Positions 1-64,000 of a stretch of DNA of 64,000 nucleotides are shown in pieces (position 1 is the first letter of the stretch; every line of letters starts with the position of its first letter). The DNA is taken from positions 3,658,001 to 3,722,000 of the forward strand of contig NZ_CP137734.1 of assembly GCF_033406955.1 (NCBI RefSeq), in the 5' to 3' direction. The notes below the pieces were generated by a model that ran no database searches, was not told the origin of the DNA, and was given only the letters and a program-made list of their open reading frames with translations. The position numbers and the translations under genes are program-made. The stretch comes from Streptomyces violaceoruber (GTDB lineage: Bacteria; Actinomycetota; Actinomycetes; Streptomycetales; Streptomycetaceae).

Positions 1-439
1 GGACGGCGCCCTGTGGTGCACGCTCAACCAGGGCAACGCCATCGGGCGGCTCACCCCCGAAGGCCACGGCACCGCGTATCCGCTGCCGACGCCGGGCGCC
101 GCGCCGGTGGGCATCGCCGCGGGACCCGACGGCGCCCTGTGGTTCACCGAGATCGGGGCCGGGCGGATCGGCCGGATCACCGTGACCGGCGACCTCACCG
201 AGTACCCGCTGTCCGACCCCGCGGCCCGGCCGCACGCGGTGACGGCGGGGCCCGACGGCGCACTGTGGTTCACCGAGTGGGGCAGTGGCCGGGTCGGCCG
301 GATCACCGTCGACGGCCGCGTCACCTCGTACCCGCTCTCCCGTACCGACTGCGAACCGCACGGCATCGCCGTACACGACGGCGCCCTGTGGTGCGCCCTG
401 GAAACCGGCTCCCTGGCCAGGATCCAGGTCCCGGCCTGA
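1..439 (+). CDS. Vgb/streptogramin-lyase-like beta-propeller protein, C-terminal part (5' end outside window)
   Basis: The reading frame is open from base 2, so the start lies to the left. The visible 145 residues consist of repeated blades with the pattern GPDGALWFTE..G.GRIGRIT..G..TEYPL, typical of virginiamycin B lyase (Vgb) and related SMP-30/NHL-like propellers. Vgb linearises type B streptogramins by elimination in the cytoplasm. Blade-start histidines (PHAVT, PHGIA) are present, but the fragment is too short to assign the catalytic residues safely. Many Streptomyces proteins of this fold have no proven lyase activity, so antibiotic inactivation is an inference. The gene ends 54 bases before the next gene on the same strand. 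Confidence 0.75.
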   Translation, partial: DGALWCTLNQGNAIGRLTPEGHGTAYPLPTPGAAPVGIAAGPDGALWFTEIGAGRIGRITVTGDLTEYPLSDPAARPHAVTAGPDGALWFTEWGSGRVGRITVDGRVTSYPLSRTDCEPHGIAVHDGALWCALETGSLARIQVPA

Positions 440-493
440 CCGCACCCGCGCACCCGCCCGCACCCGTATCCGCTCCCGGAAGGACACACTCGT

Positions 494-1177
494 TTGACCG
501 ACTCGACGCACTCCCCCGCCCCCGGCGCCGCCGCCGAGTTCGACCGGCAGGTCCGCACCCTGGTCGCGCTCGGCTACCCGGCGCTGTCCGGCCGTACCCC
601 GGAGCGGTTCGCCGAACTGGTGGCGCCGCTGCGCGCCGAGGCCGTGGCCCGCACGGACCGGGCCGCGTACGCGGCGTACGAGCCCGCCGCGACCGGCCGG
701 GTGCCCTTCGTCCTGGTCATCGGACGCGAACTCGCCCCCGTCGAACGGACCATGCCGTTGACCACGCTGCGCGGCGGCCGGCTGCCGGGGTTCGTCGACC
801 GCAGCTTCGAACCGGGCTCCCTGGCCCGGTTCGTCGCCACCGGTACGACCCGTCCGCCCGGGCGGGACGGAGTCCACCTGCTGTTCGACGTCGAGCGGGG
901 GGAGGAGTTCTGCGGGGCCGTGCCGGGCGACGCGCTGGCCACCGTCGCGGAGCGGGGCCGCACACCGCTCACCGTCGAGGAGGGCATCGCCCTGCTGACC
1001 CACGTGCCGGAGGTGCTGGTCAAGAACAAGTGCTTCTCGCTGGGCGGTTCACGGTGCGGCGACCGCCGGGTACCGGCGCTGTGGATCAGCAAGCGCGCCC
1101 CGAAGCTCGGCTGGTGCTGGGAGGGCAACCCGCACACCTGGCTCGGCATGGCGTCGGCGGGGGCGCGGCACGCCTGA
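494..1177 (+). CDS. DUF5701 family protein
   Basis: 227 aa, no signal peptide or membrane segment. The C-terminal half carries the conserved pattern of actinobacterial DUF5701: a PLT.EEG block, a CFSLGGSRCGDRRVPALWIS stretch (residues about 178-197), then KLGWCWEGNPHTWLG. Three Cys and several Trp/His are conserved-looking, which may mean metal or nucleotide binding, but no function is known to me. The start is TTG at 494, chosen because a GGAAGGA ribosome site lies about 8 nt upstream. Convergent with the SpoIIE-type phosphatase; a 16-bp tandem array separates the two 3' ends. Confidence 0.8.
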   Translation: MTDSTHSPAPGAAAEFDRQVRTLVALGYPALSGRTPERFAELVAPLRAEAVARTDRAAYAAYEPAATGRVPFVLVIGRELAPVERTMPLTTLRGGRLPGFVDRSFEPGSLARFVATGTTRPPGRDGVHLLFDVERGEEFCGAVPGDALATVAERGRTPLTVEEGIALLTHVPEVLVKNKCFSLGGSRCGDRRVPALWISKRAPKLGWCWEGNPHTWLGMASAGARHA

Positions 1178-1188
1178 GCACGGTCAGT

Positions 1189-1259
1189 GCGTCGCTCCGT
1201 CACCGCGTCGCTCCGTCACCGCGTCGCTCCGTCACCGCATTGCTCCGTCACTCCGTCAC
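1189..1259. repeat. 16-bp tandem array, about 4.5 units
   Basis: Unit gcgtcgctccgtcacc is repeated exactly three times (1189, 1205, 1221), followed by a degenerate fourth unit and a half unit. The array fills the gap between two convergent genes and reaches the stop codon of the minus-strand gene. Similar arrays occur at 2493, 20449, 34269 and 42361. Confidence 0.9.
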
Positions 1260-2344
1260 GCCGGGGTGCTCGGCGTGGCGCCGGCCCCTTGCTGGTAGCG
1301 CAGGAGCAGCATCGCCGCGTCGTCGTGGTGGGGCCCCGCCGCGTGCCGGACCAGGTCCTCGCGCAGGGCGTCCAGGGCGCGGTGGATGTCCGGGTCCTTC
1401 AGGAGGTGGGCACGCTCGGCGAGCGGGTAGAAGCCGCCCCGCTCGTCGCGGGCCTCCGTGACGCCGTCGGTGTAGAGGAGCAGTTGGTCGCCGGGGCGGA
1501 AGGGCACCGGGAAGGGGTCGGGGCCGGGGCCGCCGTGCGCGGCCAGGCCCAGCGGCAGGGCGTACGCGGGCGGCTCCGGGAAGTCGGCGGTGCCGTCGCC
1601 GTGGACGAGCAGCGGTGCCGGGTGGCCGTAGTTCAGGAGGACGACCCGGTGGTCGTGGCCGATCTCGGCGAGGATCGCGGTCACGAACTTCTCGTCCTCC
1701 AGCTCCCGGGCGACGCTGCGTTCGAGTCGTTCGCCGAGTTCGACCAGGTCCTCCTCGTCGTACGCCGCCTCCCGGAAGGCGCCGAGGACCCGGGCGGCGG
1801 TCTCCACCGCGGCCAGCCCCTTGCCCTGGACGTCGCCCACGATCACCCGGACACCGTGCGGCGAGGCCACCACCTCGTACAGGTCGCCGCCGATCCGGGC
1901 CTCCGCGACCGCCGAGGTGTAGGAGACGGCCGCGTGCAGCGGGCCCGCGGTCAGCGGCACCGGGCGCAGCAGGACCCGCTGGGCCGCTTCCGCGATCGAG
2001 CGCACGCTGGCCAGCTCCGCCTCGCGGCGCGAGCGCATCACGGCCGCCGCGATGCCGACGCCGGTCACACCGGCCACCGACAGCATGGCGGTGTAGCCGC
2101 GGGGGCGGTCGAAGAGCCCGTTGTACATGCCGAGGCCGACGCAGAGCAGCAGCGCGGCCAGTCCGATCACCGCGGTGCGCCGCCAGCCGCCGACCAGCGA
2201 GCCGAACGCCGGTCCCAGCGACACCAGCGGCAGCAGGCCCACCCCGGGGCCCATGGTGAGGTCCACGACGGCGACCACGGCCATGGCGGCGACGGGCGTC
2301 CAGGAAAGCACCACCGGACCGGACGGCGACTTCTTCACGGTCAT
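1256..2344 (-). CDS. Membrane PP2C-type (SpoIIE family) serine phosphatase
   Basis: 362 aa. Residues about 12-105 hold four hydrophobic segments. The C-terminal 230 residues are a SpoIIE/RsbU phosphatase domain with its metal-binding landmarks: GGDLYE, GDVQGKG, YTDGVTEA and DDAAMLL near the end. Such enzymes dephosphorylate STAS-type anti-sigma antagonists and so release sigma factors; this one lacks a visible sensor domain apart from the membrane part. Start ATG at 2344 follows GGAG at 5-nt spacing. Its partner is unknown; the STAS protein at 43.1-43.5 kb is one candidate but is not linked. Confidence 0.88.
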   Translation of the reverse strand: MTVKKSPSGPVVLSWTPVAAMAVVAVVDLTMGPGVGLLPLVSLGPAFGSLVGGWRRTAVIGLAALLLCVGLGMYNGLFDRPRGYTAMLSVAGVTGVGIAAAVMRSRREAELASVRSIAEAAQRVLLRPVPLTAGPLHAAVSYTSAVAEARIGGDLYEVVASPHGVRVIVGDVQGKGLAAVETAARVLGAFREAAYDEEDLVELGERLERSVARELEDEKFVTAILAEIGHDHRVVLLNYGHPAPLLVHGDGTADFPEPPAYALPLGLAAHGGPGPDPFPVPFRPGDQLLLYTDGVTEARDERGGFYPLAERAHLLKDPDIHRALDALREDLVRHAAGPHHDDAAMLLLRYQQGAGATPSTPA

Positions 2345-2492
2345 GACTACTCCGGTGTCGCAGCGCTCAAGAGCCGCCTCATCCCTGTCCTCAGGCGCCC
2401 TCCCCAGCCTCTCACCCTAGGCAAGGGAGGGTGCGCGCAGGAGTTCGCGGTCGGTCCTTAACCCAATCGAGGCCGAGCCGCGCCCGCCGGCC

Positions 2493-2556
2493 CGCACGTC
2501 ACGCCGACCGCACGTCACGCCGACCACACACCACGCCGACCGCACATCACGCGGAC
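2493..2556. repeat. 16-bp tandem array, 4 units
   Basis: Unit cgcacgtcacgccgac occurs at 2493 and 2509, with diverged copies at 2525 and 2541. It overlaps the last codons and stop of the MFS gene, so the array is partly coding. It is unrelated in detail to the 1189 array, though both have a 16-bp period and contain cgtcac. Confidence 0.85.
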
Positions 2557-3764
2557 CGTACCGCCGCCCGGGTCGGCAGCAGTCCCCCGTCGGGCGCGCC
2601 CCGCCGGCTCGCCGCCGTCAGCGTGAGCGTCACCGTGAGCGAGGCGAGCGCCATCACGGACATGGCCGTCGCCGGTGAGGTGAACTGGGCCACCGTGCCC
2701 GCCAGGACCGCGGCGAGGCCCTGCATGGTGAGCATCCCGGCGGAGTGCAGCCCGAGGGCGTGCCCGGAGAGTTCGTCGGGGGTCAGGGTGACCAGGCGCT
2801 CCTGCTGCACCAGGCTCGCGCCGAAGCCCACCGACGCCAGGCCGACCAGGACGGCCGTCAACGGCAGCGGCGGACGCAGGAAGAGGACGAGGTACGGGGC
2901 GGCCAGCAGCACCAGGAGCGGGATGCCGAGCCGCGGACGCAGCCGGGCGGGCAGCAGCCGGCCGATCGTCACGTCCCCGGCGAGCATGCCCAGCGCCCCA
3001 CAGGCGAACAGGGTGCCCGCGGCGCGCGGGTCGTAGGAGACGAACAGCGACTCGCAGCCCACGACGAGGCCGTTGGGCACCCACAGGGCCAGGTACACGT
3101 GGCGGCGCGGACGGGCCGACCAGAGCAGGGAGTTGGCCCGCCAGGTGGCCCGGACGGAGGGGCGGCCGGCGACCCGGGGCGGCCGGCGGGTCAGGCGCAG
3201 GGCGAGGGCGGCCGAGGTGCCGTACAGACCGGCCGCGAGCAGCAGGCACAGGCGCGGCGACAGCAGGACCACCAGGACGCCGCCGGTCGCGTAGCCGGCG
3301 ATCTGCATGAGGCCGCTCATCATGTTGAAGAGCGAACGCCCGGTCAGGTAACCGTCCTTGGCGAGGATCTCGGTCAGCAGGCCCCAGCGGACGCCGCCGC
3401 CGAGCGAGGCGATCAGCCCCTCGACGAGCACGATGACGAGCATCGCCCACACCGGCAGACCGGGCAGCGCGAGGGCCGCGGTGGCGGCGGCGAAGGAGAG
3501 CGAGAGGCCCGCCAGCGTCGCGCGGGGCGGCAGCCGGTCGGCGCCGGAGAGGAAGAAGGTGGCGCCCAGCACCTGGGCGAGCGCCGGGCCGAACATGCTG
3601 ACCGCGGACAGCAGCGGCGATTCCGTCGCCCGGAACACCAGGGTGCCGAGCGCGAGCCCGCTCACCGTCTGGGCGGCGATGTTGGCGGAGGAGGAGAGGA
3701 AGAGGGGGCTGAACTCGGGGGTGCGGAAGAGGTCCGCGTACGTCCTGCGGGGTGTGTCCGGCAT
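2547..3764 (-). CDS. MFS transporter (drug-exporter-like)
   Basis: 405 aa with about 12 hydrophobic segments and the N-terminal pattern of actinobacterial exporters (DLFRTPEFSPLFLSSS, then ALGTLVF). An MFS motif-A-like basic loop sits around residue 80. No substrate can be assigned. It is transcribed divergently from an ArsR-like regulator, which suggests the regulator controls it. Start ATG at 3764 has no clear Shine-Dalgarno sequence. The last codons lie in a tandem repeat. Confidence 0.8.
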   Translation of the reverse strand: MPDTPRRTYADLFRTPEFSPLFLSSSANIAAQTVSGLALGTLVFRATESPLLSAVSMFGPALAQVLGATFFLSGADRLPPRATLAGLSLSFAAATAALALPGLPVWAMLVIVLVEGLIASLGGGVRWGLLTEILAKDGYLTGRSLFNMMSGLMQIAGYATGGVLVVLLSPRLCLLLAAGLYGTSAALALRLTRRPPRVAGRPSVRATWRANSLLWSARPRRHVYLALWVPNGLVVGCESLFVSYDPRAAGTLFACGALGMLAGDVTIGRLLPARLRPRLGIPLLVLLAAPYLVLFLRPPLPLTAVLVGLASVGFGASLVQQERLVTLTPDELSGHALGLHSAGMLTMQGLAAVLAGTVAQFTSPATAMSVMALASLTVTLTLTAASRRGAPDGGLLPTRAAVRSA

Positions 3765-3817
3765 GCGGGGAGTGTGGGGTGGGCGGGAGACCGGCCGTTA
3801 TTGTTTCGCGTGGACGC

Positions 3818-3873
3818 GAAAGGTCACGAGGGGCGCGAAGGTCACGAGGGACGCGAAAGGTCACGCGGGGCGC
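3818..3873. repeat. 18-19 bp direct repeats (three) in a divergent promoter region
   Basis: Units gaaaggtcacgaggggcgc (3818), an 18-bp variant (3837) and gaaaggtcacgcggggcgc (3855) sit just before the regulator start and upstream of the divergent MFS gene. Each carries GGTCACG, so the repeats could be operator half-sites for the ArsR-like protein. They could equally be a neutral array like the others in this window. Confidence 0.75.
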
Positions 3874-3889
3874 GGAGGGCGACGGGCGT

Positions 3890-4873
3890 ATGGGCTGGTG
3901 GGAGATCAACGCCGACACCCTCGCGCGCGGCCGTTTCGTCGTGTCCCCGCTCGACGAGACCCTCGCCTGTCTGAAGATGCTGCACGCGGGGGTCGCCGGG
4001 CACCCCGGTGAGCGGGCCTGGCTCGACACCCACCGGCCCGCCCATCTGCGCCGCATGGCGGCCGACCCGGTGACCGCGCTGCTGGTGTCCTCGGGCCTGG
4101 GCCGGGAGTGGAACGCCGACTTCCTCACGCCCACCCCGGTCGAGGGCCAGAGCTTCGCGGACGGCGTCGCGCGGATCCGGGCGGCTCGCCCCGAGGTGGC
4201 ACGCGCCGACCTGGCCGTCTCCCTGGGCGGGACGCTCCCGGCGGCCCTGGACCGCGACGACCTCCCGGAGCGGGCCGCCGCGCTCCTCGAGGAGGTCTGG
4301 GCCGAGGCGGTACGGCCGGACTGGGACCGGCGCCGCCGGGTGCTGGAGGCGGACGTCGTCGCGCGGACCGCGCAGGTGAGCCGGGGCGGCTGGGCGACGG
4401 TGCTGGACGCCCTGCGGCCCGGCACCCGCTGGCTGGGCGACAACCGGCTCCAGATCAACCTGAACCCGTACCCGCCGCGCGAGCTGTCCGGGGCCGAGCT
4501 GCTCCTCGTGCCGATCACCCCGCAGCGGCACGGCTGGGTGGCCTGGGAGGAACCGGAACGGTACGCGATGGTCTACCCGTGCGCGGGCGCCCTCGCGGAC
4601 GACGGCGCCCGGCACGTGCCCGCCGCCCTCGGCGCGCTGCTGGGCCCGGCCCGCGCGGGCGTGCTGACACTGCTCGGCACCCCCATGAGCACCAGCCAGC
4701 TGGTCGGCGTGACCGGGCAGGGCCTCGGGTCGGTCGGACGGCACCTGCGGGTGCTGTTGGAGGCGGGGCTGGTGGAGCGCCGCCGCGCGGGCCGCTCGGT
4801 GCTGTACTCACGGACACCGGCCGGGGAGGTCCTCGTCGAGGCGGGCGCCGGGAGCGGTACGGGGCCGGGCTAG
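3890..4873 (+). CDS. ArsR-like winged-helix transcriptional regulator (DUF5937-type)
   Basis: 327 aa. The N-terminal 220 residues resemble the ligand-side domain called DUF5937. Residues about 255-315 form a winged helix ending in TSQLVGVTGQGLGSVGRHLR, a recognition helix, then VERRRAGRSVLYSRT, a typical ArsR wing. ATG at 3890 is preceded by GGAGGG (9 nt). It is divergent from the MFS exporter and probably regulates it. Its TAG stop is the left CTAG end of a MITE-like element, so the original C-terminus may have been longer. Confidence 0.82.
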   Translation: MGWWEINADTLARGRFVVSPLDETLACLKMLHAGVAGHPGERAWLDTHRPAHLRRMAADPVTALLVSSGLGREWNADFLTPTPVEGQSFADGVARIRAARPEVARADLAVSLGGTLPAALDRDDLPERAAALLEEVWAEAVRPDWDRRRRVLEADVVARTAQVSRGGWATVLDALRPGTRWLGDNRLQINLNPYPPRELSGAELLLVPITPQRHGWVAWEEPERYAMVYPCAGALADDGARHVPAALGALLGPARAGVLTLLGTPMSTSQLVGVTGQGLGSVGRHLRVLLEAGLVERRRAGRSVLYSRTPAGEVLVEAGAGSGTGPG

Positions 4874-5059
4874 GGGGTGTCGTTCGGATCGGGCCGGCCG
4901 CGGCCGACGGTGCCTTGTGGCCGACCCGAGTGAGGGCTGGTGCGTGCAGCTGCAAGGCGGAGGAGGGCGACAGGGCGGAGCCCCGGCAACCGACGACAAC
5001 GCCGCAGATGTGGGTGCCAGACCCCGCGACCCCGGCAAGATCCAAACGGCACCCCCTAG
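4870..5059. mobile_element. MITE-like element, copy A (190 bp)
   Basis: Bounded by CTAG at both ends, with near-perfect 21-bp terminal inverted repeats: left tagggggtgtcgttcggatc, right gatccaaacggcacccccta. There is no coding capacity. The interior shares gtgcgtgcagctgcaaggcg and gcaaccgacgacaacgccgc with the copies at 15.7, 15.9 and 37.6 kb. Read as C-TA-[element]-TA-G, the ends fit TA duplication in a CTAG target, as known for IS630-type transposition. Left CTAG gives the stop of the preceding gene. Confidence 0.88.
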
Positions 5060-5062
5060 CAT
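5057..5062 (+). promoter_or_regulatory. -10 box (TAGCAT) for the glutathione peroxidase gene, formed at the MITE edge
   Basis: TAGCAT lies exactly 7 nt before the ATG at 5070 and there is no Shine-Dalgarno sequence. This is the spacing expected for a leaderless transcript. Its TAG is the right terminal CTAG of the MITE, so the element appears to contribute to the promoter. No good -35 is seen. Confidence 0.5.
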
Positions 5063-5069
5063 CCTGTGC

Positions 5070-5591
5070 ATGACGAGCGCACCGAACACGCGGAACGACG
5101 ACAACCTTCCCCTCGACGTCGAGATCGGCGCCCTCCAGGGCGGGGCCGCGGACCTCTCGCAGTACGCCGGCCGGGTCGTGCTGGTGGTCAACGTGGCCTC
5201 CAAGTGCGGGCTCACCCCGCAGTACGCCGGCCTGGAGCGACTGCACGAGCGGTACGCGGAGCAGGGGTTCACCGTGCTGGGCGTGCCCTGCAACCAGTTC
5301 ATGGGCCAGGAGCCGGGCAGCGCCGACGAGATCGCCGAGTTCTGCTCGGCGACCTACGGGGTCACCTTCCCGATGACCGAGAAGGCCGAGGTCAACGGCG
5401 AGGGCCGGCATCCGCTGTACGACCGGCTGACCGGCTTCGCGGACGCCGAGGGCCACAGCGGGGACATCCGCTGGAACTTCGAGAAGTTCCTGATCGGGCG
5501 GGACGGCAAGGTCGCCGCCCGCTTCTCGCCGCAGACCGAGCCGGAGGCGGCCGAGGTCGTGGCGGCCGTCGAGGAACGCCTCGCCGGTTGA
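5070..5591 (+). CDS. Glutathione-peroxidase-family thiol peroxidase
   Basis: 173 aa cytoplasmic protein. It carries the three family signatures: NVASKCGLTPQY with the peroxidatic cysteine at residue 46 (Cys instead of Sec), a PCNQFMGQEPG block, and WNFEKFLI with the catalytic Trp/Asn. Bacterial Cys-type enzymes of this family usually reduce organic hydroperoxides with thioredoxin; Streptomyces uses mycothiol rather than glutathione, so the glutathione label is nominal. The start is chosen at ATG 5070 because an upstream extension would run through the MITE. The gene is probably leaderless and driven from the MITE edge. Confidence 0.9.
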   Translation: MTSAPNTRNDDNLPLDVEIGALQGGAADLSQYAGRVVLVVNVASKCGLTPQYAGLERLHERYAEQGFTVLGVPCNQFMGQEPGSADEIAEFCSATYGVTFPMTEKAEVNGEGRHPLYDRLTGFADAEGHSGDIRWNFEKFLIGRDGKVAARFSPQTEPEAAEVVAAVEERLAG

Positions 5592-5663
5592 CCTTGCCCC
5601 TGGGGCAAGGCCGAGCCTCTCCTCGCCGGGCGGAACAGCCGCCCGGCGACGGAGGACGACGAC

Positions 5664-6560
5664 GTGGACAACGGCGTGGACGACTACGTGGACGACTGCG
5701 TGGACGACGGCGCGCACGACGCGTTGCTGACCATCGGCGCGTTCGCCGCGCGGGCCCGGCTGTCGGCCAAGGCCCTGCGGCTGTACGACCGGCTGGGCCT
5801 GCTGGCGCCCGCCCACGTGGACGAGGCGACCGGCTACCGCTACTACCGGGCCGGGCAGGCCGAACGCGCCCGGCTCGTGGCCCTGCTGCGCCGGCTGGAC
5901 ATGCCGCTCGCGCGGATCGCCGAGGTGGTCCGCGCGGACGGCGACCGGGCGGCCGGTCTGCTCGACGGCTACTGGGCGGACGTGGAGGCCCGGGTGGCCG
6001 GTCAGCGCACGCTCGTCGCGTATCTCCGTGGACGACTGTCGGGAAGGGATTCCGAGGTGTACGGAGAGTTCGTGGTCGAGACGGTGGACGTGCCCGAGCA
6101 GGTGGTGATCAGCGAGACCCGGCACACGCTGGCGAGTGAGCTGCCGGCCTGGATCGGCGCCTCGCTGGGCCGCCTGGAGGAGGCCGCCCGGGGCTGCGGG
6201 GGTGTGACGGCGGCGCCGTACGTCGTCTACCACTCGGACGTGTCGATGGAGAGCGACGGCCCGGCCGAGTCCTGCGTGCCGGTCGCCGACGGGGCGGCGG
6301 CGCGGGCGTGGAGCGAGGAGCGGGGGCGGGCCTGGCAGACGCGGGTGCGGGTGGAGCCGGCCGGGCGGCTGGCCTACACCCGGATCACCAAGGCCCAGGT
6401 GGCGTATCCGCAGATCCTGGCCGCCTTCGGGGCGGTGGAGGAGTGGATCGCCGCGCACGGCCTGACGGTGGCGGGGCCGTGCCGCGAGGTGTACTTCGCC
6501 GACTGGGAGGCCGCGGGTCCCGGGGACCCGGTGTGCGACGTGGCGTTCCCGGTGAACTGA
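5664..6560 (+). CDS. MerR-family transcriptional regulator with effector-binding domain
   Basis: 298 aa. After a short acidic VDD-repeat leader, residues about 22-95 form a MerR wing-helix (LTIGAFAARARLSAKALRLY, then GYRYYRAGQAERARLVALLR). Residues about 140-298 resemble a GyrI/Rob-like effector-binding domain, seen in multidrug-sensing MerR proteins. GTG at 5664 follows GGAGGA. The first codons contain gtggacgac-type nucleotide repeats giving (V)DD repeats. Target genes are unknown; the upstream peroxidase is 72 bases away on the same strand and could be co-transcribed. Confidence 0.85.
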   Translation: MDNGVDDYVDDCVDDGAHDALLTIGAFAARARLSAKALRLYDRLGLLAPAHVDEATGYRYYRAGQAERARLVALLRRLDMPLARIAEVVRADGDRAAGLLDGYWADVEARVAGQRTLVAYLRGRLSGRDSEVYGEFVVETVDVPEQVVISETRHTLASELPAWIGASLGRLEEAARGCGGVTAAPYVVYHSDVSMESDGPAESCVPVADGAAARAWSEERGRAWQTRVRVEPAGRLAYTRITKAQVAYPQILAAFGAVEEWIAAHGLTVAGPCREVYFADWEAAGPGDPVCDVAFPVN

Positions 6561-6580
6561 GCGGAACCGGGCCGGCGGGC

Positions 6581-6617
6581 GCCCTCTCGGCAAGGTCGGC
6601 GAACTGGTCGAGAGGGC
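6581..6617. terminator. Hairpin between convergent merR-type gene and scr2
   Basis: Perfect 9-bp arms gccctctcg (6581-6589) and cgagagggc (6609-6617), 21 nt after the MerR stop. No T-tract, as is usual in Streptomyces. Confidence 0.55.
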
Positions 6618-6653
6618 TCCGTCGGTGGTACCGGCGGGTGGCGCGTGGCGGCG

Positions 6654-6845
6654 TTACTCCTTGACCGAGGTCACGAAGGCGGTCCACGCGTCGGCGGGGA
6701 ACGCGAGGACCGGTCCGCCGGTCACCTTGGAGTCGCGGACGGCGAGTGCCGCCACGAGCGGTGACCTGACTTCGACGCACGCGCCGTTTCCTCCGGAGTA
6801 GGAGGACTTGGTCCACGATTCCTGGGCGCCCTGAAGAATTGCCAT
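6654..6845 (-). CDS. scr2: Scr2-type DUF397 protein
   Basis: 63 aa DUF397 protein: a WTKSSYSGGNGACVEV block, then AVRDSK and LAFPADAWTAFV, all hallmarks of the family. DUF397 proteins are encoded beside XRE regulators and are thought to modulate them. Gene order and sequence match the S. coelicolor SCO4442/SCO4441 pair, named Scr2/Scr1 and reported as a strong positive regulator of antibiotic production. Start ATG at 6845. It lies 173 bases downstream of scr1 on the same strand. The symbol relies on synteny recalled from memory. Confidence 0.85.
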   Translation of the reverse strand: MAILQGAQESWTKSSYSGGNGACVEVRSPLVAALAVRDSKVTGGPVLAFPADAWTAFVTSVKE

Positions 6846-7018
6846 GTCTGCTCCGATGGCGAGTCGCGAGTGTGGTTTACGCCAATGACGTTTGATCTTT
6901 GGCGTGATCGACGCTACTCGCTGGCCTTCCCGTACGGAGCAGCCATTCACTCGTCTGGATGGCATATTCCAGGCGAGTCTTCCAGTACATCGCGGCAGGG
7001 GGTAACATGCCGCACCGC

Positions 7019-7915
7019 TCAGCGTGCGTACTCCTTCGCCACGTCCTCGATGCGCTGCCGGGACTGCTCCACGTTCAGGGCCTGGGCCCGCAGATGCTCG
7101 TACATCACCGTGTACTTCTGCACGTCCGGCGCCTTCTCCAGGTACAGGTCGCTGGTCACGCCCTCGATGTACACCACGCTGGAGTCGGCCGTGTCGGCGA
7201 ACTCCAGGATGGAGTACTGGCCGTTGATGCCGGGGTGCGCCCCGACGTCGAAGGGCAGCACCTGCACGGTGATGTGCGGCCGCTGCGACATCTCGGCGAC
7301 GTGCTCCAGCTGCTCCCGCATCACCTGCCTGCTGCCCACCGTCCGTCGCAGGCAGGCCTCGTCGAGGACCACCCACAGCCGCAGCGGGTTGTGGTCGGCG
7401 GAGATCCGCTCCTGCCGCCGTATGCGGACCTGCACCCGTTTCTCCACGTCGGCGACGGAGGTCTCGGGCAGCGCGCCCTGGATGAGGGCCTCGGCGTAGG
7501 GCCGGGTCTGCAACAGGCCGGTGATGATCTGGGGTTCGTAGGTCCGCAGCGACTCCGCGTCGGTCTCCAGGCCGATGTAGACGCTGTACGGGATGTCCCC
7601 GAAGGCGTGCCACCAGCCCTGCTGGCGCGAGTCCTTCGCCATCTGCATCAGCGAGTCGACGATCCGCTGGTCCTCGACCTCGTACACCCCGCACAGGTCG
7701 CGGACGTCCCGCTGGCTGATGCTGCGCCGGCCGTTCTCCAGGCGGCTGATCTTCGACTGGGAGACCAGCAGCCGCTCGGCGACCTCCTCGGCCGTCATGC
7801 CCTTGAGCTCACGGAGCCGGCGCAGCTCCTGGCCCAGCCGACGCCGCCTTACGGTGGGATTGACACTCGACGCCACGGGACGTGCACCTCCGGCTGCGTG
7901 ACTCATACTTGCCAC
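7019..7915 (-). CDS. scr1: Scr1-type XRE regulator with DUF5753 domain
   Basis: 298 aa. Residues about 27-85 are a helix-turn-helix of the XRE type (LRELKGMTAEEVAERLLVSQ, SKISRLENGRRSIS). The rest is the DUF5753 ligand-like domain (IGLETDAESLRTYEPQIITG, VLDEACLRR, PHITVQVLPFDVGAH). This architecture always pairs with DUF397 proteins in Streptomyces; here scr2 follows. The S. coelicolor orthologue (SCO4441) together with Scr2 activates antibiotic production. An internal ATG four codons in is an alternative start. Confidence 0.88.
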   Translation of the reverse strand: MASMSHAAGGARPVASSVNPTVRRRRLGQELRRLRELKGMTAEEVAERLLVSQSKISRLENGRRSISQRDVRDLCGVYEVEDQRIVDSLMQMAKDSRQQGWWHAFGDIPYSVYIGLETDAESLRTYEPQIITGLLQTRPYAEALIQGALPETSVADVEKRVQVRIRRQERISADHNPLRLWVVLDEACLRRTVGSRQVMREQLEHVAEMSQRPHITVQVLPFDVGAHPGINGQYSILEFADTADSSVVYIEGVTSDLYLEKAPDVQKYTVMYEHLRAQALNVEQSRQRIEDVAKEYAR

Positions 7916-8024
7916 TTTGTGTATCTGCTGCTGAGCAGACTGCCACCAAGGTGCTTTCTACCGCTGGGAAACGGTCGATATGCGCCGCGTACACGCCAGT
8001 TCGGGGCGCCACCCCCGCATGCGG

Positions 8025-8097
8025 CCGCGCGGGGCGGCGGAACCTTTCCGCGGTCCGGGTGGGCCGGACCCGCGGTCGGTTCCGCCGCCCCGCGCGG
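8025..8097. terminator. Long hairpin, 20-bp perfect arms
   Basis: Arms ccgcgcggggcggcggaacc (8025-8044) and its exact complement (8078-8097) enclose a second, imperfect CCGCGGTCCGG stem. It lies 104 nt downstream of the GPP34 gene stop and upstream of scr1, so it probably insulates scr1 from upstream transcription. Confidence 0.7.
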
Positions 8098-8200
8098 ACC
8101 TGCGGCTCCCGTGACCGGGCTTGGGGACTGGCGGTGCGGCGGTGCTGTGGTGCGGTCGTGCGGGTGCTGCGGTGCGGTGCGGTCCGGTGCGCCCGTCGGG

Positions 8201-8959
8201 CTAGTGGACCGCCGCCCGCGCCATGGATCCGTGGCGCGGTTGCGCCGGAACGCCGCGGGCGGGTTCCGGGGCGGGCCTGGCCCCCGGTCCCGGGGCCTGG
8301 CGGCCGGCCGGGGCCGGGCTGCGGCGTGGCTGTGCCGCAGCGCCGTTCTGGACGTCCATCACCGCGTGCGCCACCAGACCGCCCATGGGGTCGTGCCTGA
8401 TGAGGTCCCGCAGCCGGGACCGCGACGAGCGTCCTTCGTTGCCCGGGTAGAGGTGCTTGCCGAGTCCGACCGCGTGGGCCAGCGCGGCGAGCGCCGCGGT
8501 CCGCGGGTCCGGCGGGACGCCGGTGCGGATCGCCGAGTCCAGCCGGGCCTTGATCTCCCTGCTGATCGCCGTGTCCGTCGCCTGGTAGCGAGTCGTCGGC
8601 AACACCCCGCACATCTGGCCCTCCACGGCATGCACCATGCCGCATCGCTCCAGATGCGAGAGATAGGTCTGGCGCAGCCCCAGGCGGGGCCCGCCTATCC
8701 AGTTGACCGCCCGTACGGGAGCGCCACGCCTTCGCAGCAACTCCAACGCGCAGTCCAGTGTTGGATCTCCTGTCGGCCGTGGGGCCACCACGGCGATACG
8801 ATCCCCGTCTGGGGCTATCCGTCCGGCCAGCGCCAGCTCCACCAGCTGTGCTCCGGCCAGACCGAGGTCGAGCGACTGCGGCTGTGCGGTGGTACCCGTG
8901 GTCGGGTCCAACGCCAGCAGCAGAAGCTCCTCCGGAAGTGTTCTGCGGCTCCTGCCCAT
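8201..8959 (-). CDS. GPP34 / GOLPH3-like phosphoprotein
   Basis: 252 aa. The N-terminal 200 residues match the bacterial GPP34 family: LPEELLLLALDP, an alternating AGAQLVELALAGRI segment, then LELLRRRGAPVRAVNWI and a helical C-terminal half with LIRHDPMGG. In eukaryotes the fold (GOLPH3/Vps74) binds phosphatidylinositol-4-phosphate; the role in Streptomyces is unknown and membrane or lipid binding is only an inference. The tail (residues 205-252) is low-complexity Pro/Ala/Arg. ATG 8959 has GGGGAGG 5 nt upstream. Divergent from the carboxypeptidase gene. Confidence 0.82.
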   Translation of the reverse strand: MGRSRRTLPEELLLLALDPTTGTTAQPQSLDLGLAGAQLVELALAGRIAPDGDRIAVVAPRPTGDPTLDCALELLRRRGAPVRAVNWIGGPRLGLRQTYLSHLERCGMVHAVEGQMCGVLPTTRYQATDTAISREIKARLDSAIRTGVPPDPRTAALAALAHAVGLGKHLYPGNEGRSSRSRLRDLIRHDPMGGLVAHAVMDVQNGAAAQPRRSPAPAGRQAPGPGARPAPEPARGVPAQPRHGSMARAAVH

Positions 8960-9163
8960 CCATGCCTCCCCGCGTGGATGACAGACAGGGTGACCCCTCT
9001 CACATTGGTCTGTCGAGGGTGCGTGACCGCTTCGTAGTGGAACCAGTAGGTATGTCGTTCTCGTCTTCCGCGTGGGTTCCACCCGTACACAGGACACTGG
9101 TAAATGGTTTCGGTACGGGTTCGGCAGCGCGCACAGGACGTGCGGCGCATGGAGGAGGCATCG

Positions 9164-11776
9164 GTGGCGGGCGAGTCCCCCGACAGTTCGAAGCAGCGCG
9201 AGTCGTCGGAAGAACCGACGTCGGGGAGCGCGGGTCCGGTTCCCGAAGCCAGGACCGAGGCGAGCGAGCGGCGTGATCCGCGGCTGGCGGTGGCCCGGGA
9301 GGACGCGAAGCGCTCCGCGGGGTCCGCCGGGTCCGGGTCCGGTGGCATCGACACGGCGACCCGGGTGCTGTCGGTCCGCGAGACGGGGCCGGAGGCGGAG
9401 GCCTCCGGCGAGGACGACGCCGCCGGGGCCGACGCGTCGTCGGACGCCCCCGTCGCGCCGGAGAGGTCCGAAAGCCCCGACGGCTCCGAGGGCGGCGACG
9501 CGGCGCCTACCGCGGGGAGCGACGGCCGGCTCAGGGACGCCGTCGCGGCCTGGGTGGCCACCGCGGACGAGCGTGCCGCCGCCAACGCGCGGCTCGGGGA
9601 CGCGCCGGACGCGGAGGAGTCTTCGCGGAACGGCGACGAGGACGACGAGACCGAGGCGCCCGAGGGCGCCGGGGACGCGCCGAGCCGTGAGGCCGCCGCC
9701 CCGCAGGACACCGAGAGGGCCGAGCAGGCCGACGGGGACACCGACGACGACGCGGGCTCCGCATCGGACGGGGCCCAGGGATCGACCACCGCAGCCGACC
9801 CGGGCACGGACGCCGAAGCCGGCGCCGCCCCCGACTCGGGCTCCGGCACGGACGCGACCCCGGCCCCGGCCCCGGACACGAAGCCGGACCAAGAGCCGGA
9901 CGCGGACTCCGAACCAGCCCCCGACGCGCAGGCGGCATCCAGCCGCGACGGCGACGCCGACGACGACACCGGCGGCGCCGCCCCCGACTCGGGCTCCGAC
10001 GCGGACGCCACCCCGGCCCCGGACGCGAAGCCGGACCAGGAACCGGACGCGGACTCCGAACCGGCCCCCGACGCGCAGGCGGCATCCAGCCGCGACGGCG
10101 ACGCCGACGGCGACGACGGCCCCCCGCCGGTCGATCAGCCCACCGCCGTGTTCAAGGCGCCGCGACCGGGCAGGCCCGCCGTCGATCAGCCGACGACCAT
10201 GCTGAAGCTGGGGGACGCCGCCTCCGCGGCGAAGAAGGCCGGGCAGAAGTCCGGGCAGAAGAGCGACGGCCCCGCGCGGTCCGAGGGTGACGCCGAGCGG
10301 ACCAGCAAGTTCGTGGCGCTACGGAATCCGGACGACCCGGCCAACCGCCGGCCCCCGGGGACCGCGCAGTCCGCGCCGGCCGCCGAGGCGCCCAAGGCCC
10401 CCGCCACGGAGCCCAAGGGACCGCAGGCGCCCCGTACGGGGGTGACCGCCGCCAGGTCACACGTCGGGCCCGACCGGACCACCCAGCAGCCGCTGCCGCC
10501 CAAGCCGCCGCTGGACCTGCTGGCGGAGCTGACGAACACGCCGCCGCCGCCGGAGACCCCGCTGCGGACGACGGTGCGCCGGGTCAAGATCTGGACGCCG
10601 CTGGTCATCCTGCTGGTGATCGTCTTCGGCGTCGTGCAGTCCATGCGCCCGCTGCCCGCGCCGACCCTCGACCTCACGGCGCAGGACAGCTTCTCGTTCG
10701 ACGGCGGCAAACCGCAGATCCCGTGGCCGGAGAGCGGTCAGGCCGCGCTCGACGTGCAGGGCATCGGCTCGTTCGGTTCGTCCGGCGACCAGAAGCCCGT
10801 GCCGATCGCGAGCGTGGCCAAGGTCATGACCGCGTATCTCGTCCTGCGCGACCACCCGCTCAAGAGCGGCGCCGAGGGCCCGAAGATCAAGATCGACCAG
10901 GCGGCGGAGGACCAGTCGCAGGCCGGCCAGGAGTCGACGGTCGACGTCTTCGCGGGCGACTCGATCTCCCAGCGCGAGGCCCTGCAGGCCATCCTGATCG
11001 CGTCCGCGAACAACGTGGCGCGTCTGCTCGCCCGCTGGGACGCGGGGTCGGAGAAGGCGTTCGTGGAGAAGATGAACGGCGCCGCCAAGGACCTCGGCAT
11101 GACCAACACCACGTACACCGACCCGTCGGGGCTGAACAACACGACGGTGAGCACGGCCGTGGACCAGGTGAAGCTGGCCAAGGCCGCGATGAAGGAGCCC
11201 GCCTTCCGCGAGGTCGCCGCGATGATGTCGTACAACGACTACAAGGGCGAGAACCACGGCAACTGGAACCAGCTGGTCGGTCACAACGGCGTCGTCGGCA
11301 TCAAGACCGGCACCACCACCTCCGCGCTCGGCAACCTCGTCTTCGCGGCGAAGAAGGAGGTCGGCGGCGAGACCCGGACCATCGTCGGGGCCGTGGTGCG
11401 CCAGCCGGACGTCGGCGGGGGCATCCTCGACGCCGCGCTGGACGCGAGCGACGAGTTGATCCGGGCGGCGCAGGACACCCTGAAGTCGTCGACGATCATC
11501 AAGAAGGGCAGCGTCGTCGGGTACGTCGACGACGGCCTCGGCGGCCGGACGCCGGTCGTCGCCTCGCAGGACGTGAAGGCAGTCGGCTGGGGCGGGCTGA
11601 CCGTGAAGCTGACGTTCACGGCGGACGAGGTGCCGCACACGGCGAAGGCCGGGACCAAGGTGGGCACCCTCACGGTCGGCGACGGCGGCACCAGCGGCGC
11701 GGTGAAGGTGCCGGTGGCCCTGGGCAGCGACCTCGTCGAACCGGGGTTCACGGACAAGCTGACCCGGCTGGGCTGA
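9164..11776 (+). CDS. D-alanyl-D-alanine carboxypeptidase (peptidase S11, PBP-type) with long acidic N-terminal tail
   Basis: 870 aa. Residues 1-470 are disordered and acidic, rich in Ala/Asp/Pro. One membrane segment (about 474-494) follows, then an extracytoplasmic S11 penicillin-binding domain with S550-V-A-K553, S614-A-N616 and K714-T-G-T. The enzyme trims the terminal D-Ala from peptidoglycan stem peptides. The tail would be cytoplasmic (type II topology), where it could be phosphorylated or bind partners. GTG 9164 is chosen because GGAGGAGG sits 5 nt upstream; an in-frame ATG exists at 9149. About 470 tail residues is far more than the family norm. Corresponds by synteny to SCO4439. Confidence 0.92.
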   Translation: MAGESPDSSKQRESSEEPTSGSAGPVPEARTEASERRDPRLAVAREDAKRSAGSAGSGSGGIDTATRVLSVRETGPEAEASGEDDAAGADASSDAPVAPERSESPDGSEGGDAAPTAGSDGRLRDAVAAWVATADERAAANARLGDAPDAEESSRNGDEDDETEAPEGAGDAPSREAAAPQDTERAEQADGDTDDDAGSASDGAQGSTTAADPGTDAEAGAAPDSGSGTDATPAPAPDTKPDQEPDADSEPAPDAQAASSRDGDADDDTGGAAPDSGSDADATPAPDAKPDQEPDADSEPAPDAQAASSRDGDADGDDGPPPVDQPTAVFKAPRPGRPAVDQPTTMLKLGDAASAAKKAGQKSGQKSDGPARSEGDAERTSKFVALRNPDDPANRRPPGTAQSAPAAEAPKAPATEPKGPQAPRTGVTAARSHVGPDRTTQQPLPPKPPLDLLAELTNTPPPPETPLRTTVRRVKIWTPLVILLVIVFGVVQSMRPLPAPTLDLTAQDSFSFDGGKPQIPWPESGQAALDVQGIGSFGSSGDQKPVPIASVAKVMTAYLVLRDHPLKSGAEGPKIKIDQAAEDQSQAGQESTVDVFAGDSISQREALQAILIASANNVARLLARWDAGSEKAFVEKMNGAAKDLGMTNTTYTDPSGLNNTTVSTAVDQVKLAKAAMKEPAFREVAAMMSYNDYKGENHGNWNQLVGHNGVVGIKTGTTTSALGNLVFAAKKEVGGETRTIVGAVVRQPDVGGGILDAALDASDELIRAAQDTLKSSTIIKKGSVVGYVDDGLGGRTPVVASQDVKAVGWGGLTVKLTFTADEVPHTAKAGTKVGTLTVGDGGTSGAVKVPVALGSDLVEPGFTDKLTRLG
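9821..10113. repeat. Two in-frame direct repeats of about 140-150 bp inside the carboxypeptidase gene
   Basis: The first copy (about 9821-9973) and second (about 9974-10113) both encode APDSGS..DATPAP, then KPDQEPDADSEPAPDAQAAS and SRDGDAD. They differ by a short in-frame deletion and a few substitutions. High DNA identity suggests a recent duplication or gene-conversion-maintained repeat. Confidence 0.85.
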
Positions 11777-11817
11777 CGGCCGGCCCGTCCGGGCCGCGGC
11801 CACGCCCCGCGCTCCCC

Positions 11818-11845
11818 GCCCCCGCGGTCACCCGGCCGCGGGGGC
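11818..11845 (+). terminator. Terminator hairpin after the carboxypeptidase gene
   Basis: Perfect 10-bp stem gcccccgcgg / ccgcgggggc with an 8-nt loop, 41 nt after the stop codon. Confidence 0.7.
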
Positions 11846-11984
11846 GTCCGCGTCCCCGGAGGTGCCGAAAGGGAGGAGGCAGCGGTGCGGCGGCGCGTGC
11901 TAGCGTCGCCAAACGGGGCAGTCGCCGGTCGCGGGAACGGGACACGGCCCAAAGAAGAAGACGGGACACGGGGAGTGCCTTCAG

Positions 11985-13862
11985 GTGGCCACTGCGGAGC
12001 CGACACGCGCCGACGACGCCGATCCGGGTTCGGGAGCCGACCCGCGACCACGCGTACCCGCGCCCCGCAGGGACGACGGTGAGTCCCTGCCTGCCGGGCG
12101 GCGGCCGCCCGCCGAGCGGGAAGCGCCCTCGGCGGTGAACGCCGCCTTCCTGGCCCTGCGCGAGCGCATGCTGCGCCATCCCGTGCTGTCCGTGACCGCC
12201 CTGGCCGGGGTGCTCCACATAGCGTGGTTCTTCACGTTCGCGAACAGCGGCGGCGACCTCGCGGCGCAGGACGCGTGGGCCGAGTTCGTCGGCCGGCACC
12301 CGGCCTCGGCGTACAACCTCGCCTGGTACGGCGGCATGCACCCGGTGTCGTACAGCGTGATCTCGCCGTACCTGATGTCGGTGCTCGGCGTGCGCACCAC
12401 GATGATGATCGCGGGCACGGTGTCGGCCGGGCTGCTGACGATGGTCCTGATCCGCAGCCGGGTGGTCCGCAATCCGCTGTGGGCGTCGCTGGCGGGGCTC
12501 TTCGCGCTGCTGGGCAACGCGGTGTCGGGGCGGGTGACGTTCGGGCTCGGCATGATGTTCGGTCTGGGCGCGGTGGCCGCGGTGTTCTGCTGGCCCCACC
12601 GGTGGCGGCACGAGCGCTGGGCCAAGGGGCTGTGCGCGGCGCCGCTGGCCGCGCTGTCCACGATGGCCTCGCCGGTCTCGGGGCTGTTCGTGGGCCTGGT
12701 GGCGGTCGCCCTGTTCCTGCAGAAGCGCCGCCCGGGGGCCTGGGCGCTGGGCGTGGCCCCGAGTGTGGTCGTCGCGCTGTCGGCGGTGCTGTTCCCCTTC
12801 TCCGGCACGCAGCCGATGGGGTTCGGCTCGACGGTGCTGCCGATCGTGTACTCGGGCCTGATCTACTGGCTCGTGCCGAGCACCTGGAAGACGGTGCGGA
12901 TCACTACGGCGGTCTACGGCCTGTCCGTGCTGCTGGTCTGGCTGATCAGCTCGCAGATCGGCTCCAACATCACGCGCCTGCCGATGCTCTTCGCCGGGGT
13001 GGCGCTGGTCGCGGCACTGCCGTTCACGGTGGTGAAGTCGCGCAAGTGGTACGCGCTGGTGGTCGCGATCGTCGGCTTCGTGGGCTGGATCGGCTTCAAG
13101 TCGGCCGACGACGCCGTCCACACCCAGCCCGCCGCCTCCTGGGCGCGCGAGCTGGCGCCGCTCGTCAACGAGCTCCAGGAGGTCGGCGCGGGGCGGGGGC
13201 GGGTGGAGGCCGTGCCGGCCCGCTCCCACCGGGAGGCGTCGGCGCTCGCGCCGTACGTGAACCTGGCCCGCGGCTGGACCCGGCAGGCCGACATGGAGCG
13301 CAACCCGCTCTTCTACGACGACACGCTCAACTCGGCGAACTACCACGAGTGGCTGAAGCGCTGGGCGGTGCACTACGTGGTGCTGCCCAAGGGCGAGCCG
13401 GACGGCGACGGCGGCAAGCGCGAGCGGGAGCTGCTGCAACGGGGCCTGCCGTACCTGAAGCAGATCTGGGGCGACGCCAACTGGCAGCTGTTCCAGGTGC
13501 TCGACCCGACGCCGCTGGCCGAACCCGACGCCGTCGTCCGGCAGGCCGAGCAGGACGAGTGGACCATCGACGTGAAGGAGCCCGGCCGCATCCTGATCCG
13601 GATGCCGTACTCGCCGTGGCTGAGCCTCGTCGACGAGGAGGGCAACAAGCTCGAGCCGCCCCGGGAGACGGAGGCATCCAAGGACGCCCCGGAGGGCACG
13701 CCGAAGACGTACGACAACGTCAACGGCTGTCTGACGGAGACCGAGGAGACCGCCGACGGCGACGTGTGGACGACGCTCGTCGCGCCCGAGGCGGGCACCT
13801 ACCGGCTGTCGGCGCCGTACGGCCTGAAGCGGGGCACACCGTGCCCGGACGAGCTGAAGTAG
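11985..13862 (+). CDS. Polytopic membrane protein with C-terminal extracytoplasmic domain
   Basis: 625 aa, family not firmly recognised. Residues 1-60 are charged and disordered; about 65-375 carry roughly ten hydrophobic segments; about 380-625 are soluble with YHEWLKRWAVHYVVLPKG and an EPGRILIRMPYSPWL beta-rich end. The layout (many helices followed by a soluble C-terminal domain) resembles GT-C glycosyltransferases or lipid-linked-sugar polymerases, but no catalytic motif is clear, so this is a weak inference. GTG at 11985 has GGGGAG upstream, and a TAGCGT -10-like box sits at 11901-11906. It begins about 140 nt after a terminator, so it is likely its own unit. Confidence 0.75.
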   Translation: MATAEPTRADDADPGSGADPRPRVPAPRRDDGESLPAGRRPPAEREAPSAVNAAFLALRERMLRHPVLSVTALAGVLHIAWFFTFANSGGDLAAQDAWAEFVGRHPASAYNLAWYGGMHPVSYSVISPYLMSVLGVRTTMMIAGTVSAGLLTMVLIRSRVVRNPLWASLAGLFALLGNAVSGRVTFGLGMMFGLGAVAAVFCWPHRWRHERWAKGLCAAPLAALSTMASPVSGLFVGLVAVALFLQKRRPGAWALGVAPSVVVALSAVLFPFSGTQPMGFGSTVLPIVYSGLIYWLVPSTWKTVRITTAVYGLSVLLVWLISSQIGSNITRLPMLFAGVALVAALPFTVVKSRKWYALVVAIVGFVGWIGFKSADDAVHTQPAASWARELAPLVNELQEVGAGRGRVEAVPARSHREASALAPYVNLARGWTRQADMERNPLFYDDTLNSANYHEWLKRWAVHYVVLPKGEPDGDGGKRERELLQRGLPYLKQIWGDANWQLFQVLDPTPLAEPDAVVRQAEQDEWTIDVKEPGRILIRMPYSPWLSLVDEEGNKLEPPRETEASKDAPEGTPKTYDNVNGCLTETEETADGDVWTTLVAPEAGTYRLSAPYGLKRGTPCPDELK

Positions 13863-13900
13863 CGGACCGGACGGCCGGCCCCGGCCACCGGACACCCTCG

Positions 13901-13930
13901 CTGACGTTCATGTAGGTGAACGCAGGTCAG
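13901..13930. promoter_or_regulatory. Nested dyad upstream of the symporter gene (candidate operator)
   Basis: CTGAC-GTTCA-(6 nt)-TGAAC-(4 nt)-GTCAG: two nested inverted repeats in the gap between two same-strand genes, about 170 nt before the symporter start. No cognate regulator is encoded nearby. Confidence 0.4.
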
Positions 13931-14097
13931 TAAGCCGAACCTTTTTACTCCCTCTTGACCTTCCGCTTCCTTGTCGTGCCCGCGTCGTCGCACCCACGAT
14001 GAGCGGGCACTTCGCGGCCTGCCACGCCCCTACCCCGCTCGTGCGAAGTGCCAACCAGCTGAGCGGAGTTCACAAGGCGGACCCCGGAAGGGGGCAC

Positions 14098-15681
14098 ATG
14101 AACGGTCTCGACTGGTCCGTGCTCATCGGCTACTTCGCCGTCATGGTGGCGATCGGTGTCTGGTCGCACAAACGCGTCGACGACGTCAGCGACTTCTTCA
14201 CGGCCGGCGGCAAGATGCCGTGGTGGCTGTCCGGCATCTCGCACCACATGTCGGGCTACAGCGCGGTGATGTTCACCGGCTACGCCGGCATCGCCTACAC
14301 CTACGGCGTCACGTCCTTCGTGACGTGGTCGTTCCCGATCGCACTCGGCGTCGCCATCGGCTCCAAGCTGTTCGCGCCGCGCATCAACCGGCTGCGCTCC
14401 CGGCTGCACGTGGCCTCGCCGCTGGAGTACCTGAAGAACCGGTACAACCTGCCCACCCAGCAGGCGCTGGCCTGGTCCGGCATGCTGCTGAAGATCGTGG
14501 ACGTGGCCGCGAAGTGGGCGGCCATCGCCACGCTCCTGTCGGTCTTCACCGGCATCACGCTCAACCAGGGCATCCTGATCACCGGCGTCATCACGGGCAT
14601 CTACTGCACGATCGGCGGTCTGTGGGCGGACGCGCTGACGGAGCTGGGGCAGTTCATCATCCAGCTGCTGGCCGGGGTCGCGATGTTCGTGGCCGTCGTC
14701 ATGAAGCTCGGCGACCACGGCGGCTTCTTCGGCGTCTGGGACGAGCCCGCCCTCCAGGGCCACGGGAAACCGCTGGTCGGGCCGTACGGGACGGTGTTCC
14801 TGCTGGCCTTCCTCTTCATCAAGCTCTTCGAGTACAACGGCGGCATGCTCAACCAGGCCCAGCGCTACATGGCCACGGCCAACGCCCGCGAGGCCACGCG
14901 GGGGGCCCGGCTGTCGGCGGTGCTGTGGCTGGTCTGGCCGTTGGTGCTGTTCTTCCCGATGTGGATGTCACCGCTGCTGGTGGAGTCGCAGAAGGCGGAC
15001 GGTTCCGACTCCTACGCCCTGATGACCGAGCAACTGCTGCCGCACGGGCTGCTCGGCCTGGTCATCGTCGGCTTCTTCTCGCACACCATGGCCATGTGCT
15101 CCTCGGACGCGAACGCCATCGCGGCCGTGTTCACCCGTGACGTGGCGCCGGTGCTGTCGAAGCGGGCGCGCGGCTGGGGACAGCGGTCCGGGCTGCTGGC
15201 GGCCCGGCTGACGACGGTGATCTTCCTCGGTCTCTCGATGGCGGTGGCGACGCAGGTCGACTCGCCGACGTTCAAGGACATCATCACCGTCGTGATCAAG
15301 TGGGTCGCCGGGCTGATGGGCCCGATCGCGATCCCGATGATGCTCGGTCTGCTGCGGCCCTTCCGCCGCTCGGGCCCGACGGCGGCGCTCACCAGCTGGG
15401 GCCTGGGCCTGGTGGCGTTCTGGCTGGTCAACTACCCGATCAACTGGAGCGTGGACGGCGGGGTGCCCCTGGAGTACCAGGTCTCCGTCCCGCTGGCGGT
15501 CTCGCTGGTCCTGTACATCGCGATCGGCTACCTGAAGCCGGAGGACACCCCGGAACGGCTGGCGATCATCGAGCGCGTCAACACGGACGGGGACGGCGAC
15601 GCCGCCGGCGCGGCGGCCGCGATCCCGACGCCCGCGGGCGGGGTGGACGACGCGGTGGGCCGCAGCCGGGTGGGCGACTAG
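14098..15681 (+). CDS. Sodium:solute symporter (SSS family)
   Basis: 527 aa with about 13 hydrophobic segments. Early family features are visible: VDDVSDFFTAGGKMPWWLSG (the substrate/sodium-site region in TM1-2), GYSAVMFTGYAGIAY, and SPLEYLKNRYN. Overall it looks like the sugar/sialic-acid branch of the SSS family rather than PutP, but the substrate cannot be read. ATG 14098 follows GGAAGGGGG. The C-terminus is a hydrophilic Gly/Ala-rich tail ending at a TAG formed by the CTAG end of a MITE-like element, so the tail may be partly acquired. Monocistronic by context. Confidence 0.88.
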   Translation: MNGLDWSVLIGYFAVMVAIGVWSHKRVDDVSDFFTAGGKMPWWLSGISHHMSGYSAVMFTGYAGIAYTYGVTSFVTWSFPIALGVAIGSKLFAPRINRLRSRLHVASPLEYLKNRYNLPTQQALAWSGMLLKIVDVAAKWAAIATLLSVFTGITLNQGILITGVITGIYCTIGGLWADALTELGQFIIQLLAGVAMFVAVVMKLGDHGGFFGVWDEPALQGHGKPLVGPYGTVFLLAFLFIKLFEYNGGMLNQAQRYMATANAREATRGARLSAVLWLVWPLVLFFPMWMSPLLVESQKADGSDSYALMTEQLLPHGLLGLVIVGFFSHTMAMCSSDANAIAAVFTRDVAPVLSKRARGWGQRSGLLAARLTTVIFLGLSMAVATQVDSPTFKDIITVVIKWVAGLMGPIAIPMMLGLLRPFRRSGPTAALTSWGLGLVAFWLVNYPINWSVDGGVPLEYQVSVPLAVSLVLYIAIGYLKPEDTPERLAIIERVNTDGDGDAAGAAAAIPTPAGGVDDAVGRSRVGD

Positions 15682-15868
15682 GGCCTGTCCGGCGGATCAG
15701 GTCGCAGGAAAGACGCGGCACCTCATTGTCGCTGGTGAGCGGGGTCTGGTGCGTGCAGCTGCAAGGCGGAGGAGGGCGTCGACGCGGAGCGTCGGCAACC
15801 GACGACAACGCCGCAGATGAGCGTGCCAGACCCCGCGTCTGCGGCATGATCCGCCGGACAGGCCCTAG
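15678..15868. mobile_element. MITE-like element, copy B1 (191 bp)
   Basis: Bounded by CTAG on both sides with a perfect inverted repeat just inside: left gggcctgtccggcggatca, right tgatccgccggacaggccc. The centre is the same as in copies A and C (gtgcgtgcagctgcaaggcg and gcaaccgacgacaacgccgc), but these ends are a different subtype. The left CTAG supplies the symporter stop codon. Confidence 0.88.
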
Positions 15869-16087
15869 GGGAGTGTCGTTTGGATCAGGCCGGCCGCGGC
15901 CGACGGTGCCTGGTGGCCGACCCGAGCGGGGTCTGGTGCGTGCAGCTGCAAGGCGGAGGAGGGCGTCGACGCGATGGGGGTACCCCGCGCGAGCGCAGTC
16001 GAGCGTGGGGGAGTCGGCAACCGACGACAACGCCGCAGATGGGCGTGCCAGACCCCGCGTCTGCGGCATGATCCGCCGGACAGGCCC
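15865..16087. mobile_element. MITE-like element, copy B2, chimeric ends, abutting B1
   Basis: It shares the CTAG at 15865 with B1. The left end is the A/C subtype (ggggagtgtcgtttggatca), whereas the right end is the B1 subtype (tgatccgccggacaggccc) and lacks a terminal TAG. The ends are therefore mismatched, as if two elements had recombined or one had inserted at the other's CTAG. It is 223 bp long because it carries a 40-bp insertion. Confidence 0.82.
15974..16013. repeat. 40-bp insertion nested in MITE copy B2
   Basis: Begins atgggggtacccc and ends gagcgtgggggag, replacing five bases found in copy B1. Motifs of this kind (ggggtacccc with a gcgagcg core) are, from memory, dispersed in Streptomyces genomes, so this looks like a repeat inserted into a repeat. 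Confidence 0.6.
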
Positions 16088-16107
16088 CGGGGCCCGCCTG
16101 GGGAAGG

Positions 16108-16149
16108 CCGCCCGGCCGGTGACCGCGATCGTGGTCACCGGCCGGGCGG
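16108..16149 (-). terminator. Very strong terminator after the VOC gene
   Basis: Perfect 17-bp arms ccgcccggccggtgacc / ggtcaccggccgggcgg with an 8-nt loop, ending two bases from the VOC stop codon. It separates that gene from the MITE pair. Confidence 0.85.
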
Positions 16150-16150
16150 T

Positions 16151-16561
16151 TCAGCGCAGTTCCTGGATGCGGATCTGGTTGCCGGCCGGGTCCCGGAAGG
16201 CGCAGTCCCGGATGCCGTACGGCTGCTCGGTCGGCTCCTGGACGATCTCGGTGTTCCCGGCGCGCACCTTCTCGAAGGTGCCGTCGAGGTCCTCGGTGGC
16301 CAGGAGGATCCATCCGTAGGTGCCCTTGGCCATCATCTCGGCGATGGTGCGGCGCTCGCCGTCGGTGATGCCGGGGTCCACGGCGGGCGGCGACAGGAGC
16401 AGCGAGACGTCCGGCTGGTCGGCCGGTCCGACCGTGATCCAGCGCATCTTGCCGTTCCCGACGTCCTTGCGGACCTCGAAGCCGAGGACGTCCCGGTAGA
16501 AGGCCAGGGACGCGTCCGGGTCGTCGTGCGGAAGGACGGTGGTGTGAATGCTGATGTCCAT
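16151..16561 (-). CDS. VOC-superfamily protein (glyoxalase/bleomycin-resistance fold)
   Basis: 136 aa. Two beta-alpha-beta-beta-beta modules: DISIHTTVLPHDDPDASLAF with FYRDVLGFEVR, then ILLATEDLDGTFEKV and DCAFRDPAGNQIRIQE, with the terminal metal-ligand Glu. The substrate is unknown; many such Streptomyces proteins are annotated as glyoxalase or extradiol dioxygenase without proof. The start is set to ATG 16561 rather than GTG 16570 because TAGCGT lies 7 nt upstream with no Shine-Dalgarno, pointing to a leaderless mRNA. Confidence 0.85.
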   Translation of the reverse strand: MDISIHTTVLPHDDPDASLAFYRDVLGFEVRKDVGNGKMRWITVGPADQPDVSLLLSPPAVDPGITDGERRTIAEMMAKGTYGWILLATEDLDGTFEKVRAGNTEIVQEPTEQPYGIRDCAFRDPAGNQIRIQELR

Positions 16562-16624
16562 GGCTGCCACGCTAGCCGGGGCGCACGGACCACCGCTTCT
16601 CGAAACGTGACTGTTCCGCCGGGG

Positions 16625-17740
16625 CTACGCCCGTGGGTACCGCGTCAGCCAGCCGGGGGACGAGCCCGCCGGGCCGTGCAGCGCGGGGCCCTGGGTCATC
16701 TCCATGGCGAAGTCGTCGGCCAGTTCCAGGACGGTGGGGCGGCCCTCCAGCTCGGCCAGCCAGGCCGGGGGCAGCGCCGTCTCGCCGTGCAGCGCGCCGA
16801 GCAGGCCGCCGGTCAGGGCACCGGCCGCCGCCGAGGCGCCGTCGTGGTTCACGGCGAGCCGCAGCCCGTGCCGTACGTCCTCGCCGACGAGGGCGCAGTA
16901 CACGGCGGCGGCGACCAGGCCCTCCGCCGTGCCCGCGCCGATCAGCCCGGTCACCCGGGCCGGGCTCGGCAGCCCTTGCCGTACGGCGCCCAGCGCGTGC
17001 TGCAGGGCGTCCGTCACGGGCTCGTGCCCCGGCCGGGCGACGAGCAGTGCCAGGGCCCGCTGCACGGCGGCGTCCAGGCTCTCGCCGCGCGCCAGCCCGT
17101 GCACGATCACGGCGTACGCGCCCGCCGCCAGGTAGCCGGTGGGGTGGCCGTGGGTCTGCGCCGCGCACTCCACGGCGAGCTGGGCGACCAGCTGCGGCTC
17201 CCAGCCGACCAGGAGTCCGAACGGCGCCGAGCGGGCGGCGGCCTCGGGGCCGCGCTCGCCGGGGTTCTTGGGCGCCTCGGGGGTGCCCATCGTCTCGTCG
17301 CCGAGACCGAGCAGCAGCGCGCGCGGGGCGCCCCGGCGGACGTACAGCCACTCCTCGTGGGCCAGCCAGCCGTCGTCCTTGCGCCGCAGGTCGGGCCCCC
17401 AGTCGCGCTGGGTGGCGACCCAGCGCCGGTAGGCCCGGTGCAGGTCGGTCGGCGGATGCCAGGCGCCGGTGTCGCGTCGCACCTGGGCGCGGATCAGCCC
17501 GTCGACCGAGAACAGGGTGAGCTGGGTGAGGTGGGTGACGGCACCGCGCCGGCCGTGGGCGGCGGCCAGGTCGGCCAGCCCTTCGGGGCCGTGGGCCTCC
17601 CGGATCGCGTCGAGGGCGAGAGGGTCGACGGGCGAGCCGAGGGCGTCCCCGACGGCCACGCCGAGCAGCGTCCCGCGCACCCGGCTGCGGAAGTCCTGCT
17701 GCTCGGCACGCCCCCAGACGGCACCGGCTGTCCCGCCCAC
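16625..17740 (-). CDS. ADP-ribosylglycohydrolase-family protein with altered metal-site motifs
   Basis: 371 aa, all-helical ARH/DraG-like protein: RGTLLGVAVGDALGSP at the N-terminus, GLIGAGTAEGLVAAAVYCAL, and NHDGASAAAGALTGGLLGAL near the C-terminus. In active enzymes the first cluster reads TDDTxM and the last has paired Asp (DTDT or DSDS). Here they read HLTQLT and DGAS, so several magnesium ligands are missing. It may have lost hydrolase activity or bind ADP-ribose without cleaving it. GTG 17740 follows GGGGAGG at 5 nt. Downstream of, and on the same strand as, the LysR gene. Confidence 0.82.
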   Translation of the reverse strand: MGGTAGAVWGRAEQQDFRSRVRGTLLGVAVGDALGSPVDPLALDAIREAHGPEGLADLAAAHGRRGAVTHLTQLTLFSVDGLIRAQVRRDTGAWHPPTDLHRAYRRWVATQRDWGPDLRRKDDGWLAHEEWLYVRRGAPRALLLGLGDETMGTPEAPKNPGERGPEAAARSAPFGLLVGWEPQLVAQLAVECAAQTHGHPTGYLAAGAYAVIVHGLARGESLDAAVQRALALLVARPGHEPVTDALQHALGAVRQGLPSPARVTGLIGAGTAEGLVAAAVYCALVGEDVRHGLRLAVNHDGASAAAGALTGGLLGALHGETALPPAWLAELEGRPTVLELADDFAMEMTQGPALHGPAGSSPGWLTRYPRA

Positions 17741-17845
17741 CCGGACCTCCCCTCGGCACTGCCCACACCACTGTCCGTACGTACGACGTCCAGCACTGTA
17801 TGCGAACAGAAGTGGTCGGTCAGGGCCGGAACGGTGTGGAAACGT

Positions 17846-18742
17846 TCACGTGCGGGCGCACACCAGGCGGCAGCAGCGGACGAAGTCCCGGACGACGGGG
17901 TCGGCGTCGTCCGCGGGGTCCCAGGCGACACCGACCCGGCTGGGACCGACCCCGGTGACGGGGCGGTGGACGACGCCGGGACGGGTGTAGAAGCGGGACG
18001 CCGACTCGGGCGCGAGGGCCACGCCGTAGCCGTTGGCGATCGCGGTGAGCCAGTCGTCCGGCTGCGCGGTGACGGCGCCGACGCGGACCGGGTGGCCGTC
18101 GCGCTCGTCGGCGGCCAGCCAGTACGCGCGCCAGGGACCCGTCTCGGGCGGGGCGGCCACGAAGGGCTCGTCCAGCAGTTCACGGAAGTCGATCGTCTCG
18201 CGCCCGGCCAGCGGGTGCGCCTCGGGCAGCACGACGCAGCGGGGCTCGCTGAACAGCTCCACCACCCGCAGCGCCTCCTGGCCGGGGAACGGCAGCCGTA
18301 CCAGGGCGACGTCGACGTCCGAGCCGGCGAGCCCGGCGGACGGGTTCGACCACGAGGCCTGTCGCATCTCGGCCCGCCAGCCCGGACGGCGCCGGGCGAA
18401 CTCGGCGATGATCGGCTGCGTCGCCTCGTTGGCCGCGCTGGCCAGGAAGCCGACCCGCAGGACGCGGTCGGCCCGGCTCCCCGCGGCCCTCGTCTCGCGC
18501 AGCGCCGTCTCCCACCCGGCCAGGAGGCCGGGGACCCGGGCCGCGAGCGCCCGGCCCGGCTCGGTGAGGGCCATGCCGTCGCGGGAGCGCGTGAAGAGGG
18601 CCGTGCCGAGTGCGGACTCCAGCCGGCGGATCTGCTTGGTCAGCGCGGGCTGGGAGACGTACAGCCGCTGAGCCGCCCTGGTCAGGCTGCCTTCCTCCGC
18701 CACAGCCGCGAAGTACCGCAGCAATCGGGTGTCGACGTCCAT
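17846..18742 (-). CDS. LysR-family transcriptional regulator
   Basis: 298 aa. Residues 1-60 are the classic LysR helix-turn-helix (LLRYFAAVAEEGSLTRAAQR, LYVSQPALTKQIRRLE). The remainder is a two-lobed periplasmic-binding-like effector domain. It is divergent from a small DoxX-like membrane protein with 84 bases between starts, the usual LysR arrangement, so that gene is the likely target. The gap contains caggttat and caggtatt half-repeats that could be its binding site. Confidence 0.88.
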   Translation of the reverse strand: MDVDTRLLRYFAAVAEEGSLTRAAQRLYVSQPALTKQIRRLESALGTALFTRSRDGMALTEPGRALAARVPGLLAGWETALRETRAAGSRADRVLRVGFLASAANEATQPIIAEFARRRPGWRAEMRQASWSNPSAGLAGSDVDVALVRLPFPGQEALRVVELFSEPRCVVLPEAHPLAGRETIDFRELLDEPFVAAPPETGPWRAYWLAADERDGHPVRVGAVTAQPDDWLTAIANGYGVALAPESASRFYTRPGVVHRPVTGVGPSRVGVAWDPADDADPVVRDFVRCCRLVCART

Positions 18743-18826
18743 TCCACCAGGTTATAGACGCAGGTATTGGACGTCGCGGCGGGCGGGGATGAGGCTGGAC
18801 GCAGGTTGCTGCTGGAAGGGGAGCCC

Positions 18827-19177
18827 GTGTTCACCGCTTATGTGGTCGTCGGTGTCGCCGCGATCGTCGCGCATGCCGGGATCGCCGTCGCGGACCTGCT
18901 GCGTGCCCGGTTCGTCCTCGCCAACTCGGCCGAGGTGGGGGTCCCCGCGTCGTGGCTCCCGTGGCTGGCCGGTCTCAAGGCGGCCGGTGCCGCCGGGCTC
19001 CTGGCCGGCCTGCTGGGCGCCGGGCCGCTCGGGACCGCGGCGGCGGCCGGTCTCGTCCTCTTCTTCGCCGGCGCGCTCGCCGCGCACGTCCGCGCCCGGG
19101 TCTTCCACAACATCGCCTTCCCCCTCGGCTACCTGGCGCTCAACACCGCGGCGCTGGTCCTGGGGGTGGCCGCGTGA
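18827..19177 (+). CDS. DoxX-like small membrane protein
   Basis: 116 aa with four hydrophobic helices (about 3-20, 45-63, 66-85, 95-115) and the family-like LPWLAGLKAAGAAGLLAGLL in the second-third helices. DoxX-like proteins are associated with thiol/oxidative-stress or quinone systems in other actinobacteria, but here no function can be shown. GTG 18827 is preceded by GGAAGGGG; longer upstream starts would overlap the LysR promoter. Probably controlled by the divergent LysR regulator. Confidence 0.7.
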   Translation: MFTAYVVVGVAAIVAHAGIAVADLLRARFVLANSAEVGVPASWLPWLAGLKAAGAAGLLAGLLGAGPLGTAAAAGLVLFFAGALAAHVRARVFHNIAFPLGYLALNTAALVLGVAA

Positions 19178-19218
19178 GCGGGCGGGGCGTGAGCACGGCG
19201 TGAGCGGGCGCGCGGCGG

Positions 19219-19893
19219 TCAGCGGCCCCGGGCGGCGCGCCAGGCGTCGGCGAGCGCGTCGAGGTCCCCCCGCCGCTCGTTCCGCAGGTCCCGCGCCTCG
19301 CCCGACCGAGGGTCCAGGAGGTGGCCGAGCGGGCGGGCCCGCCACCGGAAACCCACGTCTTTCCACAGGGCCGCGATCTTCTCAGCGGCCCGCCGGTACG
19401 CGGCCTCGCCCATGGGAGCGTCCGGGAACTCCGTGGGGTGGGTGGCCGCGAGGACCGCGCAGCAGCCGTCGGCCAGGGTCCAGACGGCCTCGGCCGCGAG
19501 GACCGGCCCGAGGCCGAAGCCCCGCCAGGCGGGGTCCAGCCGTATGTCGAAGAGGACGAGCAGGTCACCGTCGCAGGACGTCATCGCGTCCCGGAACTCC
19601 TGCCGGTAGCCGCCCCGGCCGAGGTCGTAGACGCCGAGGACCAGGTTGGACAGGCCGGTGTCGTAGGCCTGCGCGTCGGAGAACGGGAAGGGGCTGAACC
19701 GCTCGTCCATCCGCAGCCGGAAGAGTTTCATCGAGCCGATCTCCGCAGACCGGCCCGACCGGACGGACACGTGCCATTCGTCGAAGCCGTTCTCGTCCCC
19801 CGCCGAGCCGACGAAGTGCCATGTCCGGTACTCCAGGTTCAGCCGGCGCGGGTCGCCCGGCAGTTCGTCGGCGGAACGCTTCGGGGAGATCAC
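19219..19893 (-). CDS. GNAT-fold-like hypothetical protein
   Basis: 224 aa. A central segment DIRLDPAWRGFGLGPVLAAE carries the acetyl-CoA-binding R-G-x-G-x-G pattern of GNAT acetyltransferases, followed by a helical region (LWKDVGFRWRARP) that fits the end of such a domain. The rest is not recognised. GTG 19893 is chosen over an ATG 30 bases upstream because TAGGGT lies exactly 7 nt before it and no Shine-Dalgarno is present, suggesting a leaderless transcript. Confidence 0.6.
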   Translation of the reverse strand: MISPKRSADELPGDPRRLNLEYRTWHFVGSAGDENGFDEWHVSVRSGRSAEIGSMKLFRLRMDERFSPFPFSDAQAYDTGLSNLVLGVYDLGRGGYRQEFRDAMTSCDGDLLVLFDIRLDPAWRGFGLGPVLAAEAVWTLADGCCAVLAATHPTEFPDAPMGEAAYRRAAEKIAALWKDVGFRWRARPLGHLLDPRSGEARDLRNERRGDLDALADAWRAARGR

Positions 19894-19944
19894 GTTCCGG
19901 ACCCTACCCACTCGCCGTGCCACCGGTTTCGGAATAGTGCTGCC

Positions 19945-20454
19945 ATGACCAACATCCCCCGCAGCACCCTTTTACTCGCCTCCACCGTGCTCACCGCGGT
20001 CCTCGCCCTCTACATCGCCCTGGTGGCCCTCGGGAACATCACCGACTTCGACAACAACCAGCAGTACGTGCATCACGTCCTCGCCATGGACACGACGTTC
20101 AAGGACGACGACCTGATGTGGCGGGCGATCACGAGCAAGGGCCTTCAGGACACCGCCTACGTGGCGATCATCGTGTGGGAGACCGCGGCCGCGCTCGTGC
20201 TGATCTGGGCGACCTGGCTCTGGATACGCCGGCAGCACGCTCCCGCGCGGCGCTTCACCACCTACGGCACGCTCATGCTGATGCTGCTCTTCGGCGCCGG
20301 TTTCCTCGCGATCGGCGGGGAGTGGTTCGCGATGTGGCAGTCGGAGGACTGGAACGGGCTGGACGCGGCGACGCGGGTGCTGCTGTTCAGCGGCGTCGTA
20401 CTGATCGTGGCGCACCTGCCGTCCGGCGAGGCGGAGGCCACGAGATCACAGTGA
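19945..20454 (+). CDS. DUF2165 membrane protein
   Basis: 169 aa with four hydrophobic segments. It has the DUF2165 landmarks: ALVALGNITDFDNNQQYVHH, VLAMDTTF, then WRAITS and AYVAIIVWETAAALVLIW. Function unknown; homologues are predicted inner-membrane proteins. ATG 19945 has no ribosome site; an AATAGT box ends 6 nt upstream. Divergent from the GNAT-like gene (51 bases between starts). The stop codon lies in the first unit of an 18-bp tandem array. Confidence 0.85.
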   Translation: MTNIPRSTLLLASTVLTAVLALYIALVALGNITDFDNNQQYVHHVLAMDTTFKDDDLMWRAITSKGLQDTAYVAIIVWETAAALVLIWATWLWIRRQHAPARRFTTYGTLMLMLLFGAGFLAIGGEWFAMWQSEDWNGLDAATRVLLFSGVVLIVAHLPSGEAEATRSQ

Positions 20455-20520
20455 CCCACGAGACGACAGTGACCCACGAGACCACGGTGACCTACGCGAC
20501 CACGGTGACCGTCGTGCCGG
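20449..20520. repeat. 18-bp tandem array across two convergent gene ends
   Basis: Units at 20449, 20467, 20485 and 20503 follow cagtgacccacgagacga with increasing divergence. The array includes the stop codons of both convergent genes (20454 and 20492), so both C-termini are partly array-encoded. Confidence 0.85.
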
Positions 20521-21061
20521 ACGTGCCGAAGTCCCAGAGCGCGTCGCCGTCCGCCTTGGGCAGCCGTATGCCGCCGGTCTTGGCGCCGTCGGCGGGCGGC
20601 GGCGGGGAGGAGCCGTCCACGGCGTTGGAGAAGGCGACCCAGACGCCGTCCTCCTGGGTGAAGTACATGATCTGCTCGATCCTGACCCCGTCGGAGCCCG
20701 TCGTCGGGTCCTGGCGGCGGGTGCCGACGCTGTACTTGCCGGGGTCGGGGTCGACCGTGCCCGGCCACACCTTGAAGGAGCGCCGGGTGGCGTCGCTGGC
20801 GTCGACCAGCCACACCCGGTCCTCGCCGACCGAGTAGACGACGCGCCGACCGGTGCCGGAGCCCTCCGGCACCGGGGCCGGCGCGGTCTCCTTCGGCGTG
20901 GGGTGCGCGTCCGCGGACGCCGACGGTTTCGGCTTCGTCGCCGCGGCGGTGGGCTGGGGCCCCTGGTCCGCCTGCACGGCCAGCACGGTCACCGCCGCGA
21001 TCGCGCCCACGGTCAGACCGGAGACCCACGCCCATGAGGGAAGTCGGGCAGGCACGGGCAC
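20492..21061 (-). CDS. Membrane-anchored extracytoplasmic hypothetical protein
   Basis: 189 aa. One N-terminal hydrophobic helix (about 10-30) without a lipobox or cleavage site, a Pro/Thr/Lys linker (33-65), then a globular beta-rich domain (RRVVYSVGEDRVWLVDASDA, IEQIMYFTQEDGVWVAFSNA). No known family recognised. It starts 68 bases downstream of fbiC on the same strand, so read-through from fbiC is possible, but a role in F420 metabolism is not implied by its sequence. Confidence 0.7.
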   Translation of the reverse strand: MPVPARLPSWAWVSGLTVGAIAAVTVLAVQADQGPQPTAAATKPKPSASADAHPTPKETAPAPVPEGSGTGRRVVYSVGEDRVWLVDASDATRRSFKVWPGTVDPDPGKYSVGTRRQDPTTGSDGVRIEQIMYFTQEDGVWVAFSNAVDGSSPPPPADGAKTGGIRLPKADGDALWDFGTSGTTVTVVA

Positions 21062-21129
21062 GCATCTCCTCAGCTACGAGAACCCCGACACACCGGGGGC
21101 CCGATCATCGTACTGCGCGCCCGCACCCC

Positions 21130-23733
21130 TCAGTCCAGGACCGGCAGCAGCTCCGGCAGGTGCCCGTCCGAGTCCCGCGCCGCCCGCTGCCGCTCCTCGG
21201 GGACCGGGCCGTAGAGGGTGGTGCGCGGCTTCGCCGGGCGGCCCGCCGCGTCCGCGACCGCGATCAGGTCCTTGACCGACTTGTACGAGCCGTAGGACGA
21301 GCCCGCCATGCGGGAGATCGTCTCCTCCATGAGGGTGCCGCCCAGGTCGTTGGCGCCGGAGCGCAGCATCTCCGCCGCACCCTCCGTGCCCAGTTTCACC
21401 CAGCTCGTCTGGATGTTGGGGATGTGCGGGTGCAGGAGGAGGCGGGCCATCGCGGTCACCGCGCGGTTGTCCCGGAGGGTGGGACCCGGCCGCGCGATGC
21501 CCGCGAGGTAGACCGGCGCGTTGGTGTGGATGAAGGGGAGCGTCACGAACTCCGTGAAGCCGCCCGTGCGCCGCTGGATCCCGGCGAGCGTGCGCAGGTG
21601 GCCCAGCCAGTGGCGGGGCTGGTCGACGTGGCCGTACATCATCGTGGACGAGGAGCGGATGCCCAGTTCGTGGGCGGTCTCGATCACCTCGATCCAGGTG
21701 GCCGCCGGCAGCTTGCCCTTGGTGAGGATCCAGCGGACCTCGTCGTCGAGGATCTCCGCCGCCGTGCCCGGGACCGAGTCGAGCCCCGCCTCCTTCGCCG
21801 CGGTCAGCCACTCGCGGATCGACAGCCCCGTGCGGGTGGCGCCGTTGACGACCTCCATCGGCGAGAAGGCGTGCACGTGCATGCCGGGGACGCGTTCCTT
21901 GACCGCCCGCGCGATGTCGAAGTACGCCGTGCCGGGCAGGTCGGGGTGGATGCCGCCCTGCATGCAGACCTCCACCGCGCCCACCTCCCACGCCTGCTGG
22001 GCGCGGTCGGCGACCTGGTCCAGGGAGAGCGTGTACGCGTCGGCGTCCGTGCGGCGCTGGGCGAAGGCGCAGAAACGGCAGCCGGTGTAGCAGACGTTGG
22101 TGAAGTTGATGTTGCGGGTGACGATGTACGTCACGTCGTCGCCGACCACCGACCTGCGCACGTCGTCGGCGATGCCGCACAGGGCGTCCAGCGCCGGTCC
22201 TTCGGCGTGCAGCAGGGCGAGCGCCTCGTCGTCCGTCAGCTTCGTGGGGTCGTCGGCCGCCGTCGCCAGCGCGGCCCGCACGTCGGTGTCGATGCGCTCG
22301 GGGGCCATGCCGGGCGCGGCGGCCTCGCGCAGGGCGCCCCAGTCGCCGTACACCTCGTCGAAGTCGTCGCGGCGGTCCGACGTACGGCCCTCGGTGTCGA
22401 TGGTGGCGTGCAGGTCGGTGCGGCCGGTGGCGGTGAACGCCTCGTCCGGCTCCTGCCAGGCGTGCCCCTCGACCACCGCGTCCTCGCGGGCCAGGCCGGT
22501 CTCCGGGTCGGCGAGCGCCGCCACGTGCGGGCGCAGCCGCGGGTCCAGCCAGGGCTCGCCGCGCCGCACGAACTCCGGGTACACGCAGAGCCGTTCGCGC
22601 AGCTCGAAGCCGGCTGCCCGGGACGTCGCGGCGAGTTCGTCGATCTGCGGCCAGGGGCGCTCGGGGTTCACGTGGTCGATGGTGAGCGGGGAGACGCCGC
22701 CCCAGTCGTCGATGCCCGCGCCGATCAGCCGCTCGTACTCCGCGTCCACCAGGTTGGGCGGGGCCTGGAGGCAGGCGGAGGGGCCCATGATGTGCCGGGC
22801 GACGGCGACCGTGGCGACCAGTTCGTCCAGTTCGGCGTCCGGCATGCCGCGCATCGCCGTGTCGGGCTTGGCGCGGAAGTTCTGGATGATCAGTTCCTGG
22901 ATGCCGTGGTAGGAGCGGGAGACGCGGCGCAGCGCGAAGAGCGACTCGGCCCGCTCCTCGTACGTCTCGCCGATGCCGATGAGGATGCCGGAGGTGAAGG
23001 GGACCGACGAGCGCCCGGCGTCCTCCAGGACGCGCAGGCGTACGGCGGGCTCCTTGTCGGGTGAGCCGTGGTGCGGGCCGCCGGGCTCGGACCACAGGCG
23101 GGTCGCGGTGGTCTCCAGCATCATGCCCATGGAGGGCGCGACGGGCTTGAGCCGCTGGAAGTCCGTCCAGGTCATGACGCCGGGGTTGAGGTGCGGGAGG
23201 AGGCCCGTCTCCTCCAGGATGCGGATCGAGACGGCGCGGACGTAGGCGATCGTGTCGTCGTAGCCGTGCGCGTCCAGCCACTCCCTGGCCTCCGGCCAGC
23301 GGTTTTCGGGCTTGTCGCCGAGGGTGATGAGGGCTTCCTTGCAGCCGAGGGCGGCGCCCTTGCGCGCGATGTCGAGCACCTCGTCCGGGGACATGAACAT
23401 CCCGTGGCCCGCCCGGCGCAGCTTGCCGGGGACGGTGACGAAGGTGCAGTAGTGGCACTTGTCCCGGCACAGCCGGGTCAGCGGGACGAAGACGCTCCTG
23501 GAGTACGTGATGACGCCGGGCCGCCCGGCCGCCTCCAGACCCGCGTCCCGGACCCGGGCGGCGGACGCGGTGAGGGCGTCGAGGTGCGCGCCGCGCGCCT
23601 GGAGCAGCACGGCGGCCTCGGACGCGTCGAGGGCGACGCCGTCCCGGGCGCGTTTGAGGGCGCGACGCATGGAGTTCTCGGTGGGCCCTGCGGGGTCGGC
23701 GGGTCCGGTTCCGGAGGTCGCGGAAGTCGTCAT
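21130..23733 (-). CDS. fbiC: FO synthase, bifunctional CofG-CofH (FbiC)
   Basis: 867 aa cytoplasmic enzyme that makes 7,8-didemethyl-8-hydroxy-5-deazariboflavin (FO), the chromophore of coenzyme F420, from tyrosine and 5-amino-6-ribitylaminouracil. It has two radical-SAM halves, each with its own Fe-S motif: C89-xxx-C93-xx-C96 (CRDKCHYC, CofG half) and C548-xxx-C552-xx-C555 (CYTGCRFC, CofH half). Length and fusion are as in other actinobacteria. F420-dependent candidates lie nearby (25.5 kb and 34.5 kb). No other F420 biosynthesis gene is in the window. Confidence 0.97.
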
Positions 23734-23921
23734 CCTTCGAGCATACGAGCGGCGTGATCAGCACGGCTGTCCCGTCCCGGTGACCCACCGCACGGTTTCC
23801 GGTCCTCCATCCGTCTCCCCCCTTCCCTTGCCCCGCGGTTCACGGCTCAATACGAGGGTTGCACGCACCAACCCCTGCACCACCCATGCCATGTCATCGA
23901 CGACACCTGGGGAGCAGCAGC

Positions 23922-25445
23922 ATGTGCGAGGACGACCACGAGAACGACCACGCCGGGATCGGCAGACGCGCGGTGTTCGTGACGGGAGCCGCCGCCGCGC
24001 TTACGTTGTCGACCGTGAGCTTCGCTTCAGCGGCGGGCGGTACGGGCCCGCGGACCAGGACCGTGCGCGGCACCCTGCCGCCCGGCTCCCCCGACTTCGT
24101 GTACGTCCCGGTCGAAGTCCCCCGGGGCGTGCGCGAGATCCACGTCGCCTACACCTACGACCGTCCCACCGTCCCGGCCGGCACCCAGGGCAACGCGCTC
24201 GACATCGGCCTCTTCGACGAGCGCGGCACCGACCTGGGCGGCCGGGGCTTCCGCGGCTGGTCGGGCGGGGCGCGCACCGAGTTCTTCGTCCGCGCGGACG
24301 ACGCCACCCCCGGCTATGTCCCGGGGCCGGTGCGGGCGGGCACCTGGCACATCGCGCTCGGCCCGTACACGGTGGCCCCGCAGGGCCTGTCGTACGAGAT
24401 CACGATCACGCTGACCTACGGCGAGCAGGGCGAGACCCCTCGTCCGGTCTACCCGCCCGAGCGGGCCAGGGGGCGGGGCCGGGCCTGGTACCGGGGCGAC
24501 TGCCACCTGCACTCCGAGTACTCCGACGGCCGCTACACCCTCGCCGAGATCGCCCGGCTGGCGCGGGCGGCGGGCCTGGACTTCATCAACTCCTCGGAGC
24601 ACAACACGCACTCGGCGCACGCGCACTGGGCCGGGCTCGCCGGGGACGACCTGCTGATCCTGCTCGGCGAGGAGGTGACGACCCGCAACGGCCACGTCGT
24701 CGCGCTGGGTACCGATCCCGGCACCTTCGTCGACTGGCGCTACCGGGCCCGCGACAACCGCTTCGGCCGGTTCGCCCGGCAGATCCGCCGCGCCGGGGGC
24801 CTGGTCGTGCCGGCCCACCCGCACGCCACCTGCATCGGCTGCAACTGGAAGTTCGGGTTCGGGGAGGCGGACGCGGTCGAGGTGTGGAACGGCGCCTACA
24901 CGCCCGACGACGAGGTGGCGCTGGCCGACTGGGACGGCATGCTGGTCGCCTCGGTGCGCGACGGGCGGCGGGACTGGATCCCGGCGATGGGCAGCAGCGA
25001 CTCCCACCGCTCCCCCGACGTGATCGGCCGCCCGCAGACCGTCGTCCTCGCCGACGACCTGACCCGCGAGGCGATCCAGGAGGGCATCCGGGCGGGACGG
25101 TCGTACGTGGCCGAGTCGTCGAGGGTGTCCCTGTCCCTCACCGCGTCCGGCGGCCGGGGCGAGCACGCCGGGATCGGCGAGCGGCTGCGCGTGGACGCCG
25201 ACACCCCGGTCACCGTCCGCCTGGAGGTGACGGGCGCCCCGCGCTGCACGGTGCGCCTCGTCACGGACCAGGGCGTGCTGTTCACGAGCGATCCGCTGCC
25301 GGTGTCCGGCGCGGGCACGGTGCAGTGGCGCACGACCGCCTCGTACGCGGCCTACGTACGGGCGGAGGTGCGGCACGAGGCGGCGGCGGGCCCGCTGCCG
25401 GGCGCGCTGGCGGCGTTCACCAACCCCGTGTTCCTGGGAAGTTAG
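23922..25445 (+). CDS. Tat-exported PHP-domain metallohydrolase (CehA/McbA-like)
   Basis: 507 aa. The N-terminus has a twin-arginine signal (IGRRAVFVTGAAAALTLS, cleavage probably after FASAA). Residues about 45-190 are a beta-rich domain, followed by a PHP phosphoesterase-type domain with metal ligands in GDCHLHSEYSDG, SSEHNTHSAH, EEVT, PAHPHA and SSDSHR. The organisation resembles CehA/McbA carbaryl hydrolases and other secreted PHP proteins; the substrate (phosphodiester or carbamate) is unknown. ATG 23922 follows GGGGAG at 7 nt; in-frame upstream codons at 23859-23921 would disrupt the signal peptide. Confidence 0.85.
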   Translation: MCEDDHENDHAGIGRRAVFVTGAAAALTLSTVSFASAAGGTGPRTRTVRGTLPPGSPDFVYVPVEVPRGVREIHVAYTYDRPTVPAGTQGNALDIGLFDERGTDLGGRGFRGWSGGARTEFFVRADDATPGYVPGPVRAGTWHIALGPYTVAPQGLSYEITITLTYGEQGETPRPVYPPERARGRGRAWYRGDCHLHSEYSDGRYTLAEIARLARAAGLDFINSSEHNTHSAHAHWAGLAGDDLLILLGEEVTTRNGHVVALGTDPGTFVDWRYRARDNRFGRFARQIRRAGGLVVPAHPHATCIGCNWKFGFGEADAVEVWNGAYTPDDEVALADWDGMLVASVRDGRRDWIPAMGSSDSHRSPDVIGRPQTVVLADDLTREAIQEGIRAGRSYVAESSRVSLSLTASGGRGEHAGIGERLRVDADTPVTVRLEVTGAPRCTVRLVTDQGVLFTSDPLPVSGAGTVQWRTTASYAAYVRAEVRHEAAAGPLPGALAAFTNPVFLGS

Positions 25446-25515
25446 TCTCCAGGGGCCACCGGGCTCCCCGGGACCGACCGCGGAGCCCCCGAGCGAGACG
25501 GAGCGCGGACCCACG

Positions 25516-25935
25516 ATGCCGAAACCGCCGAACCCCGAGCGGAAGTACCGGACCGTCACGGCCTTCCAGCGCCGGCTGAACGCCGTGGTGCGCCGGCTGC
25601 CCGGCCAGACCCTGCTGGAGACCACCGGCCGCGTCTCCGGTCTCCCCCGCCGCACACCGGTGGGCGGCCGCCGGGAGGGCGATTCCTTCTGGCTGGTCTC
25701 GGAGTTCGGCGAGCGCTCGCAGTACATCCGCAACATCCGGGCCGACCCGCGGGTGCGGGTGCGCATCCGGGGCCGCTGGCACCCGGGGACGGCCCACCTC
25801 CTTCCCGACGACGACCCGCTCGCCCGCCTGCGCCGCCTCCCCCGCCTCAACAGCGTGGCGGTGCGGGCGATGGGCGTCGGGACGGGGCTGCTGACGGTAC
25901 GGGTGGAGTTGGAGGGGCAAAGCCGAAGAAGCTGA
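25516..25935 (+). CDS. Ddn-like deazaflavin (F420)-dependent nitroreductase-family protein
   Basis: 139 aa split-barrel protein: LLETTGRVSGLPRRTPVGGR, REGDSFWLVSEFGERSQYIR and NIRADPRVRVRIRGRWHPG. This G-x-xSG.xR.tPv pattern followed by ..fg...W..Nl..nP is the F420-binding fold of Ddn and related FDOR-B enzymes, which reduce quinones or unsaturated substrates with F420H2. It lies 70 bases after the PHP gene and 1.8 kb from fbiC, which fits F420 use. Start ATG 25516 with GGAGC upstream. The substrate is unknown. Confidence 0.82.
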   Translation: MPKPPNPERKYRTVTAFQRRLNAVVRRLPGQTLLETTGRVSGLPRRTPVGGRREGDSFWLVSEFGERSQYIRNIRADPRVRVRIRGRWHPGTAHLLPDDDPLARLRRLPRLNSVAVRAMGVGTGLLTVRVELEGQSRRS

Positions 25936-26028
25936 TGGAGAACCTGTGATCGGCGTCTCCCACGGCTGACGTGGTCGGCATGAACAAGGCAAACTGACGT
26001 GGTTGCTCAGGATGTCTAGGGGGACGGC

Positions 26029-29010
26029 ATGGACGGTGGACCGCGGGTTCCGGAGCAGCGGCGTCCCGGATTCCCGGCGGAAGAGGAGGAATCGGGCGCG
26101 CTGCGCTTCGGTGTGCTCGGGCCGGTGCGCGCCTGGCGGGACGGGGAGACGCTGGCCACCGGCTCCCCGCAGCAGCGCGCGCTGCTGGCCGCCCTGTTGC
26201 TGCGCGAGGGCCGTACGGCCACGGCCGGCGAGCTGATCGACGCCCTGTGGGGCGAGGAACCGCCGTCGCAGGCGCTGGCGGCGGTGCGGACGTACGCGTC
26301 CCGGCTGCGGAAGGTCCTCGACCCGGGGGTGCTGGTCAGCGAGTCGGGCGGGTACGCCGTGCGGGGCCTCGCCGAGGGGGCGCTGGACCTGGCGCGGGCC
26401 CAGGACCTGGCCGCGGCGGCCGAGAAGGCCAGGAGCGCCGGCGACCTGTGCCACGCCCGTGACCTGCTGCGCCGGGCGCTGGACCTGTGGGACGGCGAGG
26501 TGCTGGCCGGCGTGCCGGGGCCGTACGCGCAGACGCAGCGGGTCCGTCTCGGCGAATGGCGGCTCCAACTCCTCGAAACCCGCCTCGACATGGACCTCGA
26601 CCAGGGCTGTCACGCCGAGGCGGTCTCGGAACTGACGGCGCTGACCGCGGCGCACCCGCTGCGCGAACGCCTGCGCGAGCTGCTGATGCTGGCCCTGTAC
26701 CGCAGCGGCCGCCAGGCGGAGGCGCTCGCCGTCTACGCGGACACGCGCCGCCTGCTCGCCGACGAGCTGGGCGTCGACCCGCGCCCCGGCCTCCAGGAAC
26801 TCCAGCAGCGCATCCTCCAGGCCGACCCGGCCCTGGCCGAGCTCTCGGCGGCCACCGCGGAGACCGCGACGGCCACGCTGCGCCCGGCGCAACTGCCCGC
26901 GACCGTCTCCGACTTCACCGGCCGCGCGGCCTTCGTCCGGGAGCTGAGCGACGTACTGTCCGCCGCGTCCGGGGAGTCGGCGTCGGGCCGCGTGATGGCG
27001 GTCTCGGCGCTGGCCGGCATCGGCGGCGTCGGCAAGACGACCCTCGCGGTGCACGTCGCCCACCGGGCGCGGGCCGCCTTCCCGGACGGGCAGCTGTACG
27101 TCGACCTCCAGGGCGCGGGCGCGCGGCCCGCGGAGCCGGAGACGGTGCTCGGTTCCTTCCTGCGGGCCCTGGGCACGGCCGACTCGGCCATCCCGGACTC
27201 CCTGGAGGAGCGCGCCGCCCTCTACCGCTCCGTCCTGGACGGCCGCCGTGTCCTGGTCCTGCTGGACAACGCCCGCGACGCCGCCCAGGTGCGGCCCCTG
27301 CTGCCCGGCACGGACGGGTGCGCGGCGCTGGTGACGGCACGGGTGCGGATGGTGGACCTCGCCGGGGCGCACCTGGTCGACCTGGACGTGATGGCGCCCG
27401 AGGAGGCGCTGGCCCTCTTCACGAAGATCGTGGGCGAGGAGCGGGTGGCCTCGGAGCGGCAGGCGGCGCTCGACGTGGTCGGCGCGTGCGGTTTCCTGCC
27501 GCTGGCGATCCGCATCGCCGCGTCCCGGCTGGCCGCCCGCCGCACCTGGACGGTCTCGGTCCTGGCCGCGAAGCTGGCGGACGAACGGCGCCGGCTGGAC
27601 GAGCTGCAGGCCGGCGACCAGGCGGTCGAGGCCACCTTCGAACTGGGCTACGGCCAGCTGGAACCGGCCCAGGCCCGCGCCTTCCGCCTGCTGGGCCTGG
27701 CCGACGGCCCGGACATCTCCCTCGCGGCGGCGGCGGCCGTGCTGGACCTCCCGGCGCAGGACACGGAGGACCTCCTGGAGTCCCTGGTCGACACCTCGCT
27801 GCTCGAATCGGCGGCCCCGGGCCGCTACCGCTTCCACGACCTGGTCCGCCTCTACGCGCGTGCCTGCGCGGAACGGACGGAACGGGACGGGAACGCGCCG
27901 AGCGAGCGGGGGGCGGCGCTGTCGCGGCTGCTGGACTTCTACCTGGCGACGGCGGCGGGGGTGTACGCGATCGAGCGGCCGGGGGACCGGCTGGTGGACG
28001 GCCTGGAGCCGACGGAGTACCCGGGGCTGACGTTCACCGAGGGCTCGGCGGCGCTGGACTGGCTGTACACGGAGGCCGCGCCGCTGCTGGCGTGCGTGCG
28101 GCAGTCCGCCGGGACGGCCAGGCTGCGGCGGGCGGTGGATCTGCTGTGGGCGGCCAAGGACCTGACGGAGTCCGGCGCGAACTCACACCAGTACGAGGCG
28201 ACGGCCAGGGCGATGTGCGACGCCACCGGTTCCGCTGCGGACACCCGCGCCGAGGGAAGGGCTCGCACCGTTCTCAGCGATGTGCTCCTGGTGTCCGGTC
28301 GCATCGAGCATGCCGAGGAAGAGGCACGGCTGGCCATGCGGCTGGCGGGCTCCGCCGAGGACTCGGCCGCCGTGAGCTGGGTCGCCAACAACCGAGGACT
28401 CGTCTGCCTGCACCAGCGCCGGTACGCCGAGGGCAAGGGCCTCTTCCACCAGGCCATCGCGGGTTTCCGGGCAACGGACAACCGCGCGGGCGAGGCGTCC
28501 GCGTTGTCGAACCTCTCCCGTGCCCAGCTCGGCATGGGCAACGTCGCGGAGGCCGTCGACATCGCCCGGCAAGGACTCGCGGTGTACGCGGAGCTGGGCC
28601 GCACCATGCGCCTCGCCAACGGCCACTTCGCCCTGGGAGTGGCACTGACCAGGGCAGGCCGGCACGAAGAGGCACTGGGCGAGTTCGCCGAGGCGCTGGA
28701 CCTCTTCGGGGACCACCGGCAGCGCCTGTGGGAGGGCGCCACCAACTTCCGTCTCGCCGAGGTGCACCTGGCCGCCGGACGCCCCTCCTCGGCGGCCCAG
28801 CACGCCGAGCAGGCACTCGCCCTGGGATGCATCGGGGGCGACCGGATGCGGGGCAACGTCCTGGCTCTGCTGGGACGCGCCCTGTCGGCCCTGGGCCAGG
28901 CGGACCGCGCGCGAGCGTGCTGGCGCGAGGCGCTCAGCCTCTACGAGCAGCACGACGCCCAGGAGGTCGGCGAGGTAAGGGCGTTGCTGGCTCGCAGTGT
29001 GGCGCGGTGA
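26029..29010 (+). CDS. afsR: AfsR, SARP-type global activator of secondary metabolism
   Basis: 993 aa, the length known for S. coelicolor AfsR. Layout: winged-helix DNA-binding domain (about 25-100), bacterial transcriptional activation domain (about 108-260), an NTPase domain with Walker A GIGGVGKTT at residues 330-338, and a TPR-rich C-terminal third (about 720-990). In S. coelicolor AfsR is phosphorylated on Ser/Thr by AfsK and other kinases, then binds the afsS promoter and recruits RNA polymerase; ATPase activity is needed for activation. The ATG is preceded by AGGGGGA. The presumed operator and afsS follow directly downstream. Identification rests on sequence plus the afsS/afsK context. 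Confidence 0.98.
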   Translation: MDGGPRVPEQRRPGFPAEEEESGALRFGVLGPVRAWRDGETLATGSPQQRALLAALLLREGRTATAGELIDALWGEEPPSQALAAVRTYASRLRKVLDPGVLVSESGGYAVRGLAEGALDLARAQDLAAAAEKARSAGDLCHARDLLRRALDLWDGEVLAGVPGPYAQTQRVRLGEWRLQLLETRLDMDLDQGCHAEAVSELTALTAAHPLRERLRELLMLALYRSGRQAEALAVYADTRRLLADELGVDPRPGLQELQQRILQADPALAELSAATAETATATLRPAQLPATVSDFTGRAAFVRELSDVLSAASGESASGRVMAVSALAGIGGVGKTTLAVHVAHRARAAFPDGQLYVDLQGAGARPAEPETVLGSFLRALGTADSAIPDSLEERAALYRSVLDGRRVLVLLDNARDAAQVRPLLPGTDGCAALVTARVRMVDLAGAHLVDLDVMAPEEALALFTKIVGEERVASERQAALDVVGACGFLPLAIRIAASRLAARRTWTVSVLAAKLADERRRLDELQAGDQAVEATFELGYGQLEPAQARAFRLLGLADGPDISLAAAAAVLDLPAQDTEDLLESLVDTSLLESAAPGRYRFHDLVRLYARACAERTERDGNAPSERGAALSRLLDFYLATAAGVYAIERPGDRLVDGLEPTEYPGLTFTEGSAALDWLYTEAAPLLACVRQSAGTARLRRAVDLLWAAKDLTESGANSHQYEATARAMCDATGSAADTRAEGRARTVLSDVLLVSGRIEHAEEEARLAMRLAGSAEDSAAVSWVANNRGLVCLHQRRYAEGKGLFHQAIAGFRATDNRAGEASALSNLSRAQLGMGNVAEAVDIARQGLAVYAELGRTMRLANGHFALGVALTRAGRHEEALGEFAEALDLFGDHRQRLWEGATNFRLAEVHLAAGRPSSAAQHAEQALALGCIGGDRMRGNVLALLGRALSALGQADRARACWREALSLYEQHDAQEVGEVRALLARSVAR

Positions 29011-29040
29011 ACCCGGCCGTCGACCGGCGGTAGCCGGAGC

Positions 29041-29062
29041 GTTCAGCGTTCGTTTATCTCCC
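29041..29062 (+). promoter_or_regulatory. Putative AfsR/PhoP operator of afsS
   Basis: Two 11-nt direct units in register, GTTCAGCGTTC (29041) and GTTTATCTCCC (29052), begin 30 nt after the afsR stop. AfsR and PhoP are both reported to bind overlapping 11-nt direct repeats at the afsS promoter, overlapping the -35. The exact -10 and transcription start cannot be fixed by eye. Confidence 0.65.
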
Positions 29063-29147
29063 CCTGGCACTGTCATCTCCGTCAGACCGTCGCATCGGGG
29101 GGCAGACGGATGACGACCGAGCCCACCAGTTAGTGTGCGGCTCCGCG

Positions 29148-29187
29148 CGCCCGTCCGGCAGCCTACGGGGGAGCTACCGGACGGGCG
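29148..29187 (+). promoter_or_regulatory. Perfect hairpin in the afsS leader
   Basis: Arms cgcccgtccgg (29148-29158) and ccggacgggcg (29177-29187) with an 18-nt loop, ending 36 nt before the afsS start. It lies between operator and ribosome site, so it would be in the mRNA leader. It could be an attenuator, an RNA-stability element or a terminator for afsR. Confidence 0.55.
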
Positions 29188-29223
29188 TTGCTACCTCGTC
29201 ACGACCCATGAGGAGCGAAGTCC

Positions 29224-29415
29224 ATGAGCGACAAGATGAAGGACGCGGACGCCACACCGCAGGACAACCACATGCCCACTCCGCCGGCGACGGAAGAGCC
29301 CGTCACGACGCTCGACAACCACATGCCGAGCGGGCCCGCGAACGAAGCGATCACCACGATGGACAACCACATGCCGGCCCCGCCCGCCCTGGACCTGGAC
29401 GGCGACGGCAAGTAG
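29224..29415 (+). CDS. afsS: AfsS (AfsR2), small activator of antibiotic production
   Basis: 63 aa, acidic, with three evenly spaced repeats of the form DNHMPxxPA (around residues 14, 32 and 48), preceded by Thr-containing segments. This is the known signature of AfsS of S. coelicolor and AfsR2 of S. lividans. The biochemical role is not settled: it has no DNA-binding domain, yet overexpression activates several antibiotic clusters. The repeats may act as a sigma-factor-like or protein-docking motif. The ribosome site GAGGAG precedes the ATG. A terminator follows within 25 nt, so afsS is monocistronic and driven by AfsR. Confidence 0.97.
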   Translation: MSDKMKDADATPQDNHMPTPPATEEPVTTLDNHMPSGPANEAITTMDNHMPAPPALDLDGDGK

Positions 29416-29436
29416 ACCTTCCTCCACACGGGGATC

Positions 29437-29470
29437 GGCCGCGGCGGCGCGGAGGGGAGCCGCCGCGGCC
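29437..29470 (+). terminator. afsS terminator
   Basis: Perfect 12-bp stem ggccgcggcggc / gccgccgcggcc, 10-nt loop, 22 nt after the afsS stop. The convergent gene downstream starts its 3' end 37 nt further on. Confidence 0.8.
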
Positions 29471-29506
29471 TACGTGTGCGCGGAGGGGTTCAGGAGACCG
29501 GCTCCG

Positions 29507-30031
29507 TCACCGCTCCGTCACTTCGCAGTGGTCCGGGATGCCGGAGCCGTCGAAGGGGACGCGGACCGCGCTCACCCCGTCCGCGGGGACGGTGACCTCC
29601 TCGGTGCCTTCGTCGATCGTCGTGCCGTCCGCGTCCTTGAAGAGGACCGTCACCGGGACCGTCTGCTCGACGGCGTTCGGGTTGCTGACCTCGACGGTGG
29701 ACCACGGCTGGTCCACCATGACGCAGGTGATCAGGTTCAGGACCGCGCCCTCTGTCTCGCCGCTGCCGCCGCCCGTGTCGTCGCCGTAGGTGTCGTCGTC
29801 GTGGTCGTGGTAGCCGCTGCCGCCACTCCCGTAGGTGTCGTCGTCGTCCTCGTGGGCGTCGCCGCCGCCCGAGGTGGACGACGAGCCGTCGTGGTCCTGG
29901 CCGGAGCTGCTGCAACCCCCGCCCGACCCGTCGCTCCCGTGGCCGTGGCGGCCGGTCGAGAAGCCGGTCAGGCTGAGGACCACCAGCGCCGAGATCGCCG
30001 TGAACCTGAGTGCTCGCCCCCGTGTCGTCAT
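29507..30031 (-). CDS. Secreted Asp/His/Gly-rich protein in the afs locus
   Basis: 174 aa, no family recognised. Residues 1-26 are a Sec-type signal (basic start, LVVLSLTGFSTG, no lipobox). Residues about 28-85 are low-complexity, with HGHGSDG, DHDG, HEDDDDTYG and YHDHDDDTYGDD, possible metal-binding runs. The C-terminal 85 residues form an Ig-like or beta-sandwich domain with Cys pairs (LNLITCVMVDQPWSTVEVSN ... PDHCEV). ATG 30031 is preferred over an upstream GTG because TAACGT lies 7 nt before it without a ribosome site. It lies between afsS and afsK. Confidence 0.75.
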   Translation of the reverse strand: MTTRGRALRFTAISALVVLSLTGFSTGRHGHGSDGSGGGCSSSGQDHDGSSSTSGGGDAHEDDDDTYGSGGSGYHDHDDDTYGDDTGGGSGETEGAVLNLITCVMVDQPWSTVEVSNPNAVEQTVPVTVLFKDADGTTIDEGTEEVTVPADGVSAVRVPFDGSGIPDHCEVTER

Positions 30032-30087
30032 GAAGATCACGTTAGTCCGCGGATGTCACGGACACGTCACCGGCCGGGCACGGGGCC

Positions 30088-32470
30088 TCACGTCGTACGG
30101 GCGGTCCCCGTGCCCTTCTCCGCGTCCAGGGCGTAGACGCAGCGGTCCTTGCTGCACGCGTACACGATGCCGTCGCGGACGACCGGGGAGCCGGTGATCT
30201 CGCCGCCGGTGGCGAGCTTCCAGCGCAGGCGGCCGTCGTCGGCCTTCAGCGTGTAGAGCAGGTGGTCGGACGAGCCGAAGTGGATGCGGCCCTCGGCGAC
30301 CGCGGGCGCGCCCACGATGTCGCCGCCCGCCTGGAAGCGCCACTTGGGCGTCCCGGTGACCGCGTCCAGGGTGTACAGGCCCTTGCCGCTGCCCACGTGG
30401 ACGTGTCCGGCGGCGACCAGGACCGGGTCGGTCGAGGAGCGGGCCTCGGTCGCGATGCGCCAGCGGTCGCGGCCGTCGGTGGCGTCGAGGGCGTAGACGG
30501 TGCCGAGGTAGTCGGCCAGGTAGACGCCGCCGCCGGTGACGGCCGGGCCCGGCACGAAGGTGGGCGGGGCGAGGAAGACCGCCGGGGCCTCGAAGTGCCA
30601 GCGGACGTGGCCGGAGGCGACCTCCAGGGCGAGGACCCGGGTGCCGGCCGCGACGTACACGTAGCCGTCGGGCGCCTGGGTGAGGCGGACCGGGACGCCG
30701 CCGCAGGAGGCCGCGTCGCCGATCGGGTACGACCATCTCTCGTCGCCGGTACGGGCGTCCAGGGCGCGCAGGCGGGCGTCCTGCCAGACGTAGGCCGTGC
30801 CGTCGTGCAGCGCGGCGCCCGCCTCGGGGGACTCGAAGTCGGTCTGCGCGCCGGTGACCTCCCACAGCTTCTGGCCGGCCGACGCCTCCCAGGCCTGGAC
30901 ACCGCCGCCGCGGGTGGCGGTGAGGACGGTGCCGCGGTCGGCCTGGAGCGAGTACACCCAGGCGTCGGTCTGCACGCGCCAGAGGTCGGCGCCCTCCCTG
31001 GCGTCCAGGGCGAACAGGGTGGGTCCGTCGGAGGCGTGGATACGGCCGTCCGCGACCGCCATCGACCAGGCGACGTCCCGGGTCTTGAAGCGGCGGCGTC
31101 CGGTGGCCACGTCCAGGGCGTGCACCTCGAAGGAGGTGACGTAGACCAGGTCCTCCGCGACCCGCGGCGTGCCCCAGACGTCGTTGGACATACGGAACCG
31201 CCAGGGGCGCCACCCGGCCGGCGAGGCCTCCGGAGGCGCGGGGGCGGGGGCCGGTACGGCGGGGTCGGCGCCGTTGACGCCGGGGCGCGGGCGGGACCAG
31301 GACGCGGCGAGGGCGGACTCCGGCGGGGGCGCGCATGTCGGCGACGCGCGGGCCGGGCCCGATGGGCACCGCCGCGCCGGGCAGCCGGACCGGCCCGCCG
31401 TCGGGGGCGCCGACCGGAGCGGGCACCGCCGGAACGTGCGCGGGCGGCGCCGGTACGACGGGGTCGTGCGCGGGCGGGGGCGGCAGCGGGGGCGCGTGGA
31501 CGGGAGCGCGGGCGCCGGACGGGCCGTGGCCGTGGCCGCGGCCGCCGGCCGTGGTGGCGGGCTTGACGGCGGGGCGGCCGTTGCGGCGCCCCTCGATCAG
31601 GCCCACGGCCCGCTCGGGCAGCCACGCCGACGCCGTACCGCTGTCGTCGGAGCCGGAGCCGAAGAGGTGCGGGGCGAGCTGCGCCTGGAGGTCGGCCGGG
31701 TTGGGGCGGCCGGTGGCCTCCATCTGCATGCAGGACTCGATGAGCGGGCGCAGCTCGTCCGGCAGGCCCTCCAGGTCGGGGCCCTCGCGCAGCAGCATGA
31801 AGACCGTCTCGACCGGGTTGGCGCCGTGGAAGGGCGGGTGTCCGGTGGCGGCGAACACCAGCATCGAGCCGAGCGAGAACACGTCGCTGGCGCCGGTGAC
31901 GCTGCGGGAGTCCTTCGCCTGTTCCGGGGACATGTAGGCGGGGGTGCCGACGGCGACGTTCGTCATGGTCAGACGGGTGTTCGAGACGCCGGACGCGATG
32001 CCGAAGTCGATCACGCGGGGGCCGTCCTCGACGACGAGGACGTTGGAGGGCTTCAGGTCGCGGTGGACCAGGCCCGCGCCGTGGATCGACTGGAGCGCCT
32101 CCGCGACGCCCGCGGCCAGCCAGCGCACCGCCTGGGCCGGCATCGGCCCGCACTCGTTCACTATCTCCTCGAGGGAGGGTGCGGGTACGTAGGCCGTGGC
32201 GAGCCACGGCACGGCGGCGCGCGGGTCGGCGTCGACCACGGCCGCCGTGTAGAAGCCCGAGACCGCGCGGGCCGCCTCCACCTCGCGGGTGAAGCGGACG
32301 CGGAACAGCTGGTCCTCCGCCAGTTCCGTGCGCACCGTCTTGATCGCCACGCGCCGCCCGGACGCCGAGCGCGCGAGATAGACCAGCCCCATGCCGCCGG
32401 CGCCGAGCCGCCCCAGCACCTCGAACGGCCCGATCCGCCGCGGATCGTGCTGCGTCAGCTGATCCACCAC
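30088..32470 (-). pseudogene. afsK: afsK, membrane Ser/Thr kinase with PQQ-repeat propeller; kinase and propeller halves out of frame
   Basis: GTG 32470 (GGGGAGG upstream) begins MVDQLTQHDP; kinase signatures GRLGAGGMG, the ATP-binding Lys in VAIKTVR (about residue 44), HRDLKPSN and DFG follow, then a His/Gly/Pro-rich linker to about residue 380. The PQQ-type beta-propeller (MSNDVWGTPRVAEDLVYVTS, repeated VYALDA blades) continues to 30088, but in another frame. The switch lies near 31324-31330 on the plus strand. The span is 2,383 nt; S. coelicolor AfsK (799 aa, from memory) needs 2,400, so a 17-nt loss fits. As written, translation from the kinase frame ends at 30056 with a nonsense tail. 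AfsK autophosphorylates at the membrane and phosphorylates AfsR. Confidence 0.9.
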
Positions 32471-32688
32471 TTGCCTGCCACCTCCCCGTACGGGCCGCGC
32501 CACCCACTTATGCGCGCGACCGAAGTGCAGCGTCTCACCACCGCACCTCCGTGGCGCCACGCACCCCGATTCTTCCTGTCCGAGGCGCTGGTGGCGAACC
32601 TGGCGACAATCGGGGTGTCTTGCCTGATTCCGGGCAAAGAACCCTCGCGCGACCGTTACCGGCCGTCGTCGGCGCCGTGGCCGCCGGG

Positions 32689-33447
32689 TCAGCGTCGCAG
32701 CAGCGCGAACGACGCCCCCTGGTCGTCCGAGACCACGGCCACCCGCCCGTACGACGTCCCGAAGGGCGGCACCCGCACCCGCCCGCCGAGCCGGACCACC
32801 GCCGCGAGCCCGGCGTCCATGTCCTCGACCAGGAAGTGGACCAGGAAGTGCGGCGGCATCTCGGCGGGGAAGACGTCGGAGACCCGGGCCCGGCCGAAGT
32901 CGGGGGACGCGTCCGGGCCGAAGAGCGCCTCGTGGAACAGGTCGCCGTAGAAGGCGTTGGCGGCCTCCGTGTCCCGGGTGTACAGCTCGGCCCAGGCGAA
33001 CGTGCCGGGCTCGCGCCGGCGCCCGAAGCCGCTACGGCGGTCCGGCTGCCAGAGCCCGAAGACCGCACCGTCGGGGTCGGCGGCGAGGGCGGTGGTGCCC
33101 AGGTCGCCGAGCGGGTGCGGCGGAGTGACGACCTGACCGCCGCCCGCCCTGATCCGCGCGGTGAGGGCGGCGGCGTCCAAGGTGTGGAAGTACACGGACC
33201 ACACGGTGGGCATCCGGCCGTCCGTCTTGCGGACCAGCGCGGCGACCGGCTCCCCGTCCAGGCACGCCCGTACGGACTGCCCCGCCGCCCGGTAGGGACT
33301 CTCCTCGGCCTCCCCCTCTTCCTCCTGGAAGGTCCAGCCGAACAGCTCGCCGTAGAAACGCCTGCCCGCCTCCACGTCGGAGAGCTGGGCGTCCACCCAG
33401 CAGGGGACGCCCTCCCGCCTCTTCTCGAATGCCCCGTTTTCGGCCAT
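32689..33447 (-). CDS. Two-domain VOC-family protein
   Basis: 252 aa. Two tandem VOC modules: residues about 12-125 (VPCWVDAQLSDVEAGRRFYG, ADPDGAVFGLWQ) and about 140-252 (FAWAELYTRDTEAANAFYGD, SDDQGASFALLR). The layout is that of fused glyoxalase-like proteins found throughout Streptomyces; the substrate is unknown. ATG 33447 has no ribosome site, but TACTTT ends 6 nt upstream, suggesting a leaderless mRNA. Divergent from the TetR gene (122 bases between starts), so the TetR protein is a candidate regulator. Confidence 0.85.
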   Translation of the reverse strand: MAENGAFEKRREGVPCWVDAQLSDVEAGRRFYGELFGWTFQEEEGEAEESPYRAAGQSVRACLDGEPVAALVRKTDGRMPTVWSVYFHTLDAAALTARIRAGGGQVVTPPHPLGDLGTTALAADPDGAVFGLWQPDRRSGFGRRREPGTFAWAELYTRDTEAANAFYGDLFHEALFGPDASPDFGRARVSDVFPAEMPPHFLVHFLVEDMDAGLAAVVRLGGRVRVPPFGTSYGRVAVVSDDQGASFALLRR

Positions 33448-33569
33448 GCCGTCAAAGTAACCGCGTCACCCGCACCGCGCAGACCAGGCACACCAGTCAC
33501 TTTCCCGTCCCGCACCCCATTTGCAGTCGGCCGAATCGCGCTCGGATCACCCGTCGGTAAGCTGACGGC

Positions 33570-34217
33570 ATGACAGGACAAGTGCGTACCGTCGACGGCC
33601 GCGTGGCCGGTCGGCGTGGGCAGGCGACCAGGCAGAAACTGCTCGACTGCCTCAGCGAAATGCTCAGCTCCTCCCCCTATCGCGATGTCAAAGTCATCGA
33701 TGTCGCCCGCAAGGCGGGCACGTCGCCCGCGACCTTCTACCAGTACTTCCCGGACGTCGAGGGCGCCGTACTGGAGATCGCCGAGCGCATGGCCGCCGAG
33801 AGTTCCTCGCTGGCCGGGCTGACGGCGGGCCGCTCGTGGGTCGGCAAGGCCGGCTGGCAGACGGCACAGGAACTCGTCGACGGATTCCTGGAGTTCTGGC
33901 GGAAGAACGACGCCATTCTGCGCGTGGTGGATCTCGGCGCGGCGGAGGGCGACAAGCGATTCGCCAAAATCCGCATGAAGATCCTCAACTCGGTGAATTC
34001 CCCCCTCACGGATTCCGTCGCCGATCTCCAGGCAAAGGGCAAGGTCGACAAGGACGTGAACCCCGCGGCGATCGCCGGGTCACTGGTCGTCATGCTCGCG
34101 GCCGCCGCCTCGCACCAGAAGGGCTTCTCCTCGTGGGGCGTGAAACAGGCTGAACTCAAGCCCCATCTCGCTCTGTTGACGTATCTCGGCATCACCGGAA
34201 AGAAGCCTGCCAAGTAG
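33570..34217 (+). CDS. TetR-family transcriptional regulator
   Basis: 215 aa. Residues about 18-65 are the TetR DNA-binding domain (RGQATRQKLLDCLSEMLSSS, VIDVARKAGTSPATFYQYFP). The C-terminal ligand domain is helical, ending in a Lys-rich tail. TAAGCT lies 6 nt before the ATG with no ribosome site, again leaderless-like. Codon usage is slightly less G+C-biased than its neighbours (several aaa, aat and att codons). Corresponds by position to SCO4421, beside afsK. Possible targets are itself and the divergent VOC gene. Confidence 0.88.
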   Translation: MTGQVRTVDGRVAGRRGQATRQKLLDCLSEMLSSSPYRDVKVIDVARKAGTSPATFYQYFPDVEGAVLEIAERMAAESSSLAGLTAGRSWVGKAGWQTAQELVDGFLEFWRKNDAILRVVDLGAAEGDKRFAKIRMKILNSVNSPLTDSVADLQAKGKVDKDVNPAAIAGSLVVMLAAAASHQKGFSSWGVKQAELKPHLALLTYLGITGKKPAK

Positions 34218-34531
34218 TCCGTCGCGCGGCAGCCTGTCATCTCCGCCGCGCCGCGTTCGCCGCCCGTCGCACCTCCGCAGCCCTGCATCTCCCCAGCTCT
34301 GCACCTCCGCAGCTCTGCATCTCCGCACCTCCAGCCTTGCGCCCCCGTCGGCCGACCGCTCGAACTCGGCGACCGTGCCCCGGCCCCGCGGCCGCACCGG
34401 CACGACGTCCAGCGCCTCGAAGTTCAGCACCGTGACGACCCCGGACGGGGAACAGCCGCCCGCCCGGCCGACGTTGTGTCCGGCATCCGTACCCGCACGC
34501 ATCCGCATCCGCATCCGCCGGAGGAGATCCC
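34218..34531. other. Intergenic stretch with tandem repeat and a coding-like fragment
   Basis: 314 bases without a confident gene. The left part is a 24-bp repeat array. Minus-strand bases about 34345-34440 read, in one frame, as VVTVLNFEALDVVPVRPRG with strongly Streptomyces-like third positions and no good start or family match, so it may be a gene remnant. The right end carries (atccgc) repeats just before the next ribosome site. Confidence 0.5.
34269..34335. repeat. 24-bp tandem repeat downstream of the TetR gene
   Basis: gcacctccgcag followed by ccctgcatctcc at 34269, a near-identical unit at 34301 and a partial unit at 34325, with an 8-nt spacer between the first two. It lies about 50 nt after the TetR stop codon. 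Confidence 0.8.
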
Positions 34532-34957
34532 GTGGCCCTGACCCGCGAAGAGCGTGAGACGTTCCTGGCCGAGCCGCACATCGCCGCGCTCGCGGTCGAC
34601 GCGGGCGCGGGCCGCGCCCCGCTGACCGTGCCGATCTGGTACCAGTACGCGCCCGGCGGCGAGGTGTGGATCATGACGGGCCTCGACAGCCGCAAGAACC
34701 GGCTGATCGGCAAGGCGGGCCGGTTCTCGCTGATGGTCGACCGGCTGGAGCCCACCATCCGCTACGTGTCGGTGGAGGGGCCGGTCGTCGAGACCGTCAC
34801 CGCGACCGAGGAGCACCTGCGGGAGATCTCCGCGCGCTACCTCCCGGCGGAGAAGGTCGACGGCTACGTCGCCTTCGCCTCGGCCAACCACGGTGAGCAG
34901 GTCGTCGTCCGGATGCGCCCCGAACGCTGGGTCTCCTCCGACCTCGGCTCCGTGTGA
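34532..34957 (+). CDS. PPOX-class (split-barrel) flavin/F420-dependent oxidoreductase
   Basis: 141 aa. Pyridoxamine-phosphate-oxidase-like split barrel: REERETFLAEPHIAALAVDA, LTVPIWYQYAPGGEVWIMTG, SRKNRLIGKAGRFSLMVD and RYVSVEGPVVE. This is the pattern of small actinobacterial FDOR proteins, many of which bind F420, others FMN or heme; the cofactor cannot be decided by eye. GTG 34532 follows GGAGGAGA. A related protein starts 13 bases after its stop, so the two probably form an operon. Confidence 0.82.
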   Translation: MALTREERETFLAEPHIAALAVDAGAGRAPLTVPIWYQYAPGGEVWIMTGLDSRKNRLIGKAGRFSLMVDRLEPTIRYVSVEGPVVETVTATEEHLREISARYLPAEKVDGYVAFASANHGEQVVVRMRPERWVSSDLGSV

Positions 34958-34970
34958 GACCCGGACGGGC

Positions 34971-35639
34971 ATGGAAACCGATCTGCACGAACTGCTGAGG
35001 TCGCTGCGGGTGTGGGACCCCGCGGTCACCGAACTGCCGCCCCTCGACCCGGCCGGCGCGCCCGGCGACCCGCTGGAGCTGTTCACCCGCTGGTTCGCCG
35101 AGGCGGTCGCCGCCGGTGAACGCGAGCCGCACACGGTGTCGCTGGCGACGGCGGACGCCGAGGGCCTGCCGGACGCGCGCATCGTGATGCTGCACGGCGC
35201 GGACGCGGACGGCTGGGCCTTCGCCACCCACGCCGACAGCCGCAAGGGCCGCCACCTCGCCGCCCGCCCGTACGCCGCGCTCGTCTTCTACTGGCCGGTG
35301 CTGGGCCGCCAGGTGCGGCTGCGCGGACCGGTCGCCGTCGCCCCGGCCGACCAGGCGCGGGCCGACCTGCACGCGCGGTCGACCGGCGCCCTGGCCGCCG
35401 CGCTCACCGGGCGGCAGAGCGCCGAGCTGGACTCTCCGGAGGAACTGGCCCGTGCCTCGCAGGCGGCCTGGGAGCGGGCCGAGCGGGAACCGGACGCCCC
35501 GGTCGCGTCCTGGACCCTGTACCGGCTGCGCCCCGCCGAGGTGGAGTTCTTCCAGGGCGAGGCCCGCCGACGCCACGTCCGGCTGGCCTACCGGCGGACG
35601 GCGGAGGAGGGCTGGGACCGGCGTCTGCTGTGGCCGTGA
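34971..35639 (+). CDS. Pyridoxamine 5'-phosphate oxidase-like protein (PdxH family)
   Basis: 222 aa. Follows the PdxH plan: DPLELFTRWFAEAVAAGERE at the N-terminus, ADAEGLPDARIVMLHGADAD, ATHADSRKGRHLAARPYAAL with FYW, then RQVRLRGPV and a C-terminal YRLRPAEVEFFQG (substrate-contact region) ending in W....LWP. FMN-dependent oxidation of pyridoxine/pyridoxamine phosphate is the family activity; in Streptomyces several paralogues exist, so a role in vitamin B6 synthesis is likely but not certain. ATG 34971 has a weak GGACGGG site. Co-directional with the preceding FDOR gene. Confidence 0.82.
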   Translation: METDLHELLRSLRVWDPAVTELPPLDPAGAPGDPLELFTRWFAEAVAAGEREPHTVSLATADAEGLPDARIVMLHGADADGWAFATHADSRKGRHLAARPYAALVFYWPVLGRQVRLRGPVAVAPADQARADLHARSTGALAAALTGRQSAELDSPEELARASQAAWERAEREPDAPVASWTLYRLRPAEVEFFQGEARRRHVRLAYRRTAEEGWDRRLLWP

Positions 35640-35646
35640 ACCGCGC

Positions 35647-36264
35647 TCACCGCGCGCCGGGCGGCGTCGGTTCCTCGTCGGTCGCCAGCCGGGCGTGCAG
35701 GTGCACGTCCCGGAACGCGTCGTGCCGGCCGGCCTCGAACATCGCCTCGCGCAGGGTCCCCTCGACGACGTAGCCACTGCGTTCGGCGACCCGGCAGGAG
35801 GCGTCGTGGCCGACGGCGTGGCCCAGTTCGAGGCGGTGCAGACCGAGTTCGGCGTAGGCCCAGCGGGAGGCGAGGAGCAGGGCGCGGGTGGCGACGCCCC
35901 GGCCCCGGGCCTCGGGGAGCACCCAGTAGCCGACCCGGGCCACCTTCATCTGCCGGCTGATCTCGTTGAGCCCGATGTGCCCCAGCGTCGTACCGCTCTC
36001 CTCGTCCGTGATCCGGAACGACGCCGACCGTCCGTCCGCCGCGTCCCGCGCCCGCCCGCGCAGCGACTCGCGGGCCCCGGCGAGGTCGGTCCACAGCTTG
36101 AGCGTGGTGTTCCAGCGCTGGAACTCGGGGTCCAGGCAGCCCCGCAGCCACGTGTGGGCGTCGTCGTCCGAGCCGGCGTCCCAGGCGGGCAGGCGCAGGC
36201 CGTGTCCGCGCGGTTCGGTGCGGGAGAGGGAGGGGTCGAGGGTGTACATCGGTGTGTGGGCCAT
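35647..36264 (-). CDS. GNAT acetyltransferase (RimJ/RimL type)
   Basis: 205 aa. RimJ/RimL-like N-acetyltransferase: RGHGLRLPAWDAGSDDDAHT, then SFRITDEESGTTLGHIGLNE, the acetyl-CoA loop GYWVLPEARGRGVATRALLL and LHRLELGHAVGHDASCRVAE with RSGY. The usual activity is acetylation of a protein N-terminus or a small amine; the substrate is unknown. ATG 36264 is the first candidate; an ATG five codons later is possible. It ends 7 bases from the convergent PdxH-like gene. Divergent from the flavoprotein gene across a region with two palindromes. Confidence 0.85.
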   Translation of the reverse strand: MAHTPMYTLDPSLSRTEPRGHGLRLPAWDAGSDDDAHTWLRGCLDPEFQRWNTTLKLWTDLAGARESLRGRARDAADGRSASFRITDEESGTTLGHIGLNEISRQMKVARVGYWVLPEARGRGVATRALLLASRWAYAELGLHRLELGHAVGHDASCRVAERSGYVVEGTLREAMFEAGRHDAFRDVHLHARLATDEEPTPPGAR

Positions 36265-36288
36265 CCGCCCATTCAAGCCGACCCGTCC

Positions 36289-36327
36289 CGGTCGTGACCG
36301 ATCCGCAACCGATTCCGGTCTTGACCG
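36289..36327. promoter_or_regulatory. Pair of identical 12-bp palindromes CGGTCNTGACCG (candidate operator)
   Basis: CGGTCGTGACCG at 36289-36300 and CGGTCTTGACCG at 36316-36327, 27 bp apart start to start, centred between the divergent GNAT and flavoprotein genes. The second overlaps a TTGACC -35-like hexamer. Confidence 0.6.
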
Positions 36328-36363
36328 AGACCCATCAAGCGAGGGCGCGATTACGCTCGCCGC

Positions 36364-37569
36364 ATGGCCGACTCCACAGCGTCCGCTGAACCGCAGCGGC
36401 CCGCCCACCCCGCGGGCCGACCCGTGTACGTCATAGGCGCCGGTCCCGGCGGTCTCGCCGTCGCCCACGCGCTGCGCGCCCGCGGTCTGCGGGCCGTGGT
36501 CCTGGAGCGGGCCGACCACGTCGGCTCCTCCTGGCGGCGCCACTACGACCGGCTGCGGCTGCACACCACCCGCCGCCTGTCGGCGCTGCCCGGCCTGCCG
36601 ATCCCGCGCCGCTTCGGACGGTGGGTGGCCCGGGACGACGTGGTGCGGTACCTGGAGAAGTACGCCGAGTACCACCAGCTGGAGATCGTCACCGGCGTCG
36701 AGGTCTTCCGCGTCGAGCGCGCGCCGGACGGGACCGGCTGGCTGCTGCACGCCGCCGGGGGCCGGGAGCTGACCGGCGCCGCGGTGGTGGTCGCCACCGG
36801 CTACAACCACACCCCGCGCGTGCCGGACTGGCCGGGGCGGGACACCTACACCGGCGAGCTACGGCACGCCGCCGACTACCGGACCCCGGCGCCGTACGCC
36901 GGCCGGGACGTTTTGGTGGTCGGGGTGGGCAACACCGGCGCCGAGATCGCCGTGGACCTGGTGGAGGGCGGGGCCGCCCGGGTCCGGCTCGCGGTGCGCA
37001 CGGCGCCGCACATCGTCCGGCGCTCGACCGCCGGGTGGGCCGCCCAGTACACCGGCGTCCTGTGCAGGCGGCTGCCGGTCGCGCTGGTGGACCGGCTGGC
37101 CCGGCCGCTCGCCCGGATCAGCGTGCCCGACCTGTCGGCGCAGGGGCTGCCGCGCCCCGGCACCGGCCTCTACAGCCGGGTGGCCGAGGGTGCCATCCCG
37201 GTGCAGGACGTGGGCCTGATCGACGCGGTGCGCTCCGGCCGGGTGGAGGTCGTCGCCGCCATGGACGGCTTCGAGGACGGCAAGGTGCTGCTGGCCGACG
37301 GCACCCGCATCGCCCCGGACGCGGTGATCGCGGCCACGGGGTACCGGCGAGGCCTGGAAGGGCTGGTCGGGCACCTCGGCGTCCTCGACGGCACCGGGCG
37401 ACCGGTCGTGCAGGGGGGCCGCACCCCGGCCGCCGCACCCGGCCTGTACTTCACCGGGTTCACCAACCCCATCAGCGGCATGCTCCGCGAGCTGGCGATC
37501 GACGCGGAGCGGATCGCCGGGGCGGTCGCGAAGAGGGGGGCGGGCGGGGTGTCGCGGCTTCCCGGCTAG
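36364..37569 (+). CDS. FAD/NAD(P)-binding flavin monooxygenase-like oxidoreductase
   Basis: 401 aa. Two Rossmann motifs: FAD-site GAGPGGLAVAHAL (about residue 22) and NADPH-site GVGNTGAEIAVDL (about residue 184), with the intervening WRRHYDRLRLHTTRRLSALP typical of small class B flavin monooxygenases (CzcO/YhdR-like). The second half ends in YFTGFTNPISGMLRE, the FAD isoalloxazine-contact region. Substrate unknown. TACGCT lies 6 nt before the ATG, suggesting leaderless expression. The stop TAG is part of the CTAG end of MITE copy C, so the last codons border the insertion. Confidence 0.87.
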   Translation: MADSTASAEPQRPAHPAGRPVYVIGAGPGGLAVAHALRARGLRAVVLERADHVGSSWRRHYDRLRLHTTRRLSALPGLPIPRRFGRWVARDDVVRYLEKYAEYHQLEIVTGVEVFRVERAPDGTGWLLHAAGGRELTGAAVVVATGYNHTPRVPDWPGRDTYTGELRHAADYRTPAPYAGRDVLVVGVGNTGAEIAVDLVEGGAARVRLAVRTAPHIVRRSTAGWAAQYTGVLCRRLPVALVDRLARPLARISVPDLSAQGLPRPGTGLYSRVAEGAIPVQDVGLIDAVRSGRVEVVAAMDGFEDGKVLLADGTRIAPDAVIAATGYRRGLEGLVGHLGVLDGTGRPVVQGGRTPAAAPGLYFTGFTNPISGMLRELAIDAERIAGAVAKRGAGGVSRLPG

Positions 37570-37755
37570 GGGGTGTCGTTCGGATCAGGCCGGCCGCGGC
37601 CGACGGTGCCTTGTGGCCGACCCGAGCGGGGTCCGGTGCGTGCAGCCGCAAGGCGGAGGAGGGCGACGGGGCGGAGCCCCGGCAACCGACGACAACGCCG
37701 CAGATGCGCGTGCCAGCCCCCGCGACCCCGGCAAGATCCAAACGACACCCCCTAG
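37566..37755. mobile_element. MITE-like element, copy C (190 bp)
   Basis: Same length and subtype as copy A: CTAG, then gggggtgtcgttcggatcag at the left and gatccaaacgacaccccc at the right, then CTAG. The interior matches copy A closely. Its left CTAG gives the TAG stop of the plus-strand flavoprotein gene and its right CTAG gives the TAG stop of the minus-strand membrane gene: both convergent genes end exactly at the element's edges. Confidence 0.9.
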
Positions 37756-38624
37756 TTCCGGGTGAGGAACAGCAGGTCACCGGCGTCCGGGTCGCCGAAC
37801 AGCGCGAACAGCTCGGGCGACCGCTCGCTCCCGCCGATCGTCCAGGACGTCTCCTCACCGCAGTCGCCGTCCAGCCGCACCACGACGCCCTCGCGGTCGC
37901 CGGACAGGTTCCGGGACCAAGTGCCCGTACCGCTGCACCTGGTGTAGTCCCGGTACGTTCCGAAGTCGGGCCGGGACGGGACCCGGGTCAGCCCGGCCCG
38001 ACCGCCCGGGGCCAGCCGCAGTACGGCCCCGTGGTCTCCGCGCCACTCCCCGGCGAGCTGCCCGTCGGAGAGGGCGGGCGGCTCGTACTCGTCGGCCAGG
38101 GCCGCCACGGCCAGCCCGCCGGCGACGGAGAGGACGAAGCAGGCACCGGCCGAGCGCAACCAGACGCTCCACCCGCCCCACGCCCGCCGGCGCAAGGGGG
38201 CGAGGAACAGCACCGGCAGGATCCCGGCACCCGCGAACCAGGGGGCCGTGTCCCTCGGCGACCAGCCCCACACCAGGTGCCCCAACACGGCCCAACCCGC
38301 GCCGACCAGCACGGAAGCCACCACGTGCCGGGCCCACTCGGGTCCGCTCCGGCGCGGGAGAAGGCGGGCCAGAGTCGCGGCGGGCATGATCTGGGCACTG
38401 GAGTGCACGACCCCGAGCAGCGGCAGGACCAGCGGGAGGCAGAGGACACCGAAAGCGCCCCCGCCGCGGCCGTGGTCGTCCTGCCCCGCCCCCACGAAGA
38501 ACCACCACGCCAGCCACACCAGCGGCAGCTGCGTGGCGCACAGCGCCGCAGCCACGTTCCACTCGTCGTTCGACCACGGCAGCGGTCTGCCCTCGGCCGC
38601 CTCCGGCTCCGTCCCCCACCCCAT
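37752..38624 (-). CDS. Membrane protein with C-terminal extracytoplasmic domain
   Basis: 290 aa, no family recognised. About five hydrophobic helices (residues 25-45, 55-78, 100-122, 128-146, 160-178), then a soluble domain (about 180-290) with LAGEWRGDHGAVLRLAPGGR, paired Cys (RCSGTGTW, DGDCGEE) and ELFALFGDPDAGDLLFLTR. The tail resembles small beta-sandwich domains that measure or bind at the cell surface. ATG 38624. The stop codon is formed at the right edge of MITE copy C. It lies 21 bases downstream of the MFS gene on the same strand, so they may be co-transcribed. Confidence 0.7.
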   Translation of the reverse strand: MGWGTEPEAAEGRPLPWSNDEWNVAAALCATQLPLVWLAWWFFVGAGQDDHGRGGGAFGVLCLPLVLPLLGVVHSSAQIMPAATLARLLPRRSGPEWARHVVASVLVGAGWAVLGHLVWGWSPRDTAPWFAGAGILPVLFLAPLRRRAWGGWSVWLRSAGACFVLSVAGGLAVAALADEYEPPALSDGQLAGEWRGDHGAVLRLAPGGRAGLTRVPSRPDFGTYRDYTRCSGTGTWSRNLSGDREGVVVRLDGDCGEETSWTIGGSERSPELFALFGDPDAGDLLFLTRN

Positions 38625-38645
38625 GCCCGGGAGCTTACGACTTGC

Positions 38646-39971
38646 TCATGACAGCGCGGCCACCGGAACCGGCCGCCGCCGGATCACCAGCGCCATCAGC
38701 GCCGCCGCCGCGCACAGGGCGCCGGAGGCGATCCAGACCACGTCGTAGGAGCCGAATCTGTCGCGGGCCACGCCGCCGAGGAAGGCGACGAGGGCGGCGC
38801 CCACCTGGTGGGAGGCCAGCACCCAGCCGAAGACGATCGCGCTGTCCTCGCCGTAGTGCTCGCGGCACAGGGCGAGGGTGGGCGGGACGGTGGCGACCCA
38901 GTCGAGGCCGTAGAAGACGATGAAGAAGATCATCGGCGGGTGGACGCTCGGCGCGAGCAGCATGGGGAGGAAGAGCAGGGAGACACCGCGCAGGGCGTAG
39001 TACACGGCGAGCAGGCGGCGCGGCTCGAAGCGGTCGGTGAACCAGCCGGAGGCGATCGTGCCGGCCACGTCGAACACGCCGATGACGGCGAGCAGCGAGG
39101 CGGCGGCGGTGATCGGCATGCCGTGGTCGTGGGCGGCGGGCACGAAGTGGGTCTGGATCAGGCCGTTGGTGGAGGCGCCGCAGATCGCGAAGGTACCGGC
39201 CAGGAGCCAGAACGGGCCGGTGCGCACGGCGGCGAACAGGACCGTCAGGGCGCGGCGGGCGGCGCCGGGCACGGGGGCGGGCTTGGGCACGAACTCCTTC
39301 GCGCCGTACGGCTTCTGGCCGACGTCGGCCGGGTGGTCGTGCAGGAGGAGCCAGACGAAGGGGACGACGGCCAGGGCGGCGAGGGCGACGGTGACGGCCG
39401 CCGGGCGCCAGTCGTACGTCTCGACGATCCAGGACAGCAGCGGCAGGAAGATCAGCTGCCCGGAGGCGGAGGCGGCGGTGAGGACGCCGGTGACCAGGCC
39501 GCGCCGTTCGGTGAACCAGCGGTTGGTGACGGTGGCGGCGAAGGCCAGGGCCATCGAGCCGGAGCCGAGGCCGACCAGCAGGCCCCAGCACAGGATGAGC
39601 TGCCAGGCGGAGTTCATCCACACGGTCAGGCCCGAGCCGAGCGCGATCACCATCAGGGCGACGGCGACCACCCGCCGGATGCCGAAGCGGTCCATCAGCG
39701 CGGCGGCGAACGGCGCGGTCAGCCCGTAGAGCGCGAGGTTGACCGAGACGGCGGCCCCGATCGTGCCGCGCGACCAGCCGAACTCCTGGTGGAGCGGGTC
39801 GATGAGGATGCCGGGCAGGGAGCGGAAGGCGGCGGCCCCGATGATCGTCACGAAGGTGACGGCGGCGACCCACCAGGCGCGGTGCGCCCGGGTGGGGCGG
39901 CCCGGTCGGGTGGGCTCCGGCCGTGCCTCGGAAGCGGCTGCGGCCGCGGCCGCGTCGGTTGTCTGGGTCAC
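38646..39971 (-). CDS. MFS transporter of the OFA/monocarboxylate type
   Basis: 441 aa with 12 hydrophobic segments. Features of the oxalate/formate-antiporter (OFA) or MCT branch: AAAFRSLPGILIDPLHQEFG, WSRGTIGAAVSVNLALYGLT, MDRFGIRRVV, a central loop with VGQKPYGAKEF, and GWFTDRFEPRR. Likely transports a small carboxylate; which one is unknown. GTG 39971 follows GGAGA. Divergent from an AraC-type regulator with a DJ-1/PfpI-like domain, the probable regulator. Confidence 0.85.
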   Translation of the reverse strand: MTQTTDAAAAAAASEARPEPTRPGRPTRAHRAWWVAAVTFVTIIGAAAFRSLPGILIDPLHQEFGWSRGTIGAAVSVNLALYGLTAPFAAALMDRFGIRRVVAVALMVIALGSGLTVWMNSAWQLILCWGLLVGLGSGSMALAFAATVTNRWFTERRGLVTGVLTAASASGQLIFLPLLSWIVETYDWRPAAVTVALAALAVVPFVWLLLHDHPADVGQKPYGAKEFVPKPAPVPGAARRALTVLFAAVRTGPFWLLAGTFAICGASTNGLIQTHFVPAAHDHGMPITAAASLLAVIGVFDVAGTIASGWFTDRFEPRRLLAVYYALRGVSLLFLPMLLAPSVHPPMIFFIVFYGLDWVATVPPTLALCREHYGEDSAIVFGWVLASHQVGAALVAFLGGVARDRFGSYDVVWIASGALCAAAALMALVIRRRPVPVAALS

Positions 39972-40030
39972 GTCATCGAGTCTCCGCAGCGGGCCCGGCA
40001 CGGGCGAGTGGCCCGAAGGACACCATTCGC

Positions 40031-40056
40031 TAGGATCGGGCCATAGGATCGGGTCA
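40031..40056 (+). promoter_or_regulatory. Duplicated 13-bp -10 region before the AraC-type gene
   Basis: TAGGATCGGGCCA at 40031-40043 is repeated as TAGGATCGGGTCA at 40044-40056, and the second ends on the first base of the ATG. The second TAGGAT lies 6 nt before the ATG (leaderless spacing). The first is 13 bp further upstream. Confidence 0.65.
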
Positions 40057-41090
40057 TGGCCCCTGAGACCCTCAGCGCCCCCGGCGCCCACGGCGCCCCC
40101 GTCCGTCCGCACCGTGTCGTCGTCCTCGCGCTCGACGGCCTGCTCCCCTTCGAGCTGGGCATCGCGTCACGCATCTTCGGCCTCGCCCGGGACGAGCACA
40201 GGCGCCCGCTGTACGAGGTCGTCACCTGCTCGGTCCGGCCGCCGGGCCCGGTCGCCACGGACGCCGACTTCGAGATCCTGGTCGGGAACGGCCCCGAGGC
40301 CCTGGCCACCGCGGACACGGTCGTCGTCCCCGCCTCCTACGAGTTGGGCCCGGTCTACGAGGAGGGCGTGCTGACCGGGGAGTTGAGCGCCGCGCTGGCC
40401 CACGTACGGCCCGGCACCCGGCTCGTCGCGATCTGCACGGGCGGGTTCGTGCTGGCCGCGGCGGGGTATCTGGACGGCCGCCCGGCGACCACGCACTGGG
40501 CCTCGGCCGAGCACTTCCAGCGGGTGTTCCCGAAGGTGCGGGTGGACGCCGACGTACTGTTCGTCGACGACGGCGACGTGCTCACCTCGGCCGGGGTCGC
40601 GGCCGGGATCGACCTGTGCGTGCACATCGTGCGCCGGGACCACGGCACCGCCGTCGCCAACGAGGTGGCCCGCCGCACCGTCGTACCGCCGCACCGGGAC
40701 GGCGGGCAGGCCCAGTACATCGAGCGGCCGGTGCCCGATCCGCAGCAGTCGTCCACGACGGCGGCCCGCGTCTGGGCGCTCGGCCGCCTGCACGAGCCGA
40801 TCCAGCTGCGGGACATGGCCGCCCAGGAGTCGATGTCGGTACGCACCTTCACCCGCCGCTTCCGCGAGGAGGTCGGGGTCAGTCCGGGCCAGTGGCTCAC
40901 CCGGCAGCGCGTCGAACGGGCCCGGCACCTGCTGGAGTCCACCGCGCTCTCGGTCGACCAGGTCGCCCAGGACGCCGGTTTCGGTACGGCGCAGTCGATG
41001 CGGCAGCACTTGCAGGCGGTGCTCGGGGTCACGCCGACCGGGTACCGGCGGACCTTCCGCGCGGAGTTGTCCACAGCCTGTGGAGAATGA
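40056..41090 (+). CDS. AraC-family regulator with DJ-1/PfpI-like (GATase1) domain
   Basis: 344 aa. Residues about 20-195 are a DJ-1/PfpI-type domain with the elbow AICTGGFVLAAAG (Cys at the nucleophile position) and a conserved-looking THWASAEHF. Residues about 245-335 are two AraC helix-turn-helix motifs (IQLRDMAAQESMSVRTFTRR, LSVDQVAQDAGFGTAQSMRQ). This FtrA-like architecture is common in Streptomyces. The ligand is unknown. Divergent from the OFA-type MFS gene (84 bases between starts), which it probably controls. The start has no ribosome site but a -10 box at leaderless distance. Confidence 0.9.
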   Translation: MAPETLSAPGAHGAPVRPHRVVVLALDGLLPFELGIASRIFGLARDEHRRPLYEVVTCSVRPPGPVATDADFEILVGNGPEALATADTVVVPASYELGPVYEEGVLTGELSAALAHVRPGTRLVAICTGGFVLAAAGYLDGRPATTHWASAEHFQRVFPKVRVDADVLFVDDGDVLTSAGVAAGIDLCVHIVRRDHGTAVANEVARRTVVPPHRDGGQAQYIERPVPDPQQSSTTAARVWALGRLHEPIQLRDMAAQESMSVRTFTRRFREEVGVSPGQWLTRQRVERARHLLESTALSVDQVAQDAGFGTAQSMRQHLQAVLGVTPTGYRRTFRAELSTACGE

Positions 41091-41337
41091 GCGGGATCCA
41101 TCCCGGACTCGTCGGCCGGCGGCGCGGCGTTGTCCGCCCCGAGCACGGCATCGCGCGCCGCCGCCCGACTCCGGCGCTCCCGCCCGGCTCCCGTCGCCCC
41201 CGAGGGAACCGCCGCCGACACGACCCACGCTCGTCGAGGTCCCCGTCACCGGGCCCTCGTCGTCCCCTCGCGGCGAATCGTCGCTACAAGCGTGAGCAAA
41301 CGGTCACGATCCGTCAACCGGCAGGGGAGTTCTCCTC
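41091..41337. other. Intergenic region, no gene seen
   Basis: Together with the following terminator, about 300 bases lie between convergent genes. Neither strand gives an ORF with a credible start, ribosome site or family match. Confidence 0.5.
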
Positions 41338-41367
41338 GTGCGGGTCCCGCTTCGCCGGGACGCGCAC
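41338..41367 (-). terminator. Hairpin after the ATPase gene
   Basis: gtgcg-g-gtcccg / cgggac-g-cgcac with a 6-nt loop (one G-G mismatch), about 25 nt downstream of the minus-strand stop at 41393. Confidence 0.65.
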
Positions 41368-41392
41368 GGAAGCACACCCCGGCGCACGGCCG

Positions 41393-41884
41393 TCACACCA
41401 CTTCGTACGCGAATCCCTCGTACGCCACCGCGCCGCCGCCGCTCCCGCAGACGGGCGGGGCCTCCTCGCCCGCGGCGCGCCGGTCCAGTTCGCACCAGAT
41501 GCGCTTGCCTGCGCCCTCCCGACTCCAGCCCCAGCGGTCGGCGAGGCCGTCGACGAGGGCGAGGCCCCGGCCGCCGGTCGACTCGCCGCCCGCGCAACGG
41601 GGCACGGGGGCCCGGTCGCTGGCATCGTCCACCTCCAGGCGGACGGTCGCCTCCTGAGTCTCCTCGGTCACCGCGCCCGGCAGCACCAGCCGCAGGACCG
41701 CCGAACGCCCGGTGTGCACCACGGCGTTGGTGACGAGTTCGGAGACGAGCAGAACCAGCGTCTCGGCGAGTGGTTCGTCGGCCCGTATCCCCGATCCGGC
41801 GAGCCGGGAACGCGCCCAGCGCCGGGCACGCCCCACTTCCGAGGGGTCTGGACGGACCTCCAGCTGCACTTGAAGCACCTGCAC
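41393..41884 (-). CDS. HATPase_c-type ATP-binding regulator (anti-sigma kinase-like)
   Basis: 163 aa. A stand-alone GHKL ATPase of the RsbW/SpoIIAB type: ELVTNAVVHTGRSAVLRLVL (N box), LEVDDASDRAPVP (D/G1 box) and GGRGLALVDGLADRWGW (G2 box). In Streptomyces such proteins bind or phosphorylate STAS antagonists and sequester sigma factors. Two genes away lie a STAS protein and then a sigma factor with its own anti-sigma, so it may take part in that partner-switching circuit, though no direct evidence exists. The C-terminal 25 residues are poorly conserved in appearance. Confidence 0.85.
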   Translation of the reverse strand: MQVLQVQLEVRPDPSEVGRARRWARSRLAGSGIRADEPLAETLVLLVSELVTNAVVHTGRSAVLRLVLPGAVTEETQEATVRLEVDDASDRAPVPRCAGGESTGGRGLALVDGLADRWGWSREGAGKRIWCELDRRAAGEEAPPVCGSGGGAVAYEGFAYEVV

Positions 41885-41984
41885 CGCTCACACCATCCGA
41901 ACCGGCGGACACAAAGGCTCGCGCCTCATGAGGGCCACGATCGTAGCCATTTCCAGCATGGCCAGAACAACGGCCGGGGCAGGG

Positions 41985-41999
41985 TTCACGGAACGTGAA
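41985..41999. promoter_or_regulatory. 15-bp palindrome TTCACG-GAA-CGTGAA
   Basis: A perfect dyad about 100 bp upstream of the ATPase gene start. Placement fits an operator, but no regulator is known for it. Confidence 0.45.
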
Positions 42000-42077
42000 T
42001 CCCTTGTGGGACAGCATGGTTGACGGACAGTCACGTCAACAAGCGCTTCGGGCATATTCCAGCGCGAAGGAGTACGC

Positions 42078-42269
42078 GTGCGGCATACTGTGCGACGCGC
42101 TTCCCGAGGAGTCGAACAGGCGGCGGCCGACGGCCGTTCCGCCCTGCGGGGCAAGGCGCACACCGCCGGTTCCGGAGCCGCCCCAGGGGCAACTCCGGCA
42201 CGGCTGGCGCTCGGGACCACTCGCATCCCACACAAGGTACCGGAGCGTGGCATCGACTCCGGGCCGTAA
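42078..42269 (+). CDS. Possible small protein (63 aa), uncertain
   Basis: GTG 42078 has a good GAAGGAG ribosome site 5 nt upstream, and the ORF (VRHTVRRASRGVEQ..., basic, soluble) fills part of an otherwise gene-free 570-base gap. Against it: third positions are visibly less G+C-rich than in neighbouring genes, and no family is recognised. It could be a real small gene or chance. Confidence 0.3.
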   Translation: MRHTVRRASRGVEQAAADGRSALRGKAHTAGSGAAPGATPARLALGTTRIPHKVPERGIDSGP

Positions 42270-42360
42270 CGGGCGACTCGGCGGACACAAGCCGGTATCA
42301 ACGCTCTGTGATGCCGTACCGCCACGATCCGCGACACCCCGGCGGGCGCCGCCGCGGTGT

Positions 42361-42463
42361 GCGCTGCTCCGGTACGCGCCACTTCGGCGGGCGCCACTTC
42401 GGCGGGCGCTGCTCCGGCAGGCGCTGCTCCGTTGGACGCTGCTCCGGCAGGGCGCTACTCGGG
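42361..42463. repeat. 15-bp tandem array, about 7 units
   Basis: Units of the form gcgctgctccggcag start at 42361, 42376, 42391, 42406, 42421, 42436 and 42451; two adjacent units (42376 and 42391) are identical. The array runs into the stop codon of the EF-hand gene at 42455. Confidence 0.88.
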
Positions 42464-42967
42464 CACCGTGAAGTAGCGGGCGAAGGCCGGGACGATCTCC
42501 GTCTCCCCCACCTTGCCGTCGCCGTCCGTGTCGAGCGCGGCGGCGGCCTGCCGGGCGAGGTCCTCGGGCACGCCGAACGCGGTCAGCGCCCGCGCGGTGT
42601 CCGCGACGGTGACCGCCCCGTCACCGTCGGTGTCGGCGACGCCGAGGGCGGCGTGCAGGAAGGGCCGGGCGATCTCGGCGAACCGGTCGGGCTTGTCCCG
42701 CAGCCGCTTGACCGCTCCGGTGACGAACTCCTCGCGGGTGATGCGCTGGTCGCCGTCCCGGTCGGCGATGCCGGCCAGGCCCTGCCAGAGCGCCTCGGCA
42801 CCGCCGTACAGGGCCTGGCCCCTGTCCGAGCGGGCGGCGACGCCGAACTCGGCGAGCAGCGCCTTGGCCGCCCCGCTGAAGTCGGAACGGTCGATGTGGC
42901 CGTTGCCGTCCTGGTCGAAGGTGGTGAACCGCGCGGCGATCCTGCGCTCGTACTCGCTGTTGACCAT
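42455..42967 (-). CDS. Four-EF-hand calcium-binding protein (calerythrin-like)
   Basis: 170 aa soluble protein with four EF-hand loops: DQDGNGHIDRSDF, DRDGDQRITREEF, DTDGDGAVTVADT and DTDGDGKVGETEI. Spacing and length are those of bacterial calerythrin and eukaryotic sarcoplasmic calcium-binding proteins; Streptomyces has several. It probably buffers or senses calcium in the cytoplasm. The start is set at ATG 42967 because GGAGAGAG lies just upstream; an in-frame ATG 21 bases earlier lacks one. Its 3' end lies in a tandem array. Confidence 0.92.
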   Translation of the reverse strand: MVNSEYERRIAARFTTFDQDGNGHIDRSDFSGAAKALLAEFGVAARSDRGQALYGGAEALWQGLAGIADRDGDQRITREEFVTGAVKRLRDKPDRFAEIARPFLHAALGVADTDGDGAVTVADTARALTAFGVPEDLARQAAAALDTDGDGKVGETEIVPAFARYFTVPE

Positions 42968-43072
42968 GGCTCTCTCCGGCCGCCTCACGTCGGTGTTCGG
43001 GGTACGTCTCGCCCGGAGCGTACGTCGCCGGACGCGGCCGCGGGCCGGACTTGCCGCGATGTCCCGCGCGGC

Positions 43073-43453
43073 CTACGCGGAAAGGGGCCGCGGCTCGTCC
43101 CCGGTCGCCGAGGCGAGGTCGGGGTGGCAGTCGAAGAGCCGGCGCACGCCCAGCGCGCCGAGGACGCGGTTGACGTGGGAGCCGTCGACGGCTCCCTGGG
43201 CGGGCAGTATCAGGCGCAGCCTGCCCTGGCAGGAGCGGATGAGCCGCCGGGACGCGATGAGGACGCCGACCCCGCTGGAATCGCAGAACAGGACGTCGGA
43301 GAGGTCCAGGACGAGGCTGTGCCGCCCCTCCGCCACCTCGTCGTGCACGCGCTGCCGCAGCACCGGTGACGTCACCAGGTCCAGTTCGCCCGACACCTGG
43401 AGCACGGCCCACTGGCCCCGCTCGCCGCCGGTCACGTTGAACGTCACCACCAT
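43073..43453 (-). CDS. STAS-domain anti-sigma factor antagonist
   Basis: 126 aa SpoIIAA/RsbV-like protein. GELDLVTSPVLRQRVHDEVA and LVLDLSDVLFCDSSGVGVLI carry the usual phosphorylation region (the second Ser of DSSG). Such proteins bind GHKL anti-sigma kinases when dephosphorylated. A kinase-like ATPase gene lies 1.2 kb downstream on the same strand, and a sigma factor is divergent from it (329 bases between starts). The last 20 residues extend beyond the STAS fold. Confidence 0.9.
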   Translation of the reverse strand: MVVTFNVTGGERGQWAVLQVSGELDLVTSPVLRQRVHDEVAEGRHSLVLDLSDVLFCDSSGVGVLIASRRLIRSCQGRLRLILPAQGAVDGSHVNRVLGALGVRRLFDCHPDLASATGDEPRPLSA

Positions 43454-43782
43454 GCCCTTCCCTCGTCGGAACGTCTGGAATTTTCGGGATTCACCCGAAA
43501 CGGAAGCCGTGCCTACGCTTCATGGCGGCGCGCCTGCCCACCGGCCGTTCCCGCAAACGCCGCGGCGGAAACGGGGGCTGGTCGAAAGTGGCTCGTTTCA
43601 GATGGTTTCGATCCTGTTCGATCGAATTCGGTCGCACGATAGAGGGTAGTGGAGGCGCATATCACCTCCGGGCGTCCGGGGGCGCACATTGGAACAAAGG
43701 GGCGTGCGCTGTCGGACGTGCCGACTACATTCGGGGCGAGGGTGGCCGCAGGCTGGGACCGAGGAGGGGGTGGAGGGACCGC
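43454..43782. other. Divergent promoter region of STAS and sigma genes
   Basis: 329 bases, somewhat richer in A+T than the surroundings, so probably regulatory. It contains a perfect palindrome ttcgatcgaa (43617-43626) and agagggtagt at 43641-43650, a possible -10 region. No ORF with a good start precedes the sigma factor ATG. Confidence 0.5.
43617..43626. promoter_or_regulatory. Palindrome TTCGATCGAA upstream of the sigma factor gene
   Basis: A perfect 10-bp dyad about 20 bp before a possible -10 region and 157 bp before the sigma ATG. Function unknown. Confidence 0.35.
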
Positions 43783-44376
43783 ATGGCGAAGAGAGACGTG
43801 CCGCCGCGCTGGGACCGCAAGATGCAGCAGCGGCTCGCGCGCGGGGAGGCCGCCGCCCTGGGCGAGCTGTACGACCGGTTCGCCTCGCTGGTGCACGGCC
43901 TGGCGCACCGCGTGCTCGACGACGAGCGGGCCGCCGACCACATCACGCGCGACGTCTTCGCGCACGTCTGGGAGCATCCCGACGCCTACGACCCCCGGCA
44001 GGGCCCGCTGCGCACCTGGATCGCCACCCTCACCCACCGTTTCGCGGTCCAGCGGCTGCGCGCCACCGAGACCGCGGCCCTCGTCCGGGGCGGTGCGGGC
44101 ACCGCGGAGGAGCTGGAGACCAAGGTGCGGCACGCCTCGGTCGCCGCCCGGGCCGACTACATCGTCCAGTCCATGCCGGCTCCCCTGCGCGCCGCGCTGG
44201 AACTGGCCTATTTCCAGCGCCGCGACTACCGCCAGACCGCGGCCGACCTCGGCGTCACGGAGGACGAGGCCCGCCGCCGCCTCCGCCTGGGCCTGCAGCT
44301 CCTGTCCACCGCCCGCGACGCCGGCACCGCCCAGCACCCACCGGGGGCTCCGCCCGGGTACGGGGGTGCGGCATGA
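43783..44376 (+). CDS. ECF-like RNA polymerase sigma factor
   Basis: 197 aa. Region 2 at about residues 24-90 (LGELYDRFASLVHGLAHRVL, DVFAHVWEHPDAYDPRQGPL, RTWIATLTHRFAVQRLR) and region 4 at about 125-180 (MPAPLRAALELAYFQRRDYR, QTAADLGVTEDEARRRLRLG). ATG 43783 follows GGAGGG. Its last codons overlap the anti-sigma gene by ATGA, implying translational coupling and a dedicated sigma/anti-sigma pair. Corresponds by position to SCO4409. The regulon is unknown. Confidence 0.92.
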   Translation: MAKRDVPPRWDRKMQQRLARGEAAALGELYDRFASLVHGLAHRVLDDERAADHITRDVFAHVWEHPDAYDPRQGPLRTWIATLTHRFAVQRLRATETAALVRGGAGTAEELETKVRHASVAARADYIVQSMPAPLRAALELAYFQRRDYRQTAADLGVTEDEARRRLRLGLQLLSTARDAGTAQHPPGAPPGYGGAA

Positions 44377-45659
44377 CGGCGTACGACGAGAACGGTGAGA
44401 ACGGCCAGAACGACGAGACCGGCGAGAGCGACGACGGGGGCACCGGCACCGGCACCGGCACCGGCACCGGCACCGGCACCGGGGCGCGCATACCACTGCC
44501 CCGCGCCTCCGTCGAGGACGGCGGGCGGGCGCTGCCCGAGGCGGCGCCGGTCGCGCTGGAGCACCAAGTGCTGACGTCGCTGCTCGGCGCGTGGGCGCTG
44601 GCCGCCTGCTCGGCACCGGAGGCGGCGGCCGTCGAGGAGCACCTCGGGGAGTGCGACAGCTGTGCCGACGAGGCGCTGCGCCTGCGCGAGGCCGTCACGC
44701 TGCTCCAGCGGCCGGAGAGCCTCGACCTGGACCCCGCTCTGCACACCCGGGTCCTGGAGGGGTGCCTGGAGCGGCGTCCGCCCCGTATCCCGGTGCCCGA
44801 GTGGGCCGCCTCCTACGACGCCGAGACCGCGCGCCTCGACGCGCTGCTCCAGGACTTCGGGGACGCCGAGTGGCACGCCCCGGTCCGGCTGCGCTGGTTC
44901 GAGGACGACGGCGCCGCGAGCCGCCGCACGACCGTCGCCGGGGTCATCGCGCACCTGCTGACGGTCGACGGCACGGTCGCCGTCGGCCTGGGCCTCGACG
45001 ACCCGCTGGGTGACATCACCGCGCCCAGCGGCGGGCCGGCCGCGCGCACGGAGGCGTACTGGCGGGCCTCGCACTACCCGCCCACCCGCGCGGTGCGGGC
45101 GCCGTGGCGCGAGCAGAGCCACAGCATCGTCCGGACGGTGGCGTTCACCGGCGACGCGGGCGGCATGCCGGTCTCGTACGGAGACTTCGAGCTGCCGTTG
45201 CGGGACGCGATGCTGGACCGGGCGTTCGAGTGCTGGGTGCACGCGGAGGACATCGCCGAGGCGGTGGACTACCCCTACGCGCCGCCGTCCGCGCGCCATC
45301 TCAACGGCATGATCGACCTCGCCGCCCGGATGCTGCCGGGCGTCCTCGCGGCGCGCCGCCGGGCCGGTCTGGCCACGCCCGGCGGCGGTCCGCACCTGGT
45401 CGCCGCGGGTGGGCCGGGGCGCAGCCTGCGGCTGGAGATCGAGGGCTCGGGCGGCGGCGAGTGGCTCATCCCGCTGGACTCCCCCGGCGCGGTGGGCTCC
45501 GCCGACCACGAGGTGGCGCACGTCGCCCTGGACGGCGTGGAGTTCTGCCGGCTGGCGGCGGGCCACGTGCCTCCGGCCGAGGCGGCGGCGGGTCAGGCCG
45601 GGGACCGGGAGGCGATCAGGGACGTCCTGTTCGCGGCGGCCGGTCTGAGCCGGATGTAG
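44373..45659 (+). CDS. Zinc-binding anti-sigma factor fused to a maleylpyruvate-isomerase-like (DinB-fold) domain
   Basis: 428 aa. After a Gly/Thr-repeat leader, residues about 60-105 carry the zinc anti-sigma motif H-x3-C-x2-C (HLGECDSC). A long C-terminal part (about 130-428) resembles the MDMPI/DinB-type four-helix domain (VAGVIAHLLTVDGTVAVGLG, RDAMLDRAFECWVHAEDIAE). No membrane segment, so the anti-sigma is cytosolic. It overlaps the sigma gene by 4 nt (ATGA). The C-terminal domain could sense a thiol or metal, but this is inference. Its 3' end overlaps the convergent regulator gene by 44 bases. Confidence 0.88.
   Translation: MTAYDENGENGQNDETGESDDGGTGTGTGTGTGTGTGARIPLPRASVEDGGRALPEAAPVALEHQVLTSLLGAWALAACSAPEAAAVEEHLGECDSCADEALRLREAVTLLQRPESLDLDPALHTRVLEGCLERRPPRIPVPEWAASYDAETARLDALLQDFGDAEWHAPVRLRWFEDDGAASRRTTVAGVIAHLLTVDGTVAVGLGLDDPLGDITAPSGGPAARTEAYWRASHYPPTRAVRAPWREQSHSIVRTVAFTGDAGGMPVSYGDFELPLRDAMLDRAFECWVHAEDIAEAVDYPYAPPSARHLNGMIDLAARMLPGVLAARRRAGLATPGGGPHLVAAGGPGRSLRLEIEGSGGGEWLIPLDSPGAVGSADHEVAHVALDGVEFCRLAAGHVPPAEAAAGQAGDREAIRDVLFAAAGLSRM
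44439..44480 (+). repeat. In-frame hexanucleotide repeat (ggcacc)x7 in the anti-sigma gene
   Basis: Seven perfect copies encode a Gly-Thr run near the anti-sigma N-terminus. The unit is a multiple of three, so slippage would lengthen or shorten the protein without a frameshift. Confidence 0.95.
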
Positions 45660-46389
45660 CGTCGCCCTCAGGGGGTGCGGCGGGCGCCGTGTGGAGGACC
45701 TCGCGGGCCTGGTCCGCGGCCCGGACGATGCTCTCGGAGATGAAGTCGAGGAAGCGGGCGATGTTCTCCAGGCGCTCGGCCGCCGGGGTGCCGGAGCCCA
45801 GGACGCCGACGCCCTGGCGTGCGGTTTCGGCCACCAGAAGGGTCCCGCGGGCGCTGGCGACCATGGACTGGTACCAGACGTCGTCGTCGATGACGTAGCG
45901 CTCGCGGCGCGACGCGTCGCGTTCCCGGCGGACCAGGCCCTGCTCGTCCAGGAAGGCGACCGCCTTGGAGACGGACGCCGGGCTGACCTGGAGGTGCCGG
46001 ACGAGTTCGGACGCGGTGAGGCTGCCGCTGTCGCTGACGCAGAGGCACGCCATCACCCGGGCCATCATCTTCGGCGTGCCCTGCTGTATGAAGACGGTGG
46101 TCAGCGTCTCCTCGTACTCGCGCACGGCCTCGGCGTCCCGCCCGTGGGCGGGCGGGAGCGCCTGCGGCCCCCGGGGAGCCGCCTGCCTGCGCCGGTGGGC
46201 GCGGCGCTCGGTGGCCCGGTGGGCGAGGTCGGCGCGGTACGCGGTGGGACCGCCGTTGCGCATCACCTCGCGCGTGATCGTCGAGGTGGGGCGGTCGAGG
46301 CGCCTCGCGATCTCCGCGTAGGCGAGGCCGTCGGCCAGCCCCAGCGCGATCTGCTGACGTTCCTGCTGAGTGAGCCTGCCGCCCGGCAT
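45616..46389 (-). CDS. Dual-HTH regulator: IS30-type HTH fused to a GbsR/MarR-like winged helix
   Basis: 257 aa. Residues about 5-47 (LTQQERQQIALGLADGLAYA, EIARRLDRPTSTITREVMRN) look like the HTH_38 motif of IS30 transposases and some regulators. Residues about 90-190 look like a GbsR/MarR winged helix (MMARVMACLCVSDSGSLTAS, ELVRHLQVSPASVSKAVAFL, DEQGLVRRERDASRRERYVI), followed by a helical end. Two potential DNA-binding modules in one chain is unusual. It is divergent from the DUF4097-ABC operon across repeated GTTGCAAC-like sites, one covering its own -35. Its 3' end overlaps the anti-sigma gene by 44 nt. Confidence 0.85.
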   Translation of the reverse strand: MPGGRLTQQERQQIALGLADGLAYAEIARRLDRPTSTITREVMRNGGPTAYRADLAHRATERRAHRRRQAAPRGPQALPPAHGRDAEAVREYEETLTTVFIQQGTPKMMARVMACLCVSDSGSLTASELVRHLQVSPASVSKAVAFLDEQGLVRRERDASRRERYVIDDDVWYQSMVASARGTLLVAETARQGVGVLGSGTPAAERLENIARFLDFISESIVRAADQAREVLHTAPAAPPEGDATSGSDRPPRTGRP

Positions 46390-46421
46390 CGTGATCTCCT
46401 TCGCGTCCCCTGATGCGCCCG

Positions 46422-46574
46422 ACTATAGCGTTCACTCTCACTCCATTGCAACGACAACTGATCTGGCGTTGCATTGCTTTACAGACCGTTGCAACGAATT
46501 AGCGGCTCTGACCTGCATGGCTCCCATCCCATCGCAACAAGTCTATTGAGGCATCCTCGAACGCAACGTAGCGT
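46422..46574. promoter_or_regulatory. Divergent promoters with repeated GTTGCAAC-type sites
   Basis: Minus-strand promoter: TATAGT (46422-46427), 18-bp spacer, TTGCAA (46446-46451). Plus-strand promoter: TTGAGG (46546-46551), 17-bp spacer, TAGCGT (46569-46574). Sites: CATTGCAACG (46444), CGTTGCATTG (46467), the perfect palindrome CGTTGCAACG (46487), and weaker CATCGCAACA (46530) and CGCAACG near 46562. The region is conspicuously A+T-rich for this genome. One site covers the regulator's own -35. Confidence 0.7.
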
Positions 46575-46620
46575 TTCTCATGTCAGAAAGAACGACGGGC
46601 AACGCAAACGGGAGACCACC

Positions 46621-47286
46621 ATGCAGACCTTCGACACCCCCGCCCCGATCTCCGCTCTCCTCGACGTCCCGGCGGGCCGCATCCGGTTCATCGCCGCCGA
46701 CCGGACCGACACCACGGTCGAGGTCCTGCCCGCGGACGCCTCGAAGGGACGTGACGTGAAGGTGGCCGAGCAGACCAGGGTCGAGTTCGGCGACGGCGTC
46801 CTGCGGATCGAAACCGGGGTGAAGCACCCGTTCATGGGCGCCTCCGGCGCCGTCGAGGTGACGGTCCGGCTGCCCGCCGGCTCCCGCGTCGAGGCCAAGG
46901 CGGCAGCCGCCGAGTTCCGGGGCGTCGGACGGCTCGGCGATGTCGGCTTCGAGGGCGCGCACGGCCCGGTCAAGCTCGACGAGGCCGCGAGCGTCCGCCT
47001 CGCCACCGCCGCCGGTGACATCTCGGTCGGCCGTCTGGACGGCCCCGCCGACATCCGCACCGAGAAGGGCGACATCCGGATCGCCGAGGCGGTGCGCGGC
47101 GAGGTCGTGCTGCGCACCGGGTCGGGCGACCTCTCGGTGGGCGCCGCCGCCGGGGTCTCCGCCTCACTGGACGCCGGCACCTCCTACGGCCGCGTCCACA
47201 ACGCGCTCAGGAACACCGACGGCACCCCCGGCCTGACCATCCACGCGACCACCGCCCACGGCGACATCACCGCCCGCAGCCTCTGA
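46621..47286 (+). CDS. DUF4097-family beta-strand-repeat protein
   Basis: 221 aa with the repeating short beta-strand pattern of DUF4097/DUF4098 proteins (VEVTVRLPAGSRVEAKAAAA, VRLATAAGDISVGRLDGPAD, IRTEKGDIRIAEA, VVLRTGSGDLSVGAAAG), predicted to form a beta-helix-like stack. No signal peptide; function unknown. ATG 46621 follows GGGAGA. It is the first gene of an apparent operon: the ABC ATPase begins 12 bases after its stop. In many actinobacteria DUF4097 genes sit with ABC exporters and small regulators, as here. Confidence 0.88.
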   Translation: MQTFDTPAPISALLDVPAGRIRFIAADRTDTTVEVLPADASKGRDVKVAEQTRVEFGDGVLRIETGVKHPFMGASGAVEVTVRLPAGSRVEAKAAAAEFRGVGRLGDVGFEGAHGPVKLDEAASVRLATAAGDISVGRLDGPADIRTEKGDIRIAEAVRGEVVLRTGSGDLSVGAAAGVSASLDAGTSYGRVHNALRNTDGTPGLTIHATTAHGDITARSL

Positions 47287-47298
47287 GGAGCAGCAGTC

Positions 47299-48273
47299 AT
47301 GACCAGCTCGGCCATCACCGCGAACGGACTGCGCAAGTCCTACGGCGACAAGACCGTCCTCGACGGCATCGACCTGGCCGTCCCCGAAGGAACGGTCTTC
47401 TCCCTGCTCGGCCCGAACGGCGCCGGGAAGACCACCGCCGTCAAGATCCTCTCCACCCTCGTCACCCCCGACGCCGGCGACATCCGCGTCGGCGGCCACG
47501 ATCTCGCCTCCGCTCCGCAGGCCGTGCGCGGCGCGATCGGGGTCACCGGCCAGTTCTCCGCCGTGGACGGCCTGATCACCGGCGAGGAGAACATGCTCCT
47601 CATGGCGGACCTGCACCACCTCCCCCGCCCCGAGGGCCGGCGGGTCGCCGCCGAACTGCTGGAGCGCTTCGACCTCACCGAGGCCGCCGGCAAGCCCGCC
47701 TCCACCTACTCCGGCGGCATGAAACGGCGCCTGGACATCGCCATGACCCTGGTCGGCGACCCCCGCATCATCTTCCTCGACGAGCCCACCACCGGCCTCG
47801 ACCCCCGCTCCCGCCACACCATGTGGCAGATCATCCGCGCCCTCGTCACCGACGGCGTCACCGTCTTCCTCACCACCCAGTACCTGGAGGAGGCCGACGA
47901 ACTCGCCGACCGCATCGCCGTGCTCCACGACGGCAGGATCGCCGCCGAAGGCACCGCCGAGGAACTGAAGCGGCTCGTCCCCGGCGGACACGTCCGGCTC
48001 CGCTTCACCGACCCCACCGCCTACCGCGACGCCACCGCCGCGCTGCCCCACAGCGCCGGCGACGACAACACCCTCACCCTCCAGATCCCCAGCGACGGCA
48101 GCCAGCGCGACCTGCGCACCATCCTCGACCGCCTCGACGACGCCGGCATCGAGGCCGACGAACTCACCGTCCACACCCCCGACCTCGACGACGTCTTCTT
48201 CGCCCTCACCGCAACCACCGCCCCCGCCGCCGTCCCCGCCCAGACCGACGCGACCAAGGAGACCGTCCGATGA
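47299..48273 (+). CDS. ABC exporter ATP-binding protein (DrrA-like)
   Basis: 324 aa. Walker A GPNGAGKTT, Q-loop (VTGQFSAVD), signature SGGMKRR, Walker B IIFLDEPTTGLD, and H-loop replaced by Gln in VFLTTQYLEEADELAD, a feature of the DrrA daunorubicin-exporter family. The C-terminal 90 residues are the DrrA-type regulatory extension. It works with the permease whose start overlaps its stop (ATGA). Such two-gene exporters confer resistance to drugs or peptides; the substrate here is unknown. Confidence 0.93.
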   Translation: MTSSAITANGLRKSYGDKTVLDGIDLAVPEGTVFSLLGPNGAGKTTAVKILSTLVTPDAGDIRVGGHDLASAPQAVRGAIGVTGQFSAVDGLITGEENMLLMADLHHLPRPEGRRVAAELLERFDLTEAAGKPASTYSGGMKRRLDIAMTLVGDPRIIFLDEPTTGLDPRSRHTMWQIIRALVTDGVTVFLTTQYLEEADELADRIAVLHDGRIAAEGTAEELKRLVPGGHVRLRFTDPTAYRDATAALPHSAGDDNTLTLQIPSDGSQRDLRTILDRLDDAGIEADELTVHTPDLDDVFFALTATTAPAAVPAQTDATKETVR

Positions 48274-49058
48274 GCAACCTCTCCCTCGCCGTGCGCGACT
48301 CGTCCACCATGCTGCGCCGCAACCTCCTGCACGCCCGCCGCTACCCCTCCCTCACCCTGAACCTCCTGCTCACGCCGGTCATGCTGCTGCTCCTCTTCGT
48401 CTACGTCTTCGGCGACGCGATGAGCGCCGGCATCGGCGGCGGCGGCGACCGCTCCGACTACGTCTCCTACCTCGTGCCGGGCCTGCTCCTGATGACCATC
48501 GGATCCACCACGATCGGCACCGCGGTCTCCGTCTCCAACGACATGACCGAGGGCATCATCGCCCGCTTCCGCACCATGGCCATCCACCGCGGCTCCGTGC
48601 TCGTCGGGCACGTCATCGGCAGCGTGGTGCAGTCGATCATGAGCGTGGTCCTCGTCGGCGCCGTCGGCGTGGCCATCGGCTTCCGCTCCACCGACGCCAC
48701 CGCCCTGGAGTGGCTGGCGGCCTTCGGGCTGCTCCTGCTCTTCACGCTGGCGCTGACCTGGATCGCGGTCGGCATGGGACTGATCAGCCCGAACGCCGAG
48801 GCCGCCAGCAACAACGCGCTGCCGCTGATCTTCCTCCCGCTGATCTCCAGCGCCTTCGTCCCCATCGACTCGATGCCGGGCTGGTTCCAGCCGATCGCCG
48901 AGTACCAGCCGTTCACGCCCGCCATCGAGACCCTGCGCGGCCTCCTCCTCGGCACCGGGATCGGCCACAACGGCTGGCTCGCCCTCGGCTGGTGCCTCGC
49001 CCTCACCACGCTCGGCTACGTCTGGGCGACCTCGAAGTTCAACAGCGACCCGAATTGA
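48270..49058 (+). CDS. ABC-2 type permease (DrrB-like)
   Basis: 262 aa with six hydrophobic segments and the ABC2_membrane pattern (NLLHARRYPSLTLNLLLTPV, YVSYLVPGLLLMTIGSTTIG, EGIIARFRTMAIHRGSVLVG, ISPNAEAASNNALPLIFLPL). It forms the channel for the preceding ATPase, to which it is translationally coupled by a 4-nt overlap. It ends the operon DUF4097-ATPase-permease, 41 bases from the convergent purU gene. Confidence 0.92.
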   Translation: MSNLSLAVRDSSTMLRRNLLHARRYPSLTLNLLLTPVMLLLLFVYVFGDAMSAGIGGGGDRSDYVSYLVPGLLLMTIGSTTIGTAVSVSNDMTEGIIARFRTMAIHRGSVLVGHVIGSVVQSIMSVVLVGAVGVAIGFRSTDATALEWLAAFGLLLLFTLALTWIAVGMGLISPNAEAASNNALPLIFLPLISSAFVPIDSMPGWFQPIAEYQPFTPAIETLRGLLLGTGIGHNGWLALGWCLALTTLGYVWATSKFNSDPN

Positions 49059-49099
49059 CCGAGGCGACCGCCGGTCGACCCGGCCCCATGGGACGGGTC

Positions 49100-49993
49100 C
49101 TAGGCGAAGACGACCGTCCGGCGGCCGTTGAGCAGGATCCTCCGCTCCGCGTGCCACTTCACGGCCCGCGCCAGCGCCTGGCACTCCACGTCACGCCCGA
49201 TCGCCACCAGCTGATCGGGCGTGACGTCGTGCCCGACCCGCTCGACCTCCTGCTCGATGATCGGCCCCTCGTCGAGGTCGGCCGTCACGTAGTGCGCCGT
49301 CGCGCCGATCAGCTTCACTCCCCGCGCATGCGCCTGGTGGTACGGCTTCGCGCCCTTGAAGCTCGGCAGGAAGGAGTGGTGGATGTTGATGATCCGGCCG
49401 CTGAGCGCCTTGCACAGGTCGTCCGAGAGGACCTGCATGTAGCGGGCCAGCACGACGAGTTCGACGTTCTCCTCGCGCACGATCTCCAGGACCCGGGCCT
49501 CGGCCTCCGGCTTGGTGTCCTTCGTCACGGGGATGTGGTGGAAGGGGATGTCGTAGGACCCCACCAGCTCCGCGAAGTCGGTGTGGTTGGACACCACAGC
49601 CGCGATCTCCACGGGCAGCGCGCCGATCCGGGCGCGGAAGAGCAGGTCGTTCAGGCAGTGCCCGAACCTGCTCACCATGAGCACGATGCGCGTCTTCGCG
49701 TCGGCCCGGTTGATCTGCCAGTCCATGTGGAAGGCGTCGCCGATCGCGGTGAAGCTGGCGCGCAGCTTGTCCACGGTCACCGGCTCACCGGCCGAGAAGT
49801 GGACCCGCATGAAGAACAGACCCGTGTCGTGGTCCCCGAACTGCTGACTGTCCTCGATGTTGCAGCCGGTCATGAACAGGTAGCTCGAGACGGCGTGCAC
49901 GATGCCCTGCTTGTCGGGGCAGGACAGGGTGAGGACGTACTGGTCGGCCGGGGCGTCGGCCGAGGGGACGGCGGCGGAGGACTGCGCGTTCAT
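49100..49993 (-). CDS. purU: Formyltetrahydrofolate deformylase (PurU)
   Basis: 297 aa cytoplasmic enzyme hydrolysing 10-formyl-THF to formate and THF, balancing one-carbon pools. Residues about 18-95 are an ACT domain (YVLTLSCPDKQGIVHAVSSY). The rest is the formyltransferase-like catalytic domain with NIHHSFLPSFKGAKPYHQAH (Asn/His of the active site) and ATAHYVTADLDEGPIIEQE (catalytic Asp). ATG 49993 has no obvious ribosome site. The gene upstream on the same strand is a small conserved protein 47 bases away. Corresponds to SCO4403 by position. Confidence 0.95.
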   Translation of the reverse strand: MNAQSSAAVPSADAPADQYVLTLSCPDKQGIVHAVSSYLFMTGCNIEDSQQFGDHDTGLFFMRVHFSAGEPVTVDKLRASFTAIGDAFHMDWQINRADAKTRIVLMVSRFGHCLNDLLFRARIGALPVEIAAVVSNHTDFAELVGSYDIPFHHIPVTKDTKPEAEARVLEIVREENVELVVLARYMQVLSDDLCKALSGRIINIHHSFLPSFKGAKPYHQAHARGVKLIGATAHYVTADLDEGPIIEQEVERVGHDVTPDQLVAIGRDVECQALARAVKWHAERRILLNGRRTVVFA

Positions 49994-50040
49994 GCAGCAC
50001 AGGGTCCCATATCCGGCCTCCCGGACCGCGTGCCGTCCCG

Positions 50041-50541
50041 TCAGGCGGACCGGGTGAGGATCTGCAGCACCTCGAGCGTGCGCGGCTCGGCCTCCGGGTC
50101 CTCGCCGTCGCTGGTGGCCAGCCGCACGTGCGCGTCGCGCGCCGCCCGCACCGCCTCCGGCCAGTCCGCGTGCGCCAGGTACGCGGTCACCGGCGCGTCC
50201 GGCCCGACCTGGTGCATGATCCGCAGGACCCGCAGCACGGCGGTGTCGACCAGCGCCGCCTCCTGCGAGTCGCGGAAGACCGTGCCCACGTACTTCTCGG
50301 CCGACCAGTGGTCCAGCCAGGTGTCCTCCACCAGGCGGTACACGGCGTCGGTGACGTCCCCGTAGCCCTCGACGCCGGCCAGCCAGACGTCCTGCTGGAA
50401 GGCGGGGGCGGAGAGCATGTGCAGCGCGGAGCGCACCTGACTGCGCCAGCGCCACCACGGCATGTCGTTGAGTGGCATGCCGCCCATGGTGGTGGAGCGA
50501 CGGCCGCGACGGGAAGAGTTCTCCGAACCTTGCACGGTCAT
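50041..50541 (-). CDS. Conserved small soluble protein (SCO4402-like)
   Basis: 166 aa, widely conserved in Streptomyces but without known function. The helical core includes PWWRWRSQVRSALHMLSAPA, FQQDVWLAGVEGYGDVTDAV and YRLVEDTWLDHWSAEKYVGT, with several Trp. The first 18 residues are basic and disordered. The start is uncertain: ATG 50541, GTG two codons later (8 nt after a TAGGAT box, leaderless-like), or ATG 50487. It precedes purU on the same strand and may share its transcript. Confidence 0.72.
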   Translation of the reverse strand: MTVQGSENSSRRGRRSTTMGGMPLNDMPWWRWRSQVRSALHMLSAPAFQQDVWLAGVEGYGDVTDAVYRLVEDTWLDHWSAEKYVGTVFRDSQEAALVDTAVLRVLRIMHQVGPDAPVTAYLAHADWPEAVRAARDAHVRLATSDGEDPEAEPRTLEVLQILTRSA

Positions 50542-50657
50542 CGATCCTACGTTCCTCTTCCCCGCGCCCCGCCGGCCCCCGCAATTCACCTCCGCGTCAC
50601 CACGCGTTGACCGCAGGTCACTCCCCGGTTGGCCGGGTGACGGAATCGTGCGGGGAC

Positions 50658-51974
50658 ATGACCGGCAGGCGACCCATCCGCAGCACTCCCCCCGGCGGCC
50701 CCCGCGGCCGCCTCCGGGCCACCCGCACCGGCGTCCTGTCCGCGGGCGCGCTGGTGGCGTGCGCGGCACTCGCCGCCGGCTGCGGGGTCGTCCCCGGTGC
50801 CACGGGGGGCTCCGGGGACGACCCGATCACCGTCATGACCTGGGCGCCGCAGGACACCGGCGCGACCAACAAGCCGGGCATGCCCGCGCTCGCCCGGGCC
50901 TACGCCCGCTCGATCAACGCCCAGGGCGGCCTCGCGGGCCGCAAGCTCAACGTCCTGACCTGCAACGACCACAACGACAGCGTGGCCGCCGCGAAGTGCG
51001 CCCGCCGTGCCGTCAAGGAGAACGCGGTCGCGGTGGTCGGCTCCTACAGCCAGTACGCCGACTCGTTCTTCCCCGTCCTCGAGGGCGCCCGCATCCCGTA
51101 CATCGGCGGGTACGGCCTCACCAACACGGAGTTCACCAGTCCGCTGTCGTACCCCGTCAACGGGGGCCAGCCGGCGCTGCTCGCGGGGCTCGGCAGCGCG
51201 CTCGCCGGCTCCTGCGGGCCGGTGACGCTGGTCCGCCCCGACACGATCGCGGGCGACCAGTTGTCCGCGCTGCTGGACTCGGGGCTGGCCTCGGGCGGGC
51301 ACGAGCGCTCCCACGACCAGCGGGCGGCCGAGGACGCCACCGCGTACGACGACCAGGCCGAGCGGGCGCTGGCACGGGACGGCGGCGGACCCGCGGAGCC
51401 GGGGTGCGTGGTGCCCGTCCTCGGGGACCGCACCGGCACCTTCATGGACTCCTTCCGGCGGGCCCGCGGGGACCGTGCCGACGTCCGGACGGCGACCGTG
51501 CTGGGCAGCGTGGACCAGACGACGATCAACGCGAGCGGCGGCGCGTCCGGGCCCTACGAAGGGGCGTACGTCACCGGCTGGTACCCCGCGGTGAGCGACC
51601 CGGCCTGGGACGGTCTGAAGCGGCTGATCAAGGACCAGGCGTTCGGGGACAACGACGTCGATCCGGCCGACGCCGGGGTGCAGACGACCTGGATCGCGTA
51701 CACCGTGCTCAAGCAGGTCGTCGAGTCGCTCGGCGACGGCGAGGTGAGCTCCGACACCGTCCGGCGGGCCCTCGACGACGGCCCGGAGGTCGGCACGGGC
51801 GGGCTCACGCCCGGCCTGCGCTGGACGTTCGCCGACAAGCTGGCCTCGGTCGGCTTCCCCCGCCTGGTCAACGCCGACGTCACCCTCCAGGTGGTACGGG
51901 AGGGCCGCCTGGTCTCGGCCCGCGACGGCGCCGTGGACACCACCCGCACCCTGCAGAACGCGGACGTGGCCTGA
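50658..51974 (+). CDS. ABC-type branched-chain amino-acid-like substrate-binding lipoprotein
   Basis: 438 aa. An N-terminal lipoprotein signal (RTGVLSAGALVACAALAAGC) with lipobox LAAGC predicts a lipid-anchored extracytoplasmic protein. The remainder is a type I periplasmic-binding fold of the Leu/Ile/Val (LivJ) class: ARAYARSINAQGGLAGRKLN, VVGSYSQYADSFFPVLEGAR and IAYTVLKQVVESLGDGEVSS. No permease or ATPase genes adjoin, so it is an orphan binding protein or sensor component. ATG 50658 has only a short-spaced GGGG; an upstream GTG at 50637 is possible. Confidence 0.87.
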   Translation: MTGRRPIRSTPPGGPRGRLRATRTGVLSAGALVACAALAAGCGVVPGATGGSGDDPITVMTWAPQDTGATNKPGMPALARAYARSINAQGGLAGRKLNVLTCNDHNDSVAAAKCARRAVKENAVAVVGSYSQYADSFFPVLEGARIPYIGGYGLTNTEFTSPLSYPVNGGQPALLAGLGSALAGSCGPVTLVRPDTIAGDQLSALLDSGLASGGHERSHDQRAAEDATAYDDQAERALARDGGGPAEPGCVVPVLGDRTGTFMDSFRRARGDRADVRTATVLGSVDQTTINASGGASGPYEGAYVTGWYPAVSDPAWDGLKRLIKDQAFGDNDVDPADAGVQTTWIAYTVLKQVVESLGDGEVSSDTVRRALDDGPEVGTGGLTPGLRWTFADKLASVGFPRLVNADVTLQVVREGRLVSARDGAVDTTRTLQNADVA

Positions 51975-52039
51975 GGCAGGGCCCGGGGGCCCGGGGGCCG
52001 GGGCCCGTCCGGGGGGGGCGGCCGCCCGGGCCGGCCGGC
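51975..52039. terminator. Extremely G+C-rich inverted-repeat region between convergent genes
   Basis: 65 bases of alternating gggccc and gcccgg blocks, including an eight-G run, able to form several strong stems (for example gccggggcccg with cgggccggc). Probably a bidirectional terminator for the lipoprotein gene and the convergent membrane protein gene. Confidence 0.5.
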
Positions 52040-53692
52040 TCACAGCTGGGTGGGCTGGCGTTCGGTCAGGCCGTACTTCTTGGCGATGGCGTTCCAGAGC
52101 GTCGCGGCCTTGGCCTTCTCCTTGCTGGCCGTGCCGCTCGCCCGCGTGGCCGCCGTGGGCTGGGTGGCGGCCTTGCCCTTCTTGCAGCCCTTCTTGCCGG
52201 CCGTCCGGTCGGCCCAGGCCGCGTAGTGGTTGTCGGCCGACGCGGAGGCCTGCCACGCCTTGGTGAGCGCGGTGGTCAGCTCGGTGTGCTGGGGCAGCTT
52301 GTCCACCGACAGCTTGGACAGGCTGTCGACCAGCCCGCTGCGCTGCTTGGCGGCCTCACGCAGGTCCTTGGCCGCCTGGGGGAGCTTGTCGCAGGTCTTC
52401 ACGTCACCGACGGCGTTGATGACCGTGGTGCGTCCGGTGCCGCTCTCGGCGAGCAGCTTGTCCAGCTCGACGGCCTGCTGCCGGACCGGATCAACCGTCG
52501 GGGAGGCCTCGGCGGACGCGGACTGGGAGGCGGGGGCCGTGGCGGACACCGTCTGGTTGCCGCCCTTGTCCTCGTCCTCTCCCCCGCCGGCCATCATCGC
52601 TCCGGCGCCGACCCCGACGACGGCGATGCCCACGCCGACGGCCGCGAGGATCGGCAGGCGCGAGCCGGCGCGCCCGCCGCGGCCGCCCCGGCCGCCGCCG
52701 TCGTCGGCCCCGCGCCGTCTGCCACCGCCGCCGCCCGGGCCCTGCGGGGCGTACCCGGGCTGGTCACCGGGGTACTGCGCCTGGGGCGCGTCGAAGCGGG
52801 GCATCTGCTGGGTGGCCGAGGCCTGGCCGTCGGCGCCGGGGGCACCGCGGAAGAGGTTGTCGAACTCGGCGGGCGGCTGACGGCCCTCGTCGGGGCCGGG
52901 CCCGGCCCCGAACGGGGCACCGGCGGGGCCGCCGGGCACGGGCGCGATGTACTGCGTGGCCTCGGCGTCGGGATGGGCCGCGGGTGCGGCGGGCGCGGGC
53001 TGCACGGGGTACTGCGGTGCCTGGCCGAGGTACTGCGTCGACTCGGCGGCGTGCGGCTGCGCGGGCCTCTCCGGCGGCAGCGCGCCCGGTCCCGCGGGCG
53101 CGATGGGCGGTATGTACTGGGTGGCCCCTTCGTCGGCGGGCAGCGCGACCGGAGGTATGTACTGCGTGGCGCCCTCGTCGGCGGGCGGCAGCGGCGCGAC
53201 ACCCGCACCGTGCTGCGGGTACTGCTGGTACGGCTGCTGCTGGTGCTGCTGCCCGTACGGCGGCTGCCCGCCGTAGGACTGGTCGCCCGGCGGCGACCCG
53301 TACGACGGGGGGCGCGCGCCCTCCGGCGGCAGCGGGCCGGGTCCGGCCTGCGGCGGCGGCGCGCCGGGGGCCGGTGACTGTGCGCCCTGTGCGGGCGGCC
53401 AGGCCTGCGATGCGGGCTGCTGCGGGGTCTCCGGAGCGCCCCAGGGCTGAGCATCGGGCGGCGTGGGCCAGCCTTGGCCGGGGGGCGGGCTCTGCTGCTG
53501 CTCGGGGCCCCAGGGCCGGTCCCAGGCCTGGCCGCCGGGCGGCGCCGAGGCGGGTGCCGGGCCGCCGCCCTGGGGGCCGGCGGGAGCGCCGGTCAGACCG
53601 GGCAGCAAGGGCTCGCCACCGTCCGAGGGCAGCACGATGCCTTCGTGCGCTTGCCGCGCCGAGGGCTCCTCGCCCTGTCCACTCTGCGTCAC
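52040..53692 (-). CDS. Pro/Gln-rich cytoplasmic-tail membrane protein with ATQYIPP repeats
   Basis: 550 aa. Residues 1-330 are disordered, rich in Pro, Gln, Gly and Ala, with recurring phospho-site-like motifs: DEGATQYIPP twice, STQYL, EATQYIAP and ATQQMP. A Gly/Arg patch, one membrane helix (about 345-368, LPILAAVGVGIAVVGVGAG) and an extracytoplasmic domain of about 180 residues with a Cys pair (KTCDK, KKGCKK) follow. T-x-x-I/L fits the pThr preference of FHA domains, so the tail may be a Ser/Thr-kinase substrate that docks FHA proteins. No domain of known function is recognised. Confidence 0.78.
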   Translation of the reverse strand: MTQSGQGEEPSARQAHEGIVLPSDGGEPLLPGLTGAPAGPQGGGPAPASAPPGGQAWDRPWGPEQQQSPPPGQGWPTPPDAQPWGAPETPQQPASQAWPPAQGAQSPAPGAPPPQAGPGPLPPEGARPPSYGSPPGDQSYGGQPPYGQQHQQQPYQQYPQHGAGVAPLPPADEGATQYIPPVALPADEGATQYIPPIAPAGPGALPPERPAQPHAAESTQYLGQAPQYPVQPAPAAPAAHPDAEATQYIAPVPGGPAGAPFGAGPGPDEGRQPPAEFDNLFRGAPGADGQASATQQMPRFDAPQAQYPGDQPGYAPQGPGGGGGRRRGADDGGGRGGRGGRAGSRLPILAAVGVGIAVVGVGAGAMMAGGGEDEDKGGNQTVSATAPASQSASAEASPTVDPVRQQAVELDKLLAESGTGRTTVINAVGDVKTCDKLPQAAKDLREAAKQRSGLVDSLSKLSVDKLPQHTELTTALTKAWQASASADNHYAAWADRTAGKKGCKKGKAATQPTAATRASGTASKEKAKAATLWNAIAKKYGLTERQPTQL

Positions 53693-53894
53693 CGGGACTC
53701 CTACGAATGGGGGACCTTCGGAATCGTCGGCTCACGCTACCGGGTCCCCCGAGCCCACTGCCACGCCGCCCGGGGCGTCAACTCCTTCCCTGTGACAGCA
53801 GTAACAAAACCGGGCCGCGGCGCGCTGTTGATGTTCCTTTCCGCTCACCGCGGCGATGTTTCACGCGTGTTCACTCACTTCGCGCCCCGTCCGC

Positions 53895-55280
53895 TCACGC
53901 GGCGGCCTGCAGATCGAGCCGGGCGCCGAACTCCCTGACCACCGCTTCTTCCCGGTACGGCTCGAGCCGGGCCTGGAAGTCGTCCAGGTACTCGGCGCCC
54001 CGGTTCGAGCGCAGGGTCTCCAGGAGTTCCACCGCCCTCGTCGCCGTGTTGCAGGCCTGTTCGATCTCCCGCTGCTGCACCTGCGCCGTGGCCAACAGCA
54101 CATGGCCGATGGCCCGCCTGCGCGCCCGCGTCTCGGGATGCCCGTCCAGGGACTGCCGTGCGTAGCGGGCGGCCGCGTCCGCCTGGCCGAGGTCCCGGTG
54201 GCAGTGCGCCAACTCGTCGGCGAGGTAGGCCTCGTCGAAGTGCGCGATCCACACCGGGTCGTCCCCGGCGGCCGGATCGGCCGACTCCATCGCGCCGACC
54301 GCCCGCCCGGCCGCCTCGTGGGCCGCCCGTACGTCGCCCAGGAGCGCGTGGCCGCGGGCCTCGGCCGCGTGGAACATCGACTCCGCGCGCGGTGTGACCC
54401 GCCCGCGCGCGCCCTCCTGCGCCGCCCGCGCCAACTGCGCGATCTCGCGCGGGTTTCCGAGCTGTGCGGCGAGGTGGCTCATGGAGGCGGCCAGCACGTA
54501 CCCGCCGTAGCCGCGGTCCCCGGCCGCCTGCGCGAGCCGCAGCGACTGGATGTAGTACCGCTGGGCGAGGCCGGGTTGGCCGGTGTCCACGGCCATGTAT
54601 CCGGCCAGCTCGGTCAGTCGCGCGACCGTGGCGAACAACTCCCGTCCGACGGCCTCCCGGTAGGAGCCGGCCAGCAGCCCGGAGACGACGCTGTTCAGGT
54701 AGTGCACGAGGACCGGGCGCACGTGCCCGCTCCCGTACTGGTGGTCCAGGTCCGTCAGGGCCTGCGTCATCGCCCGCACGGCCGCCACGTCGGACGGGCC
54801 CACCCGCGGTCCCGCCGAACGCGACACCTGGGGGTCGGGGGCGGAAATCAGCCAGTCCCGGCTGGGCTCGACGAGCGCCGAGGCGGCGACGGAGGAACCG
54901 GACAGGAAGTCCCGGCGCCCCACGTCACTGCGCCACAGCTCGCAGACCTGCTCGATGGCCCCCAGTACCGTCGGCGAGAACTGGAGGCCGACGCCGGACG
55001 CGAGGTTCTTGCCGTTGGCCATGCCGATCTCGTCGATCGTGACCGTGCGGCCGAGCTTGCGTCCGAGCGCCTCGGCGATGATCGCCGGTGCCCGGCCCCG
55101 CGGTTGCTGTCCGCGCAGCCAGCGGGCCACGGAGGTCTTGTCGTACCGCAGGTCGAGACCGTGCTCGACCCCGCACACGTTGACCCGGCGGGCGAGGCCC
55201 GCGTTCGAGCAGCCCGCTTCCTGAATGAGCGCCTGCAGTCGTTCGTTCGGCTGCCGCGCGACGAGAGGCCTTGCGGCCAT
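53895..55280 (-). CDS. NsdA-like regulatory protein with TPR-like repeats
   Basis: 461 aa. An N-terminal HTH-like region (ERLQALIQEAGCSNAGLARR, DKTSVARWLRGQQPRGRAPA) is followed by a long helical TPR-type domain (about 150-450: LAGYMAVDTGQPGLAQRYYI, AEARGHALLGDVRAAHEAAG, AYLADELAHCHRDLGQADAA). The overall plan matches Streptomyces NsdA and its paralogues, negative regulators of sporulation and antibiotic production in S. coelicolor. Whether this paralogue acts the same way is unknown. ATG 55280 is preferred to one eight codons upstream. Divergent from the Prim-Pol gene; 9-bp direct repeats lie between. Confidence 0.82.
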   Translation of the reverse strand: MAARPLVARQPNERLQALIQEAGCSNAGLARRVNVCGVEHGLDLRYDKTSVARWLRGQQPRGRAPAIIAEALGRKLGRTVTIDEIGMANGKNLASGVGLQFSPTVLGAIEQVCELWRSDVGRRDFLSGSSVAASALVEPSRDWLISAPDPQVSRSAGPRVGPSDVAAVRAMTQALTDLDHQYGSGHVRPVLVHYLNSVVSGLLAGSYREAVGRELFATVARLTELAGYMAVDTGQPGLAQRYYIQSLRLAQAAGDRGYGGYVLAASMSHLAAQLGNPREIAQLARAAQEGARGRVTPRAESMFHAAEARGHALLGDVRAAHEAAGRAVGAMESADPAAGDDPVWIAHFDEAYLADELAHCHRDLGQADAAARYARQSLDGHPETRARRRAIGHVLLATAQVQQREIEQACNTATRAVELLETLRSNRGAEYLDDFQARLEPYREEAVVREFGARLDLQAAA

Positions 55281-55387
55281 GGCGTAACCCCCATGCGGTC
55301 TCATGCGGTCTCGGTGCTGTCCCGGCGGATCGTTGGACGAAGAGGATCCGGCCCGTGAAGATCAATGCCCCGTCGATGTGCCGACAA

Positions 55388-55414
55388 TGCGAGACTTGCG
55401 AAGCTTGCGAGGAT
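55388..55414. promoter_or_regulatory. Three 9-bp direct repeats in the divergent promoter region
   Basis: TGCGAGACT, TGCGAAGCT and TGCGAGGAT follow each other head to tail, and a fourth partial TGCCGGGGT continues. A further pair, atgcggtctc twice, lies at about 55293. Both lie between the NsdA-like and Prim-Pol genes (about 304 bases, no ORF seen). Direct repeats near one helical turn suggest cooperative protein binding. Confidence 0.45.
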
Positions 55415-55584
55415 TGCCGGGGTAACGGCCGGTGCCGGCCCCAGTCCTGGCTACCCCGCTCCCGCAGTGAATCCTCCTGCGCGCCCCCACGTATGCACCC
55501 ATGCGCCCCGAATGCCGTGCCGGTGCACCTCCCCCGCGCGCGCCGCCCCCGTAACCCCCGCTGAGCCCGGGAGTTGAGTTCCAC

Positions 55585-56238
55585 GTGGAAGAGACCATCC
55601 CCGGCACCGAAGCCGCCCAGATCCCGCAGCAGCGCGGTACGTCGCTGCTGGAGACCGCCGTTCGCTACGCCGAGGAGCGTCACTGGGACGTGTTCCCCGG
55701 CACCTGGCTGGTGCCCGGCGACGGGGTGCAGCGCTGCTCCTGCGAGGACCCGGCGTGCGCCGCCCCCGGCGCGCACCCGGCGCGCGAGGACTGGGCGGCG
55801 CAGGCGACGGGCAGCGCGACCGTCGCCCGGCGGATGTGGCAGAAGCAGCAGTCGGCGTCGATCCTGCTGCCCACGGGGCGGACGTTCGACGCGATCGACG
55901 TGCCCGAGACCGCCGGGTTCCTGGCGCTGGCACGGATGCAGCGGATGGAGCTGACGCTGGGGCCGGTGACGCTGGCGCCGGACCGGCGGATGCGGTTCTT
56001 CGTTCTGCCGGGTGCGGGGGCGAAGGTTCCGGATCTCGTGCGGCGGCTGGGGTGGGCGCCCCGGGCCCTTGATCTGGGCGTGCTCGGGGAGGGCGCCTAT
56101 GTGGCGGCGCCGCCTACGCGGTTCGGGGCGCGGGGGGCGGTGCAGTGGGCCTGCCGGCCGACTGCGGTGAACCGGTGGTTGCCGGATGTGGAGGAGTTGA
56201 TCTCGGCGTTGACCTATGCGTGCGGGCGGGACCGTTAG
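55585..56238 (+). CDS. Small Prim-Pol (bifunctional DNA primase/polymerase N-terminal) domain protein
   Basis: 217 aa. Resembles the stand-alone Prim-Pol domain common in Streptomyces: LLETAVRYAEERHWDVFPGT with WLVPGD, a Cys cluster CSCEDPACAAPGAHPA, the ASILLPTGRTFDAIDVPETA region where acidic ligands are expected, and AAPPTRFGARGAVQWACRP. The family includes archaeo-eukaryotic-type primases of plasmids and phages; this short version lacks a helicase or winged helix and its function is unknown. GTG 55585 has GGGAG upstream. Only one clear acidic pair (DAIDVP) is visible, so catalytic competence is doubtful. Confidence 0.75.
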   Translation: MEETIPGTEAAQIPQQRGTSLLETAVRYAEERHWDVFPGTWLVPGDGVQRCSCEDPACAAPGAHPAREDWAAQATGSATVARRMWQKQQSASILLPTGRTFDAIDVPETAGFLALARMQRMELTLGPVTLAPDRRMRFFVLPGAGAKVPDLVRRLGWAPRALDLGVLGEGAYVAAPPTRFGARGAVQWACRPTAVNRWLPDVEELISALTYACGRDR

Positions 56239-56368
56239 GGGCGCCTCCTCGTCTGCCGGGTCGCTGTCCCTCCGGCGGCCGCGGACCGGTCGCGGTCGCT
56301 CGCGCGGTGCCCCGCGCCCCTTTCCGGGGCGTTGATCCCCCGTAGGGTTCGTGGTGACGGAGGGAGAC

Positions 56369-57145
56369 GTGGTGGGCAACAGTGCCGTGCGGGTTCAGGG
56401 GCTCTGGAAGCGGTTCGGGCAGCAGGTGGCCGTGGGTGGGGTCGATCTGGAGTTGCCGGCCGGGAAGTTCATCGGGCTCGTCGGGCCCAACGGGGCCGGG
56501 AAGACCACCACGCTCTCCATGGTGACCGGGCTGCTGCGCCCCGATCAGGGGACGGTCGAGGTCGTGGGGCACGACGTGTGGCGCGACCCGGTCGAGGTGA
56601 AGGCCAGGATCGGGGTGCTGCCCGAGGGGCTGCGGCTCTTCGAGCGGCTGTCCGGGCGGGAACTGCTCGGCTACACGGGCCGGTTGCGCGGGCTTCCCGG
56701 CGACGAGGTCGACAAGCGGGCCACCCAGCTCCTCGACGTGCTCGACCTCGCCGGGGCCCAGCACAAGCTGGTCGTCGACTACTCGACCGGCATGCGCAAG
56801 AAGATCGGCCTGGCCGCCGCGCTGCTGCACAACCCGGAAGTGCTGTTCCTGGACGAGCCGTTCGAGGGCGTCGACCCGGTCTCGGCACAGACCATCAGGG
56901 GCGTCCTGGAGCGCTACACCGCCTCCGGCGCCACCGTCGTCTTCTCCTCGCACGTCATGGAGCTGGTGGAGTCGCTGTGCGACTGGGTGGCCGTGATGGC
57001 CGCGGGACGCATCCGGGCCACCGGGACGCTCGCCGAGGTGCGCGGCGGGGCGGCCTCGTTGCAGGAGGCGTTCCTCGAACTCGTCGGTGCGGGCGGCCGG
57101 GACGCCGGGTCGGACCTGGACTGGCTGGGCGGCGGGTCCCGATGA
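56369..57145 (+). CDS. ABC transporter ATP-binding protein
   Basis: About 258 aa. Walker A GPNGAGKTTT, a signature modified to STGMRKK in VVDYSTGMRKKIGLAAALLH, Walker B VLFLDEPFEGVDP, and H-loop in VFSSHVMELVESLCD. This is the pattern of ABC-2-type exporters. The start is ambiguous: GTG 56369/56372 has GGAGGGAG upstream, while GTG 56351/56354 lies just after a TAGGGT box and could start a leaderless form. The permease start overlaps its stop (ATGA). Substrate unknown. Confidence 0.88.
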   Translation: MVGNSAVRVQGLWKRFGQQVAVGGVDLELPAGKFIGLVGPNGAGKTTTLSMVTGLLRPDQGTVEVVGHDVWRDPVEVKARIGVLPEGLRLFERLSGRELLGYTGRLRGLPGDEVDKRATQLLDVLDLAGAQHKLVVDYSTGMRKKIGLAAALLHNPEVLFLDEPFEGVDPVSAQTIRGVLERYTASGATVVFSSHVMELVESLCDWVAVMAAGRIRATGTLAEVRGGAASLQEAFLELVGAGGRDAGSDLDWLGGGSR

Positions 57146-58803
57146 GCGCGCGGACCACACCGGCCGCCCCCGTCCCGCCGGGACCGCCGGGACCGTCGGG
57201 CGCGACGGTCCCGTCCGGCTCCGCCGTCACGTCGGTCTTCGTACGGCTGAAGCTGTCGCTCCTGCGCAACGGGCTGCGGCAGTCCGGCGGCCGGCGGGCC
57301 GCCTACGTCGCCTCGGCCGTCCTCGTGCTGCTCTTCGCCGCGCTCCAGCTGATCGGCCTGATCGCGCTGCGCGGGTACGCGCACGCGGACGCGCTGGTCG
57401 TGCTGCTCGCCGCGGTGCTCGCCCTGGGCTGGGCGGTGATGCCGCTGTTCTTCCCCGGCGGGGACGAGACGCTCGACCCGACCCGGCTGGTGATGCTGCC
57501 GCTGCGGCCCGGACCCCTGGTGCGCGCGCTGCTCACCTCCTCGCTGGTGGGCATCGGGCCGCTGTTCACTCTGTGCGTGTTCGCCGGTTCCGTGGTCGCG
57601 GTCGCGCACGGCGGGGCGGCCTACGCCGTCGGCGTCGTCGGGGCGGTCCTCGCGCTGCTGGTGTGCGTGACCCTGGCGCGGGCCGTCGCCGCCGCCAACG
57701 TCCGGCTGCTGACCAGCCGCAAGGGGCGCGATCTCGCGGTGCTGAGCGGGCTGGTCGTCGCGGTCGGCGCGCAACTCGTCAACTTCGGCGCGCAGCGGCT
57801 GGGCTCGTCGGGGCTCGGCGAGCTGGACCCGGTGGCCGACGTGGTGCGCTGGATTCCGCCCGCGTCGGCGGTCGGCGCGATGGACGCGGCGAGCGACGGG
57901 GCGTACGGCACCGCGCTGGCCCAGCTGGCGCTGACCGCCGCGGCGCTGGTGCTGCTGCTGCGGGTGTGGGCGCGGCATCTGACGCGGCTGATGACGGCGC
58001 CCGACGGCTCCACGCTCCAGAGCGACACCGGGCCGGTGCGCGAGCGCGGCTCGGCCGGTCTCACCCGGTGGCTGCCGGCGGGCCGTACCGGCACCACCAT
58101 GGAGCGCACCCTGCGCTATGTGTGGCGCGACCCGAAGACCAAGGCGGCGTGGGTGACGTCGCTGGCCATCGGCCTGATCGTGCCGGTGTTCAACGCCTGG
58201 CAGGGCACCGGCTCGGTCTACTTCGCCTGTTTCGCGGCCGGGATGCTCGGCATCCAGATGTACAACCAGTTCGGGCAGGACACGTCCGCGTTCTGGATGG
58301 TCGCGATGACGATCTCGTCGGCCAGGGACGCCTACGTCGAGCTGCGGGCCCGCGCGCTGGCGCTGCTGCTGATCACGCTGCCGTACGCCACCCTCGTCAC
58401 GGTGCTGACCACCGCGCTGCTCGACGACTGGCGGACCCTGCCCGAGGCGCTCGGCCTGTCCTTCGCGCTGCTCGGCGCGATGCTGGCGACCGGCGCCTGG
58501 ACCTCGGCCCGCTTCCCGTACTCCATCCCGCAGGAGGGGTACAAGAACGTCGCCCCCGGTCAGGTCGGACTGGCCTGGGTCTCGATCTTCGGCGGCATGA
58601 TCGGCGCGGCCCTGCTGTGCGCGCCGGTGATCGCGCTGACGATCTGGCTGAACGTGAGCGGGGGAGCCGGGGACACGGGCTGGGTGCTCCTGCCGGTCGG
58701 CGCGGTGTACGGCGCGGTGCTGACGCTGCTGGGCCTGCGGCTGGCCGCGCCGCGCACGGCCGGGCGGCTGCCGGAGATCCTCACGGCGGTCAGCAAGGGG
58801 TGA
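57142..58803 (+). CDS. Large ABC exporter permease
   Basis: 553 aa with about 12 hydrophobic segments in two halves, separated by a cytoplasmic stretch (residues about 285-340, with TRLMTAPDGSTLQSDTGPVR and TLRYVWRDPKTKAAW). The first 30 residues are Pro-rich. It resembles fused ABC-2 permeases encoded beside single ATPases in actinobacteria. Coupled to the preceding ATPase by a 4-nt overlap, forming a two-gene exporter. It ends 7 bases before the end of the convergent hydrolase gene. Confidence 0.85.
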   Translation: MSARTTPAAPVPPGPPGPSGATVPSGSAVTSVFVRLKLSLLRNGLRQSGGRRAAYVASAVLVLLFAALQLIGLIALRGYAHADALVVLLAAVLALGWAVMPLFFPGGDETLDPTRLVMLPLRPGPLVRALLTSSLVGIGPLFTLCVFAGSVVAVAHGGAAYAVGVVGAVLALLVCVTLARAVAAANVRLLTSRKGRDLAVLSGLVVAVGAQLVNFGAQRLGSSGLGELDPVADVVRWIPPASAVGAMDAASDGAYGTALAQLALTAAALVLLLRVWARHLTRLMTAPDGSTLQSDTGPVRERGSAGLTRWLPAGRTGTTMERTLRYVWRDPKTKAAWVTSLAIGLIVPVFNAWQGTGSVYFACFAAGMLGIQMYNQFGQDTSAFWMVAMTISSARDAYVELRARALALLLITLPYATLVTVLTTALLDDWRTLPEALGLSFALLGAMLATGAWTSARFPYSIPQEGYKNVAPGQVGLAWVSIFGGMIGAALLCAPVIALTIWLNVSGGAGDTGWVLLPVGAVYGAVLTLLGLRLAAPRTAGRLPEILTAVSKG

Positions 58804-58810
58804 CGGGCGC

Positions 58811-59725
58811 TCAGGCGTCCCCGAGGGCGTTCAGGAACGGCTCGATGGCCGTCCGCCATGCCTCCGGCTGGTCGTAGTGGACGAGGTGACCGGCGTCGGC
58901 GACCTCCGCGTACTGGCCGCTCGGCAGGACCCGGACCATCTCCTGGGCCTCGGCGCGGCCCAGTTCGCCGTCGAGGCCGCGCACGACCAGGGTGGGGCAG
59001 CGCACCTGCGCCAGCTCCTCCCAGTGGGCGTCGTAGACCCAGGTCTCGCGGGAGCGCAGCATCTGCTCCGGTTCGAAGACGGGGCGCCAGCCGTCCGGGG
59101 ACTCGGCCATCACCTCGGCGTAGAACTCGCCGCGAGCCGGGTTCGGCCGCTCCACCCACGGGTCGTCCTCGCCGAACCACTTGCGGACGTCGGCGAGGGT
59201 GGCGAAGGGGACCGGCCAGGCGCGGAACCACTCGGTCCAGGTGTGCTGCGAGGCGGCGCCGAGCGCGGAGGCCCGCATGTCGCAGATGATCAGGCCGCGG
59301 ACCAGGTCGGGGCGTTTGGCGGCGAGCTGCCAGGCGGTCAGCGCGCCCATGGCGTGGCCGATGAGGACGGCCGGGCCGAGGCCGAGCTGCTCCAGGGCGG
59401 CCTCGACGTCCTCGACGTAGGCCTCCCGGGTGTAGGCGGCCCGCGGGGGCTTGTCGCTGCGGCCGTGGCCGCGCTGGTCGAGGGCGACGGCGCGGTGGCG
59501 GGCGGAGAGCCAGCGGGCCGTGGGGGCCCAGTGCGAGGCGCGGCCCATCAGACCGTGCAATAACAGGACACCGGGCAGGTCTCCGGCGCCCGATGCGGAG
59601 GGGGCCGGGCCGCCGGGTGCGGAGGGGGCCGGGTCATGGCCCCGGCCGGTCTTGGGAGGGTCGCCGAACTCCCAGGCCGCGAGGCGTACCCCGCCCGCGC
59701 CGGTCACGTCGATGCGCCGCGCCAT
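58811..59725 (-). CDS. Alpha/beta-hydrolase-fold protein with Ser-to-Ala change at the nucleophile
   Basis: 304 aa. Fold landmarks are clear: VLLLHGLMGRASHWAPTARW (oxyanion HG), VALDQRGHGRSDKP, PTLVVRGLDGELGRAEAQEM (acid region) and DAGHLVHYDQPEAW (catalytic His). The nucleophile elbow reads G-H-A-M-G (DNA gccatg at the A-M codons) where active members have G-H-S-M-G. The protein may therefore be a pseudo-hydrolase, a binding protein, or use another mechanism. ATG 59725 with AGGA close upstream. Upstream lies a long spacer with a palindrome. Confidence 0.86.
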   Translation of the reverse strand: MARRIDVTGAGGVRLAAWEFGDPPKTGRGHDPAPSAPGGPAPSASGAGDLPGVLLLHGLMGRASHWAPTARWLSARHRAVALDQRGHGRSDKPPRAAYTREAYVEDVEAALEQLGLGPAVLIGHAMGALTAWQLAAKRPDLVRGLIICDMRASALGAASQHTWTEWFRAWPVPFATLADVRKWFGEDDPWVERPNPARGEFYAEVMAESPDGWRPVFEPEQMLRSRETWVYDAHWEELAQVRCPTLVVRGLDGELGRAEAQEMVRVLPSGQYAEVADAGHLVHYDQPEAWRTAIEPFLNALGDA

Positions 59726-59829
59726 AGGTCCTGGCACCCCCAAGCTCCGCTCGGACCCGCCCGCCCTCGCGGACCGGCCGGTCCTGTGAACCGTGTCCTG
59801 CCTGCCGTGCAGAAGAGTATCCAAGGTTA

Positions 59830-59845
59830 TCGAATACCCATTCGA
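59830..59845. promoter_or_regulatory. 16-bp palindrome TCGAAT-ACCC-ATTCGA (candidate operator)
   Basis: A perfect 6-bp dyad about 105 bp upstream of the hydrolase start; a further half-site CATTCGA lies at about 59874. The segment is A+T-rich for this genome. Confidence 0.5.
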
Positions 59846-60011
59846 AAGAGCCGTCCCGACGAGCAACACCCCTCATTCGAGTGACACCGCTCAGGGATTG
59901 ATCGCCGCCGCCCAGGGGAGATCTTCAACGGGAGGCGGACCGCTCGGGGAAAACGGTCCGAGGGGATTGACCTTGAGAGCTCGGGGCTCCAGGTCAGCAC
60001 AGGGGAGGACA

Positions 60012-60039
60012 GGCCCCGGCGCCACACGGCGCCGGGGCC
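60012..60039. terminator. Hairpin with 12-bp stem and ACAC loop
   Basis: ggccccggcgcc (60012-60023), acac, ggcgccggggcc (60028-60039), about 190 nt downstream of the dmdR1 stop on the minus strand. Confidence 0.6.
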
Positions 60040-60123
60040 CTCTCCGTCTCTCCGGCATGCCCCTCCCCCTCTCCGGCCCGGGCGACATCGCTGTCAGCCG
60101 CGGCCAAGAGCCCCTCACGTCCG

Positions 60124-60936
60124 GTGCCTCACGCGACAGCCTCGCACGCGAATCGCCCGGCCGCTGCGATTCGGCGCACAGGGACCCCGAATCAGCGCGC
60201 CCCGGACGGCGGTTTCTCCGGGTGCGGTCAGCGCTTGGCGACGAACACGTGGGAGGCGGTGTCCGCCTCCAGCTCGGCGGCCTCGCCGCCACTGCCCACC
60301 AGCACGCCGCCCGCCGACTCGGTCACGCTCACCACCGAGCCGGGCTGCACCCCGGCCCGGCGCAGCGTGTACATCAGCTGCGCGTCCGTCTGGATCGGCT
60401 CGCCGATCCGGCGCACGACGACCGTCTTGCCCTCCTGCCCCGGGTCGAGGTCGGCCAGGGAGACCATCCCCTCGTCCAGGAACGGATCGGCCCCGTCGGT
60501 CTCGCCCAGCTCCTCCAGGCCCGGGATCGGGTTGCCGTACGGCGACTCGGTCGGGTGCCGCAGCAGCTCGAGCACGCGGCGCTCCACCGCCTCGCTCATC
60601 ACGTGCTCCCAGCGGCAGGCCTCGGCGTGGACCTGCTCCCACTCCAGGCCGATCACGTCGACGAGCAGGCACTCCGCGAGCCGGTGCTTGCGCATCACGC
60701 GCGTCGCCAGCCGCCTGCCCTCGTCGGTCAGCTCCAGATGCCGGTCCGCCGCCACGGACACCAGACCGTCGCGCTCCATCCGCGCCACCGTCTGGCTGAC
60801 CGTCGGGCCGCTCTGGTCGAGCCGCTCGGCGATCCGGGCGCGCATCGGGACCACACCTTCCTCCTCCAGCTCGAGGATGGTGCGGAGGTACATCTCCGTG
60901 GTGTCGATCAGTCCGGACATACGTGCCCCTCGATGA
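60124..60936 (+). other. Antiparallel ORF overlapping dmdR1 (adm-like candidate)
   Basis: The plus strand is open from GTG 60124 for 270 codons, exactly opposite dmdR1. In S. coelicolor an antiparallel gene, adm, has been described over dmdR1 and linked to siderophore and antibiotic control; its exact reading frame is not known to me. The translation here is Ser/Arg/Thr-rich with no recognisable domain. A second plus-strand frame (59793-60992) is also open, so the frame cannot be chosen from sequence alone. Antisense ORFs are common by chance in high-G+C DNA. Confidence 0.3.
60228..60920 (-). CDS. dmdR1: DmdR1, DtxR/IdeR-family iron-dependent repressor
   Basis: 230 aa, the length recalled for S. 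coelicolor DmdR1. Residues about 5-65 are the DtxR DNA-binding domain (MYLRTILELEEEGVVPMRAR, IAERLDQSGPTVSQTVARME). The metal-binding/dimerisation domain follows with HRLAECLLVDVIGLEWEQVH, EACRWEHVMSEAVERR and HPTESPYGNPIPG (His, Glu and Cys ligands), then an SH3-like C-terminal domain. With Fe2+ it represses siderophore and other iron genes. ATG 60920 follows GAGGGG. No clear DmdR1 iron box (TTAGGTTAGG-type) was seen in the window. Corresponds to SCO4394. Confidence 0.95.
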   Translation of the reverse strand: MSGLIDTTEMYLRTILELEEEGVVPMRARIAERLDQSGPTVSQTVARMERDGLVSVAADRHLELTDEGRRLATRVMRKHRLAECLLVDVIGLEWEQVHAEACRWEHVMSEAVERRVLELLRHPTESPYGNPIPGLEELGETDGADPFLDEGMVSLADLDPGQEGKTVVVRRIGEPIQTDAQLMYTLRRAGVQPGSVVSVTESAGGVLVGSGGEAAELEADTASHVFVAKR

Positions 60937-61142
60937 GATTGCCGGAGGCTACGGCCCACCGGCGCGTGCGCTGGCCCTGCGACCAATTCTGACGCATACC
61001 ACCGACAACCGTGCCTCGCCGCGGAAAGCCGGGCCCCACGGAGCCCGTCCGGGCCGTCCTCGGCGCGTTGACGCCGTATTGACACCGCACTGGTCCAGAC
61101 CGCACCGTGATCCGCGACGCAGCCACTCCGAAGGGGCCCCGC

Positions 61143-61898
61143 ATGAGCGACCACAAGCCGGCCGGCCAGTTCCTCGACGCGGCGATCGACCTCCTGCGGC
61201 GCGTCCGCGACGAGGAGGCGGACAGCATCGAGGCGGCCGGCACGCTGCTCGCCGACACCGTGCAGAACGGCGGCCGGCTCTTCGCCTTCGGCGCCGGCCA
61301 CTCCTCCCTCGCCGCCCAGGACGTCGTGTACCGCGCGGGCGGGCTCGCCCTGATGAACCTGCTCACCGTGCCCGGCGTCGTCGGCATCGACGTCATGCCG
61401 GCCACCCTCGGCTCCGCCCTGGAGCGGGTCGACGGCCTCGCGAGCGCCGTACTGGACTCCTCGCCGCTCCGCGCGGGCGACGCCCTGGTGATCATCTCGC
61501 TCTCCGGGCGCAACGCCCTGCCCGTGGAGATGGCGATGCACGCCCGCGCCCTGGGCCTGCGGGTGATCGGCGTGACCTCGGTGGCGTACGCCTCGCAGAC
61601 GACGTCGCGGCACGCCTCCGGCACCTTCCTCAAGGACCACTGCGACATCGTGCTGGACTCCAAGATCGCCGTCGGCGACGCGGAACTCACCCTCGACACC
61701 GTCCCCGCCCCCTTCGCGCCCGCGTCCACGGTCGTCACCGCCGCCCTGATGCAGGCCGTGACGGCCACGGCCGCCGCCACCCTCGCCGACCGCGGCATCG
61801 AACCCCCGCTGCTGCGCTCGGGCAACGTGGACGGCGGCCACGAATGGAACGCCCGCGTACTGGAGCAGTACGGCGAGCGCATCTTCTACCGCCGCTGA
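61143..61898 (+). CDS. SIS-domain sugar-phosphate isomerase-like protein
   Basis: 251 aa. SIS domain with NGGRLFAFGAGHSSLAAQDV near residue 42, ALVIISLSGRNALPVEMAMH (phosphosugar-binding Ser/Thr loop) and LGLRVIGVTSVAYASQTTSR. The family includes GmhA-like and N-acetylglucosamine-related isomerases and etherases; the Streptomyces member often lies near amino-sugar genes, which are absent here. ATG 61143 has AAGGGG at 6 nt; a GTG at 61107 is an alternative. Divergent from dmdR1 (222 bases between starts), where TTGACA at 61079 could be its -35. Confidence 0.85.
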   Translation: MSDHKPAGQFLDAAIDLLRRVRDEEADSIEAAGTLLADTVQNGGRLFAFGAGHSSLAAQDVVYRAGGLALMNLLTVPGVVGIDVMPATLGSALERVDGLASAVLDSSPLRAGDALVIISLSGRNALPVEMAMHARALGLRVIGVTSVAYASQTTSRHASGTFLKDHCDIVLDSKIAVGDAELTLDTVPAPFAPASTVVTAALMQAVTATAAATLADRGIEPPLLRSGNVDGGHEWNARVLEQYGERIFYRR

Positions 61899-61969
61899 AC
61901 GCACCCGGTACCCCGGCCGGACGGGCCTCAGGCCGTCGGCGCGGCAGCCGGGGCGGACGCCCGCCGGCC

Positions 61970-62074
61970 TTCGACAAGCGGTTCTACAAGCGGCGCAACA
62001 TGGCGGAACGCTGCTTCACCTGCCTGAAGCAGTGGCGATGTGGGCGTGACACATGGACGACAGCCCCTGGCTAG
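61970..62074 (+). pseudogene. IS5-family transposase remnant (C-terminal fragment)
   Basis: About 34 codons read FDKRFYKRRNMAERCFTCLK then QWRCGRDTWT, matching the end of IS5-type (DDE) transposases, whose usual form is (Y/F)K.RN.VER.F..LKQWR. No upstream part or terminal repeats are visible; the frame upstream runs through unrelated DNA. The fragment ends at a CTAG that also supplies the stop of the convergent hydrolase gene. A relic of an old insertion. Confidence 0.75.
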
Positions 62075-62796
62075 GGGAGTTTGAGGAGCAGTTCGCTGAG
62101 TTCGGTCGGCATGGTGATCATGCAGTCGTGGCCGGTGGGCAGCTCCCAGACCTGGGCGGCAGTGCCGTTGGGCTGGATCGGGGGGACGGGGCGACGGGTG
62201 ATGCCCGTCGGCATGGCGCCGACATTGTGAATGTGCGTGCGCGGGATTGCGTCGGCAGCCGGGTTGCCCAGTCGCACCGGTTGCTGCAGACAGCGCACCG
62301 GCTGGTCCGAGAGCATCCCGTGCAGCCAGGCGACGTCGGCCGGGTCCGTGACGCCGAACAGGCCCAAGGGCGCGGGCTGCTCGGGCATCGGCGGCACGCG
62401 CCAGCCGCTCTCGGACTTCTCGGCGAGCTCGATCAGCCGCTGCGTCACGGGGTGGACGTCGACAGCGGACTCGCCGTCCTCCGGGACCATCGCGTCGAGG
62501 TAGACCAGGTGCGCGATGCGTTCCGGAATCCGGTGGGCCGCGGAGGAGATCACCAGCCCCGCGTAGCTGTGGCCGACGAGTACGACGTCGCTGAGGTTCT
62601 CCCCGGCGATCAGCCCGACCACGTCGTCGACGTGCGTGTCGAGACCCACCTCCGGACCGAGCAGGTGTGCCTTGTCGCCGTAGCCGGTCAGGGACGGCGC
62701 GAACACCCGGTGCCCGGCGGCTTCCAGCAGCGGTACCACCCGCTCCCAGCACCGTCCGCTGTGCCAAGCGCCGTGTATCAGCAGAAATGTGGACAT
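62071..62796 (-). CDS. Alpha/beta-hydrolase (methylesterase/hydroxynitrile-lyase-like)
   Basis: 241 aa. STFLLIHGAWHSGRCWERVV at the N-terminus, VVLVGHSYAGLVISSAAHRI with nucleophile Ser in GHSYAG, YLDAMVPEDGESA, and a final GHDCMI with the catalytic His. The family includes EstC-type esterases and plant-like methylesterases/hydroxynitrile lyases; substrate unknown. ATG 62796 is chosen because GAAGGAAG lies just upstream; an earlier ATG (62838) lacks one. Divergent from an HxlR regulator with a TACT-N5-AGTA dyad between them, so probably controlled by it. Confidence 0.87.
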   Translation of the reverse strand: MSTFLLIHGAWHSGRCWERVVPLLEAAGHRVFAPSLTGYGDKAHLLGPEVGLDTHVDDVVGLIAGENLSDVVLVGHSYAGLVISSAAHRIPERIAHLVYLDAMVPEDGESAVDVHPVTQRLIELAEKSESGWRVPPMPEQPAPLGLFGVTDPADVAWLHGMLSDQPVRCLQQPVRLGNPAADAIPRTHIHNVGAMPTGITRRPVPPIQPNGTAAQVWELPTGHDCMITMPTELSELLLKLP

Positions 62797-62879
62797 CGAT
62801 CTTCCTTCGCAGGAGCAGAAGAGCACGGTCACGCTCATGCCGCTGGTCCGCGGCTCTGGCGGTTACTTGTCGTGCCTCA

Positions 62880-62894
62880 GTACTGTTTGAGTAC
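62880..62894. promoter_or_regulatory. Dyad GTACT-GTTTG-AGTAC, candidate HxlR operator
   Basis: A perfect 5-bp inverted repeat between the hydrolase and HxlR starts. It resembles the TACT...AGTA boxes of the quinone-sensing YodB/CatR (DUF24) regulators of Bacillus, although the spacer here is 5 rather than 7. Confidence 0.55.
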
Positions 62895-62970
62895 CGTGAA
62901 CATGCTGGTGCAGACGACGCGCCGCAGGCAATAAGGCACTTTTCGGTGCCTCGGTTCTCCGGAGGTAACC

Positions 62971-63369
62971 ATGGACGCGGCACCGAGCGATCCCCAGTCG
63001 GAGGCGCGGCCCGGCGACGCGTGCCGGACCCGGGTGGTGCTCGGCATCGTCGGAGACAAGTGGTCGCTGCTGGTCGTGCGCAATCTCAGGGATGGCCCGC
63101 GCCGCTTCACCGAGCTCAAGAGGGCCATCGACGGAATCAGTCAGCGCATGCTCACCGTGACGCTGCGCGGCCTGGAGCGCGACGGAATCCTGACCCGCAC
63201 CGTCCACAACGTGATGCCGCCACACGTGAGCTATGAGCTCACCGAGATGGGCAGCACCCTGCGCGAGGCCACCGCGCCTCTGCTCGAATGGAGCGTCGCG
63301 CACCTCGCCCGGATCGACGATGCCCGCGCCGCCTACGACGCCCGCACCGATCCACCGATGACCTCATAG
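62971..63369 (+). CDS. HxlR/DUF24-family transcriptional regulator
   Basis: 132 aa. Winged helix of the HxlR type: LGIVGDKWSLLVVRNLRDGP, RRFTELKRAIDGISQRMLTV, TLRGLERDGILTRTVHNVMP, PHVSYELTEMG. The N-terminal Cys18 (DACRTR) is at the position of the redox cysteine conserved in YodB/CatR/HypR, so a response to quinones or other electrophiles is likely. ATG 62971 follows GGAGG. It is divergent from the hydrolase gene, its probable target. Confidence 0.9.
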   Translation: MDAAPSDPQSEARPGDACRTRVVLGIVGDKWSLLVVRNLRDGPRRFTELKRAIDGISQRMLTVTLRGLERDGILTRTVHNVMPPHVSYELTEMGSTLREATAPLLEWSVAHLARIDDARAAYDARTDPPMTS

Positions 63370-63414
63370 CGGGACGGCAAGCCGAGTGCCACCCACGGTG
63401 AAGACACGGCCCAG

Positions 63415-64000
63415 CTAGGGCCTGTCCACCGCGCCGGCCAAGTCCAGCGCGGTCGCGATCCGCACCGCCACGTCCTCCGCGTACATCGCGTCCGGCCGCT
63501 CGAAGGCGCTGCGGCCCGCACCGCGCAGGAACGTGACGACGCCCAGTGTCCGGCCGCGGCTGCGCAGCACCGCGCACAGGCCGTGCACCGTGTCCTCCGG
63601 CCACTGGCGGGCCGTGGCCCACCGGCGCACCTGCTCGGCCGGGACCGCCCGCACTCCGGCGCTGGCCCGCACCGAGCCCGCCCGCTCCACGCACTGCACG
63701 GCGGGGTGCCCCTCGCCGTAGCGCACCGGCATCCCGGACGTCCCGGACGGCACGCTGGGCCCGGGCGCGCCGGACGGGGTGGCGGCGACCCGGACCAGCC
63801 GCACCTGCTCCGCTGCGTCGGTGTCCGACGTCGCGCCGCCCACCACGCGGTCGATCAGGGCGTGGTCGGCGAACCCGGCCAGCGCGAAGTCCAGGTGGAC
63901 GATCGCGGCCTCGGCCGGGTCCTCGCACTCGGCCGCGGCCCGCGCCGCCCGGTGCAGCTGGTTGGCCCGGAAGCGCAGCAGCGCCGCCTCCTGCTCGCCC
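63415..64000 (-). CDS. GAF-like regulatory protein, C-terminal part (start outside window)
   Basis: The frame is open to the right edge, giving at least 194 residues. The segment AAIVHLDFALAGFADHALID, TVHGLCAVLRSRGRTLGVVT and DVAVRIATALDLAGAVDRP matches the GAF domain that precedes SpoIIE phosphatase or kinase modules in many Streptomyces proteins. Here the protein ends right after it, so a PAS/GAF sensor with other domains upstream is likely. Its last codons and stop read GGACAGGCCCTAG, identical to the end of a B-type MITE. Confidence 0.7.
   Translation of the reverse strand, partial: GEQEAALLRFRANQLHRAARAAAECEDPAEAAIVHLDFALAGFADHALIDRVVGGATSDTDAAEQVRLVRVAATPSGAPGPSVPSGTSGMPVRYGEGHPAVQCVERAGSVRASAGVRAVPAEQVRRWATARQWPEDTVHGLCAVLRSRGRTLGVVTFLRGAGRSAFERPDAMYAEDVAVRIATALDLAGAVDRP

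Follow-up and report, generated by a model that had tools for sequence, protein, structure and literature searches.

The afsK gene of the Streptomyces violaceoruber strain studied here most probably carries a recent, strain-specific loss-of-frame mutation, which would have arisen by slippage or recombination between two copies of CGCGCC in the linker between the kinase and the propeller. The stretch of DNA that was analysed, hereafter the window, comprises 64,000 nucleotides of contig NZ_CP137734.1. The AfsR protein encoded in it is identical at 992 of 993 residues to the S. coelicolor protein of PDB 8k60, which indicates that the strain belongs to the S. coelicolor group.

The gene order kbpA-afsK-(one orf)-afsS/afsR is present in the window, as in the afs region of S. 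coelicolor (Table 1). Translation of the minus strand from 32470 to 31318 yields an intact Hanks kinase, with the HRD, DFG and glycine-loop motifs all present, followed by a Pro/Ala-rich linker that ends in VADMRAPAG. The propeller frame, offset by one base from the kinase frame, picks up again as PPESALAASWSRPRPG and ends at 30088. The Pkinase and PQQ_2 matches therefore lie in separate frames, in contrast to the single frame for kinase and propeller that is characteristic of AfsK. These data agree with a preceding sequence-only reading of the region, in which the gene was recognized as afsK and described as split by a frameshift.

Table 1. Features of the afsK locus, in window coordinates.
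Feature	Position	Strand	Remarks
afsK as now read	30056..32470	-	GTG 32470, Shine-Dalgarno GGAGGTG; kinase and linker, then off-frame to stop 30056-30058; predicted product of 804 aa
Ser/Thr kinase domain, Pfam Pkinase, residues 16-261	31688..32425	-	E 2.1e-38; intact, HRD and DFG motifs
Deletion scar, sole remaining CGCGCC	31328..31333	-	Relatives: CGCGCC-GCCGCCGTCGC-CGCGCC; 17 bp absent in window
C5 run, candidate extra-base site of the sequence-only reading	31325..31329	-	In-frame relatives carry the same run; not the lesion
Propeller reading frame	30088..31596	-	Open from just below stop 31597-31599 to normal afsK stop 30088-30090
PQQ beta-propeller domain	30106..31212	-	PQQ_2 E 1.4e-44; now off-frame relative to kinase; from residue 56 on, AlphaFold2 pLDDT of about 90 for the most part
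kbpA-like gene, 252 aa, glyoxalase fold	32689..33447	-	Upstream of afsK, intact
afsS, 63 aa	29224..29415	+	Intact
afsR, 993 aa	26029..29010	+	Intact; 1 residue differs from S. coelicolor AfsR in PDB

Alignment with close relatives reveals that exactly 17 bp are absent from the window. The gap can be placed at 31333/31334 or, with the same result, at any point as far as 31327/31328, and it lies in the kinase-propeller linker, where the break had been located from the reading frames. The relatives read ATG CGCGCCGCCGCCGTCGC CGCGCC where the window reads ATG CGCGCC. With more of the flanks included, most close relatives carry GTCGCCGACATG CGCGCCGCCGCCGTCGC CGCGCC(C/A)CCGCC, a few of them differing at single bases, and the window has GTCGCCGACATG CGCGCCCCCGCC at the same site. 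The closest relative (G142), which is 97.5% identical in afsK at the DNA level and has a genome in a single 8.4-Mb contig, possesses an intact single frame. A 17-nt deletion had previously been guessed from length alone, and the arithmetic is consistent with the alignment: 2,383 + 17 = 2,400 nt, that is, 799 codons plus stop, the 799 aa being the length that we assume for S. coelicolor AfsK.

The lost segment consists of one CGCGCC copy and the 11 bp as far as the second copy, the two forming a direct repeat of 6 bp. Of the roughly 240 17-bp deletions that are possible in the relatives' linkers, no more than 1-2 have a flanking identity of at least 6 bp. Slippage between direct repeats classically removes one copy together with the spacer, and this is the pattern found in the window, with the relatives intact. 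Replication slippage or recombination between the CGCGCC copies, 17 bp apart, would thus have removed the segment. The deletion is a fresh instance of a familiar event and involves no new mechanism; slippage deletions at direct repeats in bacteria give rise to strain-specific pseudogenes with the same loss of repeat copy and spacer, the same destruction of the frame and the same intact relatives, and differ in nothing but the affected gene. The other lesion that had been put forward, the insertion of a C into the C5 run, restores the frame arithmetically only and agrees with no relative in the alignment; it was rejected because the relatives carry the run together with the 17 bp. A hairpin-driven deletion was also considered and discarded, as the relative-like 60-nt sequence folds worse than its shuffles.

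The age of the deletion was approached through changes on the window branch, which were polarized using five outgroups. The propeller half and the kinase half each show 5 synonymous and 0 non-synonymous changes; the counts are small, and the exclusive presence of synonymous changes in both halves suggests that the propeller was still constrained until recently and that the deletion is recent.

The deletion is likely to be genuinely present in the DNA of the strain. The alternative that carries most weight is an artefact of assembly or template, in which a polymerase jump between the repeats or a consensus error in the G+C-rich linker would have produced the gap and the afsK of the strain would be intact; we regard this as unlikely, though not negligible. 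The deletion may conceivably also be a variant that arose in culture. Breaks of artefact-like appearance do occur in afsK of other genomes. The G220 gene (L163) shows many 1-2 bp losses with respect to its nearest relative that resemble sequencing noise or error in a G+C-rich stretch, and in another locus (L168; G301:C159, about 3400-3460) the propeller and the end of the linker are joined to unrelated sequence where the kinase is expected, a break in the same linker that may represent an assembly join or a rearrangement. On the other hand, consensus errors typically are 1-bp homopolymer changes, whereas here exactly 17 bp are missing between perfect repeats. Moreover, the genome forms one contig of 8,629,698 bp with an estimated completeness of 100%, and the strand around the lost segment folds no better than shuffled sequences.

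The quality of the assembly was further assessed by a protein-frame comparison of genes over 192 kb between the window genome and G142, which was preferred to a raw list of non-3n indels with respect to G142 that is noisy through alignment wobble. In this comparison 118 of the 133 G142 genes were intact, 13 were unmatched and two were flagged. The flagged cases correspond to a repeat-rich stretch and to an ORF seemingly over-extended upstream of a DtxR-type regulator, and neither looks genuinely broken. The afsK gene itself is absent from the list, probably as a result of ORF picking, its break being shown by direct alignment. No other convincingly broken gene was found within the 192 kb compared with G142, which argues against a low-quality assembly and suggests that the sequence here is not generally indel-ridden. 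A repeat-rich GGTGCG stretch at about 480-650 of the window contains several indels with respect to G142. If the deletion is indeed in the DNA of the strain, its antibiotic and branching phenotypes should not be taken to represent a wild-type AfsK-AfsR cascade, and it offers a ready-made test of the role of the propeller half; the interest of the finding lies mainly with users of this strain.

With the frame broken by the deletion, translation from GTG 32470 would produce the kinase with the larger part of the linker and then continue into off-frame residues. No stop interrupts the kinase frame before 30056-30058, and the final 423 residues of the predicted product are off-frame, with 31% Arg, 17% Pro and a net charge of +116. 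Such a tail may lead to degradation or to nucleic-acid binding, and the product departs from the soluble kinase lacking its extracytoplasmic sensor that had been proposed earlier. The sensor itself finds no backing either. No transmembrane segment was detected in intact AfsK orthologues, whose best 19-residue Kyte-Doolittle mean is 1.32 and falls inside the kinase domain; an extracytoplasmic location of the propeller is therefore unsupported.

In vitro, residues 1-311 of AfsK suffice to phosphorylate AfsR; AfsL and PkaG phosphorylate AfsR too, and AfsR is probably merely modulated by AfsK phosphorylation (PMC10936776). S-adenosylmethionine (SAM) has been reported to bind the C-terminal half of AfsK, increasing autophosphorylation (review, PMC6988585), and KbpA inhibits the kinase (PMC6988585). 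AfsK is non-essential and DivIVA is also a substrate (PMC13432765). Because SAM reportedly acts via the C-terminal half, loss of the propeller should remove SAM responsiveness, and kinase activity would possibly be kept, provided that the aberrant tail brings no degradation. Altered AfsR phosphorylation in the window strain is thus possible. A quantitative shift of antibiotic regulation and hyphal branching is anticipated rather than their abolition, since AfsL and PkaG can still phosphorylate AfsR, and the phenotype of the broken afsK is expected to be mild or conditional.

A more specific proposal is that the natural allele encodes a constitutively active, SAM-insensitive AfsK, with or without the Arg-rich tail, that has been kept in the strain by virtue of its effect on AfsR signalling or on DivIVA-dependent branching. 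It would then be the natural counterpart of the laboratory construct AfsK-deltaC (residues 1-311; PMC10936776), which likewise is a kinase half without propeller and phosphorylates AfsR in vitro. The predicted product differs from the construct by about 70 additional native linker residues and by the 423 off-frame ones, and we consider retention of this kind improbable.

Still less probable is a functional split gene, in which an active truncated kinase would be accompanied by a propeller translated apart, from ATG 31191, as had been suggested, or from another internal start. The propeller frame is open and has accumulated zero non-synonymous changes on the window branch, but a recent deletion accounts equally well for the absence of decay. 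AlphaFold2 models the propeller frame with a mean pLDDT of 81.9, and gives very low confidence to the linker preceding the propeller, as if disordered. The first predicted propeller strand comprises residues 59-62 and lies just before Met 63, which corresponds to ATG 31191, so that a protein initiated there would start past this strand. Neither is there a Shine-Dalgarno sequence at this ATG, and the kinase frame has no stop near it that would allow stop-start coupling. A separately made, working propeller is unlikely because the candidate start is devoid of a Shine-Dalgarno sequence.

The distribution of intact and broken genes also favours a mutation private to the window strain. A single-frame afsK is seen in 118 of the 124 loci having both kinase and propeller (some species are counted twice). 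The five broken loci besides the window are of differing kinds and places: one C added to a run of C (L019/L171), an 8-bp difference (L048), 1 bp within the kinase (L070), the many small losses of L163 and a +1 change close to the linker end (L164). None of them shares the deletion of the window. The exact junction sequence was not found in 392 other genomes of the genus, in an exact-match search that is weak for diverged species, and a literature search returned no paper reporting an afsK frameshift. The intact relatives speak against a conserved programmed frameshift. Full-length AfsK made from the two-frame gene by programmed or leaky +1 frameshifting is accordingly the least credible reading: both frames are open over a long overlap in which any +1 slip would rejoin the halves, but the architecture is not conserved, there is no recognized slippery site at the junction and the other afsK breaks differ from this one.

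The linker in which the deletion occurred is long, low-complexity, G+C-rich, predicted disordered and indel-prone, and its length is variable among intact relatives. In the linker of the sister species G142 (L119), two frameshifts, of 5 bp and of 1 bp, lie about 50 nt from each other and compensate so that the frame is kept, and the linker therefore tolerates altered residues. In comparison with AfsK of S. coelicolor A3(2) (SCO4423), the window gene shares the kinase, the Pro/Ala-rich linker and the PQQ propeller as well as the neighbours kbpA, afsS and afsR; it differs by the missing 17 bp and the split frames, where we infer the intactness of SCO4423 from the relatives and its assumed length.

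Another kinase-plus-PQQ gene is located elsewhere in the genome, outside the window (G000:C1:4752788-4754749; L003), as a single 732-aa open frame, and might replace AfsK in part. When the window is compared with G142, the kinase domain of AfsK shows 100% identity, AfsR about 90% and AfsS 61%; the downstream members of the cascade diverge much faster than the kinase.

Follow-up and report, generated by a model that had tools for sequence, protein, structure and literature searches.

The window analysed here, 64,000 bp of Streptomyces violaceoruber, carries a regulator gene that faces an operon for a DUF4097 protein and an ABC exporter across an array of short, spaced elements (Table 1). The regulator matched Pfam HTH_38 at residues 5–45 (E 3.7e-15; 55.8 bits, cut-off 27) and MarR_2/MarR at about residues 117–160 (E 4.5e-10; 40 bits against a cut-off of 27 for MarR_2 and 36.1 against 24.6 for MarR), which bears out an earlier note's claim of two HTHs in this protein. 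Its nearest structures in Foldseek were 4nb5, 1ku9 and 5jbr, each with E ≤ 0.001. The profile and Foldseek matches identify a MarR/GbsR-type winged helix, and a ligand-released dimer is predicted. We found no Pfam match to the integrase (DDE) core, rve, in the regulator; this profile matched three of five IS30-family transposases, one under its curated cut-off.

Table 1. Features of the regulator/DUF4097 locus (positions in the window)
Feature	Position	Strand	Basis
Regulator, 257 aa: IS30-transposase-like N-terminal HTH and MarR/GbsR-type winged helix	45616..46389	-	Profile search, alignment, structure search
Predicted regulator promoter, TTGCAA-18-TATAGT	46422..46451	-	Promoter scan
E4, GTTGCAAT-N12-AACGCTAT, covers regulator promoter	46425..46452	-	Pattern search, conservation
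E3, GTTGCAAC-N12-AATGCAAC	46468..46495	-	Pattern search, conservation
E2, GTTGCGAT-N12-ATGCAGGT, weaker	46511..46538	-	Arm scan of relatives
Operon promoter read by eye, TTGAGG-17-TAGCGT	46546..46574	+	Reading, relatives' intergenics
E1, single arm GTTGCGTTC, between hexamers of operon promoter	46559..46567	-	Arm scan of relatives
Second conserved element, GTTTCnGA...GAAA type, near presumed operon start	46568..46590	.	Found in 53/70 relatives
DUF4097 (Toastrack) protein, 221 aa	46621..47286	+	Profile, E 3.2e-10, above curated cut-off
DrrA-type ABC ATPase, 324 aa	47299..48273	+	Profile search
ABC-2 type permease, 262 aa	48270..49058	+	Profile search

The first protein of the operon scored 40.3 bits with the DUF4097 profile (cut-off 22.9). 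Its AF2 model is weak (pLDDT 66.5) and consists nearly entirely of strands; with this weak model as the query, Foldseek gave no match at E ≤ 0.001, and no PDB sequence matched the protein at E ≤ 0.1. The ATPase reached 317.6 bits with TIGR01188, above the cut-off of 312.45 for the DrrA type. The permease stayed under the cut-off of the DrrB-type model TIGR01247 (66.7 vs 223.05 bits) and exceeded that of the general ABC2_membrane model (95.1 vs 26.9 bits). Sequence beyond DUF4097 was sufficient in 60 relatives: 35 of them have a DrrA-type ATPase gene there (at least 55% identity), and none was found in the other 25; first neighbours were scanned in 10 of these 25 exporter-less loci. The ten neighbours of paralogs that were scanned included six PF00144 serine hydrolases and two P450s. 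These counts narrow the "export module" of the earlier note. To judge from gene content, DUF4097 is the steady partner of the regulator and the exporter is optional.

E2, E3 and E4 are 28-bp elements, each with two inverted GTTGC-type arms and 12 bp separating the half sites. They follow one another from E4 to E3 to E2 at exactly 43 bp, with E1 as the fourth arm of the array, and G+C falls to 50% over 46425–46591 compared with 73% in the window. Sites had been placed at 46444, 46467 and 46487; all three exist, although one base away from those positions (46445, 46468 and 46488), and the array itself was confirmed, but its order is stricter than had been described, with a 43-bp period, paired arms and the overlooked E2. 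Single copies of GTTGCAAC with at most one mismatch are not enriched in the whole window (7 observed vs 11.3 expected), and we rejected single-site enrichment as evidence because the count lies below expectation; the array claim accordingly rests on spacing and conservation. In the 8.6-Mb genome, E4 and E3 are the only exact matches to GTTGCAAY-N12-RAYGCWAY. Two mismatches add six places (one of them E3 on the opposite strand) vs six for the reversed control, and the looser TTGCAAYN{10,13}RAHGC occurs at four places, two of them at this locus, vs one for its reversed control. On these counts a large regulon under these paired patterns is unlikely.

The putative regulator promoter, with 9/12 matches, was the sole promoter-like site in the scan (0.1 expected in shuffles), and E4 covers it on the minus strand, in agreement with the proposal that a site lies over the regulator's own -35. 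The same scan of the window reported none for the operon. Promoters had been called readable in both directions; the regulator's was recovered by the scan, whereas the operon's is read by eye only, though the pattern TTGNNN-16..18-TAGCNT occurs in the intergenics of 68/70 named relatives (best 80 of 586). Within the limits of evidence from site positions, a divergent, self-regulated arrangement is supported.

Conservation was followed in 80 named loci, the best of 586 that were confirmed, so that close relatives are over-represented. The earlier note had set conservation of the sites with the gene pair as a refutation test, and conservation held: among the 70 named relatives with the regulator/DUF4097 pair, E3 is kept in 69 and E4 in 65. 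In the 69 E3-bearing relatives of this best-80 set, the left arm of E2 is present in 68 (43 bp from E3 in 66), both arms of E2 in 60, and the E1 arm in 62 (29 bp from E2 in 60), counts that concern short arms, partly fixed by the search patterns, in non-independent relatives.

The earlier reading had overlooked that, by sequence comparison, the sites match IS30-family ends and the first HTH has its homologue in the end-binding part of the transposase. The N-terminus of the regulator aligned with five IS30-family transposases at 39–50% identity over 61–78 residues (E 5e-17 to 1e-9, for a five-sequence set), and the homology spans about residues 2–74. All ten ends of these five elements contain a YGCAAC core within 30 bp. 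With the matrix, the scores of IS30-family ends ranked in the top 1.6% of 20,000 random 40-mers, among which were the operator and IS loci, and no more than 2.4% of shuffles scored as high. For the ends of IS30 in E. coli, fractions of 0.003 and 0.001 of E. coli 40-mers scored as well; among six other E. coli IS copies, in which IS1 is represented by two identical copies, none of the 12 ends stood out (0.136–0.96 as good). ISLxc3 is described as having GTCGTTGCAACA at both ends (excerpt of PMC2516522), and an N-terminal 17-kDa fragment of the IS30 transposase protects bp 9–35 of the IS30 ends (excerpt of PMC7780238, citing Stalder 1990). The operator arms have the YGCAAC core of IS30-type ends, and binding to them is predicted. 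At least two relatives (G009 and G044) each carry a regulator ortholog together with several IS30-like elements. It is conceivable, if quite unlikely, that the regulator still recognises IS30-family ends, with cross-talk as a consequence: occupation of IS30 ends by the regulator as a domesticated brake on transposition, titration of the regulator by IS30 copies that would switch on stress/export genes, or an array that is itself a possible IS30 insertion target.

The motif follows the domain. TTGCAA was found within 150 bp upstream of 40/42 orthologs (exceptions L026 and L127), 21/23 domain-bearing paralogs (exceptions L049 and L051) and 0/11 domain-less relatives, with the domain assigned by BLAST and loci counted under other identifiers (L002, L073, L111–L122) omitted; the baseline is 1.8% of random 150-bp stretches. 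In the shared intergenics of relatives without HTH_38 the motif occurred in 0/10, a firmer count than 0/11 because L052 and L054 had their starts placed too far upstream in the gene calls; on recheck, L052 and L059 are without HTH_38. Nine of these ten carry TTCAnA...GTGAA in place of the motif. In the tree, all 66 domain-bearing rows fall on one side of a branch (support 100/99; long-branch warning for L077, L078, L125 and L041_54). Since domain-less relatives differ in winged-helix sequence too, the change of motif amounts to a correlation with a single tree event. Comparison establishes the domain homology, the common core, the conserved, spaced array, the lack of the motif where relatives are without the domain, and the restriction of exact elements in this genome to this locus.

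We think it probable that a MarR/GbsR-type repressor acquired the end-binding HTH of an IS30 transposase, reads IS30-end-like operators and gates DUF4097/export. In the mechanism that we infer, a repressor ancestor, presumably a dimer, would have gained from an IS30-family transposase the HTH region of ~70 residues that binds transposon ends, and HTH_38 rather than the winged helix would read the GTTGC/GCAAC arms, one HTH_38 of the dimer per arm of a 28-bp element. The 43-bp period corresponds to about four helical turns, so that dimers on successive elements could stack along the same face of the DNA and span both divergent promoters. Through E4, over the -35/-10, the regulator would repress its own gene; through E2 and E1, at the operon promoter, it would repress DUF4097-DrrAB. 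The MarR part would sense a ligand (an antibiotic or some other hydrophobic compound is plausible) that releases the array; DUF4097 may then act as a submembrane stress scaffold and the DrrAB-type pump, where present, may export the compound. Among the points that count against this explanation, an IS30 end has a single arm rather than two with 12 bp between them, and the exporter is missing in 25/60 relatives.

Binding to inverted repeats that separate divergent genes is common among MarR proteins. A similar statement appears in the available part of PMC12838073, and the layout would suit an ordinary MarR inverted repeat in which the winged helix reads the GTTGCAAC arms, HTH_38 adds affinity and the likeness to IS30 is chance. 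The winged helix may indeed share in binding, because its recognition helix is kept in both classes, with and without HTH_38. We nevertheless consider it unlikely that it reads the arms: relatives with the winged helix and without HTH_38 have the motif in neither count and mostly carry the other repeat, and the core lies in every end of the elements whose transposases share the HTH_38 region. A division of labour, HTH_38 on the arms and the winged helix on the GTTTCnGA...GAAA element or the 12-bp spacers, is a somewhat better though still doubtful possibility. That element recurs in 53/70 named relatives (best 80 of 586) and is the commonest place of best matches to a matrix from nine HTH_38-less operators, but the scores are weak (mean 5.7 vs 2.9, sd 3.1, for shuffles and 6.8–32.9 for the nine operators themselves), and the spacers are poorly conserved (0.45). 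Overlap of E4 and E1 with promoter hexamers or their spacer could also mean that these are promoter elements only, or that another factor binds, with the regulator absent from the sites. This we regard as very improbable, since E3 and E2, which overlap no predicted hexamer, are equally conserved, the genome has no other exact copy of the pattern, and TTGCAA stays with paralogous regulators adjoining hydrolases or P450s.

TldR proteins are TnpB-derived RNA-guided repressors. They are likewise bacterial repressors from a transposon-encoded protein, whereas the regulator described here would bind DNA directly through an HTH. With IS30-family transposases (E. coli IS30 InsI1; ISLxc3) it shares a homologous N-terminal HTH region and the same core at its sites; unlike them it is without an integrase core, is fused to a MarR-type domain and has two arms per element, 12 bp apart, where each IS30-family end has one. 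Local repressors of the MarR/GbsR type at efflux or detoxification genes, such as CtcS (165 aa; PMC6905112), are alike in winged helix, divergent layout and sites over promoters, but the regulator here adds a transposase-type HTH and three spaced elements, whereas CtcS sites are CTTGTC repeats; the portion of that text consulted makes no mention of IS30 or DUF4097, nor does the partial text on SCO7424 mention a transposase or DUF4097. DUF4097/Toastrack operons likewise combine DUF4097 with an ABC ATPase, a permease and a local regulator, those named in the accessible part of PMC11237479 being GntR-HTH or RHH rather than an IS30-HTH/MarR fusion. In the lunaemycin antibiotic cluster a DrrA family ATPase gene adjoins a DUF4097 gene, as here, and no matching regulator was seen in the section of PMC9866976 covered; the present locus would lie outside any recognised cluster. 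A literature search, in which subscription papers were thinly covered, found no account of an IS30/MarR fusion, of its motif or of bacterial regulators derived from transposases.

In streptomycetes the sites between regulator and operon match IS30-family ends, which suggests that the cell built this switch from two parts of a jumping gene, a piece of its enzyme and the sequence that the enzyme recognises. Relatives with the domain and relatives without it offer a natural comparison for deciding which HTH determines specificity. The regulator family is partnered with DUF4097, with or without the exporter, serine hydrolases and P450s, and because the genes that it adjoins vary between species, one operator rule would predict the targets of many uncharacterised regulators. 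Transposase-derived regulators are familiar in eukaryotes; if our explanation is true, bacteria would offer a widespread example that preserved both the end-binding domain and the end sequence and turned them into a repressor with its operators.

The regulator joins two DNA-binding regions, as an earlier note on this locus had claimed: an IS30-transposase-like N-terminal HTH (HTH_38, residues 5-45) and a MarR-type winged helix (residues ~117-160). No integrase core was found in it. An AF2 model (pLDDT 79.2, pTM 0.49) predicts each domain confidently but not their relative placement, and its Foldseek matches at E ≤ 0.001 were 4nb5, 1ku9 and 5jbr, which we take to be GbsR-like structures. The host genome is a single contig of 8.6 Mb. 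Upstream, a plus-strand ORF ending at 45659 converges with the regulator gene, which ends at 45616 (44-bp overlap, 45616-45659).

Coordinates of the genes and predicted operator elements (window positions)
Feature	Position	Strand	Remark
Regulator, 257 aa	45616-46389	minus	divergent from DUF4097 operon
E4	46425-46452	regulator strand	overlies predicted regulator promoter
E3	46468-46495	regulator strand	
E2	46511-46538	regulator strand	weaker element
E1	46559-46567	regulator strand	single arm, 29 bp beyond E2
GTTTCnGA...GAAA element	46568-46590		adjoins E1 near presumed operon start
DUF4097 gene	46621-47286	plus	faces regulator
DrrA-type ATPase gene	47299-48273		same operon as DUF4097
ABC-2 permease gene	48270-49058		same operon as DUF4097

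Within the window, GTTGCAAC-like words taken singly show no enrichment; what is unusual is their order, not their number. E2-E4 are 28-bp elements with a period of exactly 43 bp; in each, a GTTGC arm is paired with an inverted GCAAC-like one (8-bp half sites, 12 bp between). The site array previously proposed between regulator and operon is real and more ordered, in its period and paired arms, than had been claimed, and the site assigned to the regulator's own promoter corresponds to E4. E1 falls between the two hexamers of an operon promoter that was read by eye. The exact E3/E4 pattern has no further copy in this genome.

A regulator match of some kind was found in 117 of 121 family genomes, many of which hold only paralogs. 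For the named-genome scan we used 80 loci, the best of 586 confirmed. Going by their record titles, 68 are from Streptomyces, which has the closest named regulators, and 12 from other actinobacteria (two each from Micromonospora and Actinomadura; one each from Kitasatospora, Actinacidiphila, Peterkaempfera, Kribbella, Actinopolymorpha, Saccharothrix, Longispora and Cellulomonas). Six of the 80 had less than 900 bp upstream, and in 70 of the 74 usable loci DUF4097 faces the regulator. The earlier note had named conservation of the sites with the gene pair as a check, and of these 70 relatives 69 have E3, 65 have E4 and 64 have the two together, spaced 43-45 bp; since the loci are related, such counts are not independent events. 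The same patterns occurred six times (E3) and three times (E4) on both strands of 794 kb of flanks. Of the 69 E3-bearing relatives in this best-80 set, 68 have the left arm of E2 (66 at 43 bp from E3), 60 have both E2 arms and 62 have E1 (60 at 29 bp from E2). A match to TTGNNN-16..18-TAGCNT, a pattern for the operon promoter as read by eye, was present in 68 of the 70. Across 54 loci aligned on E3, pairwise identity was 0.90 in the arms (partly forced by the search pattern; 0.83 in the four free arm columns), 0.45 in the spacer and 0.40 in the flanks. Five orthologs (L158, L162, L189, L198 and L207), 75-81% identical and with the array, lie on contigs labelled Actinomadura, Micromonospora, Kribbella, Cellulomonas and Saccharothrix; these are either recent horizontal transfers or mislabelled genomes.

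Residues 2-74 of the regulator are 39-50% identical to five IS30-family transposases (E 5e-17 to 1e-9 in a searched set of five sequences), and the alignment extends beyond the HTH into the following helix. HTH_38 was present in all five; the integrase core matched in three, one below the curated cut-off, and gave no match in two at the E-value used. We then compared the operators with IS30-family ends, taken from annotated IS30A of E. coli K-12 and from copy-to-copy boundaries in four other genomes, so that the tip positions are exact for IS30 alone. YGCAAC lies inside the first 30 bp of all ten ends, and published ISLxc3 has GTCGTTGCAACA at each of its two ends (PMC2516522). We scored the ten ends with a matrix built from 35 orthologous intergenics: every one ranked within the top 1.6% of a sample of 20,000 random 40-mers, and no more than 2.4% of the shuffled versions of any end scored as high. 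The ends of six further E. coli IS copies (IS1 twice, IS2, IS3, IS5, IS911), twelve in all, were not outstanding: the fraction of E. coli 40-mers scoring as well was 0.136-0.96 for these, versus 0.003 and 0.001 for the IS30 ends. The YGCAAC core falls within bp 9-35 of the IS30 ends, the region that a 17-kDa N-terminal IS30 fragment is reported to protect (PMC7780238).

Shorter relatives (~40% identity) without HTH_38 face another DrrA-like ABC gene. The GTTGC/GCAAC-type motif occurred in none of their ten shared intergenics; nine have TTCAnA...GTGAA in its place, and a start placed too far upstream explains why the tenth was missed. The word TTGCAA lies within 150 bp upstream of 40/42 orthologs and 21/23 HTH_38-bearing paralogs, of none of 11 HTH_38-less relatives, and in 1.8% of random 150-bp stretches. 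In a winged-helix tree, counted after two row labels were corrected and computed with a program warning of long branches, the 66 HTH_38-bearing rows form one side of a branch (support 100/99). On these sequence comparisons, the pattern agrees with a single acquisition of the transposase domain, accompanied by an operator change. The GTTTCnGA...GAAA element, present in 53 of the 70 relatives from the best 80 loci, has weak likeness to the operators of HTH_38-less relatives and may be a site bound by the winged helix itself. Loci L053-L062 carry HTH_38-less regulators of this family; L053 (G000:C1:4536000-4543000) is a second family member in this genome, and the operator between it and another DrrA-like ABC gene is of a different type, TTTCAnA...GTGAA.

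The earlier proposal of an export module is supported in part. Among 60 of the best 80 loci, those for which over 1.2 kb of sequence follows DUF4097, a DrrA-type gene (at least 55% identity, DUF4097 strand) was found in 35 (at L194 its distance from the regulator is 3.9 kb) and was not found in 25 when up to 6 kb was searched. First neighbours were scanned at ten of these 25, their operon membership not being certain in every case; nine had Pfam matches, two to beta-lactamase folds and one each to alpha/beta hydrolase, thioesterase, S9 peptidase, short-chain dehydrogenase, AMP-ligase, endonuclease/phosphatase and acetoacetate decarboxylase. As the exporter varies and the neighbours are diverse, the constant unit is the regulator, the array and, in this clade, DUF4097. 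Of the ten paralog neighbours scanned, six were PF00144 serine hydrolases and two were P450s, and the other two gave no match; a few paralogs (L049, L128 and L129) face DrrAB-like genes without DUF4097. At L041, in a relative, an ortholog and a paralog lie within 3 kb, and the same 13-kb stretch contains two DUF4097 genes.

According to PMC11237479, Toastrack/DUF4097 belongs to submembrane stress systems, among them ABC operons that have a GntR or RHH factor, and PMC9866976 describes an antibiotic cluster with DrrA beside DUF4097. From the gene company of the regulator we infer a role in detoxification or envelope stress. The most likely mechanism is repression by stacked dimers with release by a ligand: the HTH_38 of each dimer would sit on the element arms, dimers stacked on E2-E4 would shut both divergent promoters, and ligand binding to the MarR part would free them. 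A MarR-type local regulator and a DUF4097-ABC operon are known kinds. No report of an IS30-HTH/MarR fusion with IS30-end-like operators was found in the largely open-access literature searched. What this analysis adds is the IS30 link, and such a fusion with such operators appears, as far as that literature shows, to be new.
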